From positions 1,116,001 to 1,180,000 of the forward strand of contig NZ_CP016783.1 of the NCBI RefSeq assembly GCF_002288385.1: 64,000 bases of DNA, read 5' to 3'. The notes below the pieces were generated by a model. It worked only from the letters and a program-made list of their open reading frames with translations, was not told where the DNA came from and searched no databases. Both the position numbers and the translations under genes were made by a program. Shown piece after piece: positions 1 through 64,000 of this stretch. Each line of letters starts with the position of its first letter. The stretch's first letter is position 1. Origin of the DNA: Candidatus Planktophila lacus (GTDB lineage: Bacteria; Actinomycetota; Actinomycetes; Nanopelagicales; Nanopelagicaceae).

Positions 1-701
1 AAAACTAAATCCAAAGTATTCGGTGAAAGGTTTGAAGTTGGCGTAATCAGAAGGCCAGCAAGTGAAGATGCCGCACCAGAAAACGCCCAGCTAAGTGAGC
101 GAGTGAAGTTAGTTCTAATTCCACTGAGTCGAGCAACCTCTGAATTCAAAGCTGTGGCGCGCATTGCAAGTCCTACGCCGGTTTTCTTAAAGAAGAGCGT
201 CGTTAAAGCCAAGGTAGATAAAACAACGGTAATTACAAATACATCGAATGAGGTAAATGGCATCACATTGCCAGCAACGGTGAAACCTTCTTGCGCATAT
301 GGCGCTGGAAACCCTCGTTCCTCAGCAGCCCAAATAATTCCTGCTAAAGCTTGTAGAACTCCCAAAATACCAAGGGATGCGATTACCGGAATCGCCGCGC
401 GCATTGATTCGCTGCTCAAAAGTTCGGTCTTCTTTTTATTGGATAGTGGGCGCATTACCAAGATATCTAACAAGGCTCCCATTACAGCGCCTACTAAAAT
501 TGCAACAACAAATGCCAACCAGTAAGAATTTCCATTGGTAATCATGGTCGATGCGATGTAAGTGCTAAACATCGCTTGGCCCATCTGGGCATAGTTAAGG
601 ATTCCAGCCCCGCGCCAAACGATGACAAGACCCAGTGCAACTAATGCATAAATTGCTCCGCGAGATGTGCCAGAGAACAGGGCCGCTAGAAATGTATCCA
701 T
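1..701 (-). CDS. livH: LivH-type ABC transporter permease (partial, C-terminus cut by window edge)
   Basis: Inner-membrane permease of a branched-chain amino acid or related (urea/amide) ABC importer. I translated the minus strand from an ATG at 701; about 233 codons stay open to the window edge. The N-terminus is a membrane helix with GAIYALVALGLVIVW, followed by the LivH hallmark GILNYAQMGQAMF and further hydrophobic segments separated by an MRPLSNKKTE loop. The ATG overlaps the livF stop by one base (TGATG), so translation is coupled. The family is clear; the substrate cannot be read from the sequence. LivM and the binding protein would be expected just outside the window. Confidence 0.85.
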   Translation of the reverse strand, partial: MDTFLAALFSGTSRGAIYALVALGLVIVWRGAGILNYAQMGQAMFSTYIASTMITNGNSYWLAFVVAILVGAVMGALLDILVMRPLSNKKKTELLSSESMRAAIPVIASLGILGVLQALAGIIWAAEERGFPAPYAQEGFTVAGNVMPFTSFDVFVITVVLSTLALTTLFFKKTGVGLAMRATALNSEVARLSGIRTNFTRSLSWAFSGAASSLAGLLITPTSNLSPNTLDLV

Positions 702-1414
702 CAGTACCCCAAATATGCGGCGCGCAAATTAGCATCCGCCCTTAACTCAGCTGCTGGTCGATCGGCAACGACTTTGCCAAGTGCCAAAAGAACTCCGTGA
801 TCGGCTACGCCAAGTGCCGTATTGGCATTTTGTTCAACTAGTAAAACTGTGAGACCAGTTGTGCGACAGAGAATATTTATTGAATCAATGATCTGTTCTA
901 CAACTAACGGTGCAAGGCCAAGAGATGGTTCATCTAAAAGCAGTAACTTGGGGCGCGAAACCAGCGCGCGACTAATGGCCAACATCTGACGTTCGCCACC
1001 TGAGAGAGTTCCAGCCAACTGTTTGCGGCGTTCTTTCAAACGAGGAAATAGTTCGAACATCTCATCCTGTGCAGCAATTACATCTGCTTTGAATTTACGG
1101 CGCCGAAATAGCGATCCCATTGAGATATTTTCTTCAACGGTTAACTCTGAGATAACGGCGTGGCCTTCAGGAACATGGGCGATGCCATCTCGCACAATAT
1201 CTTCGGCGCGCTTGCCGATTAGAGATTTTCCGCTCCAGGTGATTGAGCCAGACGCTGGATGTTCTAGGCCAGAGATGGTGCGTAACAAAGTGCTCTTACC
1301 GGCGCCGTTTGCACCGATAACTGTTGTTATCTTCGATTCTTGTGCTGTAAACGAAACGCCGTCGAGTGCAATTACCGAACCAAAACTGGTTACTAAATCT
1401 TTAACTTCAAGCAT
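701..1414 (-). CDS. livF: LivF-type branched-chain amino acid ABC transporter ATPase
   Basis: One of the two cytoplasmic ATPases that drive a LivHMGF-type importer. 237 aa, the usual LivF size. Walker A GANGAGKS at residues 34-41, HVPEGHAVISELTVEEN (typical of LivF), an intact signature LSGGERQ near 137, Walker B LLLLDEPSLGLAP directly after, and the switch region VEQN. Start ATG at 1414 overlaps the end of livG by 8 bp, with GGAG just upstream inside livG. Lies between livG and livH in one transcription unit. Confidence 0.93.
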   Translation of the reverse strand: MLEVKDLVTSFGSVIALDGVSFTAQESKITTVIGANGAGKSTLLRTISGLEHPASGSITWSGKSLIGKRAEDIVRDGIAHVPEGHAVISELTVEENISMGSLFRRRKFKADVIAAQDEMFELFPRLKERRKQLAGTLSGGERQMLAISRALVSRPKLLLLDEPSLGLAPLVVEQIIDSINILCRTTGLTVLLVEQNANTALGVADHGVLLALGKVVADRPAAELRADANLRAAYLGY

Positions 1415-2195
1415 TGTTGACTCCTAATTGATCGGTGCCACTTTGATTTGAAGTTCCAAGATATGCCGCAAGAACTGCTGGGTCGCGCTTAACGGTATCG
1501 AAGGATCCGCTGGCGATAACTTTGCCAAAATTCAATACGTAGACTTGATCTGAAATCGCACCAATGAAATCAACGTGGTGCTCAACGATGATAATTGCAC
1601 AGCGTTGCTTTAACTGCCTTAGCAAGTCGGCGAACTTATCAATATCATCTTGGCCAAGTCCAGCAGCTGGTTCATCAAGAAGTAAAATCTTCGGTTCTGA
1701 AACTAGAGCTCTTGCAATGGATACGCGCTTTGTTTCGGGATACGTTAACTCTGATGGCGTCTTATCTGCTAAATCCAGCGCTCCTGCCCAGGCCAGCGCA
1801 TCTTGTGCTTTAGCGCGGAGTTTGCGTTCTGATTTTGCAGATAGCCCAAAGAGATCTTTTAGGAAATTGCTCTCACGCTTCTTATCTGCACCCATCATGA
1901 CATTTTCAATAACACTTAACCCGCTAAATAGACCAACGCCTTGCAAGGTACGGCTTATCTCAAAATTTGCTAGCTCGTAACTTTTTAGCCAATCAACTTT
2001 CTTGCCATGGATTGAGATCTCACCAGATGTCGGTGCGACTAAGCCTGAGATGCAATTAAACAAAGTGGTCTTGCCTGCGCCATTTGGACCAATTAGCCCA
2101 ACGATCGAATTAGGCGCAACGTCGATGAAAACATCATCGAGGGCAATGAGTCCACCAAAGTTGACTCGTAAATTTGCAATCGCTAAAACGCTCAT
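1407..2195 (-). CDS. livG: LivG-type branched-chain amino acid ABC transporter ATPase
   Basis: Second ATPase of the Liv-type importer, 262 aa. Walker A GPNGAGKT at residues 36-43, Walker B ILLLDEPAAGL near 170, switch region EHHVDF, C-terminal LAAYLG as in LivG. Odd point: the ABC signature, normally LSYGxQ in LivG, reads LTYPET (150-155), so the conserved glycine is a proline. The ATG at 2195 overlaps the alr stop by 4 bp (ATGA). The short tail after YLG is poorly conserved looking. The family assignment is secure; activity with this signature is not. Confidence 0.9.
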   Translation of the reverse strand: MSVLAIANLRVNFGGLIALDDVFIDVAPNSIVGLIGPNGAGKTTLFNCISGLVAPTSGEISIHGKKVDWLKSYELANFEISRTLQGVGLFSGLSVIENVMMGADKKRESNFLKDLFGLSAKSERKLRAKAQDALAWAGALDLADKTPSELTYPETKRVSIARALVSEPKILLLDEPAAGLGQDDIDKFADLLRQLKQRCAIIIVEHHVDFIGAISDQVYVLNFGKVIASGSFDTVKRDPAVLAAYLGTSNQSGTDQLGVNNA

Positions 2196-3292
2196 GGTTC
2201 GTAAATTCTAGGCACACGCGGGCCAATTCGGGTAACTATCTCGTAATTAATTGAGCCCGAAGCTGCACCCCAATCATCTGCCGTGTACTCGCCATCTGCA
2301 CCGGATCCGAAAACTGTGACCCAATCGCCAGATTGCGCAGGGGAATCCGCTGCTAAATCAACAACGAATTGATCCATAGATACTCGTCCAATGATTGGCG
2401 CTTTTTCTCCCAGAAAACTGACACCCGCGCTTTGTGCAACACGAGGAATTCCGTCGGCATAACCCATCGCAACCAGTCCTAGCTTGGTCGCTGACTTTGT
2501 AACCGCCGTTGCTCCGTAACCAACTGGGCTTCCGGCGGGAACTTTCTTTACAAGATGTAACTTGGCGCGCAAAGTCATCGCAGGAATTAACCCAAGATCT
2601 TTAGATGTACCGAGTGTTTTTACATCAGGACTTAGGCCATACATAGCAATTCCAGTTCGCACCATGTCAAAGCCAGATGCCTGATCTTTGATCGTGGCAG
2701 CTGAATTTGAAAGGTGGCGAATCAAATTTGGGTATCCAAAAGATTCAAGGGATGCAACCATCTTTTTAAATCGATTGAGTTGACTTAAATTTTGTGGCTG
2801 TCCAGGTTCATCTGCGCGCGCGAAGTGGGAGAAGATTCCAACTATTTCAACCCCGTGTAGATGAAGTGCATCAATCTTCGGCCATTCATCCAAGAATCCG
2901 CCACGAGTCATTCCGGTATCAACTTCTAAATGAACGCGCGGGCGCTTGTCACTTTTTACTGCGCTAACTTCATCCAACGCCTTTATTGATGCAACTGCAA
3001 TATCGATGTTGTTATCTACTGCGCTTTGAAAATCTGATCCCGGTGGAACTAACCACGCCAAGATCGGTGCAGTTATTCCAGCAGCGCGAAGAGCAATCGC
3101 TTCTTCAAGGAGTGCAACACCTAACCAAGTAGCTCCGCCATCAAGTGCCGCTTTTGCAACTGGCACGAGCCCGTGTCCATAAGCATCTGCTTTCACAACT
3201 GCCATCAAGTCAACGCCAGCTTTCGCCTTTAGCGTTGCCACGTTGGCTTTAATTGCAGAGAGATTTACGACTACTTCGGCGCGATTTGTCAT
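2192..3292 (-). CDS. alr: Alanine racemase
   Basis: PLP enzyme that interconverts L- and D-alanine for peptidoglycan. 366 aa. The N-terminal barrel holds the PLP lysine in [11 protein letters not shown] (about residues 32-42). The middle region has [12 protein letters not shown] and the C-terminal domain has the catalytic tyrosine in GYGATAVT, plus [12 protein letters not shown]. Start ATG overlaps the acpS stop by 4 bp. The acpS-alr pairing is common in Actinobacteria; the direct fusion of this operon to livGFH downstream is less expected. Confidence 0.96.
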
Positions 3293-3630
3293 CGTTCCAC
3301 CACCACCATCGCCGATGCGATTCCGGCATCGTGAGATAAAGAAAGGTGCACGCGTGCACCATCTACTAACTCTGCTATCTCGCCGCGAAAGAGAAAATCT
3401 GGTTTACCGCTCTCGTGATTTATGACTTCGGCTTCGTGCCAAGAAAGTCCATGGCCGGCATTAAGCGCTTTCGCTAAAGCCTCTTTGGCGGCAAAGCGCG
3501 CTGCCAGTGAATGAATTGGTTTTACTTGTTCAGCAGGAGTGAACAGTTTTTCGCGAAGTGATGGCGTGCGCTCGAGCGATTGGGAGAAACGTTCGATATC
3601 TACGACATCTATTCCAATCCCATCGATCAT
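3289..3630 (-). CDS. acpS: Holo-[acyl-carrier-protein] synthase
   Basis: Transfers 4'-phosphopantetheine from CoA to acyl carrier protein. 113 aa, normal for AcpS. It begins [15 protein letters not shown], whose aspartate binds the metal, and carries [12 protein letters not shown], whose glutamate completes the site. [18 protein letters not shown] is the C-terminal conserved strand. Follows the PAP2 gene by 20 bp and overlaps alr by 4 bp. Confidence 0.95.
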
Positions 3631-3650
3631 GGGGTGGAGTCTAATTGGCG

Positions 3651-4319
3651 TTAGGAGAGTTGGCTATTAGATGGGTAATAGCGATCTACCGCGATCACCA
3701 AAACCAAGAGAGATGCGCCGATGAATAAACCGCCGAGTAGATCCGAGAACCAATGAGTGTCGCGGACTAAAGAGACTATGCAAACGGTCAAACTAATTGT
3801 GGCAACGCCTGCGCTAGCCAGACGGCCGCGATAACGATCGACGTGGGCATAGCGATAAATTAAATATGCAAGGACTCCCCAAGTAAGAAGTGCATTTGAG
3901 GCATGGCCACTTGGGTATGACATTCCGCCGAAGTGAAGTAGATCGATTCCAACCTTTGGCTTGGTGCGACCTAGGCCAAATTTAAATAGACCTACAACTA
4001 AGTTAAGAGAGATCAACGAAAGAATTGCCAAATTCAGTGGACGCCAGGTTTTAAATCTCCGCGCAATGTAGAAAGCGGCGATAAGAAGTGCGGTAGCAGT
4101 AACGCCACGCAAACCAAGGTCATCTAATCTGCGAATAATGAATCCACTTACTCCACGAAATTCTGGACGCTCTAGATCATGGATCCATTTGTCGATTTCA
4201 ATTAGCGGCCCATTAATGATTACTTGATGAGTAATTAGGAGAAATCCAGCAAATAGCGCTGCAGACCAGCGCGCAGCGCGCACCATCTGGGCGCGACGCG
4301 AATCAAGGACTGCCTGCAT
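3651..4319 (-). CDS. PAP2-family membrane phosphatase
   Basis: Probable phosphatidic-acid or undecaprenyl-pyrophosphate type phosphatase with about six membrane helices, 222 aa. The three PAP2 motifs are visible: KFGLGRTKP (motif 1, with K in place of the usual R before P), SYPSGHASN (motif 2, catalytic His) and [13 protein letters not shown] (motif 3). It lies 2 bp after glmS and just before acpS, among envelope precursor genes, which fits a role in lipid carrier recycling. The exact substrate is not readable. Confidence 0.85.
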
Positions 4320-4321
4320 AA

Positions 4322-6166
4322 TTATTCGACCGTTACTGATTTAGCTAAATTGCGTGGCTGATCAACATCATTTCCGCGCGCAATCGCCATTTCGTAGGCA
4401 AAGACTTGTAGGGGAACTGTGGCCAAGATTGGTTGAAAGAGCGGTGAGCACGCTGGGATGCGAATGATGTGTTCTGCGCCAACAACTTCAGCGCCTTCGT
4501 GTGCGATGACAATTACGCGCGCACCACGAGCTTTCACTTCTTGGATATTGCTAAGCATCTTTTCATCTAGTGAGTGATCGCTGCCGGAAGGCAAGATCGC
4601 GATTACGGGCGTGCCTTTTTCGGCATCGATTAACGCGATCGAACCGTGCTTGAGCTCTCCCCCAGCAAATCCTTCCGCGTGGATATATGCGAGTTCCTTC
4701 AGCTTCAAAGCACCTTCTAGAACAACTGGGTAACCAATATTGCGACCGATAAAGAGAACGGTTTCAGATTTTGCAAAAGTGCGAGTAAGTGCGCGAAGTG
4801 GTTCGACGGTTTCGAGGATTTGTTCGATCTTGCCTGGTAGTTCGAGCATTTCGTTGTAAAGATCGCGAACCTGAGCATCGGTTAACTCACCACGAACCTG
4901 TGCCAAATGCAGACCAATTAAATCAACGGCAACGATCTGGGTTAGCAGCGCTTTAGTTGAAGCGACTGCAATTTCAGGACCGGCATGTGTGTAAAGAACG
5001 GCATCTGATTCGCGCGGAATCGTTGAGCTATTTGTATTGCAGATCGCAAGTACTCGCGCACCCGCAGCCTTAGCATGGCGGATAGCCATCAAGGTATCCA
5101 TCGTTTCGCCAGATTGAGAAATGGCGATAACTAAAGTGTTGGAATCAATGATCGGATCGCGGTAGCGATATTCGCTGGCAATTTCTACTTCTACAGAAAT
5201 CTTCGCCCATTTTTCAATTACATATTTAGCGATCATTCCTGCGTGATAAGCGGTTCCACAAGCGATTACAACAATCTTCTTGAGCGCTTTAATTTCAGCC
5301 TCTGACATATGTAATTCATCGAGTTCGATCTTGCCGTTATCTGTTAAGCGGCCAATCAAAGTGTCGGCAACTGCCTTGGGTTGCTCGAAGATCTCCTTGA
5401 GCATGAAGTGGGAGTATCCACCTTTTTGCGCAGATGCTGAATCCCAAGTAATTGCATATTCCTTGGGAACTACTGCTTTGCCATCTAAGCCAATGATGCT
5501 GATGCCAGCTGGCGTCATGGTGATGATCTCGTCTTGGCCAAGTTCTACCGCGCGCTTGGTGTAATCGATAAAGGCTGCAACATCGGAGGCCATAAAGTTT
5601 TCGCCATCGCCTAAACCAACAACGAGCGGTGAATTGCGGCGTACTCCAACAATTACTTCAGGGGCATCGGCGTGAACTGCAACGAGAGTAAATGAGCCGC
5701 GTAAGCGCTTTACCGCATCTAACATCGCAGCAGTTAAATCGCCGCCATGAGATTTACGAAGTTCAGAGAGTAAATGTGCAACTGATTCAGTGTCAGTATC
5801 TGATGAAAATTCGTGGCCGCGTGATTGGAGCTCGGCCTTTAGCTCTGAATAATTCTCGATGATGCCGTTATGGATAACGGCAAGCTTTCCTTCATTGTCA
5901 GTGTGCGGATGTGCGTTGCGATCTGTTGGTCCACCATGTGTTGCCCAACGAGTGTGGCCAATTCCAGAGTGAACAACCGGCATATTTGCAGGCAGTGAGC
6001 CTTCAAGATTTGTTAACTTACCGGCGCGCTTTTCAATAAATAGAGCGCCCGATGTACCAAGTGCGATTCCGGCTGAGTCGTAACCACGATATTCAAGGCG
6101 ACGTAGACCTTCGATGAGCGGAGTAATTGCAGACTGTGGCCCTGTGTAACCCACAATTCCGCACAC
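4322..6166 (-). CDS. glmS: Glutamine--fructose-6-phosphate aminotransferase (isomerizing)
   Basis: Makes glucosamine-6-phosphate from fructose-6-phosphate and glutamine, the first step to UDP-GlcNAc. 614 aa. The nucleophile Cys follows the initiator (MCGIVGYTGP). The N-terminal half has the Ntn glutaminase motifs RWATHGGPT and HNGIIENY. Two SIS domains follow with CGTAYHAG, SQSGETMDT and ASTKALLTQ, and the C-terminus is DQPRNLAKSVTVE. The start codon is GTG, fixed by the obligatory Cys2. It begins 6 bp after the glmM stop, so GlmM and GlmS, consecutive pathway enzymes, are co-transcribed. Confidence 0.97.
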   Translation of the reverse strand: MCGIVGYTGPQSAITPLIEGLRRLEYRGYDSAGIALGTSGALFIEKRAGKLTNLEGSLPANMPVVHSGIGHTRWATHGGPTDRNAHPHTDNEGKLAVIHNGIIENYSELKAELQSRGHEFSSDTDTESVAHLLSELRKSHGGDLTAAMLDAVKRLRGSFTLVAVHADAPEVIVGVRRNSPLVVGLGDGENFMASDVAAFIDYTKRAVELGQDEIITMTPAGISIIGLDGKAVVPKEYAITWDSASAQKGGYSHFMLKEIFEQPKAVADTLIGRLTDNGKIELDELHMSEAEIKALKKIVVIACGTAYHAGMIAKYVIEKWAKISVEVEIASEYRYRDPIIDSNTLVIAISQSGETMDTLMAIRHAKAAGARVLAICNTNSSTIPRESDAVLYTHAGPEIAVASTKALLTQIVAVDLIGLHLAQVRGELTDAQVRDLYNEMLELPGKIEQILETVEPLRALTRTFAKSETVLFIGRNIGYPVVLEGALKLKELAYIHAEGFAGGELKHGSIALIDAEKGTPVIAILPSGSDHSLDEKMLSNIQEVKARGARVIVIAHEGAEVVGAEHIIRIPACSPLFQPILATVPLQVFAYEMAIARGNDVDQPRNLAKSVTVE

Positions 6167-6172
6167 TGTTAT

Positions 6173-7549
6173 CTACCCCAGCTCTGATTGAACGACCTTT
6201 GCCAAGTCGTTTGCTATTTCGCTGGCTAGGTTATCACTCTGGGCTTCAACCATCACGCGGACAAGCGGTTCGGTGCCAGATGCTCTTAATAAAACGCGAC
6301 CATGTTCGCCAAGTTTTGCCTCTGCCGCTGAAACCGCTGCCTTAATCACTGCAGAATCTGCAAGACGCTCTTTGGCAACGTTCTTAACATTTACCAATAC
6401 TTGTGGGAAACGCACCAATGTTGATGCAAGATCTTGCAAAGGTTGACCTGATTTAACAACTTCTTGCGCAAGTGCAAGAGCGGTCAATATTCCATCGCCC
6501 GTTGTTGCGAATTCGCGCATGATTAAGTGGCCAGATTGTTCTCCGCCAAGTGAATAGCCTTTTTCCAGCATCTTCTCTAATACATAACGATCGCCAACGG
6601 CAGTTGTTTCAACGTTGATATCTGCGTTCTTCATCGCGTGGAAGAAACCGAGGTTGCTCATCACAGTTGCCACAATCGTGTTTGATTTCAGCGAACCAGA
6701 TGCTTTAAATCCGCGCGCCAAAATAGTCATGATTGCATCACCATCGACCTCATTGCCTTGCGCATCTATCGCTAGCGCACGGTCGGCATCGCCATCGTGG
6801 GCAATTCCAAAATCAGCGCCTTCGCGAAGCACTGCAGTGCGAAGCTGGTGTAAATGTGTAGAGCCGCAATCATCGTTGATATTCCAGCCATCTGGGGCAT
6901 CGAAGATTGAGATTACTTCGGCACCTGCGCGGCGGTAAGTATCAGGTGCAACAGTTGAAGATGCGCCATTTGCACAATCGACGACGATCTTTAAACCCTT
7001 TAGCGGTGTTGAAACGGATGAGAGAAGGTGTGAGATATAACGTTCGCGAGCGCTTTCATCGTTGATCGCACGTCCCACACCGCTGCCGGTAGGGCGCTCC
7101 CATGGTTCGCCGATGCGCGCTTCGATCGCTGCTTCAATGGAATCGTCTAACTTTCCGCCACCGCGTGAAAATAACTTAATGCCGTTATCGGGCATTGGAT
7201 TGTGTGATGCCGAAATCATTACGCCGAGGTCGGCACCGGATTCGGCAACTAAATGTGCAATTGCAGGAGTTGGTAGAACTCCTACGCGATAGACATCAAC
7301 GCCGGCACTAGTTAGACCAGCAACAACTGCTGCTTCTAGGAATTCACCAGATGCGCGTGAGTCATGGCCGACGATTGCTATAGGTCGAGAATTGCTTGCA
7401 ATCTCGCCAGAAGAACTAGGCCGGTGTGATTTATTAGGATTTGTTTCGACGAGAATATGTGCAGCGGCAACGGCGACATCAAGTGCTAATTCAGCAGTTA
7501 AATCACGATTGGCTAAGCCACGTATTCCATCGGTTCCAAAGAGTGCCAC
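6173..7549 (-). CDS. glmM: Phosphoglucosamine mutase
   Basis: Converts glucosamine-6-phosphate to glucosamine-1-phosphate. 458 aa. It starts MALFGTDGIRGLAN (GTG start), has the phosphoserine loop MISASHNPMPDNG, the metal loop DGDADRAL, the sugar loop GEQSGH and the phosphate loop RASGTEPLVRVM. A short polar insert (SHRPSSSGEIASNSRP, about residues 45-60) makes it slightly longer than most GlmM. It sits between rpsI and glmS, the usual actinobacterial order. Confidence 0.96.
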   Translation of the reverse strand: MALFGTDGIRGLANRDLTAELALDVAVAAAHILVETNPNKSHRPSSSGEIASNSRPIAIVGHDSRASGEFLEAAVVAGLTSAGVDVYRVGVLPTPAIAHLVAESGADLGVMISASHNPMPDNGIKLFSRGGGKLDDSIEAAIEARIGEPWERPTGSGVGRAINDESARERYISHLLSSVSTPLKGLKIVVDCANGASSTVAPDTYRRAGAEVISIFDAPDGWNINDDCGSTHLHQLRTAVLREGADFGIAHDGDADRALAIDAQGNEVDGDAIMTILARGFKASGSLKSNTIVATVMSNLGFFHAMKNADINVETTAVGDRYVLEKMLEKGYSLGGEQSGHLIMREFATTGDGILTALALAQEVVKSGQPLQDLASTLVRFPQVLVNVKNVAKERLADSAVIKAAVSAAEAKLGEHGRVLLRASGTEPLVRVMVEAQSDNLASEIANDLAKVVQSELG

Positions 7550-7567
7550 GTTGGGGCGCCTTTGAAA

Positions 7568-8062
7568 TTAACGCTTGCTGTATTGCGAACGCTTACGGGC
7601 CTTCTTCAGACCGTACTTCTTGCGTTCGATAACACGTGCATCACGTGAAAGGAATCCAGCTTTCTTGAGCGCTGGACGGTGTGCTTCAACATCGATCTCG
7701 TTAAGTGAACGAGCAACGCCAAGACGAAGTGCACCGGCTTGACCAGATACTCCGCCACCGTTGATACGAGCAAATACGTCGTACTGGCTTTCAGCACCAA
7801 CAGTGCGGAATGGCTCAGAGACTAGTTGCTGGTGAACTTTATTTGGGAAATAGTTTTCCAGGGTCTTACCGTTTACAACCCAACGTCCTGTTCCAGGTAC
7901 GAGACGAACGCGAGCGACTGCTTCTTTACGACGACCAGTGCCTGCACCAGGTGCCTTGATTGCTGGGCGGTTAGTTGCAGCAGCTGGAGTTGCTGAAGAG
8001 TATGAAGTAGGAACTTCGTTCTCGTCTAGATCTGTAACTTCGTTATAAGTTGTATCTGACAT
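7568..8062 (-). CDS. rpsI: 30S ribosomal protein S9
   Basis: Small-subunit protein whose C-terminal tail reaches the P-site tRNA. 164 aa. The first ~42 residues are an acidic then Ala/Pro-rich extension ([18 protein letters not shown]) seen in actinobacterial S9. The core starts at [15 protein letters not shown] and ends [12 protein letters not shown], the invariant S9 tail. 14 bp downstream of rplM, in the conserved L13-S9 pair. Confidence 0.96.
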
Positions 8063-8076
8063 TTGTTATGGGTCCC

Positions 8077-8529
8077 TTACTTTGCGATCTGTGAAACTTG
8101 AGTGAATACATATGGTGTTGGTGATTGAGCAGCGTGTGGGTGCTCAGGTCCTGCGTAAACCTTTAGCTTTGATGCAACCTGCTGGCCAAGACGGTTCTTT
8201 GGAAGCATTCCCTTGATCGCCTTTTCAACAGCGCGTGTTGGGTGCTTTTCGATTAGCTCGCCGTAAACAGTTGAGCGAAGACCACCTGGGAAACCTGAGT
8301 GGCGGTGTTCAAACTTTGAAAGCGCTTTGTTTCCTGAAAGAGCAATCTTTTCTGCGTTGATGATTACAACAAAGTCGCCCATATCCATGTGTGGTGCAAA
8401 TGTTGCCTTGTGCTTACCGCGAAGAAGAACAGCAGCATGTGTTGCAAGGCGGCCAAGAACTACATCTTGTGCATCGATGACGTGCCATTTACGGACGACA
8501 TCTCCGGCCTTAGGACTATATGTACGCAT
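8077..8529 (-). CDS. rplM: 50S ribosomal protein L13
   Basis: Early-assembly 50S protein, 150 aa, first gene of the rplM-rpsI unit. It begins [30 protein letters not shown], and contains [15 protein letters not shown] and [11 protein letters not shown], all L13 landmarks. The mRNA would start about 85-90 bp upstream, from a good promoter at 8622-8650, leaving a leader with a 10-bp direct repeat. Confidence 0.96.
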
Positions 8530-8548
8530 GCTTTATTACCTTCTTCTT

Positions 8549-8569
8549 CTTAGTTTGAACTTAGTTTGA
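8549..8569 (-). repeat. 10-bp direct repeat in the rplM leader
   Basis: Two copies of CTTAGTTTGA (plus-strand reading) at 8549-8558 and 8560-8569, 20-40 bp upstream of the rplM start. The 11-bp period is about one helical turn, so it could be a protein site or a mRNA element. No function is known to me. Confidence 0.4.
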
Positions 8570-8621
8570 GCTCTTGGTTCTGCGGTTTTGCCTTCGGCGC
8601 CTTATCTGGCGCAGGGGATGA

Positions 8622-8650
8622 ACTTTACCTTTCATGCGTAGCAGGGTCAA
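8622..8650 (-). promoter_or_regulatory. Sigma-70-type promoter for rplM-rpsI
   Basis: On the minus strand TTGACC (-35, 8645-8650) and TAAAGT (-10, 8622-8627) are separated by 17 bp. The same hexamers recur ahead of rplJ. It lies in the 153-bp gap between the ABC-F gene and rplM. Confidence 0.65.
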
Positions 8651-8682
8651 AATGGCCTAAATCCACGCATACCAGCCGCCCC

Positions 8683-10284
8683 TTAATGGTAGAAGATCGG
8701 CTCTGGGCTCTCATAAACCTGGCCATTTGCCCCAAAGACCAAGAAGCGGGTAAATCCACGAGTAAACCAGCGATCGTGAGTTACAGATAGAACTGTTCCT
8801 TCGTAACGATCGAGCGCTTTCTCTAAACTCTCGGCGCTCGCTAGATCTAAGTTATCGGTCGGTTCGTCAAGCAACAACAAAGTAGAGCCAGATAGTTCTA
8901 GCAATAAGACTTGAAAGCGCGCTTGTTGTCCACCAGATAGGGAAGAGAATTTCTGTTCTGCTTGCTTATCAATTTCATATTTGCGAAGCACGCCTTTAGC
9001 GGGGCCAAGTTGAAGTGAATACGTCTCCCACAAGATTTCTAGCAGAGTCTTTGATTCAAATTCTGGGTGAGCATGGGTCTGTGCGAAGTAACCGATCTCA
9101 ACGCGTGCACCAATTTTAAAAGTGCCACCGTATTTAACAGTTTCATCGCCAGCGATCATGCGCAGGAAGTGAGATTTGCCGGTGCCGTTCTTACCCAGCA
9201 CTGCGATGCGATCGCCGAAGAATACTTCGAAGTTAAATGGTTCAGTTAAGTTAGCAAGAGATAAGTTTTCGAAGGTAAGTGCGCGCAGACCTGTGCGGCC
9301 GCCACGTAAACCGACTTTTACATCTTGTTCAATTGGTGGGGCTTCTGGCGCACCTGCTTCTTCAAATTTACGCAAGCGCGTCTGCATCGCATGATATTTA
9401 CTTGCCATATCTGGAGAGATTGCGGCTTGTACCTGAAGCGTCTTAACTAGATCAATGAGGCGTTGGTGTTCTTGTTCCCAGCGGAGCAACATTTCAGCAA
9501 AGCGTTCGTTGCGCGCCTTGCGGGCATCATGCCAAGTCGAAAACTTTCCGCCATGCACCCAAGTGGTATTTCCATTAACGCCTTGTTCGAGAGTCACAAT
9601 TCGGTTAGCGGTATTTTCAAGTAATTCACGATCGTGGCTAACGAAGAGAACGGTCTTCTTAGTTGCACCGATAACTTCTTCCAACCAACGCTTTGAAGGA
9701 ACATCAAGATAGTTATCTGGCTCATCAAGTAACAAGACTTCCTCAGGTCCTTCTAGCAAGGCACGCAGAACTAATTTTTTCTGCTCTCCCCCGGATAAAG
9801 TGTTCACCTTTCGGGCTGCAACTTGATCAAAAGATTTATTGAGCATCTCGGTGCAGCAGACATCCCAAATTAGTTCGAAGTCATATCCCCCGGCATCGCC
9901 CCAATCGATAATCGCTTGGGCGTAACTCATCTGATCTTTCTCTGATCCACTAGCGTTCATCGCAGCTTCAGTTGTAACAACTTTTTCAGCGGCATCGCGG
10001 ATTCGCTTTGGTGCAATTGAAAGCAGTAAGTCCCGCACTGTTGATTCATCGCGTACCGAACCAATGAACTGGCGCATCACACCTAAGCCACCAGTAATGG
10101 CAACCGCTCCTTCATCAGGTTTTAAATCTCCACAGATCATGCGGATTAAAGTTGTTTTGCCTGATCCGTTAGGACCAATTAGCGCAACCTTGGCGCCATC
10201 ACCGACGCGGAATGAAACATCGTTTAGCAATACTCGGCCGTCAGAGAGCGAGTATTCAACAGCGCTTACATCAATGTGGCCCAT
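8683..10284 (-). CDS. ABC-F family ATPase (ribosome-associated, EttA/Uup-like)
   Basis: Soluble protein with two ABC domains and no membrane segment, 533 aa. ABC-F proteins act on ribosomes or in translation control. The first Walker A is GPNGSGKT (37-44) with signature LSGGEQKKL and Walker B VLLLDEPDNYLD. A charged linker of about 80 residues (ARNERFAEMLLRWEQEHQRL) follows. The second Walker A is GKNGTGKS with LSGGQQARFQ and LLLLDEPTDNLDL. The ATG overlaps the truA stop (TAATG). Which ABC-F subgroup it belongs to cannot be decided by eye. Confidence 0.9.
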   Translation of the reverse strand: MGHIDVSAVEYSLSDGRVLLNDVSFRVGDGAKVALIGPNGSGKTTLIRMICGDLKPDEGAVAITGGLGVMRQFIGSVRDESTVRDLLLSIAPKRIRDAAEKVVTTEAAMNASGSEKDQMSYAQAIIDWGDAGGYDFELIWDVCCTEMLNKSFDQVAARKVNTLSGGEQKKLVLRALLEGPEEVLLLDEPDNYLDVPSKRWLEEVIGATKKTVLFVSHDRELLENTANRIVTLEQGVNGNTTWVHGGKFSTWHDARKARNERFAEMLLRWEQEHQRLIDLVKTLQVQAAISPDMASKYHAMQTRLRKFEEAGAPEAPPIEQDVKVGLRGGRTGLRALTFENLSLANLTEPFNFEVFFGDRIAVLGKNGTGKSHFLRMIAGDETVKYGGTFKIGARVEIGYFAQTHAHPEFESKTLLEILWETYSLQLGPAKGVLRKYEIDKQAEQKFSSLSGGQQARFQVLLLELSGSTLLLLDEPTDNLDLASAESLEKALDRYEGTVLSVTHDRWFTRGFTRFLVFGANGQVYESPEPIFYH

Positions 10285-11120
10285 TAGTTATCTTCTTCTT
10301 CGCGGCGGGCAACGGTCTTCTTAGCGCGCTCAAGTAGCTCTGCCGCATCAGGGTAATCGACTTTATAAAGGGATAAGCCATGAGCTGGAAACACCAGCGA
10401 ATCACTTACACGCTCTTTATCTTCTAGCAACGTTGATATCCATTCGGGATCTTTGCGGCCATCGGCAACGCAGACTATTGCGCCAACCAAGTTGCGCACC
10501 ATTGAGTAACAGAAGGCATCTGCAACAACATCGGCCACTAAGCAGCCTTCTTCGTCACGGCGCCATTGGTAGGTCTCAAGAGTGCGGATCGTTGTTGCAC
10601 CTTCACGGTATTTGCAGAAAGCGGCGTAATTGTGGGTGCCAAGCAGCAAAGCGCTGGCGCGGTTCATGACATCTACATCCAACGGGCGATACCAAGATGC
10701 GGTATTTAAACGAGCAAGTGGCTGAATAACTTTATTTTCATCAAGGATTCGGTATTCGTAATAGCGACGTAGCGCCGAGAAGCGGGCGTGAAAAGCAGTT
10801 GGTGCGATCTCGATCGCATTGATTCGTACATCTTCATCAAGAATTCGATTTAACTTATAGGCAAGGTCTTCGAGCTCTAGGGTTTCTGGCAGATCAACGT
10901 GGATCACTTGACCCGTTGCATGTACTCCGGCATCGGTGCGACCGGCAACGATTGTCGGTGCAGGAGATTGCGCCACGGTGCTGAGTGCGGTTTCAACTAC
11001 TTCTTGCACGGTGCGGCGATCAGGTTGAATTGCCCAACCCGAAAAGTTAGTGCCGTCGTATGCCAGATCTATCCGTAAACGACGAAACCCACTCTCGGGA
11101 TAGAGAGTGGGCTCGGTCAT
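10284..11120 (-). CDS. truA: tRNA pseudouridine(38-40) synthase TruA
   Basis: Isomerises uridines 38-40 in the tRNA anticodon arm. 278 aa. The N-terminus has RIDLAYDGTNFSGWA, the catalytic aspartate lies in VAGRTDAGVHATGQV, and the C-terminal half has FHARFSALRRYYEYRI and FCYSMVRNLVGAIV. It follows rplQ by 33 bp, its standard position at the end of the alpha operon in Actinobacteria. Confidence 0.95.
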   Translation of the reverse strand: MTEPTLYPESGFRRLRIDLAYDGTNFSGWAIQPDRRTVQEVVETALSTVAQSPAPTIVAGRTDAGVHATGQVIHVDLPETLELEDLAYKLNRILDEDVRINAIEIAPTAFHARFSALRRYYEYRILDENKVIQPLARLNTASWYRPLDVDVMNRASALLLGTHNYAAFCKYREGATTIRTLETYQWRRDEEGCLVADVVADAFCYSMVRNLVGAIVCVADGRKDPEWISTLLEDKERVSDSLVFPAHGLSLYKVDYPDAAELLERAKKTVARREEEDN

Positions 11121-11153
11121 TTAATTATTTGTTAACTAGTTAAAACTTGAGAA

Positions 11154-11519
11154 TTAGTTATCTTTCTCAGTTAGAACTTCGATGACTGCCATTGGTGCGT
11201 TATCGCCCTTGCGAGGACCGATCTTGGTGATACGTGTGTATCCGCCATCGCGAGCTGCAAAACGTGGACCGATTTCAGTAAAGAGTGTGTGAACAACGCT
11301 CTTATTTGCAATGCGAGCCATGACCTGACGACGTGCTGGTAGGTCGCCCTTCTTTGCGAAGGTGATTAACTTTTCAGCCAACGGACGCAGGCGCTTAGCC
11401 TTTGCCTCTGTTGTTGTGATCTTTCCATGTTCGAACAACTGCTCAGCAAGTGTGCGAAGGATTAGACGCTCATGTGATGGGCCGGAGCCCAAACGAGGAC
11501 CTTTAGTTGGTTTTGGCAT
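11154..11519 (-). CDS. rplQ: 50S ribosomal protein L17
   Basis: 50S protein near the exit tunnel, 121 aa. [34 protein letters not shown] is a typical L17 start, and [24 protein letters not shown] the conserved core. Begins 11 bp after rpoA. Confidence 0.96.
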
Positions 11520-11530
11520 TGTCGTATCTC

Positions 11531-12541
11531 CTAGGCCTGATCTGCTTCAGCGAAGTCGTCGTCTGATGCATTGAAGTTCTGGTGCTTTGTTGGATCGAAT
11601 CCAGCTGGGCTGTCCTTAAGAGACATTCCCATTGAGACAAGCTTTGCCTTGATCTCATCGATGGACTTTGAACCAAAGTTACGGATATCGAGTAGGTCTG
11701 CCTCTGAACGGTTTACCAACTCGCCAACTGTGTGAATGCCTTCGCGCTTCAAGCAGTTGTATGAGCGAACTGTTAGATCGAGATCTTCGATTGGAAGTGC
11801 AAGATCAGCAGCGAGAGCAGCATCCATAACAGATGGCCCCATCTCGATACCTTCTGCATCAACGTTAAGTTCGCGAGCAAGTCCGAAGAGTTCAACAAGA
11901 GTCTTACCAGCTGATGCAACTGCATCGCGTGGCTTCATTGATGGCTTTGTCTCAACATCAACAACAAGACGATCGAAGTCGGTGCGCTGTTCAACGCGAG
12001 TTGCTTCTACCTTGTATGTAACCTTCAAAACTGGTGAATAGATTGAGTCAACAGGAATGCGACCGATCTCGGCACCCGCTTGCTTGTTCTGTACAGCAGT
12101 TACATAACCACGACCGCGCTCTACTGTGAGTTCGATTTCGAGGTTTGCCTTGCCGTTAAGTGTTGCGATGTGGAGTTCAGGGTTGTGAACTTCAACGCCA
12201 CTTGGAACAGCGATATCAGCGCCTGTTACAGCTCCGGCACCTGATTTGCGGATGTAGATGACGCTTGGCTCGTCGTTATCTGATGAGAGCACCAAGTTCT
12301 TGATGTTCAAAACGATATCGGTGAGATCTTCCTTAACGCCTTCAAGAGTGGTGAACTCATGGAGTGCACCAGCAACGCGAATGCTTGTAACCGCTGCACC
12401 TGGAATAGATGAAAGCAGAGTACGGCGCATTGAGTTGCCGAGTGTGTAACCGAAACCTGGTTCCAACGGTTCGATGATGAACCGTGAACGGTTTTCGGAG
12501 ATTACTTCTTCACTGAGGGTTGGACGTTGTGCGATTAGCAC
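11531..12541 (-). CDS. rpoA: DNA-directed RNA polymerase subunit alpha
   Basis: Assembly platform of RNA polymerase, 336 aa, GTG start ([12 protein letters not shown]) with AAAGAGG upstream. The N-terminal domain has [32 protein letters not shown] linker follows at ~235, then the C-terminal domain that binds UP elements and activators ([35 protein letters not shown]). Acidic tail at the end. It lies 61 bp downstream of rpsD, with a hairpin in the gap. Confidence 0.97.
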
Positions 12542-12563
12542 TGCTGAGCCTCTTTCTTCTCGC

Positions 12564-12585
12564 GGAAATCCACTATTTGATTTCC
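12564..12585 (-). other. Small intercistronic hairpin between rpsD and rpoA
   Basis: GGAAATC and GATTTCC form a 7-bp stem with an 8-nt loop in the 61-bp rpsD-rpoA gap. No T-tract follows on the transcribed strand, so a processing or translational role is as likely as termination. Confidence 0.4.
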
Positions 12586-12602
12586 TCTTTTGGAATTAAA
12601 AA

Positions 12603-13229
12603 TTACTTGCTGTAGAGCTCAACAATGAGCTGTTCTTGAACCTGGGTATCGATTACTGAACGTGCAGGGACGCCGTGGATGATGATGCGCATCTGCGAAC
12701 CAACAACCTCCATCCATGCTGGAACAGCTTTTTCACCAAGTTCAGCGCTTGCAACGATAAATGGTGTGAGATCGAGTGACTTTGGAAGAACATCGATGAT
12801 GTCCATTGGAGAAACGCGATATGAAGGAATGTTTACCTTCTTGCCATTTACGAGGAAGTGACTGTGACGAACCAACTGGCGCGCCATGTCACGGCTCTTT
12901 GCAAAGCCTGCACGGAATACAACGTTATCGAGACGTGTCTCAAGAAGAACGAGAAGGTTTTCACCAGTCTTGCCCTGCTTGCGGTTTGCCTCTTCGTAGT
13001 AACCACGGAACTGCTTTTCGAGAACACCGTAGATACGTGCGCACTTCTGCTTTTCACGCATCTGTAATAGGTATTCAGATTCCTTGGAACGTCCACGACC
13101 ATGTTGTCCTGGTGGATATGGACGAGATTCGATAGGACACTTTGGTCCATCGCACTTTGCGCCCTTAAGGAAGAGCTTTACTTTTTCGCGACGGCAACGC
13201 TTGCAGTCTGCTCCGGTATAACGAGCCAT
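12603..13229 (-). CDS. rpsD: 30S ribosomal protein S4
   Basis: Primary 16S rRNA binder, 208 aa. The N-terminus MARYTGADCKRCRREKVKLFLKGAKCDGPKCPIE contains the four-cysteine zinc motif (CxxC then CxxxxC). The S4 RNA-binding domain follows (ETRLDNVVFRAGFAKSRDMARQLVRHSHFLVNGKKVNIPSY). 16 bp after rpsK. Confidence 0.97.
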   Translation of the reverse strand: MARYTGADCKRCRREKVKLFLKGAKCDGPKCPIESRPYPPGQHGRGRSKESEYLLQMREKQKCARIYGVLEKQFRGYYEEANRKQGKTGENLLVLLETRLDNVVFRAGFAKSRDMARQLVRHSHFLVNGKKVNIPSYRVSPMDIIDVLPKSLDLTPFIVASAELGEKAVPAWMEVVGSQMRIIIHGVPARSVIDTQVQEQLIVELYSK

Positions 13230-13245
13230 TTATTCTCTTCCTTCC

Positions 13246-13665
13246 TTAAACTCGACGTGGTTTCGGTGGGCGGCAGCCATTGTGTGGAGCTGGAGTTACA
13301 TCAGAGATGGCTCCAACTTCTAGGCCTGCTGCTTGCAATGAACGAATTGCAGTTTCGCGTCCGGAACCTGGTCCCTTTACGAAAACATCTACTTTCTTAA
13401 GGCCGTGCTCCTGTGCGCGACGAGCTGCTGCTTCTGCTGCAAGCTGTGCTGCGAATGGAGTCGACTTACGTGAGCCCTTGTAACCAACTTGGCCAGATGA
13501 AGCCCAAGAAATTACAGCGCCGGTTGGATCGGTGATAGAGATGATGGTGTTGTTAAAAGTGCTCTTAATGAACGCCTTACCAACAGCAATGTTCTTCTTC
13601 TCTTTTTTACGTGTCTTGACTTTGCCCTTTGCAGGAGCAGCAGTCTTAGATTTAGGAGCGGCCAT
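13246..13665 (-). CDS. rpsK: 30S ribosomal protein S11
   Basis: Platform protein of the 30S, 139 aa. Basic Ala/Lys-rich N-terminus, then [49 protein letters not shown] and the invariant end [18 protein letters not shown]. The ATG overlaps the rpsM stop by one base. Confidence 0.97.
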
Positions 13666-14042
13666 TACTTAGTCACCTTCTTCTTACCAGCAATTGCTTT
13701 ACGAGGACCCTTACGAGTACGAGCGTTTGTATGTGTGCGCTGACCACGTACAGGAAGTCCCTTGCGGTGACGGATACCTTGGTAGCTCTGAATTTCAACT
13801 TTACGACGAATGTCGCCAGCGATTTCGCGGCGAAGATCGCCCTCAATCTTGTAGTTAGCTTCGATGTATTCACGAAGCTGTGCGAGTTCTGATTCTTGCA
13901 AATCCTTAACGCGTGTATCTGGTGAAATCCCAGTTGCCGCGAGAGTTGCATGAGAACGAGTTAGACCCATTCCGAAGATATAGGTGAGTGCGATTTCCAC
14001 GCGCTTTTCGCGTGGTAGATCGACACCAACAAGACGTGCCAT
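13665..14042 (-). CDS. rpsM: 30S ribosomal protein S13
   Basis: Head protein contacting the P-site tRNA, 125 aa. [26 protein letters not shown] at the start, [30 protein letters not shown] near the end. Unlike its neighbours it is preceded by a long gap (173 bp after rpmJ) and no strong ribosome-binding site sits at normal distance from the ATG. Confidence 0.96.
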
Positions 14043-14197
14043 TTAATCAACCGATCTGTAATCCGGAGGTCCTTCGCAGTGCTTCTCAACTTTGTCGAGT
14101 CTCGGCCTACCGGTCCGAGAGTCCTAAGTAATTACTTACTTAGTTGCACCACGCGTATTTATTAAGTTGTAGAACTAACTAATTAACTATTCCTTCG

Positions 14198-14221
14198 GGT
14201 TAAAACCTAAAGGTTTTAACC
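14198..14221 (-). other. Perfect inverted repeat overlapping the rpmJ stop codon
   Basis: 11-bp arms GGTTAAAACCT and AGGTTTTAACC separated by 2 bp. The rpmJ stop codon (14216-14218) lies inside the arm. It heads the 173-bp gap before rpsM. AT-rich and without a T-tract after it, so mRNA end protection, processing or partial termination are all possible. Confidence 0.6.
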
Positions 14222-14329
14222 TTGACGTTGCTTGTGACGAAGGTTCTCGCAAATCACCATGACGCGACCCTTGCGGCGAATGACTTTGCACTTATCGCAA
14301 ATCTTCTTAACGCTTGGATTAACCTTCAT
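14216..14329 (-). CDS. rpmJ: 50S ribosomal protein L36
   Basis: 37-aa 50S protein. The translation starts [20 protein letters not shown] and ends [10 protein letters not shown]. It is the zinc form: Cys11, Cys14, Cys27 and His32 make the CxxC...C...H ribbon. ATG at 14329, 19 bp after infA in the usual infA-rpmJ-rpsM order. Confidence 0.95.
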
Positions 14330-14348
14330 GATCTTGCTCCAGTCTTCG

Positions 14349-14570
14349 TTACTTGTAACGGTAAATAATTCGACCTCGGGTGAGGTCATATGGACTTAGT
14401 TCTACGATCACACGATCACCAGGAAGGATGCGAATGTAGTTCTTTCGCATCTTGCCGCTGATGTGCGCAAGAATTTTGTGCCCATTAGTTAGTTCAACGC
14501 GAAACATTGCGTTAGGTAAAGCTTCTGCAACGGAACCTTCGATCTCGATGGCGCCATCTTTGCTAGCCAC
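14349..14570 (-). CDS. infA: Translation initiation factor IF-1
   Basis: S1/OB-fold factor that binds the A site during initiation, 73 aa. I place the start at the GTG giving (M)[19 protein letters not shown], because IF-1 proteins begin in this register; a longer reading frame continues upstream but the added residues are not IF-1-like. [19 protein letters not shown] and RGRIIYRYK are diagnostic. First gene of the alpha operon; no clear Shine-Dalgarno sequence precedes the GTG. Confidence 0.94.
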
Positions 14571-14667
14571 TAACACCCACTTCTGTTTCAAATTGAACCC
14601 ACGCCCGTTTGCGAGCGCGGTTGCACCCACCAAAAACCCTCAGGATTTTCGCTAGGCGCGAAGGTGC

Positions 14668-14673
14668 ATTCTA
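14668..14673 (-). promoter_or_regulatory. Candidate -10 box for the infA operon
   Basis: TAGAAT on the minus strand, about 100 bp upstream of infA and within the 191-bp gap after the DUF4436-like gene. The -35 at 17 bp spacing is poor (TTCCCT-like), so this is tentative. Confidence 0.35.
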
Positions 14674-14732
14674 AAGCCCCGCCCCTTATAAAGGGAAATT
14701 GGCTAAATCGCCCCTATTGGACCCCCTAGACA

Positions 14733-14750
14733 CGCCCAGACTTTCGGGCG
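14733..14750 (-). terminator. Weak hairpin after the DUF4436-like gene
   Basis: 5-bp GC stem CGCCC/GGGCG with an 8-nt loop, 12 bp past the stop codon at 14762. It lacks a T-tract. It may end the secreted-protein operon but the evidence is thin. Confidence 0.3.
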
Positions 14751-14761
14751 AAAAGGCGGTT

Positions 14762-15733
14762 TTAGCTCTGGAAATCCTCGCGGCGGACCCAGGTGACTAG
14801 CACCCAGAGTGAGCAGACCAAGGTCACGATCAGCGCTGGGAAGTAGAAGATCTTGTCTACGAAGATGCCGATCGGTGGAGATCCTGGCATGAGCCCGCGA
14901 AGTGAGATCAAAGAATAGGTAAGTGCTGCAGCCCAGGTAAGAGATGAAAGCGTTGGTGGGCGCTGACCGGTAACCACCATGTAAGTCATGATCGTCACTG
15001 AAACCATCGCTGTGATCATGAGTAACAGAATGATTGTTACGAGCAACTTAGTTGAATTTGAGCGAACTGCCTCAAATACTGAAGAAGATTGACCGTTGTT
15101 GAATTCTTCCACTGCCATATCAAATGACTTTGCATCATCCATAGTCACGGTGGTGAAGGCATCGTTCCAAAGGCCATGGATCATATGGATATCAAAAGTG
15201 TCGATCTTCTTTGTGTAATCCAGTGGCAAGATGTTTAGCGTTGCTTGATCGCCATCTTCCAAAGTACCGATCGCGCTCATTGGTATCTCAAATGAATACT
15301 TATCCATTGGATACCAGCCAACATCAGAACGTGCACCAGCACCTGGTTGCTCATCTATCTGAACATCAAAGCCACCAGTTGGAACATCTTTCTTAAAGCT
15401 ATAAGTATTACTTCCACCATTACTGGCTCCGATTACCGAGTCAACAATCAAATCAACATCTTGACTAGGCACCCAACCGCTCTTTAAGCGGTAACCAACA
15501 TCGTCGCTATTTGGCCAAGGCAGTACACGTGCATTTGCCGTTCCCTCAAGTGGATTAACTCCGGTGATCTGAACCAATAGTTCGAGGCGATTATCCGAGC
15601 TCATCTCAATCAACTTGTCATCGATCGCAGTTGCATCATCGGCTGGGTTCTGTGAAATCACCACAACTATTCCGAGATAGGCAACCGTGATCAAGATAAA
15701 GGTCTGAAAGAACTTGGTGCGGAAAACTTTCAC
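14762..15733 (-). CDS. DUF4436-like membrane protein
   Basis: 323 aa, function unknown. One N-terminal membrane helix (about 10-27), then a large extracytoplasmic domain of ~200 residues. It contains WYPMDKYSFEIPMS, which resembles the YP(F/M)D(R/K)Y motif I associate with actinobacterial DUF4436 proteins. Three C-terminal helices follow (around 230-255, 270-285 and 292-312). 8 bp after the stop of the first secreted tail protein, so it is the last gene of that operon and may help anchor or assemble its products. Family placement is by motif memory only. Confidence 0.6.
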   Translation of the reverse strand: MKVFRTKFFQTFILITVAYLGIVVVISQNPADDATAIDDKLIEMSSDNRLELLVQITGVNPLEGTANARVLPWPNSDDVGYRLKSGWVPSQDVDLIVDSVIGASNGGSNTYSFKKDVPTGGFDVQIDEQPGAGARSDVGWYPMDKYSFEIPMSAIGTLEDGDQATLNILPLDYTKKIDTFDIHMIHGLWNDAFTTVTMDDAKSFDMAVEEFNNGQSSSVFEAVRSNSTKLLVTIILLLMITAMVSVTIMTYMVVTGQRPPTLSSLTWAAALTYSLISLRGLMPGSPPIGIFVDKIFYFPALIVTLVCSLWVLVTWVRREDFQS

Positions 15734-15741
15734 AAGAGCCC

Positions 15742-17508
15742 CTACTTCTTCTTATAGCCAGCCGGACACTTTGGTTTTACCGCAGTCACCTTTTTACTGG
15801 TCTTGCCTTTGATACATGTAATTGTGACAGCCTTCGTAACCGGTTTGGCTGAGGCGCTCGGGGTTGGAGTAGCAGATGCAGTAGGAGTTGGTGTTGGCGC
15901 TGGTGCATCTTGCTCAAGTTTTACCTTGATAGTTGGTGATGAATAAGTGAATCCGCCTGCTGAAAGATAGAGCCAGCCGTTCTTTTCACCAAGAATTTCA
16001 GTTGCAACCTTTTGATTTCCTTGATCATTAACAATTGAAAGCTCAGCCCTAATAGGTGCACTCGTAAATCCATAAACGCATCGAGCAACATCTGAGCGCA
16101 TAATCAAGTCATAGGTACCAAGGAACTCATCACCCTTTGTCGTGAAGTGAGGCGCAGCAACTTGGTATTCAAGTGTGCCTTCACCTTTATTTAGAGATGG
16201 TGGCCCAGCGGAATATTGAGTTGCATTTGTTGTGACAATTCCGGTTACACCTTTATCGCCACTGGTGAAGCACTGCGAAGCACCTTGGGTTTCATTTTCA
16301 TCAAGTGTACGAACCGACCATGTACCCATGAGAGTTGTTGCCTTATCCCCCACAAAAGGTAGCCACACCTTTAATTGATCCATACCAAATTTACTTGAAG
16401 CCGAAGGAGCGATGATCACATTTCTCGTCATTGGATCTTCTGTACAGGCGCTACGTCCACAACCTTGCGGCGCTCCATTTGAATTTGGAGATCGGAGTGC
16501 GACCTCTGGTTTGTATCCACCTGTTTTAATGTCGTACTCATCTTTGAGTGCTTGTGGCATCTCTGGATAGCGATACATCTTATAAACCACTGGAACAGCG
16601 ACAGGATTTGCTGCGATATAGAAGGAATATCCACTACTAATTTCGGTAAATGACACGTCTGGCTTTGCAATTCTGCCGTGCAACCAGCCCTTTGGCTTAT
16701 TTTGAAGCTTTAGCTTTATATAGAACTTCTTATCGGCAGGGAATGAATATCTCTGAGCGCACAATCTTTCTTTAGCGCTACCTGCCACACAGAAGCTAGT
16801 TCCAGAAAAACCGAAGCTAGCAAATCGCCATTGACCCACAGGATGTCCAGATCCGCCATTGGTCTCTTTTGACATACCAGAATCAATTTCTTGGATTGCA
16901 CTATCGCCAGATTCAAGTTTCACCGGATAAATCTCGATATTTAGCGCCTGCAAGTCAGCACCCGTTGATTTATTCAAAGTACCCTGCGTTAAGGCGGAAA
17001 CGTAATACAAGGTTCCACCATCGTGTGGCGCACTAGGTAAATCAAAGATACTTCCCGTGGCACCAAACGGTAACCTTAATTTCTCGGATGCTTCAAATTT
17101 GTTTAACGCCTCATTAGGGAAGTATCGCGAAAATGCGGCCTTAGTAGTTTCTCCGCCAGAACTAATAACTCCAAAATCTTCAATGCAGTAAACCGTACTT
17201 AACGTTCCGCACACAGGCAGCATCGATTTAAAGCCGAGTGATCCTGCGGTGCAATTAGGGTCTTCTGCGCTCTTACATGTTGGATCTTTGTAAGCATCGC
17301 TTTGGTACTTCTGAAAATCAATCAAATATGAGGCTGGAGTTCCGGGAGGGGAATCCAGGAATCGCTGGATATGCATGCCACGGTCAGCATCGTTCGGAAT
17401 GGCCCAGCTTCGTCCCGCATCGCCGACCGTTTCACCTGCTGCAACTACGGCGGAAGAGCCGCCCAATATAAATGCGATAGCAACGATTATTGAAGTTAGT
17501 TTTTTCAT
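15742..17508 (-). CDS. Secreted protein with two-cysteine basic C-terminal tail (paralogue 1)
   Basis: 588 aa, function unknown. Signal peptide at 1-23 (MKKLTSIIVAIAFILGGSSA). The body shares GWLHGR, AAPHFTTKGDEFLGTYDLIMRS, ARCVYGFTSAPI and GEKNGWLYLSAGGF with the next two genes. A Pro/Thr/Ser linker (APAPTPTPTASATPTPS) leads to a ~28-residue tail: C-x-KGK, then KK-V-TAV, then CP-x-GYKKK. All four secreted genes here end this way. Starts 4 bp after paralogue 2. Likely exported through Sec and held at the cell surface; enzymatic motifs were not seen. Confidence 0.75.
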   Translation of the reverse strand: MKKLTSIIVAIAFILGGSSAVVAAGETVGDAGRSWAIPNDADRGMHIQRFLDSPPGTPASYLIDFQKYQSDAYKDPTCKSAEDPNCTAGSLGFKSMLPVCGTLSTVYCIEDFGVISSGGETTKAAFSRYFPNEALNKFEASEKLRLPFGATGSIFDLPSAPHDGGTLYYVSALTQGTLNKSTGADLQALNIEIYPVKLESGDSAIQEIDSGMSKETNGGSGHPVGQWRFASFGFSGTSFCVAGSAKERLCAQRYSFPADKKFYIKLKLQNKPKGWLHGRIAKPDVSFTEISSGYSFYIAANPVAVPVVYKMYRYPEMPQALKDEYDIKTGGYKPEVALRSPNSNGAPQGCGRSACTEDPMTRNVIIAPSASSKFGMDQLKVWLPFVGDKATTLMGTWSVRTLDENETQGASQCFTSGDKGVTGIVTTNATQYSAGPPSLNKGEGTLEYQVAAPHFTTKGDEFLGTYDLIMRSDVARCVYGFTSAPIRAELSIVNDQGNQKVATEILGEKNGWLYLSAGGFTYSSPTIKVKLEQDAPAPTPTPTASATPTPSASAKPVTKAVTITCIKGKTSKKVTAVKPKCPAGYKKK

Positions 17509-17512
17509 ATCT

Positions 17513-19222
17513 CTATCTCTTCTTATATCCGGTTGGGCACTTTGGGTTAACGGCAGTCACCTTCTTAGTCATTTTTCCTTTAACGCAATTGATTGAAGTC
17601 TTCTTCAAGGCCGCAGGCTTTGATGCTGCAGTTGGTGATGGGTTAGCCGCTGGCTCGACCGCTTGAGTCAACTTAACTCGAACTGTTGGTGAAGAAAACG
17701 TGAAGCCACTTGCTGTCAGGTAAAGCCAACCATTCTTCTCACCAAGGACTGTTGTAGCAACTTGCGCCGTTCCGTCAGCGGCAACGATGGAGACTGTTGC
17801 AGAAACCGGGGCAGCGGTGAATCCGTAGATACATCGAGCAACAGAAGATCTCATAAGTAAGTTATAAGTACCTTTGAAAACTTCGCCATTTGGAAGGAAG
17901 TGAGGAGATGCAACTTTATAATCTAAGGAATTCTCTGTTTGATTGTAAACAGGTGGACCAGATACGAAGAAGTTCGAATTGGTTGCAACGATGCCACTTA
18001 GGCTCGCATTATTTCTGAAACAACCCTTTTGATCCGATCCAGAATTTGTACTGCGAATTGACCACTGAGTTGGCGCCATAGGTGCTTTATCTTTGAGTGC
18101 TGAGTACCATGCGATCGCTTCAGGAAATTGGCTTTCACGATAATCCAAATAGTCTTTTAATAAGGACGGCGAGACCAAACTTCCTGCCAGGCGATCACCA
18201 AAACCTGTGCCGTATGCAGATTCTTCAGGTCTCGTTGCGTAATAATCCGCTACTTGCTTTGGAATATCAGTTTTTGGAAACCAAGCATAAACGCTAGGGA
18301 CTATCGAAGCGCGTCCCGAAACTTGAATTACTTGATCTCCATCGGCGGCTGTATTTATTTCGGCAACCGTGTTGTTAGTTCTTCCATGTAGCCAGCCATT
18401 TATCTTTGCATGCATCTTCAAGCTCAGACCAAAATCTATGTCCAGCGGTAGTGGCCATGCCAGTAAACATTCAGTCGCCGAAGATTGTGCGCAACGAGCT
18501 GTTGTGCCTGTGCTCTGATCGAATGGGACTCGTTGGTTCGAGACCATACCGAGAACCTTGAAGGCGGCAACCTCTGTTGTTGGTCCAGTAATTTGATAAC
18601 GCCCTGTTACTTTGGAAACAGCAAATATTCCCAAAGAAAAGTCATTTACATTAAATAGCGGATTTCCTGCAACTTTAATACCTGTCGCTTGTGCGACCAC
18701 CAAATATTGAGTGCCGGCAACGTGAGGCGCCTCAGGTATATCAACTAAAAATGTAGATCCACCAGTGGGTAGGTTTGCCTGGAGATTTCCTTTAAATGCG
18801 TAAGCCATTTTCTCTGGGAAAGCTCCTACGTAATTCACTGCAAGCTTCTTGCCAGCCGAATTGGTAGCAGTTACCCCCTGAACGCAATCAGTTGTGAGTT
18901 CTTGGCTGCAATAACCCAAATTAGCCATGAAATTCATGAATTTGTCTTGGCCACATTCTGCAGTTCCATACTCGAAACAGTTGTTGACGCTTAAGACTTT
19001 GCTGGTACCAACTTGAGTGCCATCACTAGTGAATGCTTGAAGAGTAGAAAAGGTATTCTTCAATTTCTGAGAGTCTTCTATCACTACCCCGAATGAAGGC
19101 ACATTCCCCGGCGGTGAAGAAATCACAAATTGCTCATCTGGAATATCTGCTGCGCTAACTGGAGAAAAGACTCCGAGTGTTAGCGCAAATACTGTGCAAA
19201 ATGCAATGAATATCTTCTTCAT
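17513..19222 (-). CDS. Secreted protein with two-cysteine basic C-terminal tail (paralogue 2)
   Basis: 569 aa, function unknown. Signal peptide MKKIFIAFCTVFALTLGVF then SPVSAAD. Shares with paralogues 1 and 3 the blocks GWLHGR (about 275), ASPHFLPNGEVFKGTYNLLMRS, ARCIYGFTAAP and GEKNGWLYLTASGFTFSSPT. It ends with the same tail (C-x-KGK, KKVTAV, CPTGYKKR) after a short Ala/Pro linker. The start overlaps the end of paralogue 3 by 4 bp, so the three are translated as one unit. Conserved cysteines suggest disulphides outside the cell. Confidence 0.75.
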   Translation of the reverse strand: MKKIFIAFCTVFALTLGVFSPVSAADIPDEQFVISSPPGNVPSFGVVIEDSQKLKNTFSTLQAFTSDGTQVGTSKVLSVNNCFEYGTAECGQDKFMNFMANLGYCSQELTTDCVQGVTATNSAGKKLAVNYVGAFPEKMAYAFKGNLQANLPTGGSTFLVDIPEAPHVAGTQYLVVAQATGIKVAGNPLFNVNDFSLGIFAVSKVTGRYQITGPTTEVAAFKVLGMVSNQRVPFDQSTGTTARCAQSSATECLLAWPLPLDIDFGLSLKMHAKINGWLHGRTNNTVAEINTAADGDQVIQVSGRASIVPSVYAWFPKTDIPKQVADYYATRPEESAYGTGFGDRLAGSLVSPSLLKDYLDYRESQFPEAIAWYSALKDKAPMAPTQWSIRSTNSGSDQKGCFRNNASLSGIVATNSNFFVSGPPVYNQTENSLDYKVASPHFLPNGEVFKGTYNLLMRSSVARCIYGFTAAPVSATVSIVAADGTAQVATTVLGEKNGWLYLTASGFTFSSPTVRVKLTQAVEPAANPSPTAASKPAALKKTSINCVKGKMTKKVTAVNPKCPTGYKKR

Positions 19223-20901
19223 TTCTTCTTATAGCCTTTCGGACAAACTGGATTTACTGCGGTCACCTTCTTACTTGTCTTTCCCTTTAGGCAAGTGATT
19301 GAGCTCTTCTTGATCGCGGCCGGCTTCACCGGCACCACTGGGGCTGCTGCCTCTTGAGTCAGCTTTACTCTTACTGTTGGTGAAGAGAAGGTGAAGTTAT
19401 AGGCGGCAAGATTGAGGAAACCATCTTTTTCGCGAACCAAAGTTGTGGCAATGTTCGGTTCGCCAGATTCAGAGACAATAGAAATAGTTGCGCCAATTGG
19501 CGCTTGCGAGAATCCGTATAGGCATCTTGCAACTACTGAACTCATCACTAAATCGTAAGTACCCTTGAATACATCCCCTGTAGAAGTTAAGTGCGGTGCT
19601 GCGACTTTATAATCCAACACACCTTCGTTTTTATCAAAGCTAGGTGGACCGTCTAAGTACTGTGCAGCATTTGTTGAAACTACTCCAGCGAACCCATTAC
19701 TCTTAGCAAAACATGGACTTTCATTTTTGGTGTCACCAAAAGAGATCATCGTCTTGAGCATCCAAGCTGTGGGCATACCTTGTGCTTTATCACCGATAAC
19801 TGGAAGCCAATTAACAAACTCTTTCATTGTGTTGGCATTGTTACCATAATTGCCATCGCGTCGTAGAGCGATTTCTGAAAGTGGTTGATCTTTTGTGCCA
19901 AAAGTTGTGCTTCCCCAGTTGGGAATACCTGAATAGTAATTTTTTAGCCCTGCAGGCATGGCGTCGTTATTAACCCAAACATCAATAAGTGGAACCTTGA
20001 TTGCATTTGCCTGAACTGTAAGTAATTGAGTTCCGGCGGCTTCTTTTACCAATGTTATTGATGGTGCCTTCATGCGTCCATGCAGCCAACCGTTTAACTG
20101 GTTGTTCATTCTAAATTGCAAACCGAATGCAACGTTTTGTGGAAGTGGAAAACCTTTTGCGCATTCGGTTACCGAAGACATAACGCATTTTCCTGTCTCT
20201 GGAGGATTTCCGACTGGCGCTCCAATTAACCAATCCGTTGTTGGATATTGCTTTGGATCAGTAGACATTGAGCTAAAACCAAAAGTGCCTTTTTCTATAG
20301 CAATAGCAAATATTCCAGTCTGCATGCGTTGCATCAAGAATTTGGCAGTCGGTGAATTATTGGTATCACGAACGCCGACCATTTCAGATTTAATTAAATA
20401 TAAATCTCCACCAGCATGTGGCGCATCAGGAATTTTTACAAGTATCGCACCACCACCTGTTGGCAAATTCTGGGAAGGGTCGCCTTGAAAGTCGTACTTT
20501 CCTTTGTCAGCAAAGATTCCAGCTGGTTGAATGTCTAGTTCCTTGCCGTCATCGGTCTTAGCAAACACCTTGGTAATGCAGTCAACTGTGTTAACAGAGT
20601 CGCACTTTGGCAAGATTGCGCGGTAGAACTGTTTTGAAGTGAACTCACAACCTGATTGCCCAAGTGAAGAGCAAGCCGTTATTGATTCGACACCTTGCGC
20701 TGAGTTAACTTTAAAGCTAATGAATCCTGAGTTGAATCGAGTTATTTCTGCTGAATCTTGGAGTAAATATCCTTGGAAATTCTTAGCTGGAGCAGGAGAC
20801 GCTAGATGCTGTTCATCATACGAATCTGCGCCATGGGCCAGCGTTGGAGCAATTAGCGCTACTGAAATCAGTAGAAGTACGAATTTTCCTAAACGCTTCA
20901 C
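19219..20901 (-). CDS. Secreted protein with two-cysteine basic C-terminal tail (paralogue 3)
   Basis: 560 aa, function unknown, first gene of the three-gene tandem. Signal peptide MKRLGKFVLLLISVALIAP, cleavage likely after AHG. Same block order as paralogues 1 and 2: NGWLHGR, VAAPHLTSTGDVFKGTYDLVMSS, ARCLYGFSQAP, REKDGFLNLAAYNFTFSSPT, then the tail with C-x-KGK and CPKGYKKK. Tandem duplication is the simplest origin. 122 bp separate it from the fourth, more distant member, with a terminator in the gap. Confidence 0.75.
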   Translation of the reverse strand: MKRLGKFVLLLISVALIAPTLAHGADSYDEQHLASPAPAKNFQGYLLQDSAEITRFNSGFISFKVNSAQGVESITACSSLGQSGCEFTSKQFYRAILPKCDSVNTVDCITKVFAKTDDGKELDIQPAGIFADKGKYDFQGDPSQNLPTGGGAILVKIPDAPHAGGDLYLIKSEMVGVRDTNNSPTAKFLMQRMQTGIFAIAIEKGTFGFSSMSTDPKQYPTTDWLIGAPVGNPPETGKCVMSSVTECAKGFPLPQNVAFGLQFRMNNQLNGWLHGRMKAPSITLVKEAAGTQLLTVQANAIKVPLIDVWVNNDAMPAGLKNYYSGIPNWGSTTFGTKDQPLSEIALRRDGNYGNNANTMKEFVNWLPVIGDKAQGMPTAWMLKTMISFGDTKNESPCFAKSNGFAGVVSTNAAQYLDGPPSFDKNEGVLDYKVAAPHLTSTGDVFKGTYDLVMSSVVARCLYGFSQAPIGATISIVSESGEPNIATTLVREKDGFLNLAAYNFTFSSPTVRVKLTQEAAAPVVPVKPAAIKKSSITCLKGKTSKKVTAVNPVCPKGYKKK

Positions 20902-20952
20902 GCGATCCCCAGTCTTAGAAGTTTTTTAGAGTACTTACGAAGAGACCGCCCC

Positions 20953-20978
20953 CGGTTCACTAATCTCTTAGTGAACCG
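20953..20978 (-). terminator. Hairpin terminator after the fourth secreted gene
   Basis: 11-bp perfect stem CGGTTCACTAA / TTAGTGAACCG with a 4-nt loop, 46 bp past the stop at 21025. No T-tract follows, as is common in actinobacterial terminators. It would separate the 21-kb gene from the three-gene operon. Confidence 0.6.
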
Positions 20979-21024
20979 AGGAACGGTTTTGCCCTCGTTT
21001 ATCTATATGGAAGAAGTGTCGAAA

Positions 21025-22911
21025 CTACTTCTTCTTATAACCTGCTGGACATGCTGGCTTAACTGCAGTGATCTTCTTTACAGCCTTGCCCTTAACGCAT
21101 GTGATGGTTGTCTTGTTCAAGATCTTGGCAGCAGGCTTGTAGCCCTTCTTGATGCCGATCTTGAGCTTTGGACGTGAGTATTCGAAGCCAGATACATCAA
21201 TGATGATTCGGCCGTTCTTCACGCTGATGTTCTTTAGGAAGGCTGCAGTTCCGCCTTCTTCTGTTGTTAGCGAGATTTCTAGAGCTGATGCAGCATCGTT
21301 TGGATTAGTCATACCCCAAAGAAGTGCAGCATCTGCTGTAGGAATTACCGCCTTGTAGAAGCCCTTGTTCACTGTCACACCATCTGGTGCAAAGTGAGGA
21401 GCAGCTGCGCGCCATGTGAATGCCTTATCCTCTTCGCTCCAGACTGGAGTTGAGAGTCCGCAGACACCGTTTGAGCCGACGTACATTCCACCGGAAGTAC
21501 CTTCAACACCGAAGCCGGAGTTGTCGTCGTTGGCTGCCATAGCAATCATCTGGAATTGACGAACGTTGGCCTTTGATACGCCTTCTTCGCCTTCGCAATC
21601 CTTAACGTTCTTCGCAAGAGGAACAGTTACAGGAGTACCTGTGATTGAGATTGCGTTGTATTCGCCACCTGGCTCTTGCTTAACAACGATATCTGTACCA
21701 ACAGCAACGGTAACGCCAGTCTGCATTTCGCCGACGCGAACCTTAACTGTAATTACGATATCTGAATCAAGGCTTACTGCATATGCCTTGTTACCGACCT
21801 GGCCTGCGAGGTTGGTCTTCTTATCAGCACCTGTAAGTGTTGGAAGAACATCGACGAATAGCATGCTTGATACGAACTCGTTAGGAGTACGTGCTTCAAC
21901 ATAAAGTCCGTCATAACCAAGTGCGCCAAGGTTTAGACCTTGCCAATCAGGGTGTGTCCAGCGACCGACAAGTGCGCGACCGGCTTCAGCTGGCGTTCCA
22001 ACGGCAACACCTGGAGCTGGTGCAAGTGGAGCTGTTGCAGCTAATTCAGTTGCTTCAGCAGTTGCGCTTTCGGTTGTTGGAGTTGTTGTAGTTGCAGCAG
22101 CTGCTGGATCAGCAGGAACTGCAGCAGGTGTACCGGCAACAGCCCAGCCGTTAACAAGTGCATCACGAGTTACCCAGATAGGAATGATAATTCCTTCGGT
22201 AGCCTTAAATGTCTTGGTAGCAGCATCGTAAGTAGTTCCCCACACTGGACGCTGTTGAGTTGCTGACAGTTCAGCAAGATCAATAAATGTCACGCCAGTA
22301 AAGTTAGCAATCTGCTTTGCTGCATCTGCAGCTGTTGGATAGAAGAAGAAGAACTTAACTTCATTATCTTGCACGAAGGCAACTGAGCCCTTGTAGCAAG
22401 CACCAAATGTTGATTTAGTTGATGACTTAGTCGCTGGATTAAAGCAATCCATTGGATAGCTATAGAAATCTAGCGGCTTGTTAATGTCATAGGTCTTTGT
22501 TTTTGGATCAAACTTCGCACCCTGTTCTGGGTGATTAGCTGTCCCGAAAAGTGAAGAGAGATCCTGCATTACGTATTTGCCTGAAGCAAGTACATCGCGC
22601 TGGTATTGAGACATCCACCAGTTGTTGTCGATTACTTTTCCACCCTTGATCTGTGCAACTGGTGCAAAGAAATCAACTGGTGTCTTCTTAGCTGGAACTT
22701 CTGCTCCGCTTGGCACATAGGTCAAAGGAATTTTCTGTCCTGAACCTGTGGCAATTGTTACTGATTCGATGCAATAAATACCGTTTTGAATTACACAGGC
22801 ATTCATTGGTGACTTAGGCAGGCGGATGGTTGCAGCACTTGCTGAAGTAGCAGTGAGCAATCCCGCGAGCATTGCTAGGGACGCAGCCCCAGCGATTAGC
22901 TTCTTTTTCAC
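21025..22911 (-). CDS. Secreted protein with two-cysteine basic C-terminal tail (divergent member)
   Basis: 628 aa, function unknown. GTG start at 22911 with a GGGGG stretch 4 bp upstream; signal peptide MKKKLIAGAASLAMLAGLL ending ASA. Residues ~270-310 are a Thr/Ala/Pro-rich linker between an N-terminal and a C-terminal region. Only the C-terminal ~150 residues match the other three (AAAPHFAPDGV, KNGRIIIDVSGFEYSRP), followed by the same tail (C-VKGK, KKITAV, CPAGYKKK). Its leader can fold into competing hairpins. Directly downstream of the sigma/anti-sigma pair. Confidence 0.75.
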   Translation of the reverse strand: MKKKLIAGAASLAMLAGLLTATSASAATIRLPKSPMNACVIQNGIYCIESVTIATGSGQKIPLTYVPSGAEVPAKKTPVDFFAPVAQIKGGKVIDNNWWMSQYQRDVLASGKYVMQDLSSLFGTANHPEQGAKFDPKTKTYDINKPLDFYSYPMDCFNPATKSSTKSTFGACYKGSVAFVQDNEVKFFFFYPTAADAAKQIANFTGVTFIDLAELSATQQRPVWGTTYDAATKTFKATEGIIIPIWVTRDALVNGWAVAGTPAAVPADPAAAATTTTPTTESATAEATELAATAPLAPAPGVAVGTPAEAGRALVGRWTHPDWQGLNLGALGYDGLYVEARTPNEFVSSMLFVDVLPTLTGADKKTNLAGQVGNKAYAVSLDSDIVITVKVRVGEMQTGVTVAVGTDIVVKQEPGGEYNAISITGTPVTVPLAKNVKDCEGEEGVSKANVRQFQMIAMAANDDNSGFGVEGTSGGMYVGSNGVCGLSTPVWSEEDKAFTWRAAAPHFAPDGVTVNKGFYKAVIPTADAALLWGMTNPNDAASALEISLTTEEGGTAAFLKNISVKNGRIIIDVSGFEYSRPKLKIGIKKGYKPAAKILNKTTITCVKGKAVKKITAVKPACPAGYKKK

Positions 22912-22915
22912 ATTT

Positions 22916-22977
22916 CCCCCATAGAGATAGGTGAAGCCACGGGTATGGCTTCATAGTGGTTACCGCACTATGGGGGC
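22916..22977 (-). promoter_or_regulatory. Structured leader with competing helices before the 21-kb secreted gene
   Basis: On the minus strand CATAGTG/CACTATG (22966-22972 with 22952-22958) and AAGCCA/TGGCTT (within 22933-22952) form adjacent hairpins. CCCCCATAG (22968-22976) can instead pair with CTATGGGGG (22916-22924), which contains the only ribosome-binding-like stretch before the GTG start. The two folds share bases and exclude each other. A regulatory switch is inference; a protein operator is an alternative. Confidence 0.5.
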
Positions 22978-23016
22978 TAATTTATGCGCTTTGGGGGCAG
23001 GTAAAAAGGGGGTTTC

Positions 23017-23664
23017 CTATCGGAGTTGAGCTAAGTACCAGTTCCACTGCCACGTCTCACGCGGAGAAGTCTCCAAAGAATCCTTGAATTCAGGGAAGGT
23101 ATAGACCAGCAGCGCAGTGCCTCCAGGCAGAACGGTTGTTGGCCGTGAGTCGCTGACGATTGGGGTGTGATTGGTGAAGATGCCCAATGATGGCGCAGTC
23201 GAAATCAAATCTTGAGTGTTGTTCTGCAGACTTAAAACCCAAGTAACCGGACACTGTCCTCTGCCACAACGTTCCCAAGAAATCTTCAGACCATTTGCCG
23301 TTAAACCACCGAGAGTGTCACCGATTCCACCAGCACCACTAATAGCACCGAGATCGCCAACGCTCTGTTCCCATGTAACTGGGTAATCAGATTGCAGGCC
23401 AACGATCTCCGGCTGGCTATTTGAATTAGCGCCGGTAACTCCGTTATCAGAGGCCACAATAATTGGGGCTGGCTTTTGAATTACTTCATAAATTCCAATA
23501 CTGGCCGCACCAACGGCAATTACACCAAGTAAGGCAACAAGTGCGCGACGAATTCTTTGGCGACGCACTTTGGCGATAATAATCGGAGCGAGGTCACGAT
23601 TTTCAAGGACGCCAAGTGCCATCCACTGCATCTCGCGTTTAATTAGCGGATCTACATCACTCAT
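23017..23664 (-). CDS. Probable membrane anti-sigma factor / hypothetical
   Basis: 215 aa. About 37 cytoplasmic residues, one membrane helix near 40-60 (RALVALLGVIAVGAASIGIY), then a ~155-residue outer domain. Its ATG overlaps the end of the sigma-factor gene by 8 bp, the usual arrangement for a cognate anti-sigma factor, which is why I propose that role. The zinc anti-sigma motif (HxxxCxxC) is absent. The outer domain has two close cysteines (CGRGQC) and resembles nothing I can name. The function rests on context only. Confidence 0.55.
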   Translation of the reverse strand: MSDVDPLIKREMQWMALGVLENRDLAPIIIAKVRRQRIRRALVALLGVIAVGAASIGIYEVIQKPAPIIVASDNGVTGANSNSQPEIVGLQSDYPVTWEQSVGDLGAISGAGGIGDTLGGLTANGLKISWERCGRGQCPVTWVLSLQNNTQDLISTAPSLGIFTNHTPIVSDSRPTTVLPGGTALLVYTFPEFKDSLETSPRETWQWNWYLAQLR

Positions 23665-24259
23665 TGTTATCCACCACTTCTGCGATTACGGTTTCGATTT
23701 CAGATGGTCGCTGAGAACTTCCAGTCAACTCTTTATTTGCGGACTTTTCTAGCTCTGGAACTAACTCGACATATGCGGCTACCGCTGCTTTGCCGCGGGC
23801 TAAGTGTGAAGCTGCAGTGCCCATTGGAATCTGCAGAACGTCAGCGACTTCGCGCAAGACCATGCCGTGCTCGTAAATCAAAACTAGAACTGCGCGTTGT
23901 GCCGCACTCAGCGACTTTAGGGCTGCTTGGACAAGTAAGCGCTGAGTTACATCATCTGTTTGATCAACTAAGTCGCGAATATTTTCAGCCAGATCCCAGG
24001 AAGTTTCCTTCTCTTGCTGACGGCGCAACCATTTGCGACGCATATCTGCATGCTTGCTAACCATTACACGCATTAAATATGCCTCAGGATTTTCGTGGCT
24101 GCGGATCTTGCTCCAGCGCTTGTAAACATCTGCCAGCGCTTCTTGCAGAACATCTTCGGCGTTCTGGGTATCAAAACAAATTACCTTTGCAGCACGCAGA
24201 AACGCCTTCTGGTTTTCGCGTAACCAGAGGGTGAACTCAACTTGGTTCTGTTGGCTCAT
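23657..24259 (-). CDS. SigE-family (ECF) RNA polymerase sigma factor
   Basis: About 200 aa with the two ECF regions. Sigma-2 is FLRAAKVICFDTQNAEDVLQEALADVYKRW followed by PEAYLMRVMVSKHAD. Sigma-4 is LKSLSAAQRAVLVLIYEHG with the helix-turn-helix LREVADVLQIPMGTAASHLARG. I take the ATG at 24259, since GGAG sits 5 bp upstream; a GTG 6 bp earlier would leave no room for it. It lies 22 bp after the MFS gene and is followed by the putative anti-sigma gene. It may control the secreted genes downstream. Confidence 0.85.
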   Translation of the reverse strand: MSQQNQVEFTLWLRENQKAFLRAAKVICFDTQNAEDVLQEALADVYKRWSKIRSHENPEAYLMRVMVSKHADMRRKWLRRQQEKETSWDLAENIRDLVDQTDDVTQRLLVQAALKSLSAAQRAVLVLIYEHGMVLREVADVLQIPMGTAASHLARGKAAVAAYVELVPELEKSANKELTGSSQRPSEIETVIAEVVDNNE

Positions 24260-24280
24260 GCGCACTCCATGAGAGGAAGG

Positions 24281-26221
24281 TTACCTGCTTGCTGCACCAA
24301 AGAGCGAGGTCGCCAGCAATACTGATAGCCCGATAAATACTCCGCTTGCGCCAGCCGATGCGGCGAGTGCGCCTGCGGCGGCCGGTACTAAAAATTGTCC
24401 AAAGCGATTACCCATTAAGCGCGCTGAGACGGCTAGCGCTCGTTCATTAGCGGCAGTCTTTTGTGAAACCAAGGACATTGTTAACGGTTGGCCAATTCCA
24501 AGTGAAAATCCTGCGATAAAGACAATGGCGCCAAGAGTTAGTGGTGTTTTTGCAAAAGCCATACCTGCACAAGCAATAACAGAGACTGTGGTGCTGACCA
24601 TCAACAATTGATACGTAGAAAAACGTGCGCTTAGCCGGCCGAGGAAGAAGCGAGAGATCATCGTTGTACCGGCACGAATGGCCAGAATGATTCCGATCGC
24701 ATAGGGAGAGAAATTATTCTCTGTGCCGAAGAGCGGTAAGAAAACAACAAGAACATCGGCAACTGACGAGATAGCTAGTGAGACATAGATTGCAGCCAAA
24801 ATGCCAGGCTTCTTTAGTAGCGCAATCGCTGCGGTATAGGTGCCTTCATCAGATTTAGCTTCAACGCTTGGCTTCTCCTTGCGCCATCTGATAACCGGCA
24901 CTAGTGCAACCACACAAAGAACAAAGCCTAAAAGAAAAGCGTTAGATGTTGATTTAGGAAGTGTTCCATCGGAACCCGCAACAAGTGCAGCCACTAGCGG
25001 TCCAATTAAATGTCCAAGAGATGCGCTAAATGTGTAGTAGCCAAAGTATCTGTCGTAATTTTCGCGAGGTGCCCGAAGTGCAACCATAGATTGGCCACCC
25101 ACCATACAAGCCAGATGCGATATGCCAGCAAAGGCGGTTGCGATTGCGAGAGTAAAGACCGAGTTAGCAAAGATTAGGGCTACGGCTGTTAGCGCCATGG
25201 AAATAGTTCCGGCGATTATGAACTTACCTTCACCGATCTTTCCTACTAATCGGCCAAATTGCAGCGCCAATAAAACCGGAAAGAGTGCGTAGAGCGCGGC
25301 AACTACACCGATTTCATAAGTGCTGGCATCTAGTTCGATCGCTCGATAGGTAATCATCGGGCGAAGAACGTAGATCGTGGCCTGAGTAAGGGTAGAACTC
25401 AATAAGAGCGGACGCGCCCAGAAGAAGCGAGAGATCATCGTTGTACCGGCACGAATGGCCAGAATGATTCCGATCGCATAGGGAGAGAAATTATTCTCTG
25501 TGCCGAAGAGCGGTAAGAAAACAACAAGAACATCGGCAACTGACGAGATAGCTAGTGAGACATAGATTGCAGCCAAAATGCCAGGCTTCTTTAGTAGCGC
25601 AATCGCTGCGGTATAGGTGCCTTCATCAGATTTAGCTTCAACGCTTGGCTTCTCCTTGCGCCATCTGATAACCGGCACTAGTGCAACCACACAAAGAACA
25701 AAGCCTAAAAGAAAAGCGTTAGATGTTGATTTAGGAAGTGTTCCATCGGAACCCGCAACAAGTGCAGCCACTAGCGGTCCAATTAAATGTCCAAGAGATG
25801 CGCTAAATGTGTAGTAGCCAAAGTATCTGTCGTAATTTTCGCGAGGTGCCCGAAGTGCAACCATAGATTGGCCACCCACCATACAAGCCAGATGCGATAT
25901 GCCAGCAAAGGCGGTTGCGATTGCGAGAGTAAAGACCGAGTTAGCAAAGATTAGGGCTACGGCTGTTAGCGCCATGGAAATAGTTCCGGCGATTATGAAC
26001 TTACCTTCACCGATCTTTCCTACTAATCGGCCAAATTGCAGCGCCAATAAAACCGGAAAGAGTGCGTAGAGCGCGGCAACTACACCGATTTCATAAGTGC
26101 TGGCATCTAGTTCGATCGCTCGATAGGTAATCATCGGGCGAAGAACGTAGATCGTGGCCTGAGTAAGGGTAGAACTCAATAAGAGCGGACGCGCCCACGG
26201 CAAAAGTTTTTGGGACGCCAT
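24281..26221 (-). CDS. MFS transporter with exact in-frame internal duplication
   Basis: 646 aa as read; a normal 12-helix MFS carrier would be ~387 aa. Residues 9-267 (from WARPLLLSS to TTMISRFF) are repeated without a change as residues 268-526, after which the protein continues LGRLSARFS to the end. Removing one copy gives a standard MFS with loop LVGKIGEGK after helix 2. The extra unit would add about 7-8 membrane segments, so the product as drawn may not fold. Starts immediately after the tctA stop. Substrate unknown. Either a very recent tandem duplication or an assembly error. Confidence 0.8.
   Translation of the reverse strand: MASQKLLPWARPLLLSSTLTQATIYVLRPMITYRAIELDASTYEIGVVAALYALFPVLLALQFGRLVGKIGEGKFIIAGTISMALTAVALIFANSVFTLAIATAFAGISHLACMVGGQSMVALRAPRENYDRYFGYYTFSASLGHLIGPLVAALVAGSDGTLPKSTSNAFLLGFVLCVVALVPVIRWRKEKPSVEAKSDEGTYTAAIALLKKPGILAAIYVSLAISSVADVLVVFLPLFGTENNFSPYAIGIILAIRAGTTMISRFFWARPLLLSSTLTQATIYVLRPMITYRAIELDASTYEIGVVAALYALFPVLLALQFGRLVGKIGEGKFIIAGTISMALTAVALIFANSVFTLAIATAFAGISHLACMVGGQSMVALRAPRENYDRYFGYYTFSASLGHLIGPLVAALVAGSDGTLPKSTSNAFLLGFVLCVVALVPVIRWRKEKPSVEAKSDEGTYTAAIALLKKPGILAAIYVSLAISSVADVLVVFLPLFGTENNFSPYAIGIILAIRAGTTMISRFFLGRLSARFSTYQLLMVSTTVSVIACAGMAFAKTPLTLGAIVFIAGFSLGIGQPLTMSLVSQKTAANERALAVSARLMGNRFGQFLVPAAAGALAASAGASGVFIGLSVLLATSLFGAASR
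24644..26197. repeat. Perfect 777-bp tandem direct repeat (two copies)
   Basis: Copies at 24644-25420 and 25421-26197 appear identical at every base I compared and abut without spacer. 777 is divisible by three, so the MFS frame stays open. No transposase, target duplication, terminal inverted repeat or junction microhomology is visible. Confidence 0.95.
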
Positions 26222-27718
26222 TTACTTCTTTAGTGCAAGCTTCTTCTTAAAGTTCCAGATCATCGGACCGATAATCACAATAAGGAGGATTACGTAGAGG
26301 ATTTTTGACATTGGAGTTGCATATAGCGCGCTAAGTTCGCCACCGCTGATCTGCAGCGCACGACGCATCTGAAGCTCAGCCATCGGCCCAAGAATTAGTC
26401 CAATAATTAGCGGTGTAATTGGAACTCCAAAACGGCGGAAGGCAAAACCGATTACACCAACACCCAGCGCGATCCAGAGATCAAAGATTGCATTGTTCGC
26501 AACGTACGCGCCCATCAATGCGAAGGCGGTGATTCCGGAGAAGAGATAAGGGCGTGGAATATTTAGAAGTTTTGCCCAGACGCGCACTAGCGGCAGATTA
26601 AGCGCCAGGAGCAAGGTGTTTCCGATAAAGAGCGAAGCGATTAAGGTCCAGACGATTTCAGGGTTTGTTGTAAATAGCAGCGGACCAGGTTGAATGTTGT
26701 AAGTCTGAAGAGCGACCAGAATTACTGCAGCAGTTGCAGATGTTGGAAGTCCAAGTGCAAGAAGTGGAACAAGAGCACCAGCGGCATTTGCATTGTTAGC
26801 AGCCTCTGGGCCTGCTACGCCTTCAATGGCGCCATGACCAAACTCCTCTTTATTCTTCGATAAAGATTTCTCTGCCGCATAACTTAAAAATGTTGGGACT
26901 TCAGAGCCTCCGGCAGGGATAACGCCTAATGGAAAACCAATCGCTGTTCCGCGAAGCCAGGGGCGCCAAGAACGTTTGAAGTCTTGGCGAGACATAATCG
27001 CCTTGCCCTTCATCGGAATGATCGACCAACCAGTTGCCTTCGCGCGGCCTGCGATATACAAAGCCTCGCCAAGTGCAAATAGCGAAACGATTACAGTCAC
27101 TGTTTCAATTCCATCGATTGCTTGAAGGCTTCCAAAAGTTAGGCGAACTGCGCCAGATTGCAGATCAGAACCAACCAAGCCAATAACTAGGCCTACGCCA
27201 AGGGATGCCATACCGCGCAACATTGAATTTCCTAAGAGCGTTCCGACCGTTGTAAAAGCGATCAACATCAGCGCAAAGAAATCTGCCGCCGTAACTTTAA
27301 AGGCCCACTCGGCAAGTGAGGGGGCGGTAAATGCCAAGATCGCAGTTGCGATTGTGCCTGCGATGAATGAACCAATAGCTGCAGTCGCAAGGGCAGAACC
27401 AGCGCGTCCACGCTTTGCCATTTGATGGCCTTCGAGCGCTGTTATTACTGAACCGGATTCACCAGGAGTATTTAATAAAATCGAAGTTGTCGATCCGCCA
27501 TACATGGCGCCGTAGTAAATAGCAGCAAACATAATTAGCGCAGATGCCGGGCTAACTGAATAAGTAATTGGCAACAAGAGTGCGATAGCAAGTGCGGGTC
27601 CGATACCGGGAAGAACTCCGACCAGCGTTCCAAGGATTGTTCCGAGTAGACCGAAAAGTAGATTGTTTAGGGTAAGGGCTGAGGCGAAGCCCTCCATAAG
27701 CGAGTTAAAACTACTCAT
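26222..27718 (-). CDS. tctA: Tripartite tricarboxylate transporter, large membrane subunit TctA
   Basis: Large permease of a solute-binding-protein-dependent TTT importer, 498 aa with about 11-12 helices. The family motif [17 protein letters not shown] is near residue 35, the [18 protein letters not shown] block near 75, and [16 protein letters not shown] near 260. The start overlaps tctB by 4 bp. TTT systems carry citrate-like tricarboxylates or other organic acids using ion gradients; the substrate here is not readable. Confidence 0.93.
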
Positions 27719-28203
27719 TCAAAGATCCCCAGGATTCCTGCTGGAAGGCCAACGTTTAGACCTTTAGAAAATGCAAAATAAACGATAAAAGAGAAGATGA
27801 TCGAGATAAGTAAATTCTTAAGTAGATTTTTGGCACCGTATGCAAAGGCGACGCCAAAGAACACCACTGTGCTCGCGATGATAAATCCAGCACGCTCAAT
27901 TAAAAGTGGGTAGGTCAACATTGAGCCGGCGACCATGGCTAAAGATTTAAAGTCTGTCTTTTCAACTATTTCGCCGAACTCGGTTCCTTCAGGTACGCCG
28001 AGATTTCCGCGGAAAATTTGTACAAATAAACCCAGAGAAATAAAAATGACAAAACCGCTTACTACGTAAGGAAAAATTTGCGGACCAACGGTTCCAGATC
28101 CCGGTGGAACTAACATCTTGGAAGTGTCGTATAGAACGACCAACCCAAGAATTAGGAGAGAGCCCGCAAAAGCGAGCTCTCCCCCAATCTTCTTAGATTT
28201 CAA
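27715..28203 (-). CDS. tctB: Tripartite tricarboxylate transporter, small membrane subunit TctB
   Basis: 162 aa, four predicted membrane helices (about 12-28, 45-65, 92-125 and 130-150), low sequence conservation as usual for TctB. The PPGSGTVGPQIFPYVVSG segment after helix 1 is typical. Between tctC (6 bp gap) and tctA (4-bp overlap). Confidence 0.87.
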   Translation of the reverse strand: MKSKKIGGELAFAGSLLILGLVVLYDTSKMLVPPGSGTVGPQIFPYVVSGFVIFISLGLFVQIFRGNLGVPEGTEFGEIVEKTDFKSLAMVAGSMLTYPLLIERAGFIIASTVVFFGVAFAYGAKNLLKNLLISIIFSFIVYFAFSKGLNVGLPAGILGIFE

Positions 28204-28209
28204 GAGGAC

Positions 28210-29331
28210 TTATGCCAAGCCAAGTGAAACTAGCGTGGTTGTGATGTCCTTCTTTTGTGATGCAAGGAATGCTTCGAAATCCTTGCCGTAATCTGTTTGG
28301 TTCTGCCAATCCTTAGCAACCAATGTTGCCTTCCAGGCATCTCCTGCACGAGTTACATCAACAGCCTTTAGCCAGTTAACGCGCTCTGCTTCGGTAAGTG
28401 CTGCTGGAGCAAGAATTCCGCGCCAGTTACCGAATGTGAAGTTGATTCCCTGCTGGATCAATGTCTGACCCTTGATTGACTTCAAACGTGATGGTGATGA
28501 AAGGGCTAGAACACGTAGCTTTCCGGCCTTTACAAATGAAGCGAATTCAGATGTACCTGAAACGCCAGCTACTGTCTGTCCGCTGAGTACAGAAGTTGTT
28601 ACTTCTCCACCACCTGCGTATGGAACGTAGTTCATTTCAGTGGCTTTTCCGCCAGCTTTTTCAACTAGAAGACCCATGTAAACGTGGTCAACAGTTCCCT
28701 TTGATCCACCAGCGATAGGTAGCTTTGGATTTGCAACGATATCTGCGAGTAGTTGATTAATTGTCTTGTACTTAGAAGATGTAGGAACAACAATCGCTTC
28801 ATATTCGCGCATCAATCCAGAGATTGCCTTTGAATCTGCTTGGTTTAGCTTTGACTTAGTTGAAGCAACGCCTGCAACCATCGCAAAACCTGTAATGAAA
28901 GCAAAATCTTTAGCCTTTTGATCTTGGAAGTATCCAAGACCTACAGTTCCGGATCCGCCTGACTTATAAGCAACTGTGTAATCGCTAAGCATGCCTTCTG
29001 CCTTCATAGCATCAGCAAATGCGATTGCAGTGGTGCCGTAACCGCCACCTACGCCAGATGAAGCAACCCACTCAAGCTTTGAGAGTGGGGTTACATCTTT
29101 GTACCACCATTTCAACTTGCCTTTTAGGGTTCCAGTTGAAACTACTAAACATGTTAGATCAGAGCCTTCGACTCCACGAGCCTTTGCTACGCGACCTGCG
29201 GTAATGCAGTCATCGCCAGCCTTTGCAATTGCTGCCGCTTTTGGTGCTGCTGTTGCTGTTGGAGCAACTGTTGCAAGTACTGAAAGCGCCAATGATGCAA
29301 CGAGTGCACCGGCAAATTTCTTTTTTAACAT
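28210..29331 (-). CDS. tctC: Tripartite tricarboxylate transporter substrate-binding protein TctC
   Basis: Exported solute receptor. About 373 aa from the ATG at 29331, which has AGGAG 7 bp upstream; a TTG one codon earlier is a poorer choice. Signal peptide to about residue 29. Between it and the TctC fold is an extra ~45-residue segment with Cys42 and Cys61 and a KGKLKWWYKD end, not part of standard TctC. The TctC body follows with GGGYGTTAIAFADAM, GSGTVGLGYF, GGSKGTVDHVYMGLL, YVPYAGGGEVTTSVLSGQTVAGVSG and LRVLALSSPSRL. First gene of tctCBA. Confidence 0.9.
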   Translation of the reverse strand: MLKKKFAGALVASLALSVLATVAPTATAAPKAAAIAKAGDDCITAGRVAKARGVEGSDLTCLVVSTGTLKGKLKWWYKDVTPLSKLEWVASSGVGGGYGTTAIAFADAMKAEGMLSDYTVAYKSGGSGTVGLGYFQDQKAKDFAFITGFAMVAGVASTKSKLNQADSKAISGLMREYEAIVVPTSSKYKTINQLLADIVANPKLPIAGGSKGTVDHVYMGLLVEKAGGKATEMNYVPYAGGGEVTTSVLSGQTVAGVSGTSEFASFVKAGKLRVLALSSPSRLKSIKGQTLIQQGINFTFGNWRGILAPAALTEAERVNWLKAVDVTRAGDAWKATLVAKDWQNQTDYGKDFEAFLASQKKDITTTLVSLGLA

Positions 29332-29391
29332 CAAGACTCTCCTTTAAGAGTTAGCCCACGAGGGATGGGGTTTGAGAAAGGTTATGCGTTA

Positions 29392-29403
29392 CTGGCTAGC
29401 CAG
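29392..29403. promoter_or_regulatory. Palindrome in the tctC leader
   Basis: CTGGCTAGCCAG is a perfect 12-bp palindrome, nearly extended by flanking TTAC and GTAA. It lies about 60 bp upstream of the tctC start and downstream of the promoter, so it could be a second repressor site. Confidence 0.4.
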
Positions 29404-29428
29404 GTAAAGGGATTTTCATAACGATTTA

Positions 29429-29457
29429 ATACTAATTTGTGAGGTCAGACACCTCAA
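29429..29457 (-). promoter_or_regulatory. Promoter for tctCBA with an embedded operator-like palindrome
   Basis: TTGAGG (-35, 29452-29457) and TAGTAT (-10, 29429-29434) with a 17-bp spacer. The inverted repeat TGAGGT-n5-ACCTCA (29440-29456) covers most of the -35 box and the spacer, the classical place for a repressor dimer (GntR-like spacing). No regulator gene is adjacent. Confidence 0.55.
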
Positions 29458-29473
29458 AAAGAGATTATGAGCG

Positions 29474-30286
29474 TCAGGAAAGCAGGCTTGATATTTCAAT
29501 GCCTAGAGAGGCTAACTTTGCCCGTCCCCCGTCAGCAGCCGTTAATACAAATGGCTTTCCATCTGGCAAAAGTGCAAATGAATGCTCGAAGTGGGCACCT
29601 CTAGATTTATCTTGAGATACAACCGTCCAGTCATCGCCTAAAACTTTTGTCTTATGTGTTCCGCGCGTAATCATCGGTTCAATTGCAAGTGCCATCCCGA
29701 CAATTAACTCAGGACCATTTCCACCTTTTCCAAAGTTTAAAACATGTGGCTCTTGATGCATCTCGGTACCGATTCCGTGGCCACCGTACTCTTGCAGAAT
29801 TCCGTACTTACCTTGCGAATCGATGTAATTTTCAATTGCTGCGCTGATATCAGTAAGGCGCGCACCTAATTTACCCGCGGCGATTCCGCGCCACATTGAC
29901 TCTTCGCAGACATCCATAAGTTTTTGATCTTGTGCGTCAACGTTGCCGACTCCGACAGAAAATGCAGCATCGCCATGCCAACCATCGATGATTGCACCGC
30001 AATCGATTGAGACTAGATCACCATCGTTGATGAGGCGATCCCCAGGGATACCGTGAACGATTTCTTCATTTACTGAAACACAGATCGTTGCGGGAAAGCC
30101 GTGATAGTTAAGAAAGTTGGGGGTTGCACCGTTTCTTTTGATGCAGGCTGCTGCAACTGCATCGAGTGCGCTAGTTGTCATTCCTGGCTTAATCGCAGCT
30201 CGTATCGCTTGGTGAATTTCGGCGACTACTAAACCGGCGCGACGCATTACCTTTAATTGTTCAAGGGTTTTTATCTGGATCGCCAT
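29474..30286 (-). CDS. map: Type I methionine aminopeptidase
   Basis: Removes the initiator methionine from nascent proteins. 270 aa, a metal-dependent pita-bread enzyme. Metal ligands are seen in LVSIDCGAIIDGWHGDAAFSV (two Asp), YGGHGIGTEMHQEP (His), MALAIEPMIT (Glu) and AHFEHSFAL (Glu). The His in NYHGFPATIC is also conserved. 16 bp after adk in the secY-adk-map order common to Gram-positive bacteria. Confidence 0.96.
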   Translation of the reverse strand: MAIQIKTLEQLKVMRRAGLVVAEIHQAIRAAIKPGMTTSALDAVAAACIKRNGATPNFLNYHGFPATICVSVNEEIVHGIPGDRLINDGDLVSIDCGAIIDGWHGDAAFSVGVGNVDAQDQKLMDVCEESMWRGIAAGKLGARLTDISAAIENYIDSQGKYGILQEYGGHGIGTEMHQEPHVLNFGKGGNGPELIVGMALAIEPMITRGTHKTKVLGDDWTVVSQDKSRGAHFEHSFALLPDGKPFVLTAADGGRAKLASLGIEISSLLS

Positions 30287-30302
30287 AAAAGTACTTTAGT
30301 TA

Positions 30303-30935
30303 CTAGAGGCGACCGAGCGCAGTAATCGCATGCTCGGTGATTTCAGCAACGGTTCCTACTGCTGGGATAGTGATCAATAAACCTTCAGAGCGGTAGAAAG
30401 AGATGATTGGCGCGGTCTGCTCTTCATAGACCTCAAGGCGGCGTGCGATAACTTCTTCTTTATCGTCTTCACGCTGATAAAGATCGTTGCCATTGCAAGA
30501 AGCACAGTTTGTAGCTCCCGCTTCATTGGATGCACCGCATCCACGACAGGTACGACGAGAAGATAAACGCTTAATGATTTCATCAGATGCGATAGCAAGT
30601 TCTAAAGCTGCTTGCAACGGAGTCTTGGCCTCTGCAAGAAATGCACGAAGAACTTCAGCCTGTGCCACGTTGCGTGGATAGCCATCTAGAAGAAAACCAT
30701 TGGCAACATCGTCATGGGTTAGACGATCTTTGACCATATCGTTGGTGACTGAATCGGGAACTAGTTCGCCGCGATCCATAAATGCTTTCGCTTGGTTTCC
30801 GAGTTCTGTTCCGGCCTTCAAATTAGCGCGGAAGATATCGCCAGTTGAAATATGCGGAATTGAATAGTGCGCAGATAGGAATTGAGCTTGTGTTCCTTTA
30901 CCAGCACCTGGTGGTCCAACCAGGATTAAACGCAT
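30303..30935 (-). CDS. adk: Adenylate kinase with zinc-binding LID
   Basis: Interconverts ATP + AMP and 2 ADP. 210 aa. P-loop GPPGAGKGTQ at 7-16, AMP-site HISTGDIFR, GFLLDGYPRN, and a long LID carrying four cysteines (CRGC then CASC, 12 residues between the pairs) that should bind zinc. Many Actinobacteria, such as mycobacteria, have a short LID without it. The ATG overlaps the secY stop by one base. Confidence 0.96.
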   Translation of the reverse strand: MRLILVGPPGAGKGTQAQFLSAHYSIPHISTGDIFRANLKAGTELGNQAKAFMDRGELVPDSVTNDMVKDRLTHDDVANGFLLDGYPRNVAQAEVLRAFLAEAKTPLQAALELAIASDEIIKRLSSRRTCRGCGASNEAGATNCASCNGNDLYQREDDKEEVIARRLEVYEEQTAPIISFYRSEGLLITIPAVGTVAEITEHAITALGRL

Positions 30936-32230
30936 TAGCGCAAGAACCCCTCATATGAACGCTGTTGCAACTGGCTTTCGATCTGCTTTGCAGTATCAAG
31001 ACCAACACCGACAACGATCAGGATCGCAGTTCCACCGAATGGGAAGTTCTGAGTTGCACCGAATACGATCAACGCACCGATTGGAATAATCGCAACGAGC
31101 GCGAGGTATAGCGCACCTGGCGCTGTAATGCGTGAGAGAACGTATTGCAGGTATTCAGAAGTTGGGCGACCGGCACGGATGCCTGGAATAAATCCGCCGT
31201 ACTTCTTCATATTGTCTGCAACTTCATCTGGATTAAAGGTAATCGCTACATAGAAGTAGGTGAAGAAGATAATCAAAGCTGAATAAGCAGTTACATAAAA
31301 GACGTTATCGCCATTTACGAGGTTACGAGAAACCCATACCGCCCAAGCCGCTTGGCTATTGGTGAAGTTAACGATCAAAGATGGGATGTAGAGAAGTGAT
31401 GAAGCGAAGATAACCGGGATAACGCCAGCCTGGTTTACCTTGATTGGAATATAAGTACTTGTTCCGCCGTAAGCCTGACGTCCAACCATGCGCTTTGCGT
31501 ACTGCACAGGGATTCGGCGCTGTGCTTGTTCAACGAATACAACCGCTGCAACAACTGCAATACCGACCGCTAAAACAACGATAAATGCGAAGAGGCCCTT
31601 TTGAACGCGGATGCTCCAGAGTTGTCCAGGGAAGCTTGCTGCGATAGATGTGAAGATCAAGATAGACATACCGTTACCAATACCGCGATCAGTGATTAGC
31701 TCACCGAGCCACATGATTACAGATGTACCGGCTGTCATAACGATGATCATCGTTGCTATGCGCTGCCATGAAGTATCAGGAATGATCGCTTCATTACAGC
31801 CTGAGATCAAACGACCAGGTGTACGAGCAACTGCAACCAAACCTGTTGATTGAAGTACTGCTAAACCGATTGTTAGATAACGGGTGTATTGAGTTAACTT
31901 CGCAGTTCCAGATTGTCCCTCTTTCTTAAGAGTTTCAAAGCGTGGAATTACAACTGTAAGAAGTTGAATAATGATCGAGCTGGTGATGTAAGGCATGATG
32001 CCAAGTGCAAAGACAGAGAGCTGAATTAGCGCTCCACCTGAGAACAAGTTGATCAGACCGAAGAGACCACCTGTTTGAACTTGGTTAAGACATGTCTGAA
32101 CTGCTGTGTATGAAACGCCAGGAGTTGGGACGACTGAACCGAAGCGGAACAGAGCCATGATTGAAAGAGTGAAGAAGATCTTCTTGCGCAGATCTGGTGT
32201 CTTAAAAGCCATTCCAAATGCTGAAAGCAT
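30935..32230 (-). CDS. secY: Preprotein translocase subunit SecY
   Basis: Pore of the Sec translocon, 431 aa, ten helices. The N-terminus is MLSAFGMAFKTPDLRKKIFFT, a plug-region block reads SGGALIQLSVFALGIMPYITSSIIIQLL, and ANNxKKYGGF-type, GRPTSEYLQYVL and QQRSYEGFLR blocks follow. I use the ATG at 32230 (GGGAGAAG upstream) rather than the TTG before it. Separated from rplO by 54 bp containing a long hairpin. Confidence 0.96.
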   Translation of the reverse strand: MLSAFGMAFKTPDLRKKIFFTLSIMALFRFGSVVPTPGVSYTAVQTCLNQVQTGGLFGLINLFSGGALIQLSVFALGIMPYITSSIIIQLLTVVIPRFETLKKEGQSGTAKLTQYTRYLTIGLAVLQSTGLVAVARTPGRLISGCNEAIIPDTSWQRIATMIIVMTAGTSVIMWLGELITDRGIGNGMSILIFTSIAASFPGQLWSIRVQKGLFAFIVVLAVGIAVVAAVVFVEQAQRRIPVQYAKRMVGRQAYGGTSTYIPIKVNQAGVIPVIFASSLLYIPSLIVNFTNSQAAWAVWVSRNLVNGDNVFYVTAYSALIIFFTYFYVAITFNPDEVADNMKKYGGFIPGIRAGRPTSEYLQYVLSRITAPGALYLALVAIIPIGALIVFGATQNFPFGGTAILIVVGVGLDTAKQIESQLQQRSYEGFLR

Positions 32231-32256
32231 CAATCTTCTCCCTCTATCAAATCAAT

Positions 32257-32289
32257 GAAACTTTTATAAGTTTCTTTTTGAAACTTATA
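32257..32289 (-). promoter_or_regulatory. Three-arm alternative hairpin between rplO and secY
   Basis: On the minus strand TATAAGTTTC pairs with GAAACTTATA (32265-32289, 10 bp) around an AAAAA loop. A third arm, AAGTTTC (32257-32263), can instead pair with GAAACTT of the second arm. The rplO stop codon is inside the first arm, and the third arm lies 14 bp from the secY ribosome-binding region. The layout matches that before rpoB. Confidence 0.55.
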
Positions 32290-32725
32290 GAACTTTGGTT
32301 GAACCACCAGCGGCAGCGATCTTTTCGACTGCTGATGCTGAGAATGCATGTGCTGTTACAGATACCTTGACGGCGATATCGCCATTGCCAAGAACCTTTA
32401 CAGGCAAGCTATCGCGTACTGCGCCCTTAGCAATTAGATCTGCAACTGTTACATCTCCACCCTTAGGGAAGAGATCGTTAATTGTTGCAACGTTAACTGC
32501 TTGGTACTCAATACGTGCTGGGTTCTTAAAGCCGCGAAGCTTAGGCAAACGCATAACCAACGGAAGCTGGCCACCCTCAAAACCTGGGCGAACAGTGTTA
32601 CGTGCATGTGTTCCCTTGCCACCGCGACCGGCGGTCTTACCCTTTGATGCTTCACCGCGACCTTTACGGGTCTTAGCTTTCTTTGCACCTGGGGCTGGAC
32701 GAAGGTGATGAAGTTTTAGCGTCAT
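32285..32725 (-). CDS. rplO: 50S ribosomal protein L15
   Basis: 146 aa. [35 protein letters not shown] is the typical glycine/lysine-rich L15 start, followed by [19 protein letters not shown]. Its stop codon is embedded in the hairpin before secY. Two bp after rpmD. Confidence 0.96.
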
Positions 32726-32727
32726 CT

Positions 32728-32910
32728 TTATTCGACCTCCTCAACCTTGATCAAGTGGCGTGCTGCGTACACCATGCCACGAATTTCTGGACGATCTTCT
32801 TTGACGACAACATCGTTGATGCGCTTTAGACCAAGTGAACGCAAGGTCTCGCGAATCTCAGGTTTGTTACCGACCTTAGATTTAATTTGAGTTACTTTTA
32901 AACGTGGCAT
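32728..32910 (-). CDS. rpmD: 50S ribosomal protein L30
   Basis: 60 aa. [33 protein letters not shown] is the L30 signature. It overlaps the rpsE stop by one base and lies 2 bp before rplO. Confidence 0.95.
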
Positions 32911-33551
32911 TAGGCACCAACTGTCATCTGTGAAGCGCGGATAATTGCTGCAGGTGCAACATCTTCAAGTGGACGACCGCGACGAGCAGCGATTGCTGCT
33001 GGTGACTCAAGCATCTTCAACGCTGCAACAGTGGCGTGGACCATGTTGATTGCATTGTTCGAGCCGAGTGACTTGGTCAATACATCTGAGATGCCAGCAC
33101 ATTCGAGTACTGCACGAATTGGGCCACCGGCGATAACTCCGGTACCTGGGCTTGCTGGGCGAAGAAGAACTACGCCAGCTGCTGTTTCTCCTTGTACTGG
33201 GTGAGGAACAGTTCCTTGGATGCGTGGGACTACGAAGAATGACTTCTTTGCTTCTTCAACAGCCTTAGCGATCGCTTGTGGAACTTCCTTAGACTTTCCG
33301 TAACCAATACCGACTGTGCCATTGCCGTCGCCGACAACTACTAGTGCGGTGAATGAGAAACGACGTCCACCCTTAACAACTTTAGATACACGGTTGATAA
33401 AGACAACGCGCTCCATGTATGGAGACTTGTCCTTCTCACGATCGTCGCGACGTTCACGGCGTTCGCCATTTCCGCGGCCACGGCCTTTTTCAGAAACCTT
33501 GTCAGCGCCCTTGTTGTCTGGTGCAGTTGCGGTTGTTGGATTTTCAGCCAT
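32910..33551 (-). CDS. rpsE: 30S ribosomal protein S5
   Basis: Accuracy-related 30S protein, 213 aa. The first ~43 residues are a charged Glu/Arg/Lys extension; the core starts [23 protein letters not shown] and includes [17 protein letters not shown], then [23 protein letters not shown]. The end, AAIIRAS, is usual. Confidence 0.96.
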
Positions 33552-33928
33552 TAGAACTCCAATCCGTTCTCTCGTGCACTATCAGCAAGTGCTGCGATAC
33601 GACCTGTGTACTTATTTCCTGCGCGGTCGAATACAACGGTAGAGATACCGGCATCCTTTCCACGCTTTGCGATCAACGCGCCAATCTCGCGAGACTTTGC
33701 AGTCTTATCGCCAGTTGACTTGCGGAAGGCTTCTTCCATTGTTGATGCGTAAGCCAAAGTCTTACCTTGTGTGTCATCAATGATCTGTACGAAGAGGTGA
33801 CGCGCAGAGCGAGAAACGACTAGACGTGGACGCGCAGGAGTGCCAGAGACCTTCTTGCGGACGCGGAAGTGACGACGGGCGCGAGCATTAGTAGCTGACC
33901 CCTTGCGGACTTTTACACCGATTGCCAT
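33551..33928 (-). CDS. rplR: 50S ribosomal protein L18
   Basis: 5S rRNA-binding protein, 125 aa. [37 protein letters not shown] and [28 protein letters not shown] are diagnostic. One-base overlaps on both sides. Confidence 0.96.
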
Positions 33929-34467
33929 TACTTCTTACCTGTCTTTCCTTGCTTACGGCGAACAACTTCGCCTGCCAAACGTAGGCCCTTGCCCTTATAA
34001 GGATCTGCTTTACGCAGTTTCTTAATCTTGGCTGCTACTTCACCAACGAGTTGCTTATCAATTCCGGTGATGTGCAACTTGGTTGGAGATTCAACCTTGT
34101 AAGAAATTCCTTCTGGAGCTAGGAATGGAACTGGGTGGCTATATCCGAGCAAGAATTCGAGATCCTTACCCTTCTCAGCAACGCGGTAACCAACACCGAC
34201 GATGTCGATAGTTAGCGTGTAACCAGTTGTTACGCCGGTGACCATATTTGATACCAATGTGCGTGATAGGCCATGAAGTGAACGTGTAACGCGCTCTTCA
34301 TTTGGACGAGCAACGGTGATAACACCATCTGCTTGTGAAACTTGAATTGGTTCAGCGACGTTTAGTGAAAGTGAACCCTTTGGTCCCTTAACTGAAACGT
34401 TCTGACCTGCGATTGTTACTTCAACGCCAGCAGGAACAGCGATTGGCATACGACCGATACGTGACAT
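33928..34467 (-). CDS. rplF: 50S ribosomal protein L6
   Basis: 179 aa. [29 protein letters not shown] and the C-terminal repeat ending [21 protein letters not shown] identify L6. It lies near the factor-binding stalk base. 6 bp after rpsH. Confidence 0.97.
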
Positions 34468-34473
34468 ATTCGA

Positions 34474-34878
34474 TCACCATACGTAGGCGAGAACTTCTCC
34501 GCCTACACCCTGTTTGTTGGCTTGCTTATCAGTAAGCAATCCAGATGAAGTTGATATGATTGCAACGCCGAGTCCACCAAGTACTTTTGGTAGAGCTGTT
34601 GACTTTGCGTAAACGCGAAGTCCTGGCTTGCTTACGCGGCGAAGACCGGCGATTGAACGCTCGCGGTTTGCACCGAACTTGAGGTCAAGAACTAGGTCCT
34701 TGCCAACACCGTTTGTTGCTGATTCAACGCGATAGCCTGCGATGAAACCCTCCTTTTGAAGGATCTCTGCAATGCGTGCTTTAACCGATGAAGACGGCAT
34801 TGAAACCGAATCATGGTAAGCAGAGTTCGCGTTGCGCAGACGTGTCAACATGTCTGCGATCGGATCTGTCATTGTCAT
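34474..34878 (-). CDS. rpsH: 30S ribosomal protein S8
   Basis: 134 aa from the ATG at 34878, giving [23 protein letters not shown], the family start; an open upstream extension is not S8-like. [16 protein letters not shown] and the end [26 protein letters not shown] are typical. In E. coli S8 is the repressor of the spc operon; here a 30-bp palindrome lies just upstream. Confidence 0.96.
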
Positions 34879-34960
34879 ACGTGGCCTATGGCCTTTCTCG
34901 AAACAGTATCCAAGCAATTTGCCTGGACTTTCTTCGTTGTAGTTTTAACTAGCTTGCTCC

Positions 34961-34990
34961 GGTAAAAATGATGGCGCCATCATTTTTACC
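34961..34990. other. 30-bp perfect palindrome between rpsN and rpsH
   Basis: GGTAAAAATGATGGC followed by its exact reverse complement. In RNA it gives a 13-bp stem with a GCGC loop. It contains the rpsN stop codon (34986-34988) and sits 82 bp before rpsH. No T-tract follows outside the stem. Confidence 0.75.
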
Positions 34991-35171
34991 AAGAAGCCTT
35001 TGTAATACCTGGAAGTTCACCACGATGCGCCATTTCACGGAAACAGACGCGGCAAATTCCAAACTTTTGATAGACAGAGTGCGGACGACCGCAACGCTGA
35101 CAACGTGTATAGCCACGAACCTTGAACTTAGGCTTGCGAGCAGCTTTAACCTTGAGTGATGTCTTTGCCAT
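34986..35171 (-). CDS. rpsN: 30S ribosomal protein S14, zinc-binding type
   Basis: 61-aa short form (also called RpsZ). It reads [20 protein letters not shown] and has CQRCGRP...CRVCFRE, the two CxxC pairs that bind zinc, ending PGITKASW. 2 bp after rplE. Confidence 0.96.
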
Positions 35172-35173
35172 TC

Positions 35174-35731
35174 TTATGCCTCCCGGAAAGGAAAACCGAG
35201 CAACTTCAAGAGTGCGCGGCCTTCTTCGTCGTTCTTCGCTGTGGTTACAACAGTGATATCCATACCGCGTGGGCGATCGACCTTATCTTGTTCGATTTCT
35301 GGGAATACAACCTGCTCGGTTAGACCGAATGTGTAGTTGCCCTTGCCATCGAATTGCTTAGGTGAAAGTCCACGGAAATCGCGGATACGTGGAAGAGAAA
35401 TTGAGAGTAAGCGATCTGCGAACTCCCACATACGATCTCCACGCATTGTTACGTGTGCACCAATTGGCATACCTTCACGCAACTTGAACTGCGCGATTGA
35501 TTTGCGTGACTTGGTTACTTGTGGCTTCTGGCCTGTGATGATTGCTAGATCGCGGACTGCGCCTTCGATTAGCTTAGAATCACGAGCAGCTTCGCCAACA
35601 CCCATATTTACAACGATCTTTACGAGCGTTGGAACCTGCATTGGATTCTTATATCCAAATTGAGTCGTAAGTGCGCCAGCGATTTCGCTACGGTAACGAG
35701 CCTTTAAACGAACATCAGTCGTTGTTGACAT
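35174..35731 (-). CDS. rplE: 50S ribosomal protein L5
   Basis: 5S rRNA-binding protein, 185 aa. [52 protein letters not shown] and [28 protein letters not shown] are L5 landmarks. Overlaps rplX by one base. Confidence 0.97.
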
Positions 35732-36042
35732 TAGATGTCCTTTCCGGTGCGACGTGAGATGCGAACATTTTTGCCTTCTTCATCTTTACGAACGCCAAGG
35801 CGAGTTGCCTTGCCATCGCCATCGACGACCATGACATTTGAAATGTGGATTGTTGCTTCAGCAGTAACGATTCCGCCGACCTTGACGCCGCGTTCGGTTG
35901 TTGACTCTTTGGTGTGGCGCTGTACGCGGTTAACACCTTCAACAAGAATGCGGTTCTTATCAACATCGAGAACCTTGCCTGTAACGCCCTTGTTCTTGCC
36001 AGCGATTACGAGCACTGTGTCATCTTTCTTGATCTTCGCCAT
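35731..36042 (-). CDS. rplX: 50S ribosomal protein L24
   Basis: Assembly initiator, 103 aa. The KOW motif is [24 protein letters not shown], followed by [18 protein letters not shown]. The end, [13 protein letters not shown], is shared with other Actinobacteria. 2 bp after rplN. Confidence 0.96.
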
Positions 36043-36044
36043 GG

Positions 36045-36413
36045 TTAGAGCACCTCCGGAGCGAGTGAAATGATCTTCATGAACTTCTTGTCGCGGAGTT
36101 CGCGAGCAACTGGTCCGAAGATACGAGTTCCGCGTGGTTCGCCATCTGCTTTAAGGATGACTGCTGCGTTCTCGTCAAATTTGATGTAAGAACCGTCTGG
36201 ACGACGACGTTCTTTAACTGTACGAACGATGACAGCCTTTACGACTTCACCCTTCTTAACTTGTCCGCCAGGAATTGCATCCTTAACAGAACAGACGATG
36301 ATGTCTCCGATACCGGCGTAACGACGGGAGGAGCCACCGAGAACACGAATACAGAGAAGCTCTTTGGCTCCTGTGTTATCCGCGACGCGTAGGCGCGATT
36401 CTTGTTGAATCAT
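36045..36413 (-). CDS. rplN: 50S ribosomal protein L14
   Basis: 122 aa. [42 protein letters not shown] and [31 protein letters not shown] identify L14. 15 bp after rpsQ. Confidence 0.97.
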
Positions 36414-36428
36414 TTTTTATCCTGCCCC

Positions 36429-36692
36429 TTACTTAGCTTTCTCGATGATTGAAACTAGACGCCAGCGCTTTGATGCTGAAATTGGTCGTGTTTCCATGAT
36501 CAAAACACGATCTCCAGTACCTGCGCTATTGGTCTCGTCGTGAGCCTTTAGCTTTGTTGAACGAGACAGAACCTTTGAGTACATACCGTGCTTTACGCGG
36601 TTTGATACTTCAACGGTGATCGTCTTATCCATCTTGTCTGAAATGACAATGCCTTCACGTGTCTTGCGATCTGCGCGATTTTCGGTAGTCAT
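36429..36692 (-). CDS. rpsQ: 30S ribosomal protein S17
   Basis: 87 aa OB-fold protein. [19 protein letters not shown] and the end [27 protein letters not shown] are conserved. Overlaps rpmC by one base. Confidence 0.96.
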
Positions 36693-36904
36693 TAGGCAGC
36701 GCCTCCGATTCCTAGTTCGCGTTCGCGGATAATTGTGTAAAGACGTGCGATCTCCTTGCGAACTGCTCCGAGGCGACCATGTGATTCGAGCTGACCAGTA
36801 GCAGCCTGGAAGCGCAGATTAAAGAGTTCCTCTTTAGCCTCACGCACCTTCGATGCTAATTCGTCATCGGTTAATTGGCGTAGTTCTTCATTAACGTTAG
36901 CCAC
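36692..36904 (-). CDS. rpmC: 50S ribosomal protein L29
   Basis: 70 aa from the GTG at 36904, giving (M)[25 protein letters not shown] stands 6 bp upstream, which decides against a GTG five codons earlier. [16 protein letters not shown] and [15 protein letters not shown] are the L29 core. Confidence 0.95.
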
Positions 36905-36905
36905 T

Positions 36906-37319
36906 TTATGCCTCCTCACGCTTTACTACACGACACTTCATTGGAAGCTTATGAATCGCAAGACGCATAGCTTCAGTTGCAATCGCTTCTGTTACTCCAG
37001 AGATTTCAAACATGATGCGACCTGGCTTCACGTTTGCAATCCACCATTCAGGTGAACCTTTACCGGAACCCATACGAGTTTCAGCAGGCTTCTTTGTAAT
37101 TGGACGATCTGGATAAATATTGATCCAAACTTTTCCACCGCGCTTGATATAGCGAGTCATCGCAATACGAGCAGCTTCGATCTGACGGTTGGTTACGTAT
37201 GCAGGCTCTAGAGCTTGGATACCGAAGTCACCGAATGCAACAGCTGTTCCGCCCTTTGATGCGCCTGAACGCGATGGGTGGTGCTGCTTACGGTGCTTGA
37301 CCTTACGAGGAATTAACAT
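36906..37319 (-). CDS. rplP: 50S ribosomal protein L16
   Basis: 137 aa, near the A site. [49 protein letters not shown] and [25 protein letters not shown] are invariant L16 blocks. Directly abuts rpsC. Confidence 0.97.
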
Positions 37320-38105
37320 TTACGCCTCGCCTCCTTCAGTTGCTGGTGCTGCTTCTACAACTGGCGCTGCTTGCGTAGTTGTAACTTCTGCACGTGGTGC
37401 ACGTGGTGTGCGAGGTCCGCGACGTTCTGGCTTTGGAGCGCGTGCTTCTGCAAGCGCCTTTTCAGCGCGCTCTGCGCGTGAACCAATAACTTCGCCCTTG
37501 TAGATCCAAACCTTTACACCCAAGCGACCGAATGTTGTTGCTGCTTCATAGAAGCCGTAATCAATATCGGCGCGAAGTGTGTGCAATGGAACGCGACCTT
37601 CACGGTAGAACTCTGAACGTGACATTTCTGCGCCACCAAGACGACCACCGCACTGAACACGAATGCCCTGTGCTCCGGCCTTCATCGCTGACTGCATTGA
37701 CTTCTTCATTGCGCGGCGGAAAGAAACGCGAGCAGCAAGCTGTTCTGCAATTCCTTGTGCAACAAGTTGCGCATCAATCTCTGGGTTCTTAACTTCGAGA
37801 ATGTTTAGCTGTACTTGCTTGCCGGTTAGCTTCTCAAGCTTCTGACGGAGTACGTCAGCTTCTTGTCCGCGACGACCAATGACGATGCCAGGACGCGCAG
37901 TGTGTAGATCGATACGGACGCGATCGCGAGTACGTTCGATCTCAATGCGAGATACGCCTGCGCGCTCCATACCTTTCTGCATCATGCGACGGATTTCGAC
38001 ATCTTCCTTGACGTAATCCTTGTAAAGCTTGTCTGCATACCAACGTGACTTGAATTCAGTTGTGATGCCCAGGCGGAACCCGTGTGGGTTAACTTTTTGA
38101 CCCAT
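37320..38105 (-). CDS. rpsC: 30S ribosomal protein S3
   Basis: mRNA-entry protein with helicase activity, 261 aa. [14 protein letters not shown] start, KH domain with [14 protein letters not shown], then [25 protein letters not shown] and [16 protein letters not shown]. The last ~45 residues are an Ala/Pro/Arg-rich tail. One-base overlap with rplV. Confidence 0.97.
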
Positions 38106-38566
38106 TACTTGGTCGCTCCCTTCGCTGAATCTTCAGCACGCTTTGGATTACGTGTCTGAGTCTTTGTTGATGTGCGTGAAATTGATTTGCTAGTTGCCTT
38201 TACATCGCTAACTGCAAGTGAGATATGGCTTGAGCGCTTCAAGATACGGAAACCGCGACCTTGTGCACGTGGGCGGAAACGCTTCATTGTGCGTCCTTCG
38301 TCCACGAGAGCTTCAACAACCCATAGTTCGGATGCATCGCGAATTGCAGGGTTTTTAGCCTTTGCATTTGCAATAGCAGAGTTAAGGAGTGTGTAGACAT
38401 CTGAACCTGCAGCCTGTGGCGCAAACTTCAGAATGTTAAGTGCTTCATCTGCGCGCAGACCACGAACCAAGTCGACAACGCGACGAGCCTTCTGTGCTGT
38501 GTGGCGGATGTCGCGCAATACAGCGCGAGCGATCAAAGCATCTGCTTGAGGAGTTGTATTAGCCAC
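38105..38566 (-). CDS. rplV: 50S ribosomal protein L22
   Basis: Exit-tunnel protein, about 153 aa. I take the GTG at 38566 (GGAGAG 6 bp upstream), which overlaps the rpsS end by 8 bp; a longer frame would run deep into rps[25 protein letters not shown] and [22 protein letters not shown] are the core. The C-terminus has a Ser/Thr/Lys extension ([18 protein letters not shown]). Confidence 0.94.
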
Positions 38567-38840
38567 GAGCTGCTCTCCGATCATCTTTAACGTGTCCACG
38601 GAATGTACGAGTTGGTGCGAATTCACCAAGCTTGTGTCCGATCATTGCGTCAGTTACGAAAACCGGAACGTGCTTGCGGCCATCGTGTACTGCGATTGTG
38701 TGTCCGATCATTGAAGGAATAATCATTGAGCGGCGTGACCAGGTCTTGATCACGTTCTTAGTGTTGGCATCGTTCTGTGCATCCACCTTCTTGGTGAGAT
38801 GTCCATCAACGAATGGACCCTTCTTGAGACTTCTTGGCAT
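38559..38840 (-). CDS. rpsS: 30S ribosomal protein S19
   Basis: 93 aa. [49 protein letters not shown] and [18 protein letters not shown] are textbook S19. 12 bp after rplB. Confidence 0.97.
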
Positions 38841-38852
38841 AAGGGTTCTCTC

Positions 38853-39686
38853 CTACCGCTTCTTATTCGACTTGCGACGACGGACGATCATGGAATCAGA
38901 TGCTTTCTTCTTACGGGTACGTGCTTCTGGCTTACCCCAAGGTGAAACTGGGTGACGTCCACCAGAAGTCTTACCTTCACCACCACCGTGTGGGTGATCT
39001 ACAGGGTTCATAACAACACCACGAACAGTTGGGCGAATACCTAACCAACGCTTGCGGCCAGCTTTTCCGTAGTTGATGTTGGATTGTTCTGCGTTTCCAA
39101 CTTCACCAACAGTTGCGCGGCAACGAACATCTACGTTGCGAATTTCGCCAGATGGCATACGAAGTTGCGCGTACGCACCTTCTTTTGCAACGAGTTGTAC
39201 AGATGCACCAGCTGAACGACCAATCTTTGCTCCACCACCTGGGCGAAGTTCGATTGCGTGGATTGTTGTACCTACTGGGATGTTACGTAGAGGCAAGTTG
39301 TTTCCAGGTTTGATATCGGCCTTTGGACCGTTCTCAACTGTTGCACCTTGCTCAAGTTTATTTGGAGCGATGATGTAACGCTTTTCTCCATCTGCGTAGT
39401 GAAGAAGTGCGATACGCGCTGTGCGGTTTGGGTCGTATTCAATGTGCGCGACCTTTGCTGGAACTCCATCCTTATCGTTACGGACGAAATCGATCAGACG
39501 GTATGCACGCTTGTGTCCTCCACCTTGGTGGCGAACTGTGATGCGACCTTGATTGTTACGGCCACCCTTTGAGTGGATTGGACGTACCAATGACTTTTCA
39601 GGAGTTGTGCGTGTGATTTCAGCGAAATCAGGAACGCTTGCGCCGCGTTGACCGGGGGTCGTTGGCTTGAGTTTGCGAAGTGCCAT
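38853..39686 (-). CDS. rplB: 50S ribosomal protein L2
   Basis: Peptidyl-transferase centre protein, 277 aa. [21 protein letters not shown] at the start, [21 protein letters not shown], and the active-site-proximal [18 protein letters not shown] with its conserved histidine. 40 bp after rplW; a TAAGG/CCTTA mini-hairpin in that gap contains the rplW stop codon. Confidence 0.97.
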
Positions 39687-39726
39687 GATGATCCTTTTCT
39701 AGAAATCCCTATTCGTAAGGTTGCCC

Positions 39727-40020
39727 TTAGGAAACGGGACCTCCGAAGATGTCGATACGGTCGCCAGCGGCCACATGAACGATTGCTCGCTTTGTGTCTT
39801 TGCGCTTTCCATCACCAAAACGTGTGCGCTTGTTCTTTCCTACTCGGTTCATAGTGTTAACACTGATGACCTTGACTCCGAAAACCTTCTCGACTGCGAT
39901 CTTGATCTCAGTCTTGTTGGCATCTGGAGCAACAATGAATGTGTACTTGTTCTCATCTAGCAATCCGTAGCTCTTTTCAGAAACTACTGGCGCTAGCAAG
40001 ACGTCGCGGTGATCTTTCAT
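39727..40020 (-). CDS. rplW: 50S ribosomal protein L23
   Basis: Exit-site protein that docks SRP and trigger factor, 97 aa. [21 protein letters not shown], and [31 protein letters not shown] are the L23 signature. 4-bp overlap with rplD. Confidence 0.96.
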
Positions 40021-40700
40021 GCTGTTACCTCGCTTTCACGTGCAACAGATTTAACAGACTTACCGGCTGCCTTTGCTGTGCTCTTTGCCTTAAGGAAATC
40101 GTTGATCGCTGCTTCTGAGAAGACAACGTCATCGCTCTTCAAGATGTCGTATGCATTTAGCTGATCAGGAACTAGAAGGTGTAGATCATCAGCGTTGCGA
40201 AGTGAACGCCATGCAGCGTCTTCGTTACGTGAGACAACAACCAAAAGGTTCTTGCGTGTTGAGAACTGACGAACTGCTGCAAGCGCTGCCTTTGTTGAAG
40301 GAGCTGCTGTTACAGAGTCGATAACGTGGATACGTTCGTTGCGCTGACGATCAGAGAGGACGCCGCGAAGTGCTTGTGCGATCATCTTCTTTGGCGTGCG
40401 CTGGAAGTAAGAACGTGGGCGAACAGCATGTGCTGCACCACCACCGCGTTGCAAAGGAGCGCGGATCGAGCCCTGACGAGCGCGGCCGGTTCCCTTCTGC
40501 TTAAACGGCTTCTTACCTGAACCAGAAGTTTCACCACGGTTCTTAGCCTTTTGAGTTCCTTGACGTGCAGCAGCAAGTTGCGCTGTCACGACTTGGTGGA
40601 TCAAAGGAATATTTGTCTGCGCATCAAAGATGTCAGATGGAAGATCAACGCTTCCAACTTTCTTTCCTTCTGCGTTCTTTACTTCAACGGTAAGCGCCAT
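40017..40700 (-). CDS. rplD: 50S ribosomal protein L4
   Basis: 227 aa. Tunnel loop [35 protein letters not shown] is present, followed by [19 protein letters not shown]. In E. coli L4 represses the S10 operon; no E. coli-like L4 leader was recognised here. 2 bp after rplC. Confidence 0.96.
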
Positions 40701-40702
40701 GG

Positions 40703-41401
40703 TTATGCACCAACCTTTCCTGATGCTGTTTCAAAGATTGCTTTCTTTGCAGCAGAGCGGATGAACACCAATGCGCCATCAGGACCTGGTACTGAACCCT
40801 TGATGAGTAGCAAGTTATTTTCTGCATCAACTGATTGAACTAACAAGTTCTGTGTTGTGACTTTCTCTGCACCCATACGGCCCATCATGCGCATTCCCTT
40901 GAAAACGCGACCTGGTGTAGAGCAAGCACCGATTGAACCTGGCATGCGGTGCTTACGATCAACACCGTGAGATGAACCAAGACCACCGAAACCGTGGCGC
41001 TTCATAACACCAGCAGTTCCTTTACCTGTGCTTGTGCCGGTTGCATCAACGATGTCACCAGCAGCGAAGGTAGTTGCGCCGATTTCTTGGCCAACTGTGT
41101 ATTCAGCAGCTGACAGTGTGCGCAGTTCTGCAACGGAGCGACGAGGAGTGACGCCTGCCTTTGCATAGTGGCCTGTTAGCGGCTTTGAAATTTTCTTTGG
41201 ATCGATTGCACCGTAAGCAAGTTGCACGGCTGAGTAGCCATCCTTTTCAGGTGTGCGAATTTGCGTAACAACACATGATTCAACTGAAACTACAGTTACA
41301 GGAATCATCTTGTTGTTGGCATCGAAAACTTGTGTCATTCCGAGCTTCTTACCGAGGACGCCCTTAATGGACGAGCCGGCAGATTGAGTTGTATATGTCA
41401 T
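40703..41401 (-). CDS. rplC: 50S ribosomal protein L3
   Basis: About 232 aa from the ATG at 41401 (AAGGA just upstream); the core begins [40 protein letters not shown]-type sequence (here MKRHGFGG) and [20 protein letters not shown] are the L3 hallmarks. The short N-terminal [12 protein letters not shown] is weakly supported. 16 bp after rpsJ. Confidence 0.94.
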
Positions 41402-41417
41402 GTTTCTCGTCCTTTCC

Positions 41418-41726
41418 TTAGAGCTTGATCTCGATGTCGACGCCAGCTGGCAAGTCAAGACGCATCAATGAATCAACAGTCTTAGGTGTTGGGTCGATGA
41501 TGTCGATTAGGCGCTTATGTGTGCGCATCTCGAAGTGTTCGCGGCTGTCCTTATATTTGTGAGGAGAGCGAATCACGCAATACGTGTTCTTCTCTGTTGG
41601 TAGCGGCACTGGACCCGCGACCGTTGCACCTGTGCGCTCAACTGTTTCAACGATTTTCTTCGCTGAAGAGTCAATCACCTCATGGTCATAGGCCTTGAGT
41701 CGAATGCGGATCTTTTGTCCCGCCAT
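41418..41726 (-). CDS. rpsJ: 30S ribosomal protein S10
   Basis: 102 aa, also the NusB partner in antitermination. [65 protein letters not shown] are canonical. First gene of the S10 operon, 129 bp downstream of tuf. Confidence 0.97.
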
Positions 41727-41746
41727 GTCGTTCTCCTCTTTCGTTT

Positions 41747-41774
41747 TTACTACTAGTTAATTTTTAGTTTTCAA
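41747..41774 (-). promoter_or_regulatory. Possible S10-operon promoter
   Basis: TTGAAA (41769-41774) and TAGTAA (41747-41752), 16-bp spacer, in the AT-rich tuf-rpsJ gap, close to the rpsJ start. The -10 is imperfect; low confidence. Confidence 0.3.
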
Positions 41775-41807
41775 GCTTTTACTTCTTTTAAAACTTTTCC
41801 TGTTTTT

Positions 41808-41835
41808 GCGCCGGCGGGTTTAACGCCGCCGGCGC
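41808..41835 (-). terminator. GC-rich hairpin after tuf
   Basis: 10-bp perfect stem GCGCCGGCGG / CCGCCGGCGC with an 8-nt loop, 20 bp after the tuf stop. On the minus strand it is followed by A-rich sequence, not T, so it would be a non-canonical terminator separating the str and S10 operons. Confidence 0.65.
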
Positions 41836-41855
41836 ATCAACAACGGATTTTTTGT

Positions 41856-43049
41856 TTACTTCTTGATCTTTGTAACGCGACCTGCACCTACTGTGCGGCC
41901 ACCTTCGCGGATCGCAAAGCGAAGTCCTTCTTCCATAGCGATTGGTTGAATTAGCTGTACAGCCATTTCAGTGTTATCGCCAGGCATAACCATTTCGGTG
42001 CCTTCTGGAAGTGTTACTACGCCAGTTACGTCAGTTGTACGGAAGTAGAACTGTGGACGGTAGTTGTTAAAGAATGGAGTGTGACGACCGCCTTCATCCT
42101 TTGAAAGGATGTATGCAGATGCATCGAACTCTGTGTGAGGTGTGATTGAGCCAGGCTTGCAAACAACCTGACCACGCTCTACATCTTCACGCTTTAGTCC
42201 ACGAAGAAGAAGACCGACGTTCTCGCCAGCCTGACCTTCGTCGAGCAACTTACGGAACATTTCAACGCCTGTAACTGTTGTCTTCTGAGCTTCAGTGCGG
42301 ATACCAACGATTTCAACTTCTTCGTTGACCTTTACAACGCCGCGCTCGATACGACCGGTGATAACTGTTCCACGACCTGTGATTGTGAAAACGTCTTCAA
42401 CTGGCATAAGGAATGGCTTGTCGATTTCGCGTGCTGGCTGTGGGATGAATGCATCTACTGCATCCATGAGCTCCATCAACTTATCTGCCCACTTCTGGTC
42501 ACCCTCAAGTGCCTTAAGTGCTGAGATGCGAACGATTGGAGTGTCATCGCCTGGGAACTCGTACTTAGATAGAAGTTCGCGAACTTCCATTTCAACGAGT
42601 TCAAGAATTTCTTCGTCATCGACCATATCTGACTTGTTAAGAGCAACAACGATTGATGGAACGCCAACTTGGCGAGCAAGAAGAACGTGCTCTTTAGTCT
42701 GTGGCATTGGACCATCTGTTGCAGCTACTACGAGAATTGCGCCGTCCATCTGTGCAGCACCAGTGATCATGTTCTTGATGTAGTCAGCGTGGCCTGGGCA
42801 GTCAACGTGTGCGTAGTGACGCTTTTCAGTCTGGTATTCGATGTGTGCAATAGAGATCGTGATACCGCGTTGACGCTCTTCTGGCGCCTTATCGATATCA
42901 GAGAATGCTGTTGCAGCGTTAAGGTCTGGGAACTTGTCATGAAGCACCTTGGAGATCGCAGCAGTAAGAGTTGTCTTACCGTGATCGATGTGGCCAATGG
43001 TGCCGATGTTTACGTGCGGCTTAGTGCGCTCGAACTTGGCTTTTGCCAT
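41856..43049 (-). CDS. tuf: Elongation factor Tu
   Basis: GTPase that delivers aminoacyl-tRNA, 397 aa. G1 GHIDHGKTT (about 19-27; Ile where most have Val), G2 RGITI, G3 [10 protein letters not shown]4 NKSD, G5 SALKA. Domains 2 and 3 follow ([22 protein letters not shown]). 62 bp after fusA. Confidence 0.98.
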
Positions 43050-43111
43050 TTTGTTTCCTCTTTCGTTTTTCTAGTGCTAGTTATTAGGGGTTGTGCTTTG
43101 TTTAGGGAGTT

Positions 43112-45223
43112 TTATTCGCCACGAACTTTTGCGATGATTTCTTTCATCACATTGCCTGGAACTTCGGCATAAGAATCGAATTCCATGCTGTAGCTCGCGC
43201 GACCTTGTGTTCTGGAGCGGAGATCTCCGACATAGCCGAACATCTCTGACAACGGAACTAGCGCCCTAACAACGCGGGCACCTGACCGCTCATCCATGGC
43301 CTGAATTTGGCCACGACGACTGTTGATGTCGCCGATGACATCACCCATGAAGTCTTCAGGGGTAACAACTTCGACGCGCATCACTGGTTCGAGAATTGCA
43401 GGATCAGCAAGTTTTGCTGCTTCCTTAAATGCTGCGATACCAGCCACCTTGAAAGCGAGCTCCGATGAGTCAACATCGTGATACGCGCCGTCAAGAAGAG
43501 TTACTCGTACATCTGTAAGTGGGTAGCCAGCAAGAGGACCTGCGGTCATTGCTTCACGGCAACCTGCATCAACTGAAGGGATGTACTCGCGTGGAACGCG
43601 ACCACCAGTGATCTTGTTTACGAACTCGTAACCGCCTTCAACTTCACCAGTTGGAAGTGGCTCGATTGCGATCTGAATCTTTGCGAACTGACCTGAACCA
43701 CCGGTCTGCTTCTTATGTGTGTAGTCGTGACGTGCAACTGGCTTACGAAGAGTTTCGCGGTAAGCAACCTGTGGCTTACCAACGTTTGCTTCAACCTTAA
43801 ATTCGCGACGCATACGGTCTACAAGAATTTCAAGGTGGAGCTCGCCCATACCAGCGATGATTGTCTGGCCGGTTTCTTCATCAGTGTTGACGTGGAAAGT
43901 TGGATCTTCTTCAGAGAGACGCTGAATAGCAACGCCAAGTTTTTCTTGGTCGCCCTTGGTCTTTGGTTCGATAGCAACAGAGATAACTGGTGCTGGGAAG
44001 TCCATTGACTCGAGAACGACTGGCTTTGCAGGATCGCAGAGAGTTTCGCCTGTTGTTGTGTCCTTAAGTCCCATAACCGCAACGATCATGCCCGCGCCAA
44101 CGTTGTCGCGTTCTTCGCGCTTGTTAGCGTGCATCTGGTAGATCTTGCCGATGCGCTCTTTGCGATCTTTTGTTGAGTTAAGAATTGTTGAACCGGTCTC
44201 AAGCACACCTGAGTAAACGCGGATAAATGTGAGCTTTCCAAGGTGTGGATCAGTCATGATCTTGAATGCCAGCGCTGAGAAAGGCTCGTCATTCTTTGGA
44301 TAGCGCTTCATTTCCTTCTCTTTATCGTCCATATCCATACCGACGATCGCATCAACATCTAGAGGTGATGGGAGGTAGCGAGTTACTGCATCGAGCATTG
44401 GCTGTACGCCCTTGTTCTTAAATGCAGAACCAGTAAGAACTGGTGAAAGCTTGGCAGCGATTGTCGCGCGACGGATACCTGCGATTAGCTCTGCCTCTGA
44501 GAGATCTTCACCTGCAAGGTACTTCTCCATAACAACATCGTCATTCTCGGCAAGAGTTTCAACCATCTCGTGGCGAGCTTGCTTTGCCTTCTCCAACATA
44601 TCTGCTGGAATTTCTTCAATTGTGTAATCTTCACCCTTTTTAGTTTCGCCGCGCCATACAAGCGCCTTCATTGCGATTAGGTCGACGACGCCAATGAAAT
44701 CTGATTCGTTACCGATTGGAAGTTGTAGAACTAGAGCAACTGCATTTAGGCGATCCTTGATCATGCCTACGCACTTATCGAATGAAGCGCCGGTGCGGTC
44801 TAGCTTGTTAATAAAACAAATACGTGGAACTGAGTAACGGTCTGCTTGACGCCATACTGTTTCAGATTGTGGTTCAACACCGGCGACGCCGTCGAATACA
44901 GCAACTGCGCCATCGAGAACACGGAGTGAGCGTTCTACTTCAACTGTGAAGTCAACGTGGCCAGGTGTATCGATGATGTTGATGAGATGGTCTTTCCACA
45001 TACATGTGGTTGCAGCAGAGGTGATTGTGATACCGCGCTCTTGCTCTTGTTCCATCCAGTCCATCGTTGCTGCACCTTCGTGCACTTCACCGATCTTGTA
45101 TGAGATACCTGTGTAGAAAAGGATGCGCTCAGTAGTAGTGGTTTTGCCCGCGTCGATGTGAGCCATGATTCCGATATTGCGAACCGTAGCTAGATCGATC
45201 TTTTCTACTGTTGACGTTGCCAA
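43112..45223 (-). CDS. fusA: Elongation factor G
   Basis: Translocation GTPase, 703 aa. G1 [14 protein letters not shown]2 [12 protein letters not shown]3 [13 protein letters not shown]4 NKLDR. Domain IV tip and domain V ([22 protein letters not shown] end). One copy in the str operon, 43 bp after rpsG. Confidence 0.98.
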
Positions 45224-45266
45224 TTAATTATCCTCTTCTCAACTTTTGAATACTTTAGTTTCTTAA

Positions 45267-45737
45267 TTACCAGCGGTAGTGAGCAAACGCCTTGTTTGCT
45301 TCCGCCATTTTGTGGGTATCTTCGCGGCGCTTTACTGCTGCTCCGAGACCATTTGATGCATCGATTAATTCGTTCATTAGACGCTCTGCCATTGACTTCT
45401 CGCGACGTAGTCGTGAGTAATCGATTAACCAGCGAAGTGCCAAAGTTGTTGAGCGACCAGCTTTTACTTCAACAGGAACCTGGTAAGTAGCTCCACCAAC
45501 GCGGCGAGAACGTACTTCAACTGCAGGCTTGATGTTGTCGAGAGCGCGCTTCAAAGTGATGATTGGATCAACCTGAGTCTTTGTGCGCGTGCCTTCAAGT
45601 GCGTGATAGACAATGCTTTCAGCAGTTGAACGCTTGCCGTGAAGCAATACGCGGTTGATTAGAGCAGTAACAACTGGTGAATTGTAAACAGGATCTGCAA
45701 CAACAGGAGACTTTACGACCGGACCTTTACGTGGCAT
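45267..45737 (-). CDS. rpsG: 30S ribosomal protein S7
   Basis: 156 aa, organiser of the 30S head. [93 protein letters not shown]. One-base overlap with rpsL. Confidence 0.97.
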
Positions 45738-46117
45738 TAGCTAGCCTTCTTCTCTCTCTTAGCACCGTAACGAGAACGTGATTGCTTACGGTTTTTAACA
45801 CCTTGTGTATCGAGTGATCCACGAATAATTTTGTAACGAACGCCAGGTAGATCTTTTACGCGACCACCACGAACAAGAACAATGGAGTGCTCTTGTAGGT
45901 TATGACCTTCACCTGGGATGTATGCAGTAACTTCCATGCCACTTGTTAAACGAACACGTGCCACTTTGCGAAGCGCAGAGTTAGGCTTCTTAGGTGTTGT
46001 TGTGTACACACGTGTACATACACCGCGACGCTGTGGTGAACCTTTTAGCGCAGGTGTATTTGTCTTCGTAGTCTTTTCTGCACGACCACGACGAACTAGT
46101 TGTTGAATCGTTGGCAC
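45737..46117 (-). CDS. rpsL: 30S ribosomal protein S12
   Basis: 126 aa decoding-centre protein. GTG start with GGAG 5 bp upstream gives (M)[11 protein letters not shown]. Lys43 in [12 protein letters not shown] and Lys88 in GVRYKIIRG are the wild-type residues linked to streptomycin sensitivity in other species. First gene of rpsL-rpsG-fusA-tuf, after a structured leader. Confidence 0.97.
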
Positions 46118-46157
46118 TTCGTCTCCATTTCGGTTACTGCTTTTTTACGCTCGTTGT

Positions 46158-46188
46158 CCGACCCACGCGGTCGGGTGTGTTGCACCCG
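46158..46188 (-). promoter_or_regulatory. Two overlapping hairpins in the rpsL leader
   Basis: CCGACC/GGTCGG (46158-46174, 5-nt loop) and CGGGTG/CACCCG (46172-46188, 5-nt loop) share three bases, so only one can form fully. They lie 40-70 nt upstream of the rpsL start. Confidence 0.45.
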
Positions 46189-46234
46189 ATGCGCAGTTGC
46201 AACTGATAATTTCTTAACAGGGGCAAGGCAAAAA

Positions 46235-46248
46235 GCTCTTAAAAGAGC
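46235..46248 (-). promoter_or_regulatory. Small hairpin with T-tract in the rpsL leader
   Basis: GCTCTT/AAGAGC stem with 2-nt centre, followed on the minus strand by TTTTT. It looks like a miniature terminator but would lie only a few bases after the predicted start site, so a 5'-end protective role is equally possible. Confidence 0.4.
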
Positions 46249-46256
46249 AGACGCGA

Positions 46257-46286
46257 AGGGTATCGGGGTTCAGGCGTAAAGGTCAA
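46257..46286 (-). promoter_or_regulatory. Promoter for the rpsL (str) operon
   Basis: TTGACC (-35, 46281-46286), 18-bp spacer, TACCCT (-10, 46257-46262). The -35 is the same as that of rplM and rplJ. Confidence 0.5.
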
Positions 46287-46378
46287 AACGGCCCTTTTAC
46301 TCTTCTAGGGCTCCCCTGGCCTCAAAAATGGCCTTTTTTCGTTGTACGGCGTGTCGCTTTCGGGGCGCCTTTTGGGGC

Positions 46379-46384
46379 CATAAT
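46379..46384 (+). promoter_or_regulatory. -10 box of deoD, probable leaderless transcript
   Basis: CATAAT ends 6 bp before the deoD ATG, so transcription should start at or next to the A of the start codon. No Shine-Dalgarno sequence is present. Leaderless mRNAs are common in Actinobacteria. Confidence 0.5.
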
Positions 46385-46390
46385 CAACCC

Positions 46391-47092
46391 ATGAGCCTTC
46401 ACATTGGAGCCCAAAAGGGCGAAATTTCCGAGAAAATCCTCCTCCCCGGCGACCCATTAAGGGCGAAATGGGTGGCCGAGAACTACCTCGATGGGGCCAA
46501 GCAGTACAACTCGATCCGAAATATGTTCGGCTATACCGGCACCTACCGCGGTGAGCGGATCTCGGTCCAAGGCACTGGAATGGGCCTTCCTTCTCTATCT
46601 ATTTACGTAACCGAGCTCTTCAATGAACACGGTGTTGAGTCTGCGATCCGTATCGGCACATGCGGTGCGATCCAAGAGAAGACAAAAGTCGGTGATTTAA
46701 TTTTAGCGATGACGGCATCAACTGATTCCAATATCAATCGTCGCTTCACCAACGGTTTAGATTTTGCACCACACGCAGATTTCGGTTTATTGCAAGCAGC
46801 GCACGAAGCTTCTAAGAAATTTGATCGCGTTCATGTCGGTGGAGTTTCATCGATGGATTATTTCTATGATGAAACTGATGCCAACGAAAAATTAATTAAG
46901 CACGGTGTGCTGGCACTTGAGATGGAAGCCAGTCAGTTGTATTCAATCGCTGCACGTAAGGGAAAGAAAGCACTTGCTGTGCTAACAGTTTCTGATCACG
47001 TGATTACACATGAAGCGATGGATGCAGATGCAAGAGAGCGCACCCTCAATGACATGGTGGAAGTTGCACTCGCTGCGCTAATCGCTAATTAA
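46391..47092 (+). CDS. deoD: Purine-nucleoside phosphorylase (DeoD type)
   Basis: Phosphorolysis of purine nucleosides for salvage. 233 aa from the ATG at 46391; a longer upstream frame exists, but DeoD proteins begin at about this point (MSLHIGAQKGEISEKILLPGDPLRAKWVAE). GTGMGLPSLSIYVTEL, RIGTCGAI, and ALEMEASQLYSIA with SDH later identify the hexameric type. One of two plus-strand genes; it converges with the PNPOx gene, overlapping it by 4 bp. Confidence 0.95.
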   Translation: MSLHIGAQKGEISEKILLPGDPLRAKWVAENYLDGAKQYNSIRNMFGYTGTYRGERISVQGTGMGLPSLSIYVTELFNEHGVESAIRIGTCGAIQEKTKVGDLILAMTASTDSNINRRFTNGLDFAPHADFGLLQAAHEASKKFDRVHVGGVSSMDYFYDETDANEKLIKHGVLALEMEASQLYSIAARKGKKALAVLTVSDHVITHEAMDADARERTLNDMVEVALAALIAN

Positions 47093-47100
47093 TTAGCGAT
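47081..47100. other. 20-bp perfect palindrome at the deoD / PNPOx convergent end
   Basis: ATCGCTAATTAATTAGCGAT is its own reverse complement. It encodes the last residues (I-A-N-stop) of both convergent genes. It could act as a two-way weak terminator. Confidence 0.7.
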
Positions 47101-47721
47101 ATGTGGAGGAACGGCAATACCAGCAGCATTTGCCGCGGTAATTGGTGCACCGAGCTTTGTTTCAATCGGAAGTATGCCCGCCCAAATCGGTAGAGCTACA
47201 TCTTCGTCATCATCTAAAGGATCACCTTCGCGTGACTTTGCCGAGATTTTATTGAGCGAGAGTTCAACGATCATCGTTGCAGCAATCTCTTTACTTACCA
47301 AGGGGCGACCGTATTTTGAAAGGCCAGGCACTAACTTTTCGGTAATTCGCTCCAGCGCTAGATCTTTCTCGGACTCTTCAAGTACTCGAGCAACCCCGAA
47401 GATCATTACCGATTCGTAGTTCATAGATGAGTTAAATGATGAGCGCGCTACGACAATTGCATTTAGCTGGGTTACCGTCACACATAGGTCAATCCCCTGT
47501 GCGATCTGGCGCATCATGCGGGAGCCGGTTGATCCATGAAGCAAAATACGGTCGTTATCGCGGGCAAAGCCCATTGGGATTACAAAGGGCAGTTGGTTAT
47601 CTTGATCGATAAAGCCTACGTGGGCTACATATTGGTTATCTAACAGGCGATTTATCGCATCGCGATCAAATAGTTCGCGTTCATCGTGACGTGCAACGTG
47701 GAACTTTTTTTCATCGCTCAT
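47089..47721 (-). CDS. Pyridoxamine 5'-phosphate oxidase-family flavoprotein
   Basis: About 210 aa from MSDEKKFHVARHDERELF (ATG 47721). FMN-binding split-barrel fold: VAHVGFIDQDNQLPFVIPMGFARDNDRILLHGSTGSRMM and VTVTQLNAIVVARSSFNSSMNYESVMIFGVARVLE are typical of the PNPOx-like group 2. Such proteins are often flavin or cofactor-dependent reductases; the true substrate is unknown, and it is not the classical PdxH. Confidence 0.8.
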   Translation of the reverse strand: MSDEKKFHVARHDERELFDRDAINRLLDNQYVAHVGFIDQDNQLPFVIPMGFARDNDRILLHGSTGSRMMRQIAQGIDLCVTVTQLNAIVVARSSFNSSMNYESVMIFGVARVLEESEKDLALERITEKLVPGLSKYGRPLVSKEIAATMIVELSLNKISAKSREGDPLDDDEDVALPIWAGILPIETKLGAPITAANAAGIAVPPHIAN

Positions 47722-47792
47722 TACATAAGTGTAATAAGAAAGGCCTGTCCCAACCAACGATTTATTTAGATGGCAGGGGTTCCAGGAAAAGC

Positions 47793-47828
47793 AAAGAGGC
47801 CCAATCCGTAGTGGGATTGAGCCTCTTT
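47793..47828. terminator. Bidirectional terminator after rpoC
   Basis: Stem AAAGAGGC / GCCTCTTT continued, after one mismatch, by CAATCC / GGATTG, 6-nt loop; GCTTTTCC follows on the minus strand. It begins 12 bp past the rpoC stop. Confidence 0.85.
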
Positions 47829-47840
47829 AGTGAGCTTGTG

Positions 47841-50800
47841 TTATCGAGGAATCTCGACTTCATCCAAGCGAACTGCTTCGCCTGAACCACCCTGATCGAA
47901 CGGTGTGAAGTCGTACTCATCGTATGCAGCGTAGACCGCAGCCTTTGCAGCTTCTGTAGGTTCAACGCGGATATTGCGGTAACGAGCAAGGCCGGTACCA
48001 GCAGGAATCAACTTACCGATGATGACGTTTTCTTTCAGACCGAGCAATGGATCGCTCTTCTCTGAAAGCGCAGCATCTGTAAGTACGCGAGTTGTTTCCT
48101 GGAATGAAGCCGCTGATAGCCATGACTCAGTTGCTAGTGATGCCTTGGTGATACCCATAAGTTCTGGACGACCTGAGGCTGCCTTGCCACCTGTTGTGAC
48201 TACGCGACGGTTTTCGGTTTCAAAGCGACCGCGTTCTACGAGTTCGCCAGGAAGTAGATCCGCATCTCCTGCTTCAAGCACTGTGATGCGCTTGAGCATT
48301 TGGCGAACGATTACTTCGATGTGCTTATCGTGAATGCCTACGCCCTGTGAGCGATAAACAGATTGGATTTCGTTAACCAAGTGAACTTGTGTTGCACGAG
48401 GTCCGAGAATACGAAGTACCTGCTTTGGATCAATTGCGCCGACGACCATCTTCTGGCCAACTTCAACGCGTGAACCTTCTTCTACAAGTAGCTTCTGGCG
48501 ACGTGTGATTGGGTAAGCAACTTCTTCTCCACCATCATCTGGTGTTACGACGATCTTCTTACCCTTTGCATCTTCACGGAATGAAACAACGCCGGCGGTC
48601 TCTGCGATTGGCGCAACACCCTTAGGTGTACGTGCTTCGAAGAGCTCGACGATACGTGGAAGACCGTGAGTGATGTCATCACCTGCAACGCCACCAGTGT
48701 GGAAGGTACGCATTGTTAGCTGTGTACCAGGCTCACCGATTGACTGTGCAGCGATAATTCCGACTGCTTCGCCGACTGCAACGAGTTGACCTGCAGCAAG
48801 TGAGCGACCGTAGCAAGCTGCGCACTGTCCGACCTTGCTATCGCAAGTTAGAACTGAGCGGATTTTTACTTCGTCGACACCGGCAGCAACTAGTGCATCG
48901 ATGACGCGGTCACCAAGATCTGAACCAGCCTTAGCAAGAACGGTTCCGTTAACTTCAATGTCATCAGCCAATGTGCGGCCGTATACAGATGTTTCAACGT
49001 GATCGTGCTTTACAAGGTTGCCAGCTTGCTGACGTGTTGCGATTGGAAGTACGAGACCACGATCGGTTCCGCAATCTTCTTCGCGAATGATTACATCTTG
49101 TGCAACGTCGCAGAGACGACGAGTCAAGTAACCAGAGTCAGCGGTACGAAGCGCTGTATCTGCAAGACCCTTACGTGCACCGTGCGTTGAAATGAAGTAC
49201 TCAAGTACTGAGAGACCTTCACGGAAGTTAGCCTTAATTGGGCGAGGAATAATTTCACCCTTTGGGTTAGCTACAAGTCCACGCATACCTGCGATCTGAC
49301 GGATCTGCATCATATTTCCGCGAGCACCTGAGTAGACCATCATCCAAACTGGGTTGACGCGAGGGAAGTTTTCTTCCATCTCTTTACCAACTTCAGCGGT
49401 TGCCTTGGTCCAAATTTCGATGAGCTCTTGGCGACGCTCGTCATCTGTGATGAGTCCCTTTTCGTATTGAGATTGAACCTTGTCAGCCTGTGTTTCGTAG
49501 CTTTCGAGGATCTCTTTCTTACGAGGAGGTGTAACAACATCTTCGATACCGATTGTTGCGCCGGCGCGAGTTGCCCAGTGGAATCCAAGTGACTTCAGCG
49601 CATCAAGAGTTTGAGCAACTGTGACCTTTGGATAGAACTCAGCCAACTTGTCAACGATTCCACCAAGTTGTTTCTTGGTGACATCAACATCGACATATGG
49701 GAAATCTGCAGGAAGTGCTTCATTAAAGAGTGCGCGACCAATTGTGGTTTCAATTGTTTCGCTTGTCTTTGTGATGCGGATCTTGATCTTTGCCTGCAAT
49801 GAAACTGAGTGCTGATCATGAGCCATGATCGCTTCAGCGATAGAACCGAATGCGCGGCCTTCGCCGAGTTCGCCTTCGCGTTCCATGGTGAGGTAGTACA
49901 AACCAAGAACCATGTCCTGTGTAGGAGATGTAATTGGTCGACCGTTAGCAGGAGACAAGATGTTATTTGAAGACAACATCAAGATACGAGCTTCTGCTTG
50001 CGCTTCAGCAGATAGCGGCAAGTGCACAGCCATCTGGTCACCGTCGAAGTCAGCGTTAAATGCTGTACATACGAGTGGGTGGATCTGAATTGCTTTACCT
50101 TCAACCAGTTGTGGTTCGAAAGCTTGGATACCTAGACGGTGAAGAGTAGGAGCACGGTTTAGGAGCACTGGGTGTTCTGCAATTACTTCTTCAAGAACAT
50201 CCCAAACAACTGGACGTGCGCGCTCAACCATACGCTTTGCAGATTTAATATTCTGCGCGTGGTTGAGATCTACAAGACGCTTCATTACGAATGGTTTGAA
50301 GAGTTCTAGCGCCATCTGCTTTGGCAGACCACACTGGTGCAACTTCAACTGTGGACCAACAACGATTACTGAACGACCTGAGTAATCAACGCGCTTTCCG
50401 AGCAAGTTCTGACGGAAACGACCTTGCTTACCCTTGAGCATGTCAGAGAGTGACTTAAGCGCACGGTTACCCGGGCCTGTTACTGGACGACCACGACGAC
50501 CGTTGTCGAACAAAGCATCAACTGCTTCTTGCAACATACGCTTTTCGTTGTTGACTATAATTTCAGGAGCACCGAGATCAGCAAGACGCTTCAAACGGTT
50601 GTTACGGTTGATAACGCGGCGATAGAGATCGTTTAGATCTGAAGTAGCAAAGCGTCCACCGTCGAGCTGCACCATTGGGCGTAGATCTGGCGGAATAACC
50701 GGAACGCAATCAAGCACCATTGATGCTGGGTGATTGCTTGTTGTCATAAATGCATTTACGACCTTGAGACGCTTGATGGCGCGAGTCTTCTTTGCACCCT

Positions 50801-51653
50801 TTCCATTTTCAGAAAGGTCGGTGAGGATCGCGTATTCAGCTTCAAGATCAAAAGTTTCAAGGCGCTTCTTAATTGCAGCAGCTCCCATGTCACCCTTGAA
50901 GTAGATTCCGTAACGATCGCGCATTTCGCGGTAGAGGTTCTCGTCGCCTTCAAGATCTTGAACCTTGAGGTTCTTAAAGCGAGCCCAAACATCTTCCAAG
51001 CGAGTTATTTCGCGTTCAGCGCGATCACGAAGTGTCTTGAGCTCACGCTCTGCAGATTCGCGAACCTTGCGCTTTACATCTGACTTTGCATCTTCTGCTT
51101 CGAGTTCAGCAAGATCAGATTCGAGCTTCTTCTGGCGGCCATCGAGATCATTGTCGCGACGTGTTTCGATCTTCTTACGATCGCTAGCCAGCTTCTTCTC
51201 GAGCTGTGGCATGTCTTCTTCGCGGCCTTCTGCATCAACTTCAGTGATCATGTATGCAGCGAAGTAAATAACCTTTTCAAGATCCTTTGGAGCAAGATCA
51301 AGTAGGTATCCAAGACGTGAAGGCACGCCCTTGAAGTACCAGATGTGGGTTACAGGAGCAGCAAGCTCGATGTGTCCCATGCGTTCGCGACGAACCTTGG
51401 CGCGTGTTACTTCAACACCGCAACGCTCGCAGATGATTCCCTTAAATCGAACGCGCTTGTACTTACCGCAATAACATTCCCAGTCACGAGTTGGTCCGAA
51501 AATCTTCTCGTCGAAGAGTCCGTCCTTCTCTGGCTTGAGTGTGCGGTAGTTGATTGTCTCTGGCTTCTTTACTTCGCCAAATGACCAATCACGAATGTTC
51601 TGAGCCGATGCGAGACCGATTCTTAATTCATCAAAGAAGTTGACATCTAACAT
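47841..51653 (-). CDS. rpoC: DNA-directed RNA polymerase subunit beta'
   Basis: 1270 aa, the actinobacterial size. Begins [42 protein letters not shown]. Zinc ribbon [19 protein letters not shown] near 60-80; catalytic Mg site NADFDGDQM; trigger loop region with [16 protein letters not shown]; second zinc site [13 protein letters not shown]. 17 bp after rpoB; followed by a strong terminator. Confidence 0.98.
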
Positions 51654-51670
51654 AGTTATTTATCCCTCTC

Positions 51671-54600
51671 TCAAACTTCTTCTACAGAGCTTGGTTCAAC
51701 TCGTGACAAGTTGATACCTAACTCTTCGGCGGCACGGAAAATTTCTTCATCGTTATCGCGCATTTCAATTGCGACACCTTCTGAAGAGAGAACTTCGACG
51801 TTCAAGCAGAGTGATTGCATTTCCTTGATAAGTACCTTGAATGACTCAGGGATACCTGGCTCAGGGATGTTCTCGCCCTTAACGATCGCTTCGTAAACCT
51901 TTACGCGTCCGAGAACGTCGTCAGATTTAATTGTGAGGAGTTCTTGGAGTGTGTAAGCAGCTCCATAGGCTTCAAGTGCCCAAACTTCCATTTCACCAAA
52001 TCGCTGACCACCGAATTGCGCCTTACCACCGAGTGGTTGCTGCGTGATCATTGAGTATGGACCAGTTGAACGTGCGTGGATCTTGTCATCAACCAAGTGG
52101 TGGAGTTTCAAGATGTACATGTATCCAACTGAGATTGGTGTTGGGTATGGCTCACCGGAACGGCCATCAAATAACTTAGCCTTTCCGCTTCGGCCGATTA
52201 GCTGAAGGCCATCGCGGTTTGGAAGAGTGCTTGATAGCAAACCTGAGATTTCATCTTCAAGTGCACCGTCGAAGACAGGTGTTGCGAACTTAGTTCCAGG
52301 AGTTCCCTTTTCTGCACCGATTGCGCGCATGTGCTTCTGCCACGCTTCATCGACGCCAGAGAGATCCCAACCAGTTTTTGCAACCCAGCCGAGGTGCATT
52401 TCAAGAACCTGACCGACGTTCATGCGACCTGGAACGCCGAGCGGGTTAAGAACTACATCTACTGGAGTTCCATCTTCAAGGAATGGCATATCTTCAACTG
52501 GAAGAATCTTGGAGATAACACCCTTGTTACCGTGGCGACCAGCAAGCTTGTCACCATCTTGAATCTTGCGCTTCTGTGCAACGTAGACGCGAACCAATTG
52601 GTTAACGCCAGCTGCAAGCTCGAAGCCTTCTTCTGATTCGAAGATCTTTACGCCGATAACTTTTCCTGACTCGCCGTGTGGAACTTTAAGAGATGTATCG
52701 CGAACTTCGCGAGCCTTTTCTCCGAAGATTGCACGAAGCAAACGCTCTTCAGGTGTTAATTCAGTTTCGCCCTTTGGAGTTACTTTTCCAACCAAGATAT
52801 CGCCAGGGACGACATCTGCGCCGACGCGAATAATTCCGCGCTCGTCGAGGTCTGCAAGTACTTCTTCAGAAACGTTAGGGATATCGCGAGTGATTTCTTC
52901 GGCACCTAGCTTGGTGTCGCGAGCATCGACTTCGTATTCCTCAATGTGGATTGATGTAAGAACATCATCTTGTACGAGACGCTGCGAAAGAATGATCGCA
53001 TCTTCGTAGTTGTGGCCTTCCCATGACATAAATGCCACGAGCAAGTTCTTACCGAGAGCCATTTCACCGTTTTCGGTACATGGACCATCTGCAATTACTG
53101 AGCCAACTTCAAGCTTCTGACCTTCAGAGACAACAACCTTCTGGTTGTATGAAGTTCCTTGGTTAGAGCGTGAGAACTTAGATAGTGAGTATGTCTGGTA
53201 AGTACCGTCATCGCCCATGACCTTTACTTCATCGGCAGATACTTCAGTAACAACACCTGAATGAGTTGCTGTAACAACATCACCGGCATCTACTGCAGCG
53301 CGGAATTCCATGCCAGTACCGATAAGTGGCGCTTCTGCGCGCATCAAAGGAACTGACTGACGCATCATGTTTGAGCCCATCAACGCGCGGTTAGCATCGT
53401 CGTGCTCAAGGAACGGAATCATTGCTGTTGCAACAGAAACCATCTGGCGTGGTGAAACGTCCATGTAATCAACTTCATCACCGATGATGTATTCAACTTC
53501 GCCACCACGACGACGTACGAGTACGCGCGCTTCTGCAAAGTGGTTGTCATCTGTAAGTGGTGCGTTTGCCTGCGCGATGATGTGTTCATCTTCTTCATCT
53601 GCAGTTAGGTAATCAACCTGATCTGTAACGCGACCCTTTACAACCTTGCGGTAAGGAGTTTCGATAAATCCGAAAGCAGTTACGCGACCGTAAGTTGCAA
53701 GCGAACCGATAAGACCAATGTTTGGTCCTTCAGGAGTTTCGATTGGGCACATACGTCCGTAGTGAGATGGGTGAACGTCGCGAACTTCGAAGCCTGCGCG
53801 GTCACGAGATAAACCACCAGGTCCGAGCGCTGAAAGACGACGCTTGTGTGTAAGACCTGAAAGTGGGTTTGTCTGATCCATGAACTGTGACAATTGAGAT
53901 GTTCCGAAGAACTCCTTGATTGATGCAACAACCGGACGGATGTTGATCAGAGTCTGTGGAGTAATTGCTTCTACATCTTGAGTTGTCATACGTTCGCGAA
54001 CTACACGTTCCATACGAGATAGACCGATGCGAACTTGGTTCTGAATTAGCTCACCAACTGTGCGAAGACGACGGTTACCGAAGTGATCGATATCGTCCTT
54101 TTCTACGCGAACTTCGCGGCCGTAATCCATTGTTAGATCGCCGCGGTGTAGCGCTACGAGGTAGCGAAGCGTTGCAACGATGTCAGAGATTGTAAGAATG
54201 CTCTGTGAAAGTTCTTGATCAAGACCGAGCTTCTTATTTACCTTAAAGCGACCGACCTTGGCCAAGTCATAGCGCTTTACATTGAAATAGAGGTTCTCGA
54301 TAAGGTTTTGAGCAGCTTCCTTAGTTGGTGGCTCGCCCGGACGAAGCTTGCGGTAGATATCTAGCAGCGCTTCATCTTGTGTCTTGACTGTATCTTTTTC
54401 AAGAGTTGCACGCATTGATTCGAAGTCACCAAACTCTTCAAGAATTTGTTCTTCAGTCCAACCGAGTGCCTTCAAGAAGACAGTTACAGATTGCTTACGC
54501 TTGCGGTCGATGCGAACACCAACGAGATCTTTCTTATCAACTTCGAATTCAAGCCAAGCGCCGCGGCTTGGGATGATCTTTGAAGTGAATACATCTTTAT

Positions 54601-55123
54601 CTGATGTCTTTTCGATTGTGCGTTCGAAGTAAACACCTGGTGAACGTACGAGCTGTGAAACAACAACGCGCTCGGTTCCGTTAATTACGAATGTTCCGCG
54701 CTTTGTCATTACAGGGAAGTCACCCATGAAGACAGTCTGTGACTTAATTTCACCGGTTTCATTGTTGGTGAATTCAGCAGTCACGAAGAGTGGCTGCGAG
54801 TAAGTCATATCGCGTTCTTTGCAATCTTCGATTGAATACTTAGGTGGCTCGAAGCGGTGATCGCGGAATGAGAGCGACATAGTGCCCTGGAAATCTTCGA
54901 TTGGTGAAATTTCTTCGAAGATTTCTTCTAAACCTGATTTTGATGGAAGTTCTCCACGATTTGTATTTGTTGATTGCGCAAGACGTGAACGCCACAAGTC
55001 GTTGCCCAATAGCCAGTCAACGCTCTCAACTTGGAGCGCTAATAGGTTTGGAACTTCTAGGGGTTCGCGGATCTTGGCGAATGAAATACGTTGCGGAGCT
55101 ACAGAATTCTTTTTCGCGGCCAA
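51671..55123 (-). CDS. rpoB: DNA-directed RNA polymerase subunit beta
   Basis: 1150 aa. The start is TTG at 55123 ((M)[17 protein letters not shown]), with AAGGA 6 bp upstream and no better in-frame start. The rifampicin region reads [20 protein letters not shown] then RLSALGPGG, with the drug-contact Asp, His and Ser wild type and a natural Thr at the E. coli 518 position. [10 protein letters not shown] and the C-terminal EVLSSEG are conserved. Transcribed apart from rplJL, from its own promoter after the rplL terminator, with a hairpin-rich 5' leader. Confidence 0.97.
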
Positions 55124-55138
55124 GAGATGTCCTTCCAG

Positions 55139-55177
55139 ACAATGTTCACTTACAACATTGTTTTTTTAACAATGTTG
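55139..55177 (-). promoter_or_regulatory. Three-arm alternative hairpin in the rpoB leader
   Basis: On the minus strand CAACATTGTT pairs with AACAATGTTG (55153-55177, 10 bp) around an AAAAA loop. A third arm, AACATTGT (55139-55146), can instead pair with ACAATGTT of the middle arm (8 bp, 7-nt loop). The third arm ends 2-4 bp before the ribosome-binding site of rpoB. Same layout as the hairpin before secY. Confidence 0.6.
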
Positions 55178-55186
55178 ATTCACAAA

Positions 55187-55200
55187 GTGCGAGAACGCAC
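55187..55200 (-). other. Small hairpin in the rpoB leader
   Basis: GTGCG/CGCAC stem with a 4-nt loop, 10 bp upstream of the three-arm element. Confidence 0.45.
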
Positions 55201-55295
55201 AACTATTAGGTCTCAGCCGCTATATGCCCTGACCATAGAAGATTTATGCGAAGGGCAAGAGTAACGCTCACCCCCTCAGCCTGTCCAACCGGCCT

Positions 55296-55325
55296 CTTAT
55301 ACCCCCAAACCCTCCCCTTTGTCAG
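55296..55325 (-). promoter_or_regulatory. Candidate rpoBC promoter
   Basis: CTGACA (-35, 55320-55325), 18-bp spacer, TATAAG (-10, 55296-55301), just beyond the rplL terminator. It would give an rpoB leader of about 165 nt. Confidence 0.5.
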
Positions 55326-55343
55326 GCGATTGTGGAAGAAAAA

Positions 55344-55370
55344 AGCCCGGCCCCACGAGGGGACCGGGCT
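55344..55370 (-). terminator. Intrinsic terminator after rplL
   Basis: Strong GC stem AGCCCGG...CCGGGCT extended by CCCC/GGGG with a single bulge and followed on the minus strand by TTTTTTC. Textbook Rho-independent terminator 15 bp past the rplL stop. Confidence 0.92.
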
Positions 55371-55384
55371 CTTTTACGCTGAAC

Positions 55385-55771
55385 TTATTTGAGTGTGACC
55401 TTTGCGCCAGCTGCTTCGAGAGCCGCCTTTGCCTTCTCTGCTGTCTCCTTGTTTGCCTTCTCAAGAAGTGTTGCTGGAGTTGCATCAACTAGGTCCTTTG
55501 CCTCCTTCAAGCCAAGGCTTGAATTGAGGTTACGAACTTCCTTGATCACTGCAATCTTCTGTGAGCCTGCATCTTCGAGGATAACTGTGAATTCATCTTG
55601 ACCAGCATCTGCTGCGCCGCCTGCTGCTGCGCCGCCTGCTGCTGCAGCTGCAACTGGTGCTGCTGCTGTTACATCGAATTCAGTTTCGAATGCCTTAACG
55701 AACTCTGAAAGTTCGACAAGTGTCATTTCCTTGAACTGAGCCATTAGATCTGCTGATGAGAGCTTTGCCAT
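55385..55771 (-). CDS. rplL: 50S ribosomal protein L7/L12
   Basis: Stalk protein, 128 aa. N-terminal dimer domain [29 protein letters not shown], Ala/Gly hinge ([16 protein letters not shown]), C-terminal factor-binding domain [36 protein letters not shown]. 18 bp after rplJ. Confidence 0.97.
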
Positions 55772-55789
55772 TTTATATTTTCCTTTTCT

Positions 55790-56434
55790 TTATTCCGCTG
55801 GAGTTTCTGCTGCATCTGTTGCTTCTGCAGCAACTTCAGCGACAACTTCTTCTGTTACTTCTGCAACTGCTTCAGCAGCTGGTGCTGCCTCTTCAACTGC
55901 CGGAGCTGCTGGGGTTTCAACCACAGCTGCTGGTGCTGCTGCAACTGGTGCACCAGCTTCCATCTTGATGCGAAGTGCATCGAAGATACGCGCTGCCTTA
56001 GCAAGCGATCCCTTCATTGCACCAGCAAGCTTTGCCAAGAGAACCTCACGGGACTCAAGATCAGCAAGCTGCATGATTTCTGCAGTTGTAACGAACTTGC
56101 CTTCGTAGATTCCACCCTTAACAACAAGTAGTGGGTTCTCCTTCTGGAAGTTCTTTAGATTACGAGCTGCATCAATTGGATCTCCCTTGATGAAAGCAAG
56201 TGCTGAAGGACCAACAAGTAGATCATCAGAGATATCTACGCCGGCGTTCTTAGCTGCAATCTTTGTAAGGGTGTTCTTAACGACGCTGTACTTGGTATCT
56301 GAACCAAGGCTGCGACGCAATTCCTTCATCGAAGTCACGGTTAGACCGCGGTATTCGGTTAGGTAGGTTGCATTAGCTGACTTGAAATCTTCAGTCAGTT
56401 CAGCAACTGCTGCTTCTTTTACTGGGCGAGCCAT
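55790..56434 (-). CDS. rplJ: 50S ribosomal protein L10 with long acidic tail
   Basis: About 214 aa from [20 protein letters not shown] (ATG 56434, AAGGAAAGGTG upstream). Core [20 protein letters not shown] and [16 protein letters not shown], normal L10 length to about 170. The last ~45 residues are an Ala/Glu/Val/Pro-rich tail ([20 protein letters not shown]) not needed by L10. Preceded by an L10-type leader with attenuator. Confidence 0.95.
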
Positions 56435-56482
56435 TCGGTTCACCTTTCCTTTTACATTACGACTTTGGTCAATAAAAGAAAA

Positions 56483-56511
56483 AATCCGTGACGCGTAAAT
56501 GCGCACGGATT
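56483..56511 (-). terminator. Attenuator-like terminator in the L10 leader
   Basis: AATCCGTG / CACGGATT stem with inner GC pairs, followed on the minus strand by TTTTTTCTTTT, about 50 bp before rplJ. It lies downstream of the rplJ promoter, so it can control read-through. Confidence 0.75.
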
Positions 56512-56584
56512 AATGTGAACACCTACGCGGGCTGATTTCTCAATTATCTGGTTCTTACGAACCAGACCTGCGGTCTTTGGTTAT
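56512..56584 (-). ncRNA. Ribosomal protein L10 leader (putative)
   Basis: The 5' leader between the rplJ promoter and the attenuator. It has a perfect 8-bp hairpin TCTGGTTC/GAACCAGA, the segment AAGACCGCAGGT and the later GCCCGCGTAGGT, resembling L10 leaders of other bacteria, where the L10-L12 complex binds to repress rplJL. Recognised by eye; a covariance-model search would confirm it. Confidence 0.6.
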
Positions 56585-56590
56585 GGCAGA

Positions 56591-56620
56591 ACTTTAAGGG
56601 TTTGCGTAAAGCGGGGTCAA
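56591..56620 (-). promoter_or_regulatory. Promoter for rplJ-rplL
   Basis: TTGACC (-35, 56615-56620), 18-bp spacer, TAAAGT (-10, 56591-56596). Same hexamers as the rplM promoter. It directly follows the rplA terminator. Confidence 0.65.
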
Positions 56621-56631
56621 ATCCGAGCGCA

Positions 56632-56702
56632 AAAAATCCGGCTCCCGGTGGAGCGAAGGGACTTTAACGAGCAAGTCCCAAGCCCGCCGGGGCCGGATTT
56701 TT
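56632..56702 (-). terminator. Large branched terminator after rplA
   Basis: Outer stem AAAAATCCGGC / GCCGGATTTTT (11 bp), inner CCCGG/CCGGG and a 7-bp GGGACTT/AAGTCCC hairpin inside; TTTTTT follows on the minus strand. It begins 11 bp past the rplA stop and separates rplKA from rplJL. Confidence 0.85.
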
Positions 56703-56712
56703 CCTAAAGAGA

Positions 56713-57417
56713 TTAGTTAGCTGATGGTTCGCGAACTAGGTTTGGATCTACTTGGATTCCAGGTCCCATAGTTGTTGAAACAACTGCCTTCGCAATGTAG
56801 CGACCCTTTGATGAGTTTGGCTTTGCGCGGTGAACTTCATCGAGAGCTGCTGCATAGTTATCTGCAAGCTGTGCTGCAGTAAATGATGACTTACCGATGA
56901 TGAAGTGAAGGTTTGAGTTCTTATCAATACGGAATTCGATCTTTCCGCCCTTGATGTCATTAACTGCCTTTGTTACATCGGTTGTAACTGTTCCAGTCTT
57001 TGGGTTAGGCATAAGTCCGCGAGTTCCAAGAACTTTACCGAGACGACCGACCTTACCCATCAAATCTGGTGTTGCAACAACTGCATCGAAGTCCAAGCGA
57101 CCCTTTGAAACTTCTTCAATGAGTTCATCGCCACCGACGATATCTGCACCGGCTGCGCGAGCTTCGTCAGCGCGCTCTCCGTTTGCGAAAACAAGAACGC
57201 GAGCAGTCTTTCCTGTGCCGTGTGGCAAGTTAACTGTTCCGCGAATTGCTTGATCGGCCTTCTTTGGATCTACGCCAAGAACGAGTGCAACTTCAACAGT
57301 TGAGTCGTACTTAGTAGTTGTTGTCTCTTTGGCAAGTGTTACTGCCTCAAGCGGTGTGTAAAGGTGGTCTTTCTTAACCTTCTCTGCTGCCGCTGTATAT
57401 TTCTTTGAGCGCTTCAT
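56713..57417 (-). CDS. rplA: 50S ribosomal protein L1
   Basis: L1-stalk protein, 234 aa. [63 protein letters not shown] and the end [12 protein letters not shown] are canonical. 103 bp after rplK, with a hairpin in the gap. Confidence 0.97.
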
Positions 57418-57489
57418 TTCTTCCTCATTCCTAAGTCTTTCGACTTAGCTAGTGGTTGTGGTTAACGAACCAGCGAGGTTCTCCCACAT

Positions 57490-57512
57490 CTACTTCTCAC
57501 GGTGAGAAGTAG
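57490..57512. other. Perfect inverted repeat between rplK and rplA
   Basis: CTACTTCTCAC, one base, GTGAGAAGTAG: 11-bp arms, forming a 9-bp stem with a 5-nt loop, 8 bp after the rplK stop. No T-tract. Probably an mRNA processing, stabilising or partial termination element, since L1 and L11 are otherwise made together. Confidence 0.6.
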
Positions 57513-57520
57513 AAATTTAG

Positions 57521-57949
57521 TTATCCGACAGTGATACCCATTGAGCGAGCAGTACCGGCGATGATCTTGCTTGCTGCATCAATGTCATTTGCATTGAGGT
57601 CAGCCATCTTTACCTTTGCGATCTCCTGAACCTGAGCCATGGTGATATTCGCAACCTTGGTCTTGTGTGGAACTGGTGATCCCTTTTCAACTCCGGCAGC
57701 CTTCAAGATAAGACGTGATGCTGGTGGAGTCTTAGTGATAAATGTAAATGAGCGATCTTCGTAGACAGTGATCTCTACCGGAATGATCTGACCCTTTTGA
57801 GATTCAGTGGCAGCGTTGTAAGCCTTCACGAACTCCATGATGTTGACACCATGCTGACCAAGGGCAGGACCTACTGGTGGTGCAGGTGTTGCTGCGCCAG
57901 CTTGGATCTGCAACTTGATGAATCCGGTTGCCTTCTTCTTTGGTGCCAT
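57521..57949 (-). CDS. rplK: 50S ribosomal protein L11
   Basis: Factor-binding site protein, 142 aa. [36 protein letters not shown] with the proline-rich hinge, and [37 protein letters not shown]. 30 bp after nusG. Confidence 0.97.
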
Positions 57950-57979
57950 TTTTTTATTCCTTTTCTAGTTTTCCGGTAA

Positions 57980-58729
57980 TTAAATTTTCTGTACTTGTGC
58001 GAATGAAAGTTCTACTGGTGTTTCGCGTCCGAAGATTGAAACAAGAACCTTGAGTTTTGCTTGCTCAGGCATGATCTCGGAGATTGACGCTGGAAGCGTT
58101 GCAAATGGGCCATCCATAACGGTGACTGATTCGCCAACTTCGAAATCAACGACGCGGATATCGGCCTTGTCAGATTTCTTAACAGGGCGTGGAGCAAGAA
58201 TTTTTTCAACATCATCCATGCTTAGTGGACTTGGGTGATGTGCGTTTCCGACGAAGCCTGTAACGCCTGGTGTATTGCGAACTGCAGACCAAGACTCGTC
58301 AGTTAGCTCCATGCGGACAAGAACATAGCCTGGGTAGATATTGCGCTTAACCTGCTTGCGCTGGCCGTTCTTGATTTCCATAACTTCTTCTTCAGGAACT
58401 TCGATCTGGAAGATGAAATCTTCCATGTGAAGTGAAACTTTGCGGTTGTTGAGGTTATCGCGAACCTTCTTCTCGTAACCTGCGTATGAGTGGATTACGT
58501 ACCAATCGCCGATCGCTGCGCGAAGGGTGCGACGGAATTCTGCATTTGGATCATTTTCGTCTGATTCGAGATCGCCATCTTCATCGCTAGCGAGCGCTAG
58601 ATCATCAACAGGTGCGTCGGTGAGAACTACTTCCTCAACGATTTCTGGTGTAGCAACCTCAGCAACGATCTCGTCGGCATTAGCCGCAAGCGCTGCTTCG
58701 AAAGCATCAGGTGTCTGGTTCTCGGTCAT
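57980..58729 (-). CDS. nusG: Transcription termination/antitermination factor NusG
   Basis: 249 aa. The first ~65 residues are an acidic Ala/Glu/Asp extension usual in Actinobacteria. The NGN domain starts [22 protein letters not shown] and has [20 protein letters not shown]. The KOW domain has [15 protein letters not shown] and ends with [20 protein letters not shown]. 8 bp after secE. Confidence 0.96.
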
Positions 58730-58737
58730 TGTGTTCC

Positions 58738-58962
58738 TTACCCAAATACCCAGAAGACAAGCTTGGTGATTACCAAGTCAAAGATAGAAACGACTGCGAT
58801 GATGAAAGTTACGAATACCAAAACAACGGCTGTGTATGTGCTCAGTTGCTTACGTGTTGGCCAAACAACCTTGGTAAGTTCGGAAACGACTTGGCGATAG
58901 AAAAGGCCAACGCGCGCAAATAGACCGAGCTTCTCGGCAACTTGTTCTGTTGACTCTGTCAT
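58738..58962 (-). CDS. secE: Preprotein translocase subunit SecE
   Basis: 74 aa from the ATG at 58962. The amphipathic helix and hinge are [20 protein letters not shown], the SecE hallmark, followed by one membrane helix ([20 protein letters not shown]). In the conserved tRNA-Trp-secE-nusG-rplK order. Confidence 0.93.
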
Positions 58963-59048
58963 CGTCGTTCCTTTCAATCGGTAAATCAATCGGTAAATAC
59001 TTCGTAAAACTTTTACATATTTATTACTAATCTTTTACAACTTCTTGC

Positions 59049-59121
59049 AGGGCAGGAGGGACTCGAACCCCCAACCGGCCGCTTTGGAGACGGCAACTCT
59101 AGCCAATTGAGCTACTGCCCT
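59049..59121 (-). tRNA. tRNA-Trp (CCA)
   Basis: 73 nt without encoded CCA end. Acceptor AGGGCAG pairs with CTGCCCT, GGTTCGAGTCC T-arm, and anticodon loop CTCCAAA with anticodon CCA at 59085-59087. Placed upstream of secE as in many Actinobacteria. Confidence 0.96.
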
Positions 59122-59216
59122 TCGCGAGGGCATGACAAAACCCTAGGGAATTGCAAATCCTCGTGAGCGTCGAAGTGTAGAGGGTCAAAGGGGGGTAGGT
59201 AAAACTCGCGCTCAAT

Positions 59217-59237
59217 TCTGCCCGCGCATAGGGCAGA
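59217..59237. repeat. Inverted repeat before the aminotransferase gene
   Basis: TCTGCCC and GGGCAGA with a 7-bp centre, 8 bp upstream of the ATG. Possible operator or 5' hairpin. Confidence 0.45.
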
Positions 59238-59245
59238 CTTCGCCT

Positions 59246-60442
59246 ATGAGCAGAGTTTCCGCACGTATTGCCGCAATCGCAGAATCAGCCACTTTGGCGG
59301 TAGATGCAAAGGCCAAAGCGCTAAAGGCAGCAGGCCGTCCAGTTATTGGTTTCGGAGCAGGTGAACCTGATTTTCCAACGCCTGATTACATCGTTGAGGC
59401 AGCTGCTGCTGCAACGCGCGTTGTTGCAAATCATCGCTACACACCTGCAGCTGGTCTTCCTGAACTTCGCGAAGCAATTGTCACAAAGACAAAGCGCGAT
59501 TCAAATTATGAAATTACAGCGGATCAAGTACTTGTAACTAATGGTGGAAAGCAAGCGGTCTACCAAGCATTTGCATCGATTATCGATCCAGGCGATGAAG
59601 TTCTTCTTCCATCACCATTTTGGACAACCTATCCAGAGTGTGTGCAACTTGCTGGTGGAAAGACAGTCGAAATTTTTGCCGATGAAACGCAGAATTATTT
59701 AGTAACTGTTGAACAATTAGAAGCAGCCCGCACACCAAAGACCAAGGCGCTGCTGTTCTGTTCTCCATCTAACCCAACGGGTTCGGTTTACTCTGTCGAG
59801 CAGGTTAAGGCGATCGGCGAATGGGCAGTCAAAAACAACATCTGGATCATTGCAGATGAGATTTACGAACACCTTTTATATGACGGTGCAACAGCGCCAT
59901 CTCTTCCGGTTCTGGTTCCAGCACTTGCCGATACTTGTATCATCATCAACGGTGTTGCTAAGACTTACGCGATGACTGGTTGGCGTGTGGGCTGGATGAT
60001 CGGGCCAAAGGATGTAATCAAGGCGGCAACTAACTTGCAGTCACATCTAACTTCAAATGTTTCTAACGTTTCACAGCGCGCCGCGATTGCAGCTCTCACC
60101 GGAGATTTATCTGCTGTTCATAAGATGGGCGAGGCATTTAACCGTCGACGCAAGTTAATTGTTGGACTTCTCAATGAGATTCCAGGATTTGTCTGCCCAA
60201 CACCAACAGGTGCTTTCTATGTTTATCCATCGGTTAAGGGCGTACTCGGAACAACTATCCGCGGTAAAACTCCAAAAACTTCTGCAGAACTTGCAACGCT
60301 TATCTTGGAAGAAGTTGAAGTTGCCGCTGTTCCAGGTGAAGCCTTTGGTCCATCTGGTTACTTGCGTTTCTCATATGCAACTAGCGATGAAGATATCGTC
60401 GAAGGTATCGGCCGCATCAAGAAGTTAATTACTGAAGGTTAA
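59246..60442 (+). CDS. PLP-dependent aminotransferase (aspartate aminotransferase family)
   Basis: Fold type I aminotransferase, 398 aa, probably aspartate aminotransferase. [18 protein letters not shown] at the N-terminus, [50 protein letters not shown], and the PLP lysine in [19 protein letters not shown]. The substrate arginine lies in YLRFSYATS. Plus strand; it overlaps murB at its 3' end by 14 bp, convergently. This gene's place next to secE is common in Actinobacteria. Confidence 0.9.
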
Positions 60443-61448
60443 GCCCGATCAGATTTACTTCAGGCTCTAAGGTGATTCCGAACTTATCCTGAACATGCTG
60501 CTGAGCGCTCTTTGCAAGGGATGCAATATCTTGCGCGGTTGCATTCGCTGCATTTGTTAGTGCAAGGACGTGTTTAGTTGATACTCGCGCTCCCCCAAAA
60601 GCATCTCCTTTTTTAATTCCAGAGTTTTCAATGAGCCAAGCAGCGCTAGTTTTAATCCGTCCATCGGCTTGCGGCCAACGAGGAGCACCCTCTGGCAAAG
60701 TTGCCGCAACTTCGGCGGTAACGATCGGGTTTGTAAAGAAAGAACCAGCTGACCAAGAATCGCGATCGCTTGGGTTTAACAACATGCCTTTTGCTGCACG
60801 AAGTTCAAGGACTGCTTTACGCGTTGCTGCTACTGGGGCCTTTTCGCCAACTGCGATCTCTAATTTAGTTGCAAGTTCTGCATAAGTAATTGGTGTTGTT
60901 TCAACACCGATTCGAAGTTGGAATTGCACTTCGATTACAACGTAGCGACCCGGATGAGATTTAAAGTAAGAATTGCGATAGGAAAATTCACATTCTTGGT
61001 TCGTAAAAGTCTTAATCGCCTTTGCTTGGCGATCGTAAGTACGAACCTGTGTAATGAATTCACTTACTTCATGGCCATATGCGCCGATGTTTTGAATAGG
61101 AGCAGCGCCAACTGTTCCGGGAATTCCGCTAAGAGTTTCTAGCCCTGCGAAACCTCTTTCAATACTGATTTGAACGAATTTATCCCAGTTTTCGCCGGCA
61201 CCGATTGCCAGCGTTGCACCGCTACATGCATCGACCTCTGACTTCAGCGCGTGATTAGTAATTCGAATTACTGTTCCGTCAAAACCGCTATCGGCAACCA
61301 AGATATTGGTACCGCCGCCGATGATTAAGACTGGGGTATCTCCTGCAGCTTCGATCGCCGCGATAATTTCAGATTCATTGTGGGCATCGACAAAGTTCTT
61401 TGCGGGGCCGCCTACGCGCAAGCTGGTGTAATTACGGAGTTCGGCCAT
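60429..61448 (-). CDS. murB: UDP-N-acetylenolpyruvoylglucosamine reductase (type I MurB)
   Basis: Flavoenzyme that makes UDP-MurNAc. 339 aa. FAD-binding [23 protein letters not shown] and [28 protein letters not shown], the extra loop with Tyr that marks type I; catalytic Ser in SAGSFFTNP; final Glu in [10 protein letters not shown]. 9 bp after the upstream fusion gene. Confidence 0.96.
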
Positions 61449-61457
61449 TGAGTTAGT

Positions 61458-62342
61458 TTACCTGCGTGGAGACAAGATTGCGCTCTTGCCTCTAAAGCGC
61501 TCGAGGATACGGTCGTAGTTCTTCTTTGATTGAACTTCACGGAATTCTTCATCAGCATCGTAATAACCATGATGGCGCGCTTGTTCTAGGGGTAGGTCTA
61601 TCTGCAGCAATCGACCATTGGCATGGCGCAAGCGCAACGAAAATTCGATATCTGCGTTGCGATAATAAATTGCGCGGTTGTTAAATCCGCCGGCATTTGT
61701 GGCATCCAGACAGTTAATCGCTAAGAAGTAACTAAATAAGACATCGACTTCGCCAGCGCCTTTGTCGTCCACACTTCGCCATTCATCTTCAGTATTAACA
61801 AGTCCTCCGCGCCAACCAACTGCGCTGTATTCGCCCTTGCTTAACTCGGCAAGGACCGGAGCCATAGCATCGCCGATAAATCTCGTTGATGGATCCATGA
61901 CCACTAGGTATTTGGAAGAGATGTTTTTAAGTAGCGCGTTGGCGTTCTCGCCCCAGCCAAAGTTTTCGGTAATCGCAATCAATTGAAATTGTGTATCTAT
62001 CTCATCGACAAGTTCTGCCGGATCGCCAATTACTAAAGCGATAACTGGCGTATTTGTATGAGCCTTTATGGTGCGCACAGTTTCGGCTGCATCTGCTGCA
62101 AATCCATCAACGATCATGGCAATTGCAATATCGCCAGTTATCTTGATTGGGCGTAGGTCGCGCGTAGATGCAAAAGTTGGAAAGCGTTCTTTGACGCGGA
62201 ATTCAAAGCCACCAGCAACATCGATTACTTCAAAGCCGAGTGCGGCTATTTGATCGCGTAGTTGATCAGCCTTTGCAAAATCCTTGGCTGCGCGCGCATC
62301 GAGTCTTTCTTGCGCTAACTCTTCTTTACTCTTCGCTGTCAT
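61458..62342 (-). CDS. CysRS-tail-like helical domain fused to a GT2-type glycosyltransferase domain
   Basis: 294 aa, function unknown. Residues ~12-48 (LDARAAKDFAKADQLRDQIA then ALGFEVIDVAGGFEF) match the C-terminal extension of cysteinyl-tRNA synthetase. From ~65 a Rossmann-like fold resembles family 2 glycosyltransferases: AIAMIVDGF, TVRTIKAHTNTPVIALVIGD, ENFGWGENANALLKN, YLVVMDPSTRF in the place of the metal-binding loop, and a later AGGFNNRAIYYRNADIEFSLRLR acceptor-like block. Overlaps the MaoC gene by 4 bp and precedes murB, so an envelope role is possible. Confidence 0.65.
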   Translation of the reverse strand: MTAKSKEELAQERLDARAAKDFAKADQLRDQIAALGFEVIDVAGGFEFRVKERFPTFASTRDLRPIKITGDIAIAMIVDGFAADAAETVRTIKAHTNTPVIALVIGDPAELVDEIDTQFQLIAITENFGWGENANALLKNISSKYLVVMDPSTRFIGDAMAPVLAELSKGEYSAVGWRGGLVNTEDEWRSVDDKGAGEVDVLFSYFLAINCLDATNAGGFNNRAIYYRNADIEFSLRLRHANGRLLQIDLPLEQARHHGYYDADEEFREVQSKKNYDRILERFRGKSAILSPRR

Positions 62343-62746
62343 TTCTTAATTACAACAGCCTTGGCCATGCCCAGCACTTTGATTCCAGCGGATGTAGCAA
62401 CGAGATCTACTTTGATCTGATCACCAGAAACTTCGGTAACGGTGCCATTGATTGTTAAATCCACTTTTTCACCAGCAGGCACGATCACTGGCTTAATAAA
62501 GCGAGCGCCGAATTCTTTAACGCTGGCTGTGCCGCCAGACCAATCGGTGACATATTTACCAACGAGGGCCATAGTCAACATTCCGTGGGCAATTACATTT
62601 GGAAGTCCCACAGAGACTGCAACTTCTTCGCTCTGGTGAATTGGGTTTTGATCACCTGATGCATCGGCATAGGCCTTGAGCATCTGGCGATCGATCAGGA
62701 CAACTCGCTCTGGAATTGCGAAACCGACTTCAATCTTTGTTGTCAT
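62339..62746 (-). CDS. MaoC-family dehydratase (HadB-like)
   Basis: 135 aa hot-dog protein from MTTKIEVGF (ATG 62746). The hydratase-2 motif is YADASGDQNPIHQSEEVA, with catalytic Asp and His, then GLPNVIAHGMLTMALVG. Such proteins dehydrate 3-hydroxyacyl thioesters. Pairs with the next gene as HadA/HadB do in mycobacteria, where the order rpmG-hadA-hadB-tRNA-Trp-secE is shared. Confidence 0.87.
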   Translation of the reverse strand: MTTKIEVGFAIPERVVLIDRQMLKAYADASGDQNPIHQSEEVAVSVGLPNVIAHGMLTMALVGKYVTDWSGGTASVKEFGARFIKPVIVPAGEKVDLTINGTVTEVSGDQIKVDLVATSAGIKVLGMAKAVVIKK

Positions 62747-63132
62747 GCGCGCACCACCAAAGTTGACCAAGAGGAGACAACTAATTCAGAGCCGCGATGA
62801 AGATCTGAACGCACGCTAACGATCTCGTTTCCGGCAGCTACGCGATAGCTTTCAATTGTTGCTGAGCAACTAAGTGAATCCCCTGCCTTAACTTGGGCGA
62901 AAATTTCAAACTTTTGATCGCCATGGACAAGGCGCGACCAATCCAAACCAATTTCAGGTTGGGTGAGAATGTTTTGAAATTGATCCAATGAGATGCGGAT
63001 CGTAAATGTTGGGGGTGCAATGGATGTATCAGTCTCGCCAATTACGGCAGCGAAGGCATCGATTTCTGATTGCGAAATAGAGATTGAATCAGCACCAGCG
63101 AAGGTGCGCCCGACAGAATCGGGTGCGAGCAT
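62743..63132 (-). CDS. MaoC N-terminal-type dehydratase (HadA-like)
   Basis: 129 aa from [20 protein letters not shown] (ATG 63132, overlapping the rpmG stop as TAATG). Single hot-dog domain of the FAS1-dehydratase type, with ISQSEIDAFAAVIGETD and WSRLVHGDQKFEIFAQVKAGDSLSC. It lacks the catalytic Asp-His motif, as HadA does, so it probably forms a heterodimer with the downstream protein. Confidence 0.83.
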   Translation of the reverse strand: MLAPDSVGRTFAGADSISISQSEIDAFAAVIGETDTSIAPPTFTIRISLDQFQNILTQPEIGLDWSRLVHGDQKFEIFAQVKAGDSLSCSATIESYRVAAGNEIVSVRSDLHRGSELVVSSWSTLVVRA

Positions 63133-63302
63133 TAGCGAGTTTCGCGGTGAAGAGTTGAAGACTTGCAACGTGGACAGAACTTCTTGAGTTCCATACGGTC
63201 TGGATCGTTGCGGCGGTTCTTCTTTGTAATGTAGTTGCGCTCTTTGCAGTCAACGCATGCCATGGTGATCTTTGGACGAACGTCCGCGCTCTTGCTTGCC
63301 AT
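63132..63302 (-). CDS. rpmG: 50S ribosomal protein L33
   Basis: 56 aa. ATG at 63302. The translation starts [20 protein letters not shown] and has [20 protein letters not shown], then CPRC. Zinc type, with two CxxC pairs (residues 16/19 and about 42/45). Confidence 0.95.
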
Positions 63303-63428
63303 GGTCTTGCTCCTTCTATCGGTTAGTACCGTTTTGGTACCTGCTTGTTACGAGGCGCTTAGGTTACCTGAGCGATCTCGTTGCGCGAAATTCACGCTTA
63401 TTTAACTGCCAACTGCTGGTCAAACTAG

Positions 63429-63502
63429 TAGCGGAGGCGGGATTTGAACCCACGACACAGCGATTATGAGCCGCTTGCTCTACCAAGCTGAGCTACCCCG
63501 CC
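63429..63502 (-). tRNA. tRNA-Met (CAT)
   Basis: 74 nt. Acceptor GGCGGGG pairs with CTCCGCT (two G-U pairs), anticodon loop CTCATAA with anticodon CAT at 63466-63468, GTGGG T-stem with GTTCAAAT loop. The fully paired acceptor end suggests the elongator rather than the initiator. Confidence 0.93.
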
Positions 63503-63520
63503 AAGGGTTGTGCACTTTCG

Positions 63521-63593
63521 AGCCCCCCACCGGAATCGAACCGGTGACCTTTTCCTTACCATGGAAACGCTCTACCGACTGAGCTAGGGGGGC
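63521..63593 (-). tRNA. tRNA-Thr (GGT)
   Basis: 73 nt. Acceptor GCCCCCC / GGGGGGC, D-arm GCTCAGTCGGTAGAGC, anticodon loop ATGGTAA with GGT at 63558-63560, T-arm GGTTCGATTCC. Confidence 0.95.
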
Positions 63594-63609
63594 AATAGGT
63601 AGAGGTGTG

Positions 63610-63638
63610 AGTGTACGACAGGTGCGGGGAAAGTTAAA
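63610..63638 (-). promoter_or_regulatory. Promoter for the tRNA-Thr/tRNA-Met/rpmG cluster
   Basis: TTTAAC (-35, 63633-63638), 17-bp spacer, TACACT (-10, 63610-63615), 17 bp before the mature tRNA-Thr end and right after the alcohol dehydrogenase stop. Confidence 0.5.
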
Positions 63639-63640
63639 AA

Positions 63641-64000
63641 TTAGCGAGCAGGATCAAGCGTGACTTTGCCGGTTGTAGCCCGCGCCAGCATCGCTTGATG
63701 AGCCGCTTTTGCCTCAGATAATCCATAAGTTGCACCGATAACAGGCTTTAGCGCGCCAGATGAAATCAAAGCAAATAGCTCAATCAGAACATCGCCGAGC
63801 AACTCTTTCTTTCCAAAGCAATGTGCCAACCAGAAGCCTGCAACAGTTTTTGTTCCACCCATTAACGCACCCGGATGAATTGGAGTTGGCGCAGTCCGCG
63901 ATGCCATTCCGTAGGTAATCAATCGACCAAAAGGTGCAAGTACTTCAAGGCTGGCATCGAAAGTTTTTCCACCAACCATTTCTAAGACGATATCTACTTT
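63641..64000 (-). CDS. Zinc-type alcohol dehydrogenase / quinone oxidoreductase (partial, N-terminus cut by window edge)
   Basis: C-terminal ~119 residues of an MDR-family oxidoreductase. The reading frame is open to the window edge (KVDIVLEMVGGKTFDASLEVLAPFGRLITYGMASR), matching the Rossmann-fold half of quinone reductases: VDxVLxxVGG, then L..FGRL...G. The end, GLSEAKAAHQAMLARATTGKVTLDP, is the usual MDR terminus. Substrate unknown. Confidence 0.85.
   Translation of the reverse strand, partial: KVDIVLEMVGGKTFDASLEVLAPFGRLITYGMASRTAPTPIHPGALMGGTKTVAGFWLAHCFGKKELLGDVLIELFALISSGALKPVIGATYGLSEAKAAHQAMLARATTGKVTLDPAR

Follow-up and report, generated by a model that had tools for sequence, protein, structure and literature searches.

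Organization of the Gene Cluster

The window analyzed here is a stretch of 64,000 nucleotides of Candidatus Planktophila lacus (contig NZ_CP016783.1, positions 1,116,001 to 1,180,000), and its minus strand carries four adjacent genes whose products, as the preliminary description had noted, share a C-terminal tail of ~28 residues, with 4/4 ORFs ending in the tail and 17 of 32 tail columns being invariant. The genes, their tails, and the flanking genes are as follows (window coordinates).

14762–15733, minus strand: DUF4436 protein, directly downstream of the cluster (Pfam PF14494, E 1.2e-20)
15742–17508, minus strand: gene 1, putative secreted protein of 588 amino acids with C-terminal tail (ORF; signal-peptide rule)
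15742–15840, minus strand: gene 1 tail, preceded by a Pro/Thr/Ser/Ala-rich linker (alignment; profile E 1.3e-17)
17513–19222, minus strand: gene 2, paralogue of 569 amino acids, modelled with AlphaFold2 (ORF; mean pLDDT 84.3, pTM 0.82)
17513–17611, minus strand: gene 2 tail, predicted hairpin of residues 542–548 and 551–557 (profile E 7.6e-20)
19219–20901, minus strand: gene 3, paralogue of 560 amino acids, GTG start (ORF)
19219–19317, minus strand: gene 3 tail (profile E 8.7e-19)
21025–22911, minus strand: gene 4, putative secreted protein of 628 amino acids, GTG start (ORF)
21025–21123, minus strand: gene 4 tail (profile E 1.5e-18)
23017–23664, minus strand: putative anti-sigma factor, upstream of gene 4 (hydrophobic N-proximal segment; overlaps the sigma gene)
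23657–24265, minus strand: ECF-type sigma factor, upstream of the cluster (Pfam Sigma70_r2 and r4_2)

A signal-peptide-like N-terminus was called in 4/4 of the cluster proteins by a crude rule, and searches of the four against Pfam and NCBIfam returned nothing above threshold, gene 1 giving two sub-threshold Pfam matches. The overlapping operon proposed earlier holds for genes 2 and 3, which overlap by 4 bases, but not for genes 1 and 2, which have a gap of 4 bases between them. The overall identity of gene 4 to gene 1 is 20%, and the alignment agrees with the earlier statement that the likeness lies mainly in the C-terminal part; single-linkage BLAST clustering of the bodies without their tails joined gene 4 to genes 1–3. 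The DUF4436, putative anti-sigma, and ECF-type sigma genes are conserved neighbors found in the same place in genomes G126, G127, and G134. The product of 23017–23664 had no Pfam match and is a putative anti-sigma factor.

Sequence and Predicted Structure of the Tail

The tail has the consensus C-x-KGK-x2-KKVTAV-x-P-x-CP-x-GYKKK over ~28 residues, and its two cysteines are invariant in 22/22 genomic copies. That the tail is more conserved than the body was borne out in 39 aligned homologues, where mean pairwise identity was 0.764 in the tail vs. 0.307 in the body and 0.276 in the linker. The 24-residue core of the tail, compared over 19 copies from the genome, shows 71% identity in protein and 67% in DNA, and at identical amino acids the codon is shared at a frequency of 0.438, compared with 0.423 expected from codon usage (2896 comparisons). 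Codon sharing is thus close to chance while the peptide is conserved, which indicates that the likeness of the tails is kept by selection on the protein and not by recent copying; gene conversion or recent duplication as its source was ruled out by this codon use. The 19 terminal tails of the genome have a mean charge of +8.2 in 27.6 residues and contain no acidic residue, whereas the bodies of the tail proteins are near neutral or slightly negative. The tail of one viral locus (L243) is off consensus and has one acidic residue.

Structure prediction, which had been suggested as a check, gave a confident beta hairpin in the tail of the AlphaFold2 model of gene 2 (pLDDT about 90 over residues 541–569) behind a disordered linker (residues 526–536, pLDDT <50), and together with the Pro/Thr/Ser/Ala-rich stretch of gene 1 this agrees with the description of the tail as following a low-complexity linker. 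The same hairpin was predicted at pLDDT 79–84 in a phage protein with an unrelated body, in a model that is otherwise poor (mean pLDDT 48.9). A Foldseek search with the whole gene 2 model gave no match at E ≤ 0.001, a result that has no bearing on the tail by itself, and VIA-align applied to Foldseek's list gave a best Z of 6.3 for residues 408–519, which lie in the body, a Z below 8 being one that may reflect a common arrangement only; the body is accordingly assigned to no named fold. A search for VKOR, an enzyme that commonly forms disulphides, was negative in the genome and positive in 3/14 control genomes, and this speaks mildly against any obvious path to a disulphide. The cysteine pair could serve something else.

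Copies in the Genome and Position in the Protein

A profile built from the four window tails detected 22 copies in 20 proteins of the 1.41-Mb genome, of which the preliminary description had covered four, and E values of 7.6e-20 to 7.6e-7 over so many copies argue that the tail is not a product of chance. A signal-peptide-like start was called by the crude rule in 20/20 tail proteins, with the one at 166 kb passing only a looser version of that rule, vs. 6 of the 44 other window ORFs of at least 150 amino acids (mechanically called). Signal-peptide-like proteins without a tail also occur, for example at 7477–8046 of locus L191 and at 28210–29334 of the window, and since such proteins are found in the same genome, the tag is not a general requirement.

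The motif ends 4–6 residues before the stop in 112/114 tail ORFs (79 genome loci kept) and 3–7 residues before it in 37/37 tail ORFs of the viral loci, so that the profile search proposed earlier, for C-termini of signal-peptide proteins, came out largely as hoped. Mid-protein positions, which if predominant had been expected to speak against the proposal, occur in a minority: one protein of the genome carries three spaced copies within its last ~190 residues, and in five loci of another family the module lies 146 residues before the end, with two adjacent copies in 4/5. The proteins with two adjacent 28-residue copies are of CAP type. Internal and tandem copies of this kind suggest that the tail is a repeatable domain for binding and not a sorting or processing signal confined to the terminus. 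The five mid-chain loci are an arrangement that a purely terminal anchor does not predict.

Bodies Carrying the Tail and Distribution Among Genomes

When the tail was removed, 165 bodies fell into 18 groups by single-linkage clustering, a few of these groups being fragments. Among 25 tail-bearing bodies scanned, 15 had a Pfam match above the cut-off, mostly to families common in exported proteins, including Trypsin, bacterial Ig, fn3, BspA-type LRR, Laminin_G_3, Peripla_BP_6, neocarzinostatin, Kelch, YHYH, and CAP among others. The tail is therefore a mobile module joined to many unrelated bodies on signal-peptide-like proteins, often behind a flexible linker. Related bodies are found in 18/20 tail proteins of the window's own genome, and the argument for modularity consequently rests mainly on relatives and phages. 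Taken with its predicted fold, and with export read from signal-peptide-like starts, the tail appears to be what is expected of a surface-retention module, namely an independently folding module on unrelated exported proteins.

The tail is carried by bacteria that are abundant in lakes; within the order, it is present in 203/296 genomes at 0 to 23 copies per genome. The other 93 genomes have no detectable copy, and they include 24 of the 108 genomes with a completeness of 90% or more and a contamination of no more than 5%, which indicates that some of the lineage can do without the tag. It was also found in 34/150 genomes of another actinobacterial family and in only 2/395 other sampled genomes of the phylum.

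Phage Copies

The tail occurs on 39 IMG/VR contigs (37 and two more), where its carriers are trypsin-like proteases and a surface-layer-like protein whose gene directly follows that of the terminase. One type of locus has the tail gene beginning 17–23 bases after a homologue of the terminase large subunit, on the same strand, in 25/25 cases, and host homologues of this post-terminase protein are without the tail. Homologues of the L092/L098 terminase, its small neighbor, an endolysin, or a holin-like protein flank the tail gene in 29/37 viral loci, and a WhiB-like ORF was found by pattern match in four further, protease-type loci (L077, L102, L105, and L109) and in L243 (confirmed by Pfam in L105 only). 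On the basis of these flanking phage genes and WhiB-like ORFs, misassigned host fragments were rejected as the source of most of the viral matches. No phage hallmark was seen in the flanks of L076, L101, L103, and L110, of which L101 and L103 encode nearly the same protease as L105, and the phrog_2 terminase profile alone matched in only 8/37 viral records. The tail-bearing phage protein had no match to named phage records in one search and only matches at E ≥ 0.4 in another. A C-terminal profile of the surface-layer-like protein matched strongly (E 2e-33 or better) in 4/296 genomes and weakly in 20 more, with no match in the window's genome.

Comparison With Known Systems

The 22 tails had no credible match in Pfam at E up to 10, including SLH, LysM, and Excalibur, in a search whose filters drop most weak matches; matches of one tail each to TSP_1 (E 0.044) and to a zinc finger (E 0.1) were taken as chance, as was the single match of a PDB sequence search (E 8.1). 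This accords with the preliminary description, in which the tail was held not to be an LPXTG, PEP-CTERM, or LysM signal. Sortase (PF04203) gave no match in the genome and was positive in 3/14 control genomes. The tail resembles LPXTG/sortase anchoring in its terminal position, surface-type bodies, and Gram-positive lineage, but sortase substrates have an LPXTG-like motif, a hydrophobic segment (membrane helix), and a basic end, and the 22 tails have neither the motif nor the segment.

Non-covalent wall binding by SLH, GW, LysM, WxL, and CWB2 relies on small repeatable modules that are often terminal and joined to unrelated bodies. The tail differs from these in being short, with two cysteines, no acidic residue (19 terminal tails), and no Pfam match. 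Excalibur is an extracellular actinobacterial module, small, C-terminal, and with two cysteines, that is acidic and binds calcium; the tail is like it in size, position at the terminus, and cysteine number, but lacks acidic residues (19 tails) and any Excalibur match (22 tails). PEP-CTERM, the exosortase (EpsH) system, consists of a short C-terminal homology region on diverse signal-peptide proteins, in many copies or none per genome, with a near-invariant Pro-Glu-Pro followed by a transmembrane helix and a basic cluster (PMC1569441). Like PEP-CTERM, the tail recurs many times within a genome and on signal-peptide proteins of diverse kinds, a likeness of pattern and not of membership, but it has no PEP motif, no helix where modelled, and instead a predicted two-cysteine hairpin that is sometimes tandem or internal. 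The tail is not described in the parts covered of the CC-licensed PMC literature (including PMC10202952, PMC6802176, PMC11039613, PMC12143481, and PMC1569441), a scope outside which subscription papers mostly fall.

Function of the Tail

A surface-attachment or sorting module had been proposed, and this is supported in part: the terminal position on signal-peptide-like proteins speaks for it, and the mid-chain and tandem minority favors a binding domain over a sorting signal. We consider it somewhat probable (roughly 0.58) that the tail is an independently folding, cationic mini-domain of ~28 residues with two cysteines that retains exported proteins outside the cell non-covalently, most likely via an anionic envelope polymer. 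Proteins carrying the tail would be exported by the Sec route, after which the hairpin may fold, perhaps closed by a Cys–Cys bond, and dock to the envelope of the cell itself, the linker acting as a spacer so that the body would be displayed. Three spaced copies and two adjacent copies are what would be expected of a binding module. By contrast, a C-terminal sorting or processing signal, where a dedicated enzyme would recognize and remove the tail and attach the protein to the envelope in the manner of sortase or exosortase, appears rather improbable, because the motif is not followed by a hydrophobic segment, a fold is predicted for the tail, which keeps both cysteines in 22 copies, a sortase search of the genome (PF04203) was negative, and cleavage at the three spaced or mid-chain copies would cut the protein up. 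Such a signal would nevertheless account for the near-universal terminal position (112/114 and 37/37) and the sporadic presence within the clade, and many copies on signal-peptide proteins with diverse bodies are the pattern that revealed PEP-CTERM (PMC1569441).

The tail might also bind an external target, such as particles, algal polysaccharide, nucleic acid, or another cell, and serve adhesion or nutrient capture instead of retention on the cell's own envelope; its cationic character suits any polyanion, and among the bodies there are adhesion-like or sugar-binding-like ones (Laminin_G_3, fn3, LRR), but the distribution tracks host lineage, and trypsin-like proteases and phage copies would seem to gain little, which makes this use unlikely. 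Still less probable is a role in stability or folding, with the tail capping an exposed C-terminus against proteases and playing no part in localization, since mid-chain and tandem copies are at odds with it and the strong positive charge would be unneeded, even though terminal position and a compact predicted fold are in its favor. The idea that the tail is the inherited end of one paralogous family with no function of its own draws on the related bodies of 18/20 proteins of the genome and is very hard to uphold, given the unrelated bodies in relatives and phages and a tail far more conserved than the bodies.

If the tail retains proteins on the envelope non-covalently, a single tag on many displayed proteins would predict surface proteins, some of them variable even among closely related strains, in a genome in which no sortase was found. 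The phage copies pose a more specific question, namely whether phages re-coat infected cells. It appears that phages use the same tag to put a protein of their own, either surface-layer-like or a trypsin-like protease, on the infected cell. A tentative reading, to which we give only limited credence, is that a group of phages of freshwater actinobacteria took over the surface-address tag of the host, so that the tagged surface-layer-like protein or, in other phages, the secreted trypsin-like protease might re-coat the infected cell or trim its surface proteins and exclude competing phages or hide the receptor, through a non-covalent anchor not described before. Should the proposed binding be borne out, a very short cationic module of this kind might find use as a tag for display.

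The tail and its copies in the genome

Four consecutive genes at 15742-22911 on the minus strand of the window, which covers positions 1,116,001-1,180,000 of the single 1.41-Mb contig of a member of the Nanopelagicales, encode proteins with signal-peptide-like N-termini (by a crude rule) and one common C-terminal tail, a cationic two-cysteine module of about 28 residues (C-x-KGK-x2-KKVTAV-x-P-x-CP-x-GYKKK):

15742-17508, minus strand, gene 1, 588 residues
17513-19222, minus strand, gene 2, 569 residues
19219-20901, minus strand, gene 3, 560 residues
21025-22911, minus strand, gene 4, 628 residues

A profile built from the four tails recovers 22 copies in 20 open reading frames genome-wide, with seven residues invariant across all copies (C9, K11, G12, P23, C25, P26, and G28, numbered on the gene 1 tail). 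In all but one of the 20 proteins, 4-8 residues separate the end of the motif from the stop; the exception (745 residues) carries three linker-separated copies, the last ending 32 residues before its stop. All 20 have a signal-peptide-like start by the crude rule, a 248-residue protein at 166 kb under a looser rule only, and a stricter rule flags 6 of the 44 other open reading frames called mechanically in the window (at least 150 residues). The 19 terminal tails lack both Asp and Glu and have a mean charge of +8.2 over 27.6 residues, with bodies that are near neutral. The tail is much better conserved among 39 homologues (mean pairwise identity 0.764) than the body (0.307) or the linker preceding the tail (0.276). 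Codons at shared amino acids match at 43.8% against an expected 42.3%, which shows selection on the peptide and not recent copying. In the AlphaFold2 model of the gene 2 product (mean pLDDT 84.3), residues 541-569 are predicted at a pLDDT of about 90 with strands at 542-548 and 551-557, following a linker (526-536) below 50.

Taxonomic distribution and carrier proteins

The tail profile (E ≤0.001) hits 203 of the order's 296 genomes, among them 84 of the 108 better ones, with a maximum of 23 copies. An even sample of the phylum gave 3 positives in 396 genomes, including that of the window; in the family of another positive (f54, in another class), 34 of 150 genomes and 2 of 21 genera are positive, some by weak matches. 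Scanning 84,980 species yielded 224 confirmed relatives, the best of which were kept as 79 loci, all of them actinobacterial by record title and some from Acidimicrobiia, and several of these loci are from metagenome-assembled genomes with doubtful species names.

The motif lies 4-6 residues before the stop in 112 of the 114 tail open reading frames at these 79 loci, the exceptions being L121, with three copies in one protein, and L136, with a YHYH protein. The module is mid-chain and followed by 146 residues in five of nine newly fetched loci of f54 (L230-L232, L234, and L235); these proteins are secreted, the strict motif recognises two adjacent 28-residue copies in four of the five, and a CAP domain was identified in L230, the only one scanned.

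With the tail removed, the 20 proteins of the genome form one connected group of 18 and two singletons, one of which appears by eye to be a trypsin-like protease (GDSGGS) and received no name from Pfam at E 0.01. More widely, single linkage sorts 165 tail-less bodies into 18 groups, including a few made up of fragments. Pfam matches above the cut-off were obtained for 15 of 25 tail proteins scanned and none for the other 10, and the families include Trypsin, BIg21, fn3, LRR_5, Laminin_G_3, Peripla_BP_6, neocarzinostatin, Kelch, CAP, and YHYH, most of which are frequent in exported proteins. One protein (L137, 1333-3087) joins a Peripla_BP_6 body, of the periplasmic-binding-protein type, to a coiled-coil-like stretch and the tail, and could be a receptor held by this tag.

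Copies of the tail in phages

A scan of IMG/VR found 37 viral contigs with the tail, and a second scan added two (L243 and L244). The motif lies 3-7 residues before the stop in all 37, which are covered by two types, a secreted protein of about 562 residues (25 contigs) and a trypsin-type secreted protease (12 contigs).

The gene for the 562-residue protein starts 17-23 bases past a homologue of the terminase large subunit on the same strand at all 25 loci, and PHROGs matches include the terminase large subunit in L092 (E 6.9e-16) and an endolysin in L098 (E 1e-25). This protein is homologous over its full length to a host protein in a relative, G128 (33% identity, E 4e-50). The secreted host versions in G128, G053, and G066 (L195, L196, and L197), which from their appearance (secreted, Ala/Thr-rich, β-rich) we call surface-layer-like, lack the tail and end in a coiled-coil-like segment, where the phage version runs on into the tail. 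From these homologies and the tail itself, we infer that the phages probably infect Nanopelagicales. Several phage loci also encode an HslV-type peptidase (phrog_1040; L092, 8746-9336, and homologues) near holin-like or endolysin genes.

Pfam assigned Trypsin to all four protease-type proteins scanned (L076, L099, L105, and L106), the other eight being placed in this type by single linkage. WhiB-like open reading frames occur in 4 of the 12 protease-type loci (Pfam-confirmed for L105) and in L243; WhiB is suggested as a key indicator of actinophages in one study (PMC10202952). The trypsin-like protein of L243 (4074-5087) has a natural variant of the tail that departs from the consensus (CVNGK, with one Glu). 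A protease-type contig, L221, encodes a carbamoyltransferase and an Hsp20 (both Pfam-confirmed) with homologues in L224, and both contigs have open reading frames resembling 2OG-Fe(II) oxygenases by eye.

Proposed role of the tail

The tail proteins would leave the cell via Sec, after which the hairpin of about 28 residues would fold outside the cell and its cationic surface would tether the protein to the cell's own envelope, the linker acting as a spacer. A disulphide between the two cysteines is plausible; searches of the genome found no VKOR, and likewise no sortase. A cleaved sorting signal is a less likely reading, because copies occur in tandem and mid-chain, the tail has no hydrophobic segment, and no sortase was found. 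Small modules that keep exported proteins on the surface are already known as a kind. No family matching the tail was found in Pfam, NCBIfam, or the PDB, and searches of the CC-licensed PMC literature brought up no description of it; both this tail family and the use that phages make of it seem to be new.

Apparent gene turnover at the cluster site

The cluster is flanked by DUF4436 and ribosomal-protein genes on one side and by an ECF sigma factor with a putative anti-sigma partner on the other. The order DUF4436, tail genes, sigma pair is kept in three of five relatives fetched (G126, G127, and G134), and between the kept flanks (14762-24265 in the window; loci L225, L226, and L227) there are four tail genes in G126, six in G127, and three in G134. 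In G126, of the same genus, the cluster proteins are 99.8-100% identical to those of the window. Across the three relatives, genes 1 and 4 show 82-100% identity and gene 3 84-100%; gene 2 is present in G126, has only relatives of 36-40% identity in G127, and is absent from G134. The site looks like one of turnover for displayed proteins, whose genes are possibly controlled by the ECF sigma factor.

Tail genes of the other two relatives lie elsewhere, in G036 in different surroundings and in G135 as two genes immediately preceded by a distant DUF4436 relative (L228, 5915-6922; 23% identity), so DUF4436 may accompany tail proteins more widely. Near the cluster, an MFS transporter open reading frame (24281-26221, minus strand) encodes 646 residues, as against 387 in G126 and G127, and contains a direct repeat at 777-base spacing (100% identical over the 300 bases displayed); a recent in-frame duplication would explain its length, as would an assembly error.
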